Shown here: positions 1 through 20,656 of the stretch, one piece after another
How the letters are laid out: each line of letters begins with the position of its first letter
Position numbering within the stretch: the stretch's first letter is position 1
IMG/VR virus record: IMGVR_UViG_3300025767_000165
Coordinates: 1-20,656 of that record
Length of the DNA stretch: 20,656 bases
Strand: one strand, 5' to 3'
Source: a virus
Position numbers and translations under genes: made by a program
The notes under the pieces: model-generated
Databases searched by the model: none
What the model was told of the DNA's origin: nothing
What the model saw: the letters and a program-made list of their open reading frames with translations, nothing else

Positions 1-714
1 TTGCACAGTACTCAGATAGCCAGCCGTGGCTGTTTTATCAGCAGCCACTTGAGCCGCATCAGTAGCTACCTGAGCCGCATCGCTGGCAACCTGAGCTGCA
101 TCAGCAGTCACATTGGCTTCTGCATTACCGATCGATGAGGCACTAGTCGCGGCAGCGGTGGCGCTGTTAGCGGCTGCAGTGGCTGAGGCGGCCGCTGTTG
201 ACACACTGCTGCCAATAGATGCAACGGCAGTGCTTGCAGTTACAGCGTCTGCGGCGGCAGAGGTGGCACTACTAGCTGCGGATGTTTTATCTATGGCAAC
301 CTGAGCTGCATCAGCGCTGACTTGAGCAACTTGAGCACTTACAGTCGATGCGGTCGTGTTGATTGTTGCGGCATCAGTCGCAGCCGAAGCAGCACTGTTT
401 GCCGCGTTTGTCTCAGCCTGAGCGGCATTACCAGCCGAAGTGCTTGCAGCATTCTTGCTTACCAAGGCTGCTGCAGCGCTATTAGCCGCATTTGTTGCAT
501 GGCCAGATGCTGCTGCGACTGAGCCACCCATTGATGCTGCACTGGTGGCGGCTGTGGCGGCGCTCGCGGCGGCATTGGTTTCGCTGGTATCCGCTGCGTT
601 TTCCGAAGCCAAGGCTGCGGCAGCGCTCGCGGCGGCGGCGTTAACGGACGCCTGTATAGTGTTCTGGACCGTTGCGGTTGTACCGGTTAGTCCAAAGAAA
701 CTGGTATTCGCCAT
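1..714 (-). CDS. Ala-rich coiled-coil tail fibre protein (partial, 3' end beyond window)
   Basis: The frame is open from an ATG at 714-712 to the window edge, giving the first 238 residues with no stop; the rest lies to the left. The protein starts MANTSFFGLTGTT and is then almost entirely Ala/Ser/Thr with regularly spaced Asn, Asp, Gln and Val, as in the shafts of long phage tail fibres. Near the window edge it becomes a strict heptad, DAAQVAx, repeated three times and followed by ADKTATAG, which predicts a trimeric coiled coil. A purine-rich AGGGG lies about 10 bases before the ATG. It is the last gene seen of the late operon, directly after the adaptor gene, which fits a particle-attached fibre that contacts the host. 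The receptor-binding C-terminus is not visible, so specificity cannot be judged. Fibre identity is inferred from composition and position rather than from a named domain. Confidence 0.8.
   Translation of the reverse strand, partial: MANTSFFGLTGTTATVQNTIQASVNAAAASAAAALASENAADTSETNAAASAATAATSAASMGGSVAAASGHATNAANSAAAALVSKNAASTSAGNAAQAETNAANSAASAATDAATINTTASTVSAQVAQVSADAAQVAIDKTSAASSATSAAADAVTASTAVASIGSSVSTAAASATAAANSATAAATSASSIGNAEANVTADAAQVASDAAQVATDAAQVAADKTATAGYLSTVQ
49..111 (-). repeat. 21-bp tandem repeat encoding a coiled-coil heptad
   Basis: Three near-identical 21-bp units (49-69, 70-90, 91-111) share the core CTGAGCYGCATC on the plus strand and encode the heptad DAAQVAx in the fibre gene on the minus strand. 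A related partial copy lies near 297-320. Such in-frame repeats can gain or lose units and so change fibre length. Confidence 0.75.
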
Positions 715-732
715 GATTTAGATGCCCCTGTC

Positions 733-1344
733 TTAATAATCAGCGTTAGAGTAGGTAGGCTGTACGGCTTGGATACCACCGTTCAATTCCTGATCATCAG
801 CCATGCCTTGGAGCTCTCCCATGAACTGCAGATATTTAGCTTCGAATTGTGGAGCGCGCTCATCCATATAGTGGTCAGCGGCATAAGTAAGCGCTGAGTA
901 AATCACAAGGTCGGATGCTGTTTCAGTCAGCGCGTTTGTGTCAGTATTCAGCACGAGTGCCGGAAACTCGGCGTAATAGTAGAGCGTCAGCGTCCCGCTT
1001 GTCGGTGTCGGAAAGAGCATTAGTTGAGGACCAATGCGCGCATAGTATTTTGGTACACCTATATAAGAGGACTGCTGAAGCTCTCTGTAGCGCTTCATAG
1101 GAACGCGCTGCAGTTCGTATTGATCTTGATATAGACTAATGGTCTCGATGAAATCAGCGGGTAATGTCAGTGATGATGTGGTAGTCGTAATGTTGACCAC
1201 AAATGTCTTTTCTTGCATGGGCGTTCTAAGTGAACGCTGGATGCGCGTGATGCCATCACTTAGAAACTGCTGTGTCAGCGCCTGTGTGATATCCGTGCGG
1301 TTAAGCATGGCGTTGAAATGAGTTTTAAGGTCGCCGTAGTTCAT
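733..1344 (-). CDS. Head-to-tail adaptor protein (SU10/gp6-like)
   Basis: This 203-aa protein opens MNYGDLKTHFNAMLNRTD and then shows the usual layout of podovirus adaptor proteins: an N-terminal helical part, a segment of the type SLTLPADFIET (about residues 57-67), a P-x-Y-Y-A-R-I-G-x-Q-L strand (about 98-108), FPTP, then LTLYYYAEFPAL and TNALTETASDLVIYSAL. From memory, this pattern matches phage adaptors of the SU10 family. Adaptors form a ring below the portal and connect the head to the tail nozzle. The gene follows the capsid gene and a 106-aa unknown, which is the normal neighbourhood. The start ATG at 1344 is preceded by AAGGGCAATGGAAAC, a weak ribosome binding site, and lies 17 bases after the stop of the preceding gene. 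Family assignment is good; the exact subfamily is an inference. Confidence 0.8.
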   Translation of the reverse strand: MNYGDLKTHFNAMLNRTDITQALTQQFLSDGITRIQRSLRTPMQEKTFVVNITTTTSSLTLPADFIETISLYQDQYELQRVPMKRYRELQQSSYIGVPKYYARIGPQLMLFPTPTSGTLTLYYYAEFPALVLNTDTNALTETASDLVIYSALTYAADHYMDERAPQFEAKYLQFMGELQGMADDQELNGGIQAVQPTYSNADY

Positions 1345-1361
1345 GTTTCCATTGCCCTTAT

Positions 1362-1682
1362 TCAGACGGTTTTGTTGGTCGTTAAGAACCCATCGAGATG
1401 CTCGGCCTTCAGTCTTTTGATGATGTCGTGAGCCGTGATGTTACGGTCACTCAGGATGTCAAAGCCTTCACGCATCCACTTGTCCACAATGACTGTGGGG
1501 ATTGATGCAACGCGCATAAACTCGCCCTCTGGCACTGAGCCGCTGGCGTCACGCTGCTGCTTCAAGCCATCGAGGTACTCTTGAGTGATGTTTTGTGATG
1601 ATTGCATAAAAAGGCCATCAGCATTTGCACCGATGTTTGTGAGTACGCGCTCAAGCTTGATGTCGTCTTTAGTGGTAGTCAT
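1362..1682 (-). CDS. Conserved phage protein of unknown function, between capsid and adaptor
   Basis: The 106-aa product is soluble and mostly helical, with no signal peptide or membrane segment. Its second half, from EFMRVASIPTVIVDKWMREGFD (about residues 54-75, quoted as separate pieces EFMRVASIP and DKWMREGFD) to HDIIKRLKAEHLDGFLTT, resembles small proteins found next to the capsid gene in many podoviruses whose function is unknown to me. ATG at 1682 has a strong AAGGAG 7 bases upstream. The 100-bp gap before it is the longest inside the head module and holds two hairpins, one of which could cover this ribosome binding site. A minor virion or assembly role is plausible from position only. 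Confidence 0.7.
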   Translation of the reverse strand: MTTTKDDIKLERVLTNIGANADGLFMQSSQNITQEYLDGLKQQRDASGSVPEGEFMRVASIPTVIVDKWMREGFDILSDRNITAHDIIKRLKAEHLDGFLTTNKTV

Positions 1683-1683
1683 A

Positions 1684-1732
1684 TTTGCTCCTTAAAAGAT
1701 TAAGGGTGAATGCCCGAGGTAAGGAGAGCAAA
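1684..1732 (-). promoter_or_regulatory. Predicted hairpin masking the ribosome binding site of the 106-aa gene
   Basis: In the minus-strand transcript, UUUGCUCUCCUU (1732-1721) can pair with AAGGAGCAAA (1693-1684), which includes the Shine-Dalgarno AAGGAG and lies one base before the AUG at 1682. The pairing is 10 base pairs with a two-base bulge, extended by one A-U pair at 1720/1694, around a loop of about 25 bases. If it folds, translation of the downstream gene would be reduced or coupled to ribosomes arriving from upstream. Folding energy was not computed. Confidence 0.5.
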
Positions 1733-1757
1733 ACCCCCGAGCACCCACCCATTTGTT

Positions 1758-1774
1758 AGGTCTTAGATAGACCT
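1758..1774 (-). terminator. Short hairpin after the capsid gene (weak terminator or 3' stabiliser)
   Basis: AGGTCT (1758-1763) and AGACCT (1769-1774) form a perfect 6-bp stem with a 5-base loop, starting 8 bases after the capsid stop codon (1783-1785). No run of U follows on the transcript, so it is not a classical intrinsic terminator. A role in processing or protecting the capsid mRNA 3' end is equally possible. Confidence 0.35.
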
Positions 1775-1782
1775 GTTGTGGC

Positions 1783-2658
1783 TTATGTTAGAGCTGACAA
1801 CATACCGTCTGCATCAAAGTTCATGTGCTTCAGTGAGTATTCACCAGTAACAGCATGAGTATCGCCGTCAGATACCTTACCCAAGAGGGTACGGCTGAAC
1901 GGACGCAGAACAACCGAGCGCCACATGGACGGATCGATCAGGAATGCGTGAGTGGTCAACTGGTGCCGGTTTAGAATGATTCTGTACTCGCCGAAGGGGC
2001 TTATGTACAAATCCACGGCATTCACGACCGACTTTGTGCCATCGTTGAAAGTGCGGTTACGACCAGCGCTCGATGCGAAGCCCGCCGTGATCAAAGAATC
2101 GGCTGGTTTGATCATGAACAAGCTTGGGTCTGAGCCGTTGTTGTAGCAATCTTCGCCCAGCTCCAGAAGCTTAGCTTCAGTCAGAGCACCTGTCACAGCA
2201 ACATCAGTTGTGATCATCTGGGTAGCTGACGCCATTTCGCGAGCTACTGCTGATGAACCAGCTACCGATGCATTATCGACACCGACATATGCAAATTCTA
2301 GGTCTTTCTTAATTTCCTTGAGGACCTTAGAAAGTTGATGCGCGGTTTCGGCGGCACGCCCGTGAGTTTTTACTGCATCCGCCGTAGCGCTGACCTCAAA
2401 TGTAGTGTTCAGAATTTGTGTTACATTTGAACGCAGTACGGTTGGTGTTTGAGTTCCTGCTGCAAAAGCTGCACCCTCGACCTTAGCGTTAGCCTGACCG
2501 GCGCGAAGGGTATCTTCTTGCCATTCAAACAGGCGGTTATGCACTTTCTCCGATTTGACCAGAGATGAGAATGGTGTGTCTGAGGGCGAAATTGTTGTGA
2601 TAATTGAGGATACATCTTCCGCGATCCCAATTTGATCATATGAACTGTAAACGGCCAT
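1783..2658 (-). CDS. Major capsid protein (SU10_MCP / DUF5309 type)
   Basis: This 291-aa protein builds the icosahedral shell. The N-terminal part carries the signature of the SU10-type capsid family: ISPSDTPF at about residues 23-30, FEWQEDTL at 44-51 and VEGAAF at 60-65, followed by a domain rich in short strands and helices with no membrane segment, as expected for an HK97-like fold. Its length is normal for the family as I know it. The ATG at 2658 has AGGAG 9 bases upstream. It follows the scaffold gene by 29 bases and precedes the 106-aa unknown and the adaptor, the standard head gene order. No protease gene is seen next to it, and the N-terminus is short, so prohead maturation by a dedicated head protease is not suggested by this window. 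Confidence 0.92.
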   Translation of the reverse strand: MAVYSSYDQIGIAEDVSSIITTISPSDTPFSSLVKSEKVHNRLFEWQEDTLRAGQANAKVEGAAFAAGTQTPTVLRSNVTQILNTTFEVSATADAVKTHGRAAETAHQLSKVLKEIKKDLEFAYVGVDNASVAGSSAVAREMASATQMITTDVAVTGALTEAKLLELGEDCYNNGSDPSLFMIKPADSLITAGFASSAGRNRTFNDGTKSVVNAVDLYISPFGEYRIILNRHQLTTHAFLIDPSMWRSVVLRPFSRTLLGKVSDGDTHAVTGEYSLKHMNFDADGMLSALT

Positions 2659-2687
2659 CTGTTTATACTCCTAGTAATAATGATGGA

Positions 2688-3716
2688 TTAGGTTTCCCAG
2701 CGAGACATGATCAATTCAGCCAAATCATCACTATCATTTGATACCCGAACACGCTCAGCAAGCTTGGACACTTTGTCAGCTTTACGGCTTTGCTCATTCG
2801 GTGGTGATTTCTTTGATTTGAGAACACGGCCCTTCGGTGTCTTCTTCTTCACGGTCGCCACTTTTCTACCCTCATCGTAAAGACGCGCTTTATTCAAAAT
2901 GAGGATGACATTTGGATCCGTGAAAGTATCCACGGCTTCTTGTGGTAGACCGTTAGAAACGGCGTATGCTCGGATATCGTTGTACAGAGAGTTAGACCAA
3001 TTTGGTAACTCTTGCTGCAGCTTCTTGACGCACTCTTGTGCGCCTTGCTGCATTGTACGGTTTTGCTGAGCTTTAAGATCCCGATAGAAACCCTCAGATT
3101 CCTCGGTGAGGAAATCGAGGTTTTGCTTAGCGGCAGCAGCTTCGCGGCGTAGAGCCGTAAAGTCTTCCTCGGACAATTGCCGAGATGCCACCAGCATGTC
3201 TACCTCGCTGTATGGTTTCCATTGTTCTTGAGCTCGCTCGAGCATGCGCTGCAAGACAGCCGAGGACTTTTCTGTGACCTCTGTGGCTTCTTTGCGTTGT
3301 CTCGCTACTTCTTGAGACTTTTGTGTCAAAGACGCTTCTTGTCCCCAGAGCCGCTTTAGATCTTTGACTGATGCCTGCTGAGTTTCGCCATTTATAACGA
3401 TGTCAATGAGGGTGTCATCAGACAGATCGACTGTCTCTTCGTCCTCTTCATCATCTTCGGCTTCTTCCTCATCGTCAGGGTCAGCTTCAGTATCCTCTTC
3501 GTCTTCGTCAGACTGAGTGTCTTCATCATTCAGATCATCGTCACCTGTAGTCTCTTCGGTGTCGGTGTCTGTCGCCTCTTCTGGGTCATCTGATGCAACC
3601 TGTTTATCACTAGGTTGGTCTTCCCACCGCTGGAGTATGGCTTCTACTGGATCTACATTCCCGAGTGCATCGAGTGGTAGTTCCTGTTGTTGAGGGGTGT
3701 TTTGTTGGTCGCTCAT
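2688..3716 (-). CDS. Capsid scaffolding protein
   Basis: The 342-aa protein has a short Gln/Pro-rich start, a very acidic stretch of almost only Asp, Glu and Thr at about residues 43-101, a small segment DIVINGETQQASVKDLKRLW (about 105-124), then a long charged helical region likely to be coiled coil, and a basic tail with KKKTPKGR and KSKKSPP at about 295-315. The order acidic arm, DxxVNG-like motif, coiled coil, basic C-terminus is typical of phage scaffolds, whose C-terminus binds the coat protein. It lies immediately upstream of the major capsid gene. ATG at 3716 is 8 bases after the preceding stop. Scaffolding proteins vary in sequence, so the call rests on architecture and position. Confidence 0.8.
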   Translation of the reverse strand: MSDQQNTPQQQELPLDALGNVDPVEAILQRWEDQPSDKQVASDDPEEATDTDTEETTGDDDLNDEDTQSDEDEEDTEADPDDEEEAEDDEEDEETVDLSDDTLIDIVINGETQQASVKDLKRLWGQEASLTQKSQEVARQRKEATEVTEKSSAVLQRMLERAQEQWKPYSEVDMLVASRQLSEEDFTALRREAAAAKQNLDFLTEESEGFYRDLKAQQNRTMQQGAQECVKKLQQELPNWSNSLYNDIRAYAVSNGLPQEAVDTFTDPNVILILNKARLYDEGRKVATVKKKTPKGRVLKSKKSPPNEQSRKADKVSKLAERVRVSNDSDDLAELIMSRWET

Positions 3717-3723
3717 AGTAGAC

Positions 3724-3999
3724 CTATTCCTCTTCGCTGTTTTCGCGTTTTGCTAAGATCTGGTCACGCACCTGTACGCGCTGCTGTAGCGTAGCTACGA
3801 TGTCCGTGACGGCTCTGTAGGCATTATAGATAGTCTCGCGCCCCTCTTTGTTGTCCGGTTTAGAGACAACGAAGGCTTGAAAGGCGCTCTCGACTAGGTT
3901 GTTCATCACGCCATTGAAAGTGACATCGAGAAGCAGTTTCTCGGCGTCATTTCCCATAGCGATTTGGTCTTCTTCGCTGGAATTGCTGAAGGATGACAT
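3724..3999 (-). CDS. Conserved small phage protein of unknown function
   Basis: The 91-aa product is helical and charged, with a Ser/Glu-rich start, a central segment LLLDVTFNGVMNNLVESAF and a C-terminal helix ending in Glu residues. It has no membrane segment or recognisable domain. The ATG at 3999 has an excellent AAGGAG ribosome binding site 6 bases upstream, so it is clearly expressed. Small helical proteins in this place, between portal and scaffold, are common in podoviruses, with no function known to me. A DNA-packaging accessory or portal-assembly helper is possible from position only. Confidence 0.65.
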   Translation of the reverse strand: MSSFSNSSEEDQIAMGNDAEKLLLDVTFNGVMNNLVESAFQAFVVSKPDNKEGRETIYNAYRAVTDIVATLQQRVQVRDQILAKRENSEEE

Positions 4000-4023
4000 A
4001 TTCTCTCCTTGGGTTTAGTGGTA

Positions 4024-6063
4024 TTAGCCTGTCGGCGATACGATCCCGCGCTTGTCCTCAGTCGTGCGTAGGATCTCAAGCTCGGCTGTATCGATCTTCT
4101 GCTTATGGGCAAGCTGGGCTTCTTTCAGGTCCATACTGTCGGACTGAAGGGCGTGGGCTGCCTGAGCTTTAGCTTGCTCAAGCTGCAATTTGAGCTGGGA
4201 GATCTCGGTATCCATTTGGGCCTTCATCTCAGCTACAGCCGTTTGACGCTCGGAGATCTCGAGCTGCTTCATAGCCATCTGCTTCTGCATTTCTTGCATT
4301 GGGTCAGGCTGTGGCGGCGGCATTTGATCCGGCGGCGTCAGGAAATCATCGACATTAAGAATGCCGTTCTTTTCCATGATGATCTTGAACATCTGGTACC
4401 GCTTGTCTGGGCCATACATAGGTCCAAGAACAGGGTCCTGTGCCATCATACCGTGCAAAGCAAGATACTTTTGGGCATCGCGCTCTTGCTCACCATAGCC
4501 AAGCTTGAGCTCGACCATGACATCGCGCTTGTCGTCCCAAACTGATGGATTTACGCGCACATAGTTACCGGCGAGCTGTACAATCTTTTCTTCAGTCTCA
4601 TTCTGGGTGATGAGCTTATAGACTTTGTGCCATAAAGGCCGGACAAACTGGTTAGCGAAATTGCGAGCGATAATCTTCTGGCGCTGCTGAGACATGGTGG
4701 CGAGCTGTTCGACCATAGCAGCACTGTTTTGCTTGCTGATAGCGTCCTTCTCGATGCCACGGCTCAAACGGCTAACACCCGTTGTGTCTTCATTCTGTTC
4801 GCTAAGTAAGTTCAGCGTCTGGAAGACAAACGGGTTCAAGTTAGCTTGCGGCAGCGGTGATATGCCATCAGGGCGGGTCACATTCACGATCCCACCTAAG
4901 CGGTTATCGACCATTTCACGGGGCGATGTGAGTGATCCTTTGACTACCATGTAGCGCGGATTGTTTGTGATCACCGTGTGATCGAGGATCGAGCGGGTCA
5001 GTACGGTGCGCGCATTCTGGGTCGCTATAACCTTTTGTGCAAAGTTAGAGCCAAAGAATGCATGGGGGATAGGCAGCGGCACAAAGGCCACGAATGGCAA
5101 ATCATCGATCTCATAGATATCTAGGATCGCATTGCCAGCCTTACATACCTTATGCAGCCGCGCCTTACCTGATGCGTCAGGATCTAACTGGATGTAGCAC
5201 TCATAGACCATAACGGTACGCACTTGATCCTGATAGCCTTTTGCGTTGAAGCCTCGATCGCTGCCGATCTCTTCGTGCCGCGCTAGGACCTCTGGGTCGG
5301 TCTCCGTGTCTACATCGTTATGGTCATCACCGATCTTGTCGATCAGCTTCTCGCTGTAGCCCATCTCGCGTAGTTCAGTGATCGTCTTGCGCTCTCTGTG
5401 TGCTAGGAACGACACGGTATCCAATGAGCGAGCTTGTGGCTCGATGACAAAGTTCTCCGGTGGGATTGCCTCAATACGAACTTGGCTCTTATCAACTGGC
5501 TTACTGATAGTACCGGAGATCAACCCGACAGCATTAGTTTCGCTGTCCTCGAGCTCGACCTCTTCGTCTGCAGCGAGCAGCATATCCAGCTCGTCCTCAG
5601 TGAGATCCTTGAACTCCTCGAGCTCATATTCCGTTGCGTCTTCCCAGTATACCTTGGCGATCCCTGCCCGAGCCATGAGGCCATCGTGAATCACGCTGGA
5701 TGCTACTGAGTAAAAGTCATTTTGACGGAAACACACATAATTGGTGTATTCGGTAGCGATGTCAGCCATTACGACATCATCAGGACCCTGCGGTGCAAAG
5801 GTTACGATGCGTTGGCCTGCTGCCATACTTTCCAACAAAGCAGCCTGCATTGACAGGACGCTGTCATACACATCCATACTGACGAACTTACTGTTGCCAT
5901 CATGCTGGGGCTTAGGAAGCTCTGCTTGGTAATATTTAAGGCACAGCTCGCGCTCGCGTGAGAGCTGGCTGTCATAATAACCCACTGAGCGAGCGATGTT
6001 GTCTTCAACAATCTTGATGACCTCATCATCGCTGAGGGGTTTGTACTCTTTCTTTTGTGCCAT
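4024..6063 (-). CDS. Portal protein (P22/SU10-like)
   Basis: This 679-aa protein is the dodecameric ring at the packaging vertex through which DNA enters and leaves the head. The N-terminal part has the usual KYYQAELP and SMDVYDSVLSMQAALLE segments, then a middle segment RIEAIPPENFVIEP followed by SLDTVSFLAHRERKTITEL, a pattern common to long podovirus portals. Further on come FVPLPIPHAFFG, an RSILDHTVITNNPRYMV helix region and a wing/clip region. The last 90 or so residues form a Gln/Glu/Lys-rich coiled coil that probably gives the barrel extending into the head. It is longer than siphovirus portals (about 450-550 aa) and close to P22-type ones. It starts 4 bases after the large terminase stop and sits directly before the small unknown and scaffold, the standard order. 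Confidence 0.92.
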   Translation of the reverse strand: MAQKKEYKPLSDDEVIKIVEDNIARSVGYYDSQLSRERELCLKYYQAELPKPQHDGNSKFVSMDVYDSVLSMQAALLESMAAGQRIVTFAPQGPDDVVMADIATEYTNYVCFRQNDFYSVASSVIHDGLMARAGIAKVYWEDATEYELEEFKDLTEDELDMLLAADEEVELEDSETNAVGLISGTISKPVDKSQVRIEAIPPENFVIEPQARSLDTVSFLAHRERKTITELREMGYSEKLIDKIGDDHNDVDTETDPEVLARHEEIGSDRGFNAKGYQDQVRTVMVYECYIQLDPDASGKARLHKVCKAGNAILDIYEIDDLPFVAFVPLPIPHAFFGSNFAQKVIATQNARTVLTRSILDHTVITNNPRYMVVKGSLTSPREMVDNRLGGIVNVTRPDGISPLPQANLNPFVFQTLNLLSEQNEDTTGVSRLSRGIEKDAISKQNSAAMVEQLATMSQQRQKIIARNFANQFVRPLWHKVYKLITQNETEEKIVQLAGNYVRVNPSVWDDKRDVMVELKLGYGEQERDAQKYLALHGMMAQDPVLGPMYGPDKRYQMFKIIMEKNGILNVDDFLTPPDQMPPPQPDPMQEMQKQMAMKQLEISERQTAVAEMKAQMDTEISQLKLQLEQAKAQAAHALQSDSMDLKEAQLAHKQKIDTAELEILRTTEDKRGIVSPTG

Positions 6064-6067
6064 TTAA

Positions 6068-7639
6068 TTATACCATTTCAACATATAGTTCTGGTGGAAC
6101 ATCAACAGGCTCCCATGACCCTTCATGGACATAGTTAGCCAAGGCTAAAGCCATTACACAGTCATCAAAACAAGACGGTTCAGCTTCCATGCTGCCGCTT
6201 TCAGTGACAATGTAGGTGAGCATTTCCCTTATCGTTGTTTTATCGTTCAACTCTATTTCACCCTCGCGCATAGCAGCGCGGAGTTGATCGATAATCAGGG
6301 GTTTAGTCTTGGCTGTAGTACTGAAGCCGAGCTTAACAGTTTCACGATCTGTGACCTTGTCATGCTGGATCTCAGTGTAAAAGTTTTGGTATGCGAGATC
6401 TTTACCTAGCCGCGTGACCGTAAGTATTCCATGACCATTGTTTTCAACGATAATATGAGCTTCATTATAGTAGTGGCCAAGTGCGTTAAGCACTTCAGCG
6501 TAATAGTCAGGGTGGATTTGACCACGCCAAATAGCAACTTGGCGCTTTTTGCTATCAAGGACTTGAGCAACTGAATAGTCACCATTACGAACTCCCATGG
6601 CGACATCAGCGCCAATAACATACCGCTCACCTTCATCATGCTTACGGTATACAGTTAATTCACCTCGTGGGTGGGTTACCCATTCGCCATCTTCGAGAGC
6701 TAGACGCTGTTCGACATCTGCTGTCTCATCTAGAAGCTCAACAAGTTGATCTGGGTTAAATACTGGCCGACCTGTCGTCAGAAACGCCTCATCTGGGGTT
6801 GATGGGTACTCCTGACGGAACAGGTCTAAGCCGTTTTGTGCTACCTTGCGCCGCCGGAACATAAGCTGCTCATCATCGAGATTATATTTCTCGCAGAGCT
6901 CTTGTTCATCTGGTGTGCGCTCAAAGTTGTCAGTAACCGGTTCTCTATATGTAGCATCTGTGAACCACGGTATGAACACTGGTACATAACCATTTTCACC
7001 AGCAACCGCCCCCTTCCACAGATTAAAAAAGGTACCGGTTACACCATTCGCCGTGCTCTCGACAAAGATAGCCGTTCCAGCAGTATTCGGTACAGCTTGT
7101 ACCATGCTGTTCCAGATGTCTTCAGCATTTGACTTAGGCCAGAACCCCATCTCGGAGCAGTGCGCGTGGGTAAGAGTTTCACCGCGACCAACCGAGTCTC
7201 CACCGGCAGTCGCAACGACATAAGAGCTATCGAGAACATCAAACGTCAATTCCCTTCTTGAGCTGTATTTAGTATGAGGTTTCAAGATCTCAGGACAATG
7301 CTCATGATATCGTTTAGTCATATCAAAGAGCGCCCGAGTACTGTCAGCATGGTGAGTGATCACCATTGCTTTACGAGCCTTACGCTGGCTCACAGTGAAG
7401 TACAGGTATCCACCAACATATGTTGACAAGCCTTGCTGGCGAGCCTTCAAGATGATGATCCTTACTTTCCCTTCACTCTCAAGTTGTCTGGTGACAGCTT
7501 CATCGAGGATCTTCTGTGCTTCATTCAAAACTAAAGGGGCAACCTCGCCCCTCTTCGTTCTGATCTTCAATGCGGATTTAGAGTAGAAACTAAACTCAGT
7601 GAGTAGTCTCTTGCGGATCTTTTGTAGCTTCTTGTCCAT
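6068..7639 (-). CDS. terL: Terminase large subunit
   Basis: The 523-aa protein is the ATP-driven DNA packaging motor and headful nuclease. The ATPase domain shows a variant Walker A KARQQGLST at residues 65-73, a Walker B-like region THAHCSEMGF at 157-166 with catalytic Glu163, and motif III VESTANG at 193-199. The nuclease domain has the three acidic positions of the RNase H-like fold: Asp345 in VIGADVAMG, Glu399 in IIVENNGHG, and Asp492/Asp493 in CFDDCVMALA. Length and spacing are normal. The ATG at 7639 lies inside the small terminase gene, giving a 44-base overlap that suggests translational coupling; the purine stretch GGAAGAAGAG upstream could serve as ribosome binding site. The protein works with the small subunit and the portal. 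Confidence 0.95.
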   Translation of the reverse strand: MDKKLQKIRKRLLTEFSFYSKSALKIRTKRGEVAPLVLNEAQKILDEAVTRQLESEGKVRIIILKARQQGLSTYVGGYLYFTVSQRKARKAMVITHHADSTRALFDMTKRYHEHCPEILKPHTKYSSRRELTFDVLDSSYVVATAGGDSVGRGETLTHAHCSEMGFWPKSNAEDIWNSMVQAVPNTAGTAIFVESTANGVTGTFFNLWKGAVAGENGYVPVFIPWFTDATYREPVTDNFERTPDEQELCEKYNLDDEQLMFRRRKVAQNGLDLFRQEYPSTPDEAFLTTGRPVFNPDQLVELLDETADVEQRLALEDGEWVTHPRGELTVYRKHDEGERYVIGADVAMGVRNGDYSVAQVLDSKKRQVAIWRGQIHPDYYAEVLNALGHYYNEAHIIVENNGHGILTVTRLGKDLAYQNFYTEIQHDKVTDRETVKLGFSTTAKTKPLIIDQLRAAMREGEIELNDKTTIREMLTYIVTESGSMEAEPSCFDDCVMALALANYVHEGSWEPVDVPPELYVEMV

Positions 7640-8114
7640 TGTGCTCTTCTTCCATTAGTAGGCCTTCGAGGAAACTCTCAGCTTGACTGATAGCCATCTC
7701 GGATTTTGTAGCCGGCTTCTGTTTAGTAAAGTCTAGGACAAGGCGAGCAGCAGCTAGGCGATCGCGTGTCGCGTCTGGGGATCTCATGATCTCTACTGCA
7801 GTGACTAACGCCTCTTCAGCGTATTCATCTGGTTTGACATCGAGCTTCTTCGTCATGACTTGTACAACCTCTTCTGCTTCTTTTCGTAGCTCCTTGCGTA
7901 AGGGCTCAATAGTTTGCTTCCGGTGTCCATCCGGTACCCCTAGTGGACGCCCAGCGTTCTTGCGAGGCTTTGAAGACCACTGTTTACGCAGCGCCCTTCC
8001 CTCTGGGGTAGACATGAGCTCTGCAAAGTAGTTGTTTTTAGGTGCTCTTTGTGGATGGGTACCATTACCGTAACGACTTGGAGCCTTGGCTCGTTCTTTT
8101 CTTGGTTTACTCAA
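7596..8114 (-). CDS. terS: Terminase small subunit
   Basis: The 172-aa protein is basic at the N-terminus (KPRKERAKAPSR, KPRKNAGRPLGVPDG at about residues 50-64), followed by a helical region with alternating charges and an acidic C-terminus. The GRPxGxPDG element and the later segment ALVTAVEIMRSPDATRDRLAAARLVLDF (about 103-130, quoted in part) are of a kind I know from phage small terminases, which bind the pac or cos site and feed DNA to the large subunit. The start is a TTG at 8114-8112; it is supported by GGAGG 7 bases upstream (8122-8126). Its 3' end overlaps the large terminase by 44 bases. The function call is based partly on this context. Confidence 0.8.
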   Translation of the reverse strand: MSKPRKERAKAPSRYGNGTHPQRAPKNNYFAELMSTPEGRALRKQWSSKPRKNAGRPLGVPDGHRKQTIEPLRKELRKEAEEVVQVMTKKLDVKPDEYAEEALVTAVEIMRSPDATRDRLAAARLVLDFTKQKPATKSEMAISQAESFLEGLLMEEEHNGQEATKDPQETTH

Positions 8115-8121
8115 TGATTAG

Positions 8122-8126
8122 CCTCC
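8122..8126 (-). promoter_or_regulatory. Shine-Dalgarno site that fixes the TTG start of the small terminase
   Basis: The minus strand reads AGGAGG followed by a 7-base spacer and TTG (8114-8112). This near-perfect ribosome binding site is the reason to accept the rare start codon. It lies between the start and the end of the oppositely oriented tRNA gene. Confidence 0.75.
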
Positions 8127-8142
8127 TGTATTAAGGCCACAC

Positions 8143-8219
8143 GGTTCCATAGCTCAACTGGATAGAGCAACTGCCTTCTAAGCAGTAGGCTGAGGGTTCG
8201 AGTCCTTCTGGAACCGCCA
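8143..8219 (+). tRNA. tRNA-Arg (anticodon UCU), 3' CCA encoded
   Basis: The 77-base sequence folds as a complete cloverleaf. The acceptor stem is GGTTCCA (8143-8149) with TGGAACC (8209-8215), then G and encoded CCA (8217-8219). The D stem is GCTC/GAGC. The anticodon stem ACTGC/GCAGT (8170-8174, 8182-8186) carries the loop CTTCTAA with anticodon TCT at 8177-8179, which reads AGA (and possibly AGG). The T arm is GAGGG-TTCGAGT-CCTTC with one G-U pair. All stems pair, so it looks functional. It is on the plus strand, opposite to every protein gene here, and ends 5 bases from the stop of the giant ejection gene. Phages often carry tRNAs for codons that they use more than their host. Confidence 0.95.
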
Positions 8220-8224
8220 TTTCT

Positions 8225-11200
8225 TTATGCTGATAGCGCGCCCCTACCGAGCGACAAGGCGGCCTTTTCGTCTTCATCCTCGCGCTCGCCAACCAACATG
8301 TTTGCAATGATGGCAGCTACTACAACGCCGATTGGTGCGCTGTAGAACTTGGCGACTGCAGAACTGTCAGACTGGTTTAACAAGTCTCTGGCGAACTGAG
8401 CTGCTGTTGGGGCTATTTGTTTTAGGCGCTGCGGGTTAGTTAAGTATGCAGCTATAAGGTCAGCAATCAGCTCTTCAGGTGCGTTCATATAAGTACGCTC
8501 GAACTTTTCGAAGGACTTCGCCTCTTTTGGCATCATAACTGCAGCCGCATATCCACCGGTTTCTGCCAGTTCTGCTTGGCTATTTTGAAACACTTGGTAT
8601 GATTCTCTGACACTAAATGATGGGTCTTCAAGACCGTAAGGTGATAAAGCGCCTTGTTTAGATTGGAGTTGTTTTAGCTCTTCAATGAGTTGTCTTGCTT
8701 GAGCGACTGCTGCGCTGTTTAACGATTTAGTCTCAGTGAGCTTCGGTTTCTTTGAAGCAGCATCAATTAGAAAGGCTAGTTGTCCATCCAAAGTGTACGC
8801 ATATTGAGGCTTTGCACCTTTTAAGACCTTTTTACCGCTAGCATCATTCCGATCATCCGAGATCCGCACAATCTTATCCCAGTTTTTATTCGGCTTGCCA
8901 TCTTTATTACGGACATTAAGAGCTGGTCTAGCGCCAAACACATGACCTAGCTCATGAGCTAAGGTAAATATATAGTTTTGTAACGATACTTTACCGCTGA
9001 CCAAGTATGGTGTCTTTGCGCCATCTTTTAAAACGCCAATTTCACCCCAACTATCAGCAGACAACGAATATCTTGGATCAAACGTTGCTAGTAAATTACC
9101 CACGGTGCTACCATCTAGTTTAACACCATGATCAACCAACTGCTGTTTCTGCATGTCGCTGGTGCTTAAATAGATCTTAACGGCTACACCAAGTGCTTCA
9201 GCAATCTTTTTGATTGCCTCGGGGTTTTGAACGCCGTTTTCAAAAGGTGTACCTTTTTGCCCGATTGGGATTGGCTTACCTTTTGATAGGTAATCAGCTA
9301 CGATTTGAGCCTGTTGATCTTGCTCTGAGCTAAGGCCAAGCTCGCGTACCTCTTCGGGGGTTGCTGGTCTCGATCCGAAACTATCAGCTAAACTTTGGAA
9401 GAACCCTTTGCTGGACGCCATGCTGGCGTTGCTGTCACTCGGATCGACTTGTCGATCTCCGCTGCTTCCTCCGGTGACATCTGATCCGGTGCCATCGGTG
9501 TAATCTTTGCTAGACGTGTGAAACCCGCCATCAAAAGGTCGTCCACCTTCTGATCGGTAGAGTTCTGCGAGGGCTTCTTTGTTGACTTCTGGGTTTTCAT
9601 ACCAAGGCCTACTCTTGTTTTTACTAACTTTGAAACTCTTTGGAACTATAACATTATCCTTGATCTTTTTCAGCACTAATTTGCTTTGCTCAGGGGTAAA
9701 TTCGTACATATTCCCAAGGCCATCAGGTAATGCGATATAAGGCATACCATCGCTGTAATAATAGACTGCGCCACTCTCAAAGTTGTCGTATTTACCTTCT
9801 CTCGTATGGATGTTTTGATAGGGATTTTCAATACCAAGAGATTCATTGATGATACCGTTAATTGTACCGTGATCTACCTCTTGAGCTGAGCTGGCAACCC
9901 AGCTTTCCCAATGATAGCGCCCCATCGAGAAATCATCGCCTCGGCCGAGATCTTCGTAGGCCTTTTTAACGACTGGCATCAGATCTCGTTCTAGAGCTTC
10001 GTAGTACATCAGCCCCATTGCATCATCACCGAGTGCTTGAATACCTGAGCCTGTAATTTGCTTCTTATCTACTTTGGTTGTGTCATATAAGTTAAAACCT
10101 TCGAAGCGTCCGTCATCAAACATGTTACGGAACTGCACACGGTCTAGAACCATGACATCATTACGGCCGGCAACTAACAGCATGAAGGATAGCACTTTGT
10201 TATTGATGCCTACCTTATCATTGATCCGGTGAAACTCACGGCGCACATCGCGGCCACTCAGTTCTGGATCAGCGATAAGATCATGCAGATGCTGCATTGG
10301 TGTCTTACCGTTAGCCATTGGCTTTGACATCTTTGTTAAAGTGGTCTTACCGAAACCGTTTAGATTGTGTTTCGCTCCAGATCCGGCGCTAGATGTTGGT
10401 ATCGCCTTTTCTGTCCACTGTAGATATTCCTTTAGATTAAAATTACCATCAGCGGCATCTTGGATGAATTTACCGATGCCTGTCTTATTTCCTCTAGATG
10501 TCACTACATCCAGAAAAGCACCTTCTTGAACAAAGGGTGAAACACCTTTGCTCAGGACGCCCCATAACAGTAACTTACCGGTAATGTCTGGGCGAGCCTG
10601 ACCGCTTTCGTATGCCGATCTAAAATCATCAGCAGCAGCAAACCCATCGGCTGCCATATCCTTTTGGCCTTCAGTTAGTCCACCTATTTGATCAACAATA
10701 ATCTGTGGGTTCTGAGCCATCTCCAACGCACGGTAAGGGATAAGGGGTACGGATCCATCTTTATTGGCATTGCCCATTGCGTCAGCTAAGAAATCCGCAA
10801 AGGCTTCTTTACTCTCTAATGTGTTTGGGTGGTCTGCCAAAAGCTGATCGAGATTAGCTAGCTGCTGATCAATATTACCAATGTTCGAAGATGCTAGGAT
10901 CTTTCTTTTGTGGTCATAGAAGCTATTTGTAGCTGTTCTCAGGAATGGCAGTAACTGATACTGACCGCCAGTGGTGAGGCTAAAGTCATTTGACAGTGTT
11001 TCACCGGCTGGAACTGCTAACATTGCAGATTTGGATGAGCTGGCGACTATGGTTGGCTTAGGTGATACCTTGATTGATTCATATACAGGGTGCTCATGGC
11101 CACCAGATGTAATGATTGTACCGATCTGCTTTCCAAACTCAGGCACACCATACCCAGTCGGGCGTAGGAACGGTTGATTGCCAGCTTTGATGTTGCTGTT

Positions 11201-14032
11201 GTCTCTGGCCAACTGGGTTGGAACATCGAGCTGCAGATCTGTTGTATAGTAATGACGTGTTTTACCGGCTGCTGGATCTCGAGTTACATACGCAACCAAG
11301 CTCTCGGCATCAGCTTCCGTGCGTTTGTTACCTTTTGGCTGCTCTAGCCACCGCCACAACGGTAAACGGTTGCCTTTTTCAGTCACATTGAACTTCTTGT
11401 AGAGGTTCGACTGGAACCGATAGCCTGTGTTTTTATCCGGCAGCGGAGCTGGCTCAGGGTCTACATTCATACCACCAAAACCACCGTCTTGGATGAAAAT
11501 GCGGCCGCCAGCGTATGTGTTATCGGTGACACTTTCATTCTGTGGCATGGCGCGATAGTCACCAAGCGGATTGAATGCACCGGTAACCTTTTCAGTCAGT
11601 TTCGGTGGTACAGGGAAAACACCTTGCCCACTACCCTGCTCAGGAACCGCCATGTTACTAGCCTGCGGCTGCTGCTGCATGACGCGCTCTACATAAGGCA
11701 TCAAGTATTTATCTGCTGCTGCCTTATCATTCATAGATGACCGAGCGCTGTCGTACAGAGACTGAGCCCTGCCGGCTGGATCCACGCCAAGGTTAGCTTG
11801 GTACTCTTGTAGAACTTGTAGTAATAGAGCTCTATCGCGCAGTGACAGGTTCCCATCACCACGGACTGCATCAGCGAGCTGTTTAGCTGTCTCGCGGTTG
11901 TCTTGGATACCACGCACATAGCCCGCGCTGACATCGCGTGGGGCTGCTGCACTAATGCCGGCAGCGCCAACTGGTATTGTGTAGTTCTCAGATAGGCGCG
12001 CAGCGAGCTGCGGGTTTTTTAAGGCAGATAGGTTTGGATCACTATCAACAATGCTTTTGGCAGCCCTGATGAGCTCGGTTAGCCCCTCGATGTCTTTAAC
12101 AGGATCACCCCTGACACTGGCTAACCATTCGTCAGCCGCTTGTGCTAAATCAGGCCGCTGCTGCTTAATTGTTTCCATGAGCTGCATCAATGTGTCACGA
12201 TCGACACCCTCAGTAGCTATGGTCATTACAGCTTCTGGTGAATCCTTGGCCGGCATATCGCCAGCGGCAAACGCTGCCTGACGGCGAGCTGTTTCATTAT
12301 CTTGACGCTGTTGTTCTTTAGCTTGCTGCTGCTCGAGTACTGATGGTTCATCTACGCCAATTAGTGGATCACGCTTCTTGTTATCACGGATGTACTTGGC
12401 AACATTACTGCGGCGTCCTGTCAGCTTATCGATAACGCGGCCAGTACCTTGGGCTGCAAGCTGCCCAGCTAAAGACAGGCCACCAGATGATATAGCTGCA
12501 CCACCTGATAAAATAGGCCTTAAGACGCGCTCAGCGGCGATTGCGCCCCTGTCGTAGCCAATGTTACTGCCAAACGGTGAGAGCTGGTCAGTGATGGCTG
12601 AAACACCACCCTGATAGCCTTTGTTGTGCAGTTTGGTGAGCTCGTTGGTCTTCCGCATTAAATTGATGAGGTCAGCGCCCTCTTTTGTGTCAGCTAGACG
12701 CTGTCCGGTCACTGGATCTACCAAATTGCCTACAGCTTCAAGCTCGCGCTTACCTACTACACTCTTAGTCTTGTTGCGAGCCTCACGGTACGCCAATTTA
12801 GCGAGTGTCTTCTCAATACGCGCCAAAAGCGGGTCGGTATCTTTTATATTCAGGGCATCTTTAAGGATCTGCCGCTGCATCTTCATCTGCTCATCGTAGT
12901 CAGCGTGAAGATCATCAATAACTTGGCGAGCGCCTTTGTTAGATGTCTTATTGAGGTCGTTGAGGTCGTAGCCTTCTTCCTCAGCTCGTGCTTCGATGTC
13001 TGCTGCAAAGCTAGAAGCAGCCTCAGCGTCCTCTGGTAGGGCTGGTTTATTGCTTAATGCGCCTGCAGCACCTTGAACTGGAACTGCAGCGGCTTTCATA
13101 GCGACACCACCGGCACCACCGAGCGCCATTTCATCTACTAGCTTATTGATGACCTCTTCTTTAGTGTACTTACCACCCTGTAGAGCCACACCGGCCATCT
13201 CAGTAGCGCTCTGAGCGCCTTCTGTGGCTGCTTCTCCACCACCGGATTTCAATACGGCTGTCAAGAAACGCCGCGCCATGCCTTTATCTTGCTTGGCTAA
13301 TACCTCAGCGATCTCTTGGGTGCTCATTGTGAGCAGCTTTTCTTTAGGGATTGCTTTACCAACGATGCTGCCCGCACCAATACGGTCTAATAGGCCAACA
13401 ACGGCACCAATTGCGATGTTTTTCTGGGCTGTTGACTGGTCATTGATGTCTAAGCCTTTTTCTTTAGCCTCAGATGTGGCCGATCCGATACCTAAACCGA
13501 TACCAGTAGCTAAAGCACCCCCACCGAGTACGGTTGCAGTGACAGGCGCGCCTAAAGTAGCCGCAATGAAGCCAGTAAGGGCAACTGCAGGGGTTGCAAC
13601 CATGGTCGCTGAGTTCTCTGCGCCTCTGGTCATGATCCAGTCGAGCGTTTTGCCTTTTTCCCAAGCATCGAGAAAGCTCATATCGCCAAGCGATGACTGG
13701 TATCCACCCTCAGCAATATCTTTGTCTTGCTGGCTGACTACATCTTTACCCCAATCAGCTATGCCTTGGTTACCAATCGCATTACCAACGGTCTGCGCTG
13801 CGTAGCCGCCGAGCTTTTGTGCCTGATCGACAGAGTACTCGAATGCATTGTCTCTATTATCTGGCGGGGGTGGCGCTGTAGGTGCTTGTAGTGGCTGCTG
13901 CTGTTGAGCCTGCGGCTGCTGCTGCTTTTGATCTTCTTGTTCGGCAAGCTGCCGCAGAACATCATCGAGATCCTGTTGAGAAATATTATCAGGAACCTCA
14001 TAGACGCTTCCACCTACTTGATACTGAGCCAT
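8225..14032 (-). CDS. Giant internal virion (ejection) protein with C-terminal zincin metallopeptidase motif
   Basis: The 1935-aa protein begins with YQVGGSVYEVPDNISQQDLD, a start common in large polyvalent phage proteins, then a Gln/Pro-rich linker (about residues 31-58). A Gly/Ala/Val-rich hydrophobic region at about 143-187 could insert into membranes. Long helical stretches follow (about 330-830), then a mixed region without a domain I can name (about 850-1500), and a Ser/Asp/Gly linker at about 1501-1545. The C-terminal part holds HELGH at 1693-1697, the zinc-binding HExxH motif, and a PEELIADLIAAYL helix at 1852-1864 that can supply the third ligand Glu. A hydrophobic segment lies near the C-terminus (SAPIGVVVAAIIANMLVG). 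It overlaps the transglycosylase gene by one base (TAATG) and is therefore co-expressed. It probably leaves the virion with the DNA and acts in the cell envelope or cytoplasm; the protease substrate is unknown. Confidence 0.85.
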   Translation of the reverse strand: MAQYQVGGSVYEVPDNISQQDLDDVLRQLAEQEDQKQQQPQAQQQQPLQAPTAPPPPDNRDNAFEYSVDQAQKLGGYAAQTVGNAIGNQGIADWGKDVVSQQDKDIAEGGYQSSLGDMSFLDAWEKGKTLDWIMTRGAENSATMVATPAVALTGFIAATLGAPVTATVLGGGALATGIGLGIGSATSEAKEKGLDINDQSTAQKNIAIGAVVGLLDRIGAGSIVGKAIPKEKLLTMSTQEIAEVLAKQDKGMARRFLTAVLKSGGGEAATEGAQSATEMAGVALQGGKYTKEEVINKLVDEMALGGAGGVAMKAAAVPVQGAAGALSNKPALPEDAEAASSFAADIEARAEEEGYDLNDLNKTSNKGARQVIDDLHADYDEQMKMQRQILKDALNIKDTDPLLARIEKTLAKLAYREARNKTKSVVGKRELEAVGNLVDPVTGQRLADTKEGADLINLMRKTNELTKLHNKGYQGGVSAITDQLSPFGSNIGYDRGAIAAERVLRPILSGGAAISSGGLSLAGQLAAQGTGRVIDKLTGRRSNVAKYIRDNKKRDPLIGVDEPSVLEQQQAKEQQRQDNETARRQAAFAAGDMPAKDSPEAVMTIATEGVDRDTLMQLMETIKQQRPDLAQAADEWLASVRGDPVKDIEGLTELIRAAKSIVDSDPNLSALKNPQLAARLSENYTIPVGAAGISAAAPRDVSAGYVRGIQDNRETAKQLADAVRGDGNLSLRDRALLLQVLQEYQANLGVDPAGRAQSLYDSARSSMNDKAAADKYLMPYVERVMQQQPQASNMAVPEQGSGQGVFPVPPKLTEKVTGAFNPLGDYRAMPQNESVTDNTYAGGRIFIQDGGFGGMNVDPEPAPLPDKNTGYRFQSNLYKKFNVTEKGNRLPLWRWLEQPKGNKRTEADAESLVAYVTRDPAAGKTRHYYTTDLQLDVPTQLARDNSNIKAGNQPFLRPTGYGVPEFGKQIGTIITSGGHEHPVYESIKVSPKPTIVASSSKSAMLAVPAGETLSNDFSLTTGGQYQLLPFLRTATNSFYDHKRKILASSNIGNIDQQLANLDQLLADHPNTLESKEAFADFLADAMGNANKDGSVPLIPYRALEMAQNPQIIVDQIGGLTEGQKDMAADGFAAADDFRSAYESGQARPDITGKLLLWGVLSKGVSPFVQEGAFLDVVTSRGNKTGIGKFIQDAADGNFNLKEYLQWTEKAIPTSSAGSGAKHNLNGFGKTTLTKMSKPMANGKTPMQHLHDLIADPELSGRDVRREFHRINDKVGINNKVLSFMLLVAGRNDVMVLDRVQFRNMFDDGRFEGFNLYDTTKVDKKQITGSGIQALGDDAMGLMYYEALERDLMPVVKKAYEDLGRGDDFSMGRYHWESWVASSAQEVDHGTINGIINESLGIENPYQNIHTREGKYDNFESGAVYYYSDGMPYIALPDGLGNMYEFTPEQSKLVLKKIKDNVIVPKSFKVSKNKSRPWYENPEVNKEALAELYRSEGGRPFDGGFHTSSKDYTDGTGSDVTGGSSGDRQVDPSDSNASMASSKGFFQSLADSFGSRPATPEEVRELGLSSEQDQQAQIVADYLSKGKPIPIGQKGTPFENGVQNPEAIKKIAEALGVAVKIYLSTSDMQKQQLVDHGVKLDGSTVGNLLATFDPRYSLSADSWGEIGVLKDGAKTPYLVSGKVSLQNYIFTLAHELGHVFGARPALNVRNKDGKPNKNWDKIVRISDDRNDASGKKVLKGAKPQYAYTLDGQLAFLIDAASKKPKLTETKSLNSAAVAQARQLIEELKQLQSKQGALSPYGLEDPSFSVRESYQVFQNSQAELAETGGYAAAVMMPKEAKSFEKFERTYMNAPEELIADLIAAYLTNPQRLKQIAPTAAQFARDLLNQSDSSAVAKFYSAPIGVVVAAIIANMLVGEREDEDEKAALSLGRGALSA

Positions 14033-15636
14033 TATGGGTTCAACCTTCTAACTTGAATGTTGTTACCAGATGAGGTCGTGATCGAAGAGCCACCACCAAT
14101 CTGCTGACCCTGCTGCATTAGGCCACCTTGATATTCCTGACGCTGGCGGTCGATTAGCTGAGTGGCTTTCTGGTAGTGATGTTTGACGCGCTGCAAGTTG
14201 TAAATGAACTGCTCGCGGCTCTGAGACTGACGCAGTGAAGCAAGTGATGATTTGAGCAAGGTCAATTCCATCTCTGAAACGTTACCCAATGCGCCACCTG
14301 TTGGGCTCTCATCGCGCATCTTTTGTAGTCTGTCGAAACCGATGTTGGCTTCTACCTGTTCGATCATCGAGGCAACATCATGTGCCGGAGATCCAGCGAC
14401 ATATGACATCGCGTTGCCAAGGAAGCCGGTCACGTTGTTAAATGGGTTCCAGTCATCAGCGGCTGTTTTGACGGCCTGCTCGATTGCGGCGATAGAGCCG
14501 AGGACATTCTCTTGATAGGCACTGCCGCCTGCTGCTGACTTGTTCATCTTGTTCTTGAGCTTGCCAAGCAGTGTATTATCTGACTTGTAGCGATCCATTT
14601 CGTCAGCGCGCTGCTCGTTACGGAATGCGCCGTACTCTTTACCGATTGCGCTCATTGCATCACCGGCACTTGTCATAGCGCCACCCATGCCGGCTGCGCC
14701 CATGCGTACCAGCATTTCACCTGTAGTCGCCCCAGAAGGCCTACGAGGTAGTGAGAATGCCGTCATGCTGCGGGTATCGCCGGTCATAGAAAGAGCGCCG
14801 GCATTGGGGTTACCCCCTAATGGGGCAACATTATCACCATTGTAATAGTCATCCTCTGGGGATGATTTAGTTAAAGCGCCGAATGAAGGATCGAACTGCT
14901 CCATATTTGGATCTGGCACACCATCAATAGTTGCAGCTTGCGCGGGTGTTACAAGGATGCCACCGCCGTCTTTGTAGTCACCTATCTGTGTGGCAGTTGA
15001 AGATCTAGCATCGCTGCCAGCCGCAGCGGCTGCTGTTAGCTGTTCTTGCATTTGGATTGCAGCTAAACGCCGTTTCTCTTGTTCTTGTTGCTTACGGAGC
15101 TCATCTTGCGGAGAAATGCCAAGGTCTTGTTGCTGGGCTAACAAGGCGCGGATCTGGTCTGGTGTCATTTGTTTATCAACCTCTGTTTGGGGCTGTTGTT
15201 GAGCTTTTTGCTGATCATCAATGTATCGAGCAGCTCTCAGGACATACTTTTGTGTGGTTGCCGGCAGATCCTCAAACCTACCGCCGGCTTCTTTCCAACG
15301 TGCAGCTTTAGTCGCACCCATGTTGTAGGCTGCTAGCTTTTCGAATGGTGTCGTGAAGCCGTGATGTTTACTGAAGCGCGTGATGTAATCACTAGCTATG
15401 CCTCTTGCTTTGATTGGATCTTCGAGATCCTTGACATCAAAGTTCGTTGGCATGCCGTAGCCGAGCTTATTTAGGTTGTCAGATCTGATCTGGTATGCAC
15501 CGATTTCAGTAGCGCCACCCAGTGCTCTATTAGCAGCATCTTGTGACAGGTGGCCTGTCTCAGAAAACCTAGCGGCGTCCAGTAGAAGCGGCTGCGGCAC
15601 ATCTGGATTAGATAGTACCCCTTGCCACCACAGCAT
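14032..15636 (-). CDS. Internal virion protein with N-terminal lytic transglycosylase domain
   Basis: Residues 1 to about 140 of this 534-aa protein match the soluble lytic transglycosylase fold: the catalytic Glu is most likely E26 in RFSETGHLS, followed by GGATEIGAYQI (40-50, the usual GAxGxMQ position), the AAYNMGATKAARW motif at 102-114 and LPATTQKYVLRAARYI at 124-139. Such enzymes cut the glycan strand of peptidoglycan, opening a local path for DNA during infection. The rest is Gln-, Ala- and Gly-rich, with helical segments, and probably assembles with the other ejection proteins. The ATG at 15636 is 4 bases after the stop of the previous gene. The domain starts very close to the N-terminus without a signal peptide, as expected for a virion-carried rather than an exported enzyme. 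Confidence 0.85.
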   Translation of the reverse strand: MLWWQGVLSNPDVPQPLLLDAARFSETGHLSQDAANRALGGATEIGAYQIRSDNLNKLGYGMPTNFDVKDLEDPIKARGIASDYITRFSKHHGFTTPFEKLAAYNMGATKAARWKEAGGRFEDLPATTQKYVLRAARYIDDQQKAQQQPQTEVDKQMTPDQIRALLAQQQDLGISPQDELRKQQEQEKRRLAAIQMQEQLTAAAAAGSDARSSTATQIGDYKDGGGILVTPAQAATIDGVPDPNMEQFDPSFGALTKSSPEDDYYNGDNVAPLGGNPNAGALSMTGDTRSMTAFSLPRRPSGATTGEMLVRMGAAGMGGAMTSAGDAMSAIGKEYGAFRNEQRADEMDRYKSDNTLLGKLKNKMNKSAAGGSAYQENVLGSIAAIEQAVKTAADDWNPFNNVTGFLGNAMSYVAGSPAHDVASMIEQVEANIGFDRLQKMRDESPTGGALGNVSEMELTLLKSSLASLRQSQSREQFIYNLQRVKHHYQKATQLIDRQRQEYQGGLMQQGQQIGGGSSITTSSGNNIQVRRLNP

Positions 15637-15640
15637 TGGA

Positions 15641-16702
15641 TTACACTAGGTTCATGGTGTTATAGGGTGTCCACCCCTGCTGTGTGAAACCACGGAATGG
15701 TGAAGCTACAGCCTGCTGCTGTTGCTGTACAAACGGATTAGCATTGAAATAGTCTTTAGCGAAGCCTGCACCCATCATACCACCGCTGAGCGCACCCATC
15801 ATTGGGCTGGGTGTATTGGTGTTTGGCATTGAGCCTGATGTCGGTGCGCCGCCCATGATACCTGACATAAACTTTTGATATGCGTTCATTGCGTAGTCGC
15901 GTTGATCTTCAAAGCCCATCTTGTTTGCATCCATGTTACCTTGGCTATCTTTCTGGAACGCTGATCCAGCATTGGCGGCGTTATTGGCTCCCTGATAGCC
16001 CATCGATAACGCGCTACCATAAGCATTAGCCATGTTTGAGTTTGCGTTGGACATGTTGTTGATCATGTTATTGTTGTTGTTCATGTACCGGTCCATCAGG
16101 TTGTTCTGTAGGTTTGATGACACATCGGCTTTACGATCATTGTAGCCTTCTATGGCTACAGCATCCATGAGAGCTGCACGGCTGTTGTTGATGTTACCGG
16201 TACCTGACGCTGAGCGAAGGCCTGCAGGGAGAGTGTTTCTAGTGAGATTGCGGTAGTCATCGCGCATCGCCGCATCAACCATGGGATTGAGCCTGTTAGG
16301 GTCACTAGCGTAGGCTGCTGCGTCACCGAGTGCATTCTTAGATGCCATGTCGTAGATATTCTGATAGTTACCAGCAAAGCCGCCTGTCTGACCCATGATA
16401 TTGTTGGCAGCATTCATGGCATTCATGCCCATTGTGTTTTGGGCGTTATATGCATCGATCTGCTGTTGGTTCATGCCGGCAAAGCGGTCGCCTGTGTACG
16501 CACCCATGCTGAGGGCGTTATTCAGGGCGTCATATCCGCCTGAGTAGCCTTTAGATAGGTACGGCTTAGCTAGATTGAAGCCTGCCATTGCGGCTGCATT
16601 TTGACGATCTACAGCGCCGGCTTGCTGCTTAGCTGCTTTGTTACCAAAAATGCCACCAACTACCGATGCGCCAAGTTGGGCGGTGAATGGATCCATACCC
16701 AT
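15641..16702 (-). CDS. Small ejection (DNA transfer) protein, Gly/Asn/Ala-rich
   Basis: The 353-aa product starts MGMDPFTAQLGASVVGGIFG, a short amphipathic glycine-zipper-like helix often seen at the start of podovirus ejection proteins, and is then rich in Ala, Asn, Met, Gly and Gln. A run of Asn with Met, MNNNNNMINNMSNANSNMAN, lies at about residues 207-226, and a second Gly/Met-rich segment at about 302-315 (MMGALSGGMMGAG) could enter a membrane. There is no catalytic motif. Its place just before the transglycosylase and the giant protein suggests that the three are packed in the head and ejected together, as with the three ejection proteins of P22-like and T7-like phages. The function is inferred from composition and gene order. 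Confidence 0.7.
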   Translation of the reverse strand: MGMDPFTAQLGASVVGGIFGNKAAKQQAGAVDRQNAAAMAGFNLAKPYLSKGYSGGYDALNNALSMGAYTGDRFAGMNQQQIDAYNAQNTMGMNAMNAANNIMGQTGGFAGNYQNIYDMASKNALGDAAAYASDPNRLNPMVDAAMRDDYRNLTRNTLPAGLRSASGTGNINNSRAALMDAVAIEGYNDRKADVSSNLQNNLMDRYMNNNNNMINNMSNANSNMANAYGSALSMGYQGANNAANAGSAFQKDSQGNMDANKMGFEDQRDYAMNAYQKFMSGIMGGAPTSGSMPNTNTPSPMMGALSGGMMGAGFAKDYFNANPFVQQQQQAVASPFRGFTQQGWTPYNTMNLV

Positions 16703-16722
16703 AGTTCTTCTCCAGTGATGAT

Positions 16723-17022
16723 TTAATGTATAAAGAGGTATTTGATCTCATCGTTGCCATACGGGACTGTATGGGCTTGCTCGAAGCCGAACATCCTCAA
16801 GAACTTGTGGTGTTTCGTGTCTTCGATGTGAGCGAGTACATATAGAGGCTGATCACTCAGTGATATCAGTTGCTCAAAGTCCCGCTGCAGCTCTCTTTTT
16901 ATAGACTTGGACCACTTAGCGTAGACCTCACAGTGTATGAATATGGCGTCACCATAAGGCTGATACCACACATCATACATACCGGCTCGCTGTATGACCG
17001 GAACTCTTACACTTGGTTCCAT
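16723..17022 (-). CDS. Small GNAT-like protein (acetyltransferase fold)
   Basis: The 99-aa protein has the pattern of the C-terminal half of a GNAT domain: a strand DAIFIHCEVYA, a helix with WSKSIKRELQRDFEQL, a strand PLYVLAHIEDTKHHKFLRMFGF (about residues 58-79, quoted in pieces as PLYVLAHIED and HHKFLRMFGF) and a final strand EIKYLFIH. The H-K-F-L-x-x-x-G-F element is typical of the last helix. The usual acetyl-CoA loop R/QxxGxG/A is not visible, so catalysis is doubtful. T7-like phages have a similar small protein (gp13) before their internal virion genes. It overlaps the 92-aa gene by 16 bases and directly precedes the ejection genes, so an assembly role for the internal proteins is a reasonable guess. 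Confidence 0.6.
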   Translation of the reverse strand: MEPSVRVPVIQRAGMYDVWYQPYGDAIFIHCEVYAKWSKSIKRELQRDFEQLISLSDQPLYVLAHIEDTKHHKFLRMFGFEQAHTVPYGNDEIKYLFIH

Positions 17023-17285
17023 GCCGAGCCATCATAGACTATGAGACCCTCATAGCCGGTTCCTAGTGGGTCCCAAGGTGAAGCACAGAACTTAACCATA
17101 CCTCTAACTGGGTTTGATGGTGGGGCATCTAGTACCTCTACACCACTAACCGCTAAGGTTCTGATGCTACGCTCGATCCTTGATAGTTCATCCATTAAGT
17201 AGCGGATTAAGTCTGCCTCAATGACCGGCGCGGCGTTCCGCGTGTAGCCTATAAGGACGGCGTTGGTTTTATCGTTGACGGCCAT
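17007..17285 (-). CDS. Small phage structural protein of unknown function
   Basis: The 92-aa product has a helical N-terminal half, VIEADLIRYLMDELSRIERS (residues 20-39), able to form a short coiled coil, and a C-terminal half with turn-forming residues ending in GYEGLIVYDGSAWNQV, a Gly-Tyr-Trp pattern often found at the end of small tail proteins and fibre attachment segments. It lies 3 bases after the candidate nozzle gene and overlaps the GNAT-like gene by 16 bases. A minor tail or fibre-connecting role is possible. I know no exact family. Confidence 0.65.
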   Translation of the reverse strand: MAVNDKTNAVLIGYTRNAAPVIEADLIRYLMDELSRIERSIRTLAVSGVEVLDAPPSNPVRGMVKFCASPWDPLGTGYEGLIVYDGSAWNQV

Positions 17286-17288
17286 GGC

Positions 17289-18914
17289 TTACACTCTACC
17301 TGTTGTATTCACCTCGAGGTCGAAACCTGAAAACTCAAAGTCTTTCAGATCTGCAGCGGATAGATACACTTTGTAGCTCATGTACCTACCGGAAGCCCTC
17401 GCATCGATCTTGTAGTCAGTTGAAATATCGAACACCGATGTCTGCGAATAGGTTGGCGTATTGTTTGGGATGTCTGACGCACCAAACTCGAAAGTGATTG
17501 TGGTATTGGCTGTGTTCAATGTGGCGATCTGTGGCAGTACTTTTGTGACCACTTTGTAGCCCCGTAGCGGCTGCCTAATCTCATCGAGATCAATACCTAC
17601 CCGCTCAATCAGTGGCGGCTTCACAGTGTCAGGCTCTATGTTTAATGCAACGGTTCCGCTGTCCGATAGATCTAACGCATAGACGCGCTGGTGTGCGATA
17701 CCGTTGGTTGTATCGTTGTCGCCTACCATCAAGGTGTGACGGTTGTAGCTATCTTCTTGTCCGTAGTATGAACCACCGATACTTTGGTAAGTTGATGCTG
17801 CGGTACCATAGGTCAACACATTGTTGACATTGGCTTGGGTACCGGCTGAGACATTTGGTAGATCATAGAAAGACCATGTGTCGTTGGTGTAGTTGTAGAC
17901 TGCAGCACGGTTGCAGCGGTCAGTGCCGGAGAAGCCAGCATATTGATCACCAGACACATAGCAAAAGTAGACCTCATTCAGCACTTTGTTATGCTGTACG
18001 AAACATCTATCTGACTTGGCTTTATTGAGTGTCGAAAAGATAAACTTACGAACACGCTCATCGGCTAGTGATTTCTTGGTGGTACCGTCGTGCATGTAGA
18101 TGTCGTTGTTACCGAAGACAAAGTGTTTGCCCTCAGCCTCAGCGATGCAGTTCTGGTTGATGACACCCTCGTCACCAAATAGTTTACGGAAGTTGAACAG
18201 CAGCGCGCCACCGGTAAACTCAACGGTGAACACCTCGGTCAGACTGTATATGATAAAGTTGTTACCTAATTCTGCGCCATCAACAATGCGTGTCTGCATC
18301 TGCACTAGATCGTTAAAACCGGCGCTTTTCGTCAGGTCCGTTTCATCCCACGATGACGGATAGCTGTTGCCAGTCACAATGTCCGAGAAGCGCACACGGT
18401 TAGCGTAGTTGGTACTACCCTCGGTCATGTTTAGTGCAAACAGGAAATCACCATAGGGACGCAGCGCCTCACAACGCCAGTTAGCCACCCAGTTGGGTAG
18501 GTCGGCAAAGGTGGTACCACTGGGCAGCCGGTATACAGGCACCCTGTCTGGACGGTTGATGTACACCACATCCGCGAGCTGGCCGATTGTATATGGGCGG
18601 GGGTCTAGTGATCCTGTTATGGAACCACTCTGGTTGACCATGACACCGCTGATATACTCTTGGATGACCCATGAATCAGAGACTGTGACGACAGTGTCAA
18701 AGCCGCTGGTAGGTACGATACCAAAAGCAGCGCGGGGCTTATAGCCGAGCTGGTCTTTGACTGTACGGAACATCGGAGCTCTGGTCACTTTACCTTCATC
18801 AAAGCGCACATTGATACCGGTAGTGAAACCAGTGATCGGTAGGTTATATGCATTGATATCAGTAATGACGCCGCTGCTGCCGAGGTTACGGATAGGCAGC
18901 GTCTGGAGCGGCAT
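17289..18914 (-). CDS. Candidate tail hub/nozzle protein (beta-propeller-like)
   Basis: The 541-aa protein is rich in short beta-strands with aromatic residues and lacks membrane segments. Its opening, TLPIRNLGSSGVITDINAYN, and the stretch GFTTGINVRFDEGKVTRAPMF at about residues 29-49 (20 or fewer quoted as GINVRFDEGKV) resemble tail proteins of marine and enteric podoviruses that form the ring or nozzle under the adaptor. Repeated units of the kind NNFIIYSLTEVFTVEF (219-233), GKHFVFGNNDIYMHDG (262-277) and LNEVYFCYVSG (312-322) look like propeller blades. P22 gp10, T7 gp12 and the SU10 nozzle are the functional analogues. It lies in the tail module, 3 bases before the 92-aa gene. Tail assignment is firm; the exact role is an inference. 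Confidence 0.7.
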   Translation of the reverse strand: MPLQTLPIRNLGSSGVITDINAYNLPITGFTTGINVRFDEGKVTRAPMFRTVKDQLGYKPRAAFGIVPTSGFDTVVTVSDSWVIQEYISGVMVNQSGSITGSLDPRPYTIGQLADVVYINRPDRVPVYRLPSGTTFADLPNWVANWRCEALRPYGDFLFALNMTEGSTNYANRVRFSDIVTGNSYPSSWDETDLTKSAGFNDLVQMQTRIVDGAELGNNFIIYSLTEVFTVEFTGGALLFNFRKLFGDEGVINQNCIAEAEGKHFVFGNNDIYMHDGTTKKSLADERVRKFIFSTLNKAKSDRCFVQHNKVLNEVYFCYVSGDQYAGFSGTDRCNRAAVYNYTNDTWSFYDLPNVSAGTQANVNNVLTYGTAASTYQSIGGSYYGQEDSYNRHTLMVGDNDTTNGIAHQRVYALDLSDSGTVALNIEPDTVKPPLIERVGIDLDEIRQPLRGYKVVTKVLPQIATLNTANTTITFEFGASDIPNNTPTYSQTSVFDISTDYKIDARASGRYMSYKVYLSAADLKDFEFSGFDLEVNTTGRV

Positions 18915-18917
18915 GTC

Positions 18918-19115
18918 TTAGGTTTCCTCGCTAATTCTGAATGAGCTGAATGCAGGCACCTTGCGGCCGTTCATGAGGAGCCATGTGTGGACTACTTGCA
19001 GATCGGGGTTGCCCTCATAGTTCATAATCTTGCCGTGGTTCCCGAGATCAAACATAGCAACTGTGCCGTCACTGTCGAGCTCCTCGGTGACATACATGAT
19101 GTCATCTATTACCAT
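18918..19115 (-). CDS. Small phage protein of unknown function
   Basis: The 65-aa product is acidic and without hydrophobic segment; it reads as a short beta-rich protein, with MYVTEELDSDGTVAMFDLG near the start and HTWLLMNGRKVPAFSSF near the end. It is embedded between two structural genes, with a TAATG overlap with the preceding gene (19113-19117) and a 3-base gap to the next, so it is almost certainly translated with them. Its function is not recognisable. Confidence 0.6.
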   Translation of the reverse strand: MVIDDIMYVTEELDSDGTVAMFDLGNHGKIMNYEGNPDLQVVHTWLLMNGRKVPAFSSFRISEET

Positions 19116-19714
19116 TAGTTTGTCCTCACGATGCCTTGCAGAGCCGCTTGACCAAAAGTGTAGCCTGTGCTGCTGCCGCTGTAATAACCACCGACCGTGA
19201 CTGTGTTATTGCCATCGTATGAGCAGTAGATACGGAATTGCTTAGTGCCGTACTGTGGGGCTGTAGCAGATGTTGCTGAACCAAATGTGCAAGCGATAGT
19301 CACCGTGTCATAACCGCCGTAAGACCATCCTGAAGGCCAGCCGCTAGTAGCCCTAGCGCATACAACGAAGGTGTCTCCAGCAGCTAAAGCACCGAGGTAG
19401 GTGCTTACGCTGAATGAGGCTGATACTGGGTTAGACCATGCTGTCTTAACTGGACTTGTGCCGCCGCTGTAATAGGTGGTGTAGACGTTAGCTAGTCCGC
19501 CTGAGTAGTAAAACCCAAGGCGCCTGAGTGATGTTCCAGCGGGATAGTTAGGTAACGACATACCGGATATGCCAGTACCGTAGTTTGAATACGAGATGCC
19601 GCTGGTTACTAGCCCTGCTCCGTCACCGTACTCGCTGATTGCTATAGGGTGACTGCCACCAAACTCAGTCTGTAAGTCTGAGAACTTGATTGGCCCTGAT
19701 CCTGTGATCGCCAT
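19115..19714 (-). CDS. Tyr/Gly/Ser-rich virion structural protein
   Basis: The 199-aa product starts GSGPIKFSDLQTEFGGSHPIAISEYG, of which GPIKFSDLQTEFGG is an N-terminal motif I know from fibre or appendage proteins of many aquatic phages. The rest is beta-rich with few charges, and contains three copies of a YYSG element (FYYSGG, TYYSGG, GYYSGS). There are no Lys/Arg-rich or membrane segments. It lies 2 bases after the TAELN-repeat protein and overlaps the 65-aa gene by one base. It probably contributes to a tail appendage or virion surface; a carbohydrate-binding jelly-roll is possible but no motif proves it. Confidence 0.65.
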   Translation of the reverse strand: MAITGSGPIKFSDLQTEFGGSHPIAISEYGDGAGLVTSGISYSNYGTGISGMSLPNYPAGTSLRRLGFYYSGGLANVYTTYYSGGTSPVKTAWSNPVSASFSVSTYLGALAAGDTFVVCARATSGWPSGWSYGGYDTVTIACTFGSATSATAPQYGTKQFRIYCSYDGNNTVTVGGYYSGSSTGYTFGQAALQGIVRTN

Positions 19715-19716
19715 GA

Positions 19717-20259
19717 CTAGATACCTGAGAAGGCTGTGATGTCATCCTCAACATCCAATGCACCCGCTGAAGTAATACGCAGCTTCACATCGCCATTGTA
19801 CGAGAAGGTCAGATTGTTGGACCCATCGATCTCAATGGACCAATTACCGAATGTCACGGCGTTGCCATTAGTATCGAGATCAGCAGCAAGCTGCGGCGCA
19901 CTATCATTGATCAGGCTCGTATTGATACCACTGATCTGGGTCTGGATGTCTGATGTGACATTAGCCAGATAGTTGATCTCGGTCGATGTGACCCCAGATA
20001 CACCGGTCAGGACATTAAGCTCGGCGGTATTTAGGGTGGCACCGGTCAATATGTTTAGCTCAGCGGTACTGGTGGTGATCCCATCGAGCACATTGATCTC
20101 GGTGTGATCCGCAGTGACTGCGTTGGCTATATTAGGAAAGCTGTTCAGGATGGTACCTTTGATCAACCGTAGGTGATCGTCAGCGCCTGACAGGCCGTCT
20201 GTAGACACTGGGTTAGTGCTTACGAGACCATTTATGTACGATGCGACCTCTAATGGCAT
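19717..20259 (-). CDS. Tail fibre-like protein with TAELN repeats
   Basis: The 180-aa protein has an N-terminal segment (ADDHLRLIKGTILNSFPNI, residues 26-44) common to many phage fibre and appendage proteins, then four repeats of the form T-x-E-[LI]-N-x-L-x-G-[VI]-[TS] (residues 52-102), and a C-terminal beta part with LAADLDTNGNAVTFGNWSIE. Such repeats form the slender shaft of fibres. At 180 aa it is much shorter than receptor-binding fibres, so it may be an attachment segment or may need a partner, such as the 199-aa protein that follows after 2 bases. ATG at 20259 has GGAG 8 bases upstream. It is the first gene of the operon in this window. Confidence 0.75.
   Translation of the reverse strand: MPLEVASYINGLVSTNPVSTDGLSGADDHLRLIKGTILNSFPNIANAVTADHTEINVLDGITTSTAELNILTGATLNTAELNVLTGVSGVTSTEINYLANVTSDIQTQISGINTSLINDSAPQLAADLDTNGNAVTFGNWSIEIDGSNNLTFSYNGDVKLRITSAGALDVEDDITAFSGI
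19945..20109 (-). repeat. Protein repeat region (TAELNxLTG) of the fibre-like gene
   Basis: Four imperfect units at protein level: TEINVLDGITTS, TAELNILTGATLN, TAELNVLTGVSGVTS and TEINYLANVTSD. The last unit is degenerate and leads into DIQTQISGIN, a coiled-coil start. Confidence 0.8.
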
Positions 20260-20469
20260 CTTTAGGCTCCATTGTATCTATATGTGATATGTGTTTCTGT
20301 GGGTGGCCGCTGCTGCAGAAAGTGGGCAACAACAACAACAAGCAGCAACCTTTAGCTTCTTTTTGAAATTGATTGATCTTATTGACCCATGGGGGCCCGA
20401 TCGGCAGCGGATGGTACCGCGCGTGACCGTCTCGATCGTAAGTCACTGATATCTAATGACATCTATGAG

Positions 20470-20488
20470 AGCTGACTAGTAATCAGCT
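20470..20488. promoter_or_regulatory. 19-bp palindrome, candidate operator
   Basis: AGCTGACTAGTAATCAGCT is symmetric around position 20479 with eight of nine base pairs matching (only the C at 20476 and A at 20482 do not). Odd-length palindromes of this size in a leader are typical of dimeric repressor sites, or could form a small hairpin. Confidence 0.4.
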
Positions 20489-20546
20489 ATCACATGTCGT
20501 GACCATCGGTAGACATTGAGACATTAGGCTGCTCAGGTGACTGAAC

Positions 20547-20575
20547 ATTGTTAGGGTGACATCAGATGTCTTCAA
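20547..20575 (-). promoter_or_regulatory. Weak sigma70-like promoter with an embedded palindrome
   Basis: On the minus strand, TTGAAG (20575-20570) and AACAAT (20552-20547) are 17 bases apart; each matches the consensus at four of six positions. The perfect palindrome GACATC-A-GATGTC (20558-20570) fills the spacer and touches the -35 box, the ordinary position of a repressor operator. The promoter would start transcripts about 280 bases before the first gene. The match is weak; the palindrome itself is clear. Confidence 0.35.
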
Positions 20576-20620
20576 TACAAATCGGAACATAATCACCCAA
20601 GCTACCCATCGTGACATATA

Positions 20621-20650
20621 GCCACTCATAGCTACTCATAGCTACTCATA
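20621..20650. repeat. 10-bp tandem repeats at the window edge
   Basis: Three units GCCACTCATA, GCTACTCATA, GCTACTCATA follow each other without gap, and a degenerate copy GCTACCCATC is in register at 20601-20610. A 10-bp period puts each unit on the same face of the helix, as for protein-binding iterons. The array may continue past the edge. Confidence 0.7.
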
Positions 20651-20656
20651 GATCTT

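What the first reader, a model, noticed from the sequence alone, without database searches (positions are those of the whole stretch)
8225..14032. Giant 1935-aa ejection protein carrying a zincin protease motif
Seen: HELGH at residues 1693-1697, followed about 155 residues later by a PEELIADL helix with candidate ligand Glu1853/Glu1854, inside a protein placed after a transglycosylase in the same operon. Known: podovirus internal proteins are ejected, and T7 and P22 use three of them; a transglycosylase domain is usual, a metallopeptidase much less so. Inferred: this phage delivers a protease into the envelope or cytoplasm at infection, to open the envelope, process its own ejection proteins, or cut a host defence protein.
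Basis: partly seen in the sequence, partly recalled or inferred. Interest (0 to 1): 0.7.

Follow-up and report, generated by a model that had tools for sequence, protein, structure and literature searches.

The report
Cassette-swapping phage ejection protein with protease
A short-tailed phage encodes a very large protein, probably injected into the bacterium with its DNA, that ends in a well-conserved zinc-protease-like domain, while related phages swap whole blocks in its middle like interchangeable cargo.

Summary
The ORF is on the minus strand (14032 down to 8225, 1935 aa), with HELGH at 1693-1697 and PEELIADL at 1852-1859. In 15 aligned relatives (down to 24% identity) both His, the catalytic Glu, Glu1854 and Asp1858 never vary; Glu1853 does, so Glu1854 is the likely third ligand. 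A model (pLDDT 64, core above 80) shows a zincin-type arrangement. Its best PDB matches include PPEP-3, lethal factor and a putative metal-dependent hydrolase, none significant. The domain is under purifying selection. The N-terminal part is homologous to the syntenic late-gene protein of LUZ24-like podoviruses, and a transglycosylase gene lies just upstream.

Closely related phages keep near-identical N-terminal and zincin ends (up to 99.5% DNA identity) but carry unrelated central blocks. One relative carries ART-PolyVal above the Pfam cut-off, and others carry DUF7178. This places the family among the polyvalent proteins of Iyer et al. 2017, which proposed zincins as processing peptidases.

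So a zincin in an ejected phage protein is a known kind of thing. New here are a divergent zincin group without a Pfam model, and DNA-level cassette exchange around it. Self-processing is favoured, not shown.

The parts
8225..14032 (-). giant polyvalent-type ejection protein, 1935 aa
   Evidence: ORF; relatives at 42-46% identity over most of the length in L004-L006
13085..13876 (-). N-terminal ejection domain (residues 53-316), homologous to tf_51 of Pseudomonas phage tf and its JB8 counterpart
   Evidence: family profile hits tf_51 at E 1.6e-13, JB8 at 2.9e-8, zth2-2 at 1.3e-7; 49.3 bits against tf_51, 0 of 2000 local shuffles reach it
13547..13603 (-). hydrophobic segment, residues 144-162
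   Evidence: hydropathy 1.66
13361..13417 (-). hydrophobic segment, residues 206-224
   Evidence: hydropathy 1.75
11033..11650 (-). exchangeable block alpha, residues about 795-1000, unknown function
   Evidence: cleanly missing in L019, replaced by another block in L027 and L036
9539..11005 (-). exchangeable central cassette, residues 1010-1498; shared with L004, L006, L017-L019, replaced in L009, L010-L012, L021, L026, L036; function unknown
   Evidence: BLASTP and BLASTN module tables; no significant Pfam or PDB match
9323..9538 (-). low-complexity linker, residues 1499-1570, between cassette and zincin
   Evidence: composition
8348..9325 (-). zincin-like metallopeptidase domain, residues about 1570-1895
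   Evidence: alignment A7, model md1a6eb7ee097, fold search, dN/dS 0.06-0.25
8942..8956 (-). HELGH 1693-1697, two predicted zinc ligands and general base
   Evidence: invariant His, Glu and His in 15 of 15; in helix 144-161 of the model; coordinates
8459..8473 (-). Glu1854 to Asp1858 (ExxxD), predicted third zinc ligand and accessory Asp
   Evidence: both invariant in 15 of 15; in helix 312-325 of the model
8291..8347 (-). C-terminal hydrophobic helix, residues 1896-1914
   Evidence: hydropathy 2.02, present in all relatives
8228..8290 (-). acidic stretch and conserved ALSLGRGALSA tail, residues 1915-1935
   Evidence: alignment A7
14032..15636 (-). upstream virion-type protein with transglycosylase SLT domain, overlapping the giant gene by one base (TAATG)
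   Evidence: Pfam SLT 22.5 bits vs 21.3 cut-off; junction
15641..16702 (-). DNA ejection protein family (phrog_4287)
   Evidence: E 1.7e-8

Best explanation
The gene encodes a polyvalent-type ejection protein of a LUZ24-related podovirus. Its conserved N-terminal domain (residues about 50-320) places it with the internal proteins that are packaged and ejected. Exchangeable middle cassettes (about 795-1500) are effector cargo for the infected cell. The C-terminal zincin-like metallopeptidase (HELGH plus Glu1854 and Asp1858) most likely cuts the long polypeptide at its linkers and so frees the cargo, either during assembly or after entry. Shown by sequence: homology of the ends, cassette exchange, strict conservation of the active site. 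Supported by model: a zincin-like fold. Inferred: packaging, ejection, zinc binding, proteolysis, and that the substrate is the protein itself.
For: HExxH, Glu1854 and Asp1858 invariant in 15 relatives; zincin-like order of strands and helices with core pLDDT above 80; 7 of the 15 best PDB matches are metallopeptidases or metal-dependent hydrolases (PPEP-3 twice, lethal factor twice, 3dl1, K26-DCP, ACE), none individually significant; purifying selection, dN/dS 0.06-0.25. N-terminal homology and synteny to LUZ24-like phages. Cassette exchange with the zincin end retained: L006 vs L012, 89% DNA identity over residues 1-784 and 99.5% over 1492-1872, no central match; L017 vs L021, 94% and 96% in the flanks, no central match. 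Known cargo domain in the same scaffold: ART-PolyVal in L029, 43.2 bits vs 31.2 cut-off; DUF7178 in L009 and L014. Iyer et al. 2017 propose processing by such peptidases (PMC5512222).
Against: No experimental data. The N4 virion RNA polymerase is packaged as an unprocessed chain although it has an HExxH domain (PMC5512222; recent structure PMC12633501). The zincin end is itself sometimes exchanged (L021 vs L025), as an effector would be. No shared cleavage site was proven. PDB fold matches are below significance, and Pfam peptidase models match only the motif, below cut-off.
Confidence: 0.5

Rival explanations
1. The zincin is an effector in its own right: delivered into the host, it cuts a host protein such as a defence component, while the rest of the chain is scaffold and other effectors.
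For: Zincin versions differ strongly between phages (24-43% identity) and one was exchanged between L021 and L025 while the centre stayed 94% identical at DNA level; PPEP-3 and lethal factor, among the closest folds, cut other proteins (fold matches; their activity is general knowledge). Iyer et al. list this as an alternative.
Against: It is found at the same fixed C-terminal place in every full-length relative recovered here, whatever the cargo, with the same hydrophobic helix and tail, more like a common part than a cargo. Relatives were partly recruited by searching with this domain, so its universality may be overestimated.
Confidence: 0.25
2. The domain is a structural or packaging element with a zincin fold that is no longer, or never, proteolytic, as may be the case for the N4 RNA polymerase, whose HExxH region is needed for encapsidation while the chain stays uncut.
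For: [quoted passage not shown]
Against: All five catalytic and ligand positions are invariant at 24% overall identity, which a purely structural role does not explain.
Confidence: 0.14
3. The HELGH and distant Glu are chance motifs in an unrelated helical domain.
For: Pfam models of metallopeptidases match only around the motif and below cut-off; the profile comparison with the N4 domain is not significant; Foldseek against PDB is not significant.
Against: Invariant motif set across 15 relatives, about 3e-7 by chance for the columns; strands 76-83, 105-110 and 123-133 before the HExxH helix and Glu in a later helix, the order that Iyer et al. give for the polyvalent zincin.
Confidence: 0.06
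4. The protease opens the cell envelope, for example by cutting peptidoglycan cross-links or envelope proteins during ejection.
For: It is encoded next to a transglycosylase.
Against: Among relatives the upstream gene has an SLT-like start (window, L009), a different N-terminal domain (L017, L021) or neither (L006, L011, L012, L029, L036), while the zincin remains: no linkage between the two.
Confidence: 0.05

Closest known systems
Polyvalent proteins of phages and conjugative elements with zincin-like MPTase domains (Iyer et al. 2017, PMC5512222)
   Same: Very long multidomain protein in a late-gene context, zincin of the same predicted fold order, ART-PolyVal cargo in a close relative, strong mosaicism, predicted transfer with DNA.
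   Different: This zincin is below the cut-off of MPTase-PolyVal (PF18818) and lacks the Asp three residues after HExxH of the widespread phage clade; the cargo cassettes of the window are unknown; I did not find this group described in the parts of that paper that I read.
Bacteriophage N4 virion RNA polymerase (gp50), C1 region with HExxH
   Same: Giant ejected podovirus protein with a zincin-motif domain.
   Different: No RNA polymerase here; profile-profile comparison finds only the motif itself (probability 1.8%).
tf_51 of Pseudomonas phage tf (Krylovvirus) and the JB8 counterpart, LUZ24-like large late proteins
   Same: Homologous N-terminal domain and same place in the late operon.
   Different: About 1020-1040 aa, no HExxH, no zincin and no comparable cassettes.
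PPEP-3 and anthrax lethal factor group of zincins
   Same: Among the best, but not significant, PDB fold matches.
   Different: No detectable sequence similarity beyond HExxH; long insert between the two zinc-binding helices.

Membership tests
Zincin metallopeptidase (gluzincin type) | HExxH in a helix plus a downstream Glu ligand, conserved in homologues | tested here: met
   15 of 15 sequences; both in helices of the model
Zincin metallopeptidase (gluzincin type) | core fold: three-stranded sheet, N-terminal helix, two C-terminal helices | tested here: inconclusive
   model has the right order with core pLDDT above 80, but no PDB fold match passes E 0.001
Zincin metallopeptidase (gluzincin type) | binds zinc and cuts peptides | not testable with these tools
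   needs biochemistry
Pfam MPTase-PolyVal (PF18818) | score at or above the gathering cut-off of 27.5 bits | tested here: not met
   16.7 bits over 23 residues around the motif
Pfam Peptidase_M78 / IrrE (PF06114) | score at or above the cut-off of 22 bits | tested here: not met
   17.8 bits over 19 residues
Widespread phage clade of polyvalent MPTases (Iyer 2017) | Asp three residues after HExxH | tested here: not met
   the residues after HELGH are V-F-G; description
N4 vRNAP MPTase domain | significant profile similarity beyond the motif | tested here: not met
   hhalign probability 1.8%, 14 columns
Polyvalent proteins | large multidomain protein encoded with virion genes | tested here: met
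   1935 aa, next to ejection, terminase and portal genes
Polyvalent proteins | carries domains of the defined polyvalent network | tested here: inconclusive
   relative L029, same scaffold, has ART-PolyVal above cut-off; the window's own cassettes match nothing
Polyvalent proteins | transferred into the host with the DNA | not testable with these tools
   inferred from N-terminal homology and synteny only
LUZ24-like large late protein family (tf_51) | homologous N-terminal domain at the same operon position | tested here: met
   E 1.6e-13 to tf_51 and 2.9e-8 to JB8; synteny
DUF7178 (PF23802) | window's central cassette scores as DUF7178 | tested here: not met
   no Pfam match; profile comparison A9 vs A11 not significant

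The most novel reading that the evidence does not exclude
A self-processing, cassette-loaded delivery protein: a fixed N-terminal ejection domain and a C-terminal zincin frame a slot into which these phages recombine different effector blocks, and the zincin cuts the linkers to release whichever cargo is present. That would be a phage counterpart of polymorphic toxin delivery, with a new zincin group as its common releasing enzyme.
Probability: 0.3. Interest if true: 0.75.

Novelty: new variant of a known kind. Interest (0 to 1): 0.5.

Why it matters
Iyer et al. predicted in 2017 that zincins in giant injected phage proteins process those proteins, but I found no test of this in the papers searched. 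Here a family of related phages offers natural experiments: the same ends with different cargo, and the same cargo with different zincins. If self-processing holds, the linkers around the swapped blocks should be the cleavage sites, and the blocks themselves are a source of unknown effectors used at the start of infection.

Tried and rejected
First structure model with 8 sequences gave pLDDT 43 and was not used for fold search. tblastn of the giant in phage records: no match. Genome-contig scans with the zincin and with the central cassette: nothing. I suspected that the central cassettes are HhH-GPD DNA-glycosylase-like (a mycobacteriophage hit of the DUF7178 cassette is annotated glycosylase). 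The L010/L012/L021 type cassette does relate to DUF7178 (hhalign probability 76%, E 2.3e-5), but the window's cassette does not reach significance against either group and no PDB glycosylase was found; left as a lead. I looked for a repeated cleavage motif at the module borders: an [IV]N[RQ]M motif recurs at both borders in L021, L026 and L027 only; in the window only MAVPEQG (794) and LAVPAG (about 1005) look alike. This may equally be a recombination seam, so it is not claimed. NCBIfam gives nothing and PADLOC only a weak capP match at the motif.

Full report
OBSERVATION. The window is a 20,656-base virus contig. The ORF at 8225-14032 is on the minus strand and encodes 1935 aa. HELGH lies at 1693-1697 and PEELIADL at 1852-1859. 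Only 0.8% of shuffled versions of the protein contain any HExxH. The gene upstream (14032-15636) has a transglycosylase SLT domain slightly above the Pfam cut-off and overlaps the giant gene as TAATG. Before it lies a DNA ejection family gene (phrog_4287). Terminase and portal genes follow.

RELATIVES. tblastn of the whole giant in 50,697 phage records found nothing, but IMG/VR scans gave relatives: L002 and L003 at 93-94% identity over the zincin region, L004-L006 at 42-46% over most of the length, and further L009-L014, L017-L027, L029-L031, L036, L038. In an alignment of 15 zincin regions (identity to the window 24-93%) only 22 columns are invariant; they include both His and the Glu of HExxH, Glu1854 and Asp1858. 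Glu1853 varies. The spacing from the last His to Glu1854 is 157, and 128-167 in relatives. Synonymous changes dominate, dN/dS 0.06-0.25 in five pairs.

STRUCTURE. A first model with 8 sequences was poor (pLDDT 43). With 15 sequences the mean pLDDT is 63.7, pTM 0.69, and the core is above 80: strands 76-83, 105-110 and 123-133, the HExxH helix 144-161, and Glu1854 in helix 312-325. Iyer et al. [quoted passage not shown] The best PDB matches are PPEP-3 (ranks 1 and 2); lethal factor, a putative metal-dependent hydrolase (3dl1), DCP and ACE appear in the top 15; none passes E 0.001. One viral predicted structure matches at E 6.6e-11; it has no name in the tables. Pfam gives MPTase-PolyVal and Peptidase_M78 only at the motif and below cut-off. 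The profile comparison with the N4 RNA polymerase zincin region aligns the motif only. Zincin-type is therefore my reading with about 0.9 confidence, but the domain does not join a named peptidase family by these tests. I could not inspect coordinates, so the geometry of the three ligands was not measured.

N-TERMINUS AND LATE OPERON. A profile of the first 480 residues of ten family members finds tf_51 of Pseudomonas phage tf (E 1.6e-13), the JB8 counterpart (2.9e-8) and phage zth2-2 (1.3e-7), with the filters off and E-values scaled to 100,000 sequences. With default filters only zth2-2 was reported. The window against tf_51 alone scores 49.3 bits, above all of 2000 local shuffles. These proteins sit at the same place in a syntenic late operon and have no HExxH. 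tf_51 is annotated as a virion structural protein, and mass spectrometry found nine proteins in LUZ24 virions, seven with close tf homologues (PMC3517423). I did not see the list naming this protein, so packaging of the window's protein is inferred.

CASSETTES. This is the main result beyond the finding. BLASTP shows that the window matches L009-L012, L021, L026, L036 and L038 only at the N-terminal part and at the C-terminal 400 or so residues, with an unrelated centre, while L004, L006 and L017-L019 share its centre. At DNA level, L006 and L012 are 89% identical over residues 1-784 and 99.5% over 1492-1872, with no match in the centre except 75 bases near residue 950. L017 and L021 are 94% and 96% identical in the flanks. 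L021 and L025 share a centre at 94% but carry different zincins, apart from a 99% identical last stretch. L036 and L027 share an 87% identical block inside otherwise diverged proteins. L019 lacks a block present in L017. The exchanged blocks include ART-PolyVal in L029, above the Pfam cut-off, and DUF7178 in L009 and L014. The L010/L012/L021 centre is a distant relative of DUF7178; the window's own centre is not recognisable.

MECHANISM. Shown: homologous ends, exchangeable cargo, invariant zincin site, purifying selection. Inferred: packaging, ejection, delivery, zinc binding, proteolysis. That the zincin stays at the C-terminus while the cargo changes fits a shared releasing function; that it is itself sometimes exchanged fits an effector. 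Self-processing is favoured at about 0.5, a host-directed protease at about 0.25, a non-proteolytic packaging role at about 0.14. The envelope idea is weak: the transglycosylase domain of the upstream gene is present in the window, SLT-like in L009, replaced by another N-terminal domain in L017 and L021 and absent in five others, while the zincin remains (the relatives' domains were judged by eye, not by a Pfam run).

NOVELTY. Zincins are the commonest domain of polyvalent proteins, and processing by them was proposed in 2017. The N4 RNA polymerase, another giant ejected protein, has an HExxH region. What is new, as far as I could check, is this group of zincins in LUZ24-related podoviruses and the DNA-level record of cassette exchange around it. 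Limits: most relatives were recruited by searching with the zincin, so its constancy is partly by selection, although scans with the whole protein and with the central cassette also returned zincin-bearing proteins wherever the C-terminus was on the contig.

Noticed in passing
window 9539-11005 (residues 1010-1498): The central cassette has a stretch GINNKVLSFMLLVAGRNDVMVLDRVQFR reminiscent of HhH-GPD DNA glycosylases; cassettes of relatives have a similar K..F...(V/L)T.D.W..R pattern and relate to DUF7178. Profile tests for the window's cassette were not significant.
   Followed up: partly
L021, L026, L027 giant proteins, module borders: A short linker [IV]N[RQ]M recurs at both borders of exchanged blocks; it could be a recombination seam or a protease site.
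   Followed up: partly
window 14032-15636 and upstream genes of L006, L009, L011, L012, L017, L021, L029, L036: The lysozyme or transglycosylase part of the upstream virion gene is also exchangeable: SLT-like, a different NPGN-containing domain, or absent.
   Followed up: partly
L029 residues 1017-1188: ADP-ribosyltransferase of the ART-PolyVal family inside the same scaffold.
   Followed up: yes
L048 (Limnohabitans phage DC33, 6277-15654): A 3125-aa hypothetical protein with LPD22 and ART-PolyVal; the record's taxonomy line says Inoviridae although it is a 39-kb genome with a giant protein, so the classification looks wrong.
   Followed up: no
window 8228-8347 (residues 1896-1935): The zincin is followed in all relatives by a hydrophobic helix, an acidic stretch and a conserved GALSA-type C-terminus of unknown role.
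   Followed up: no
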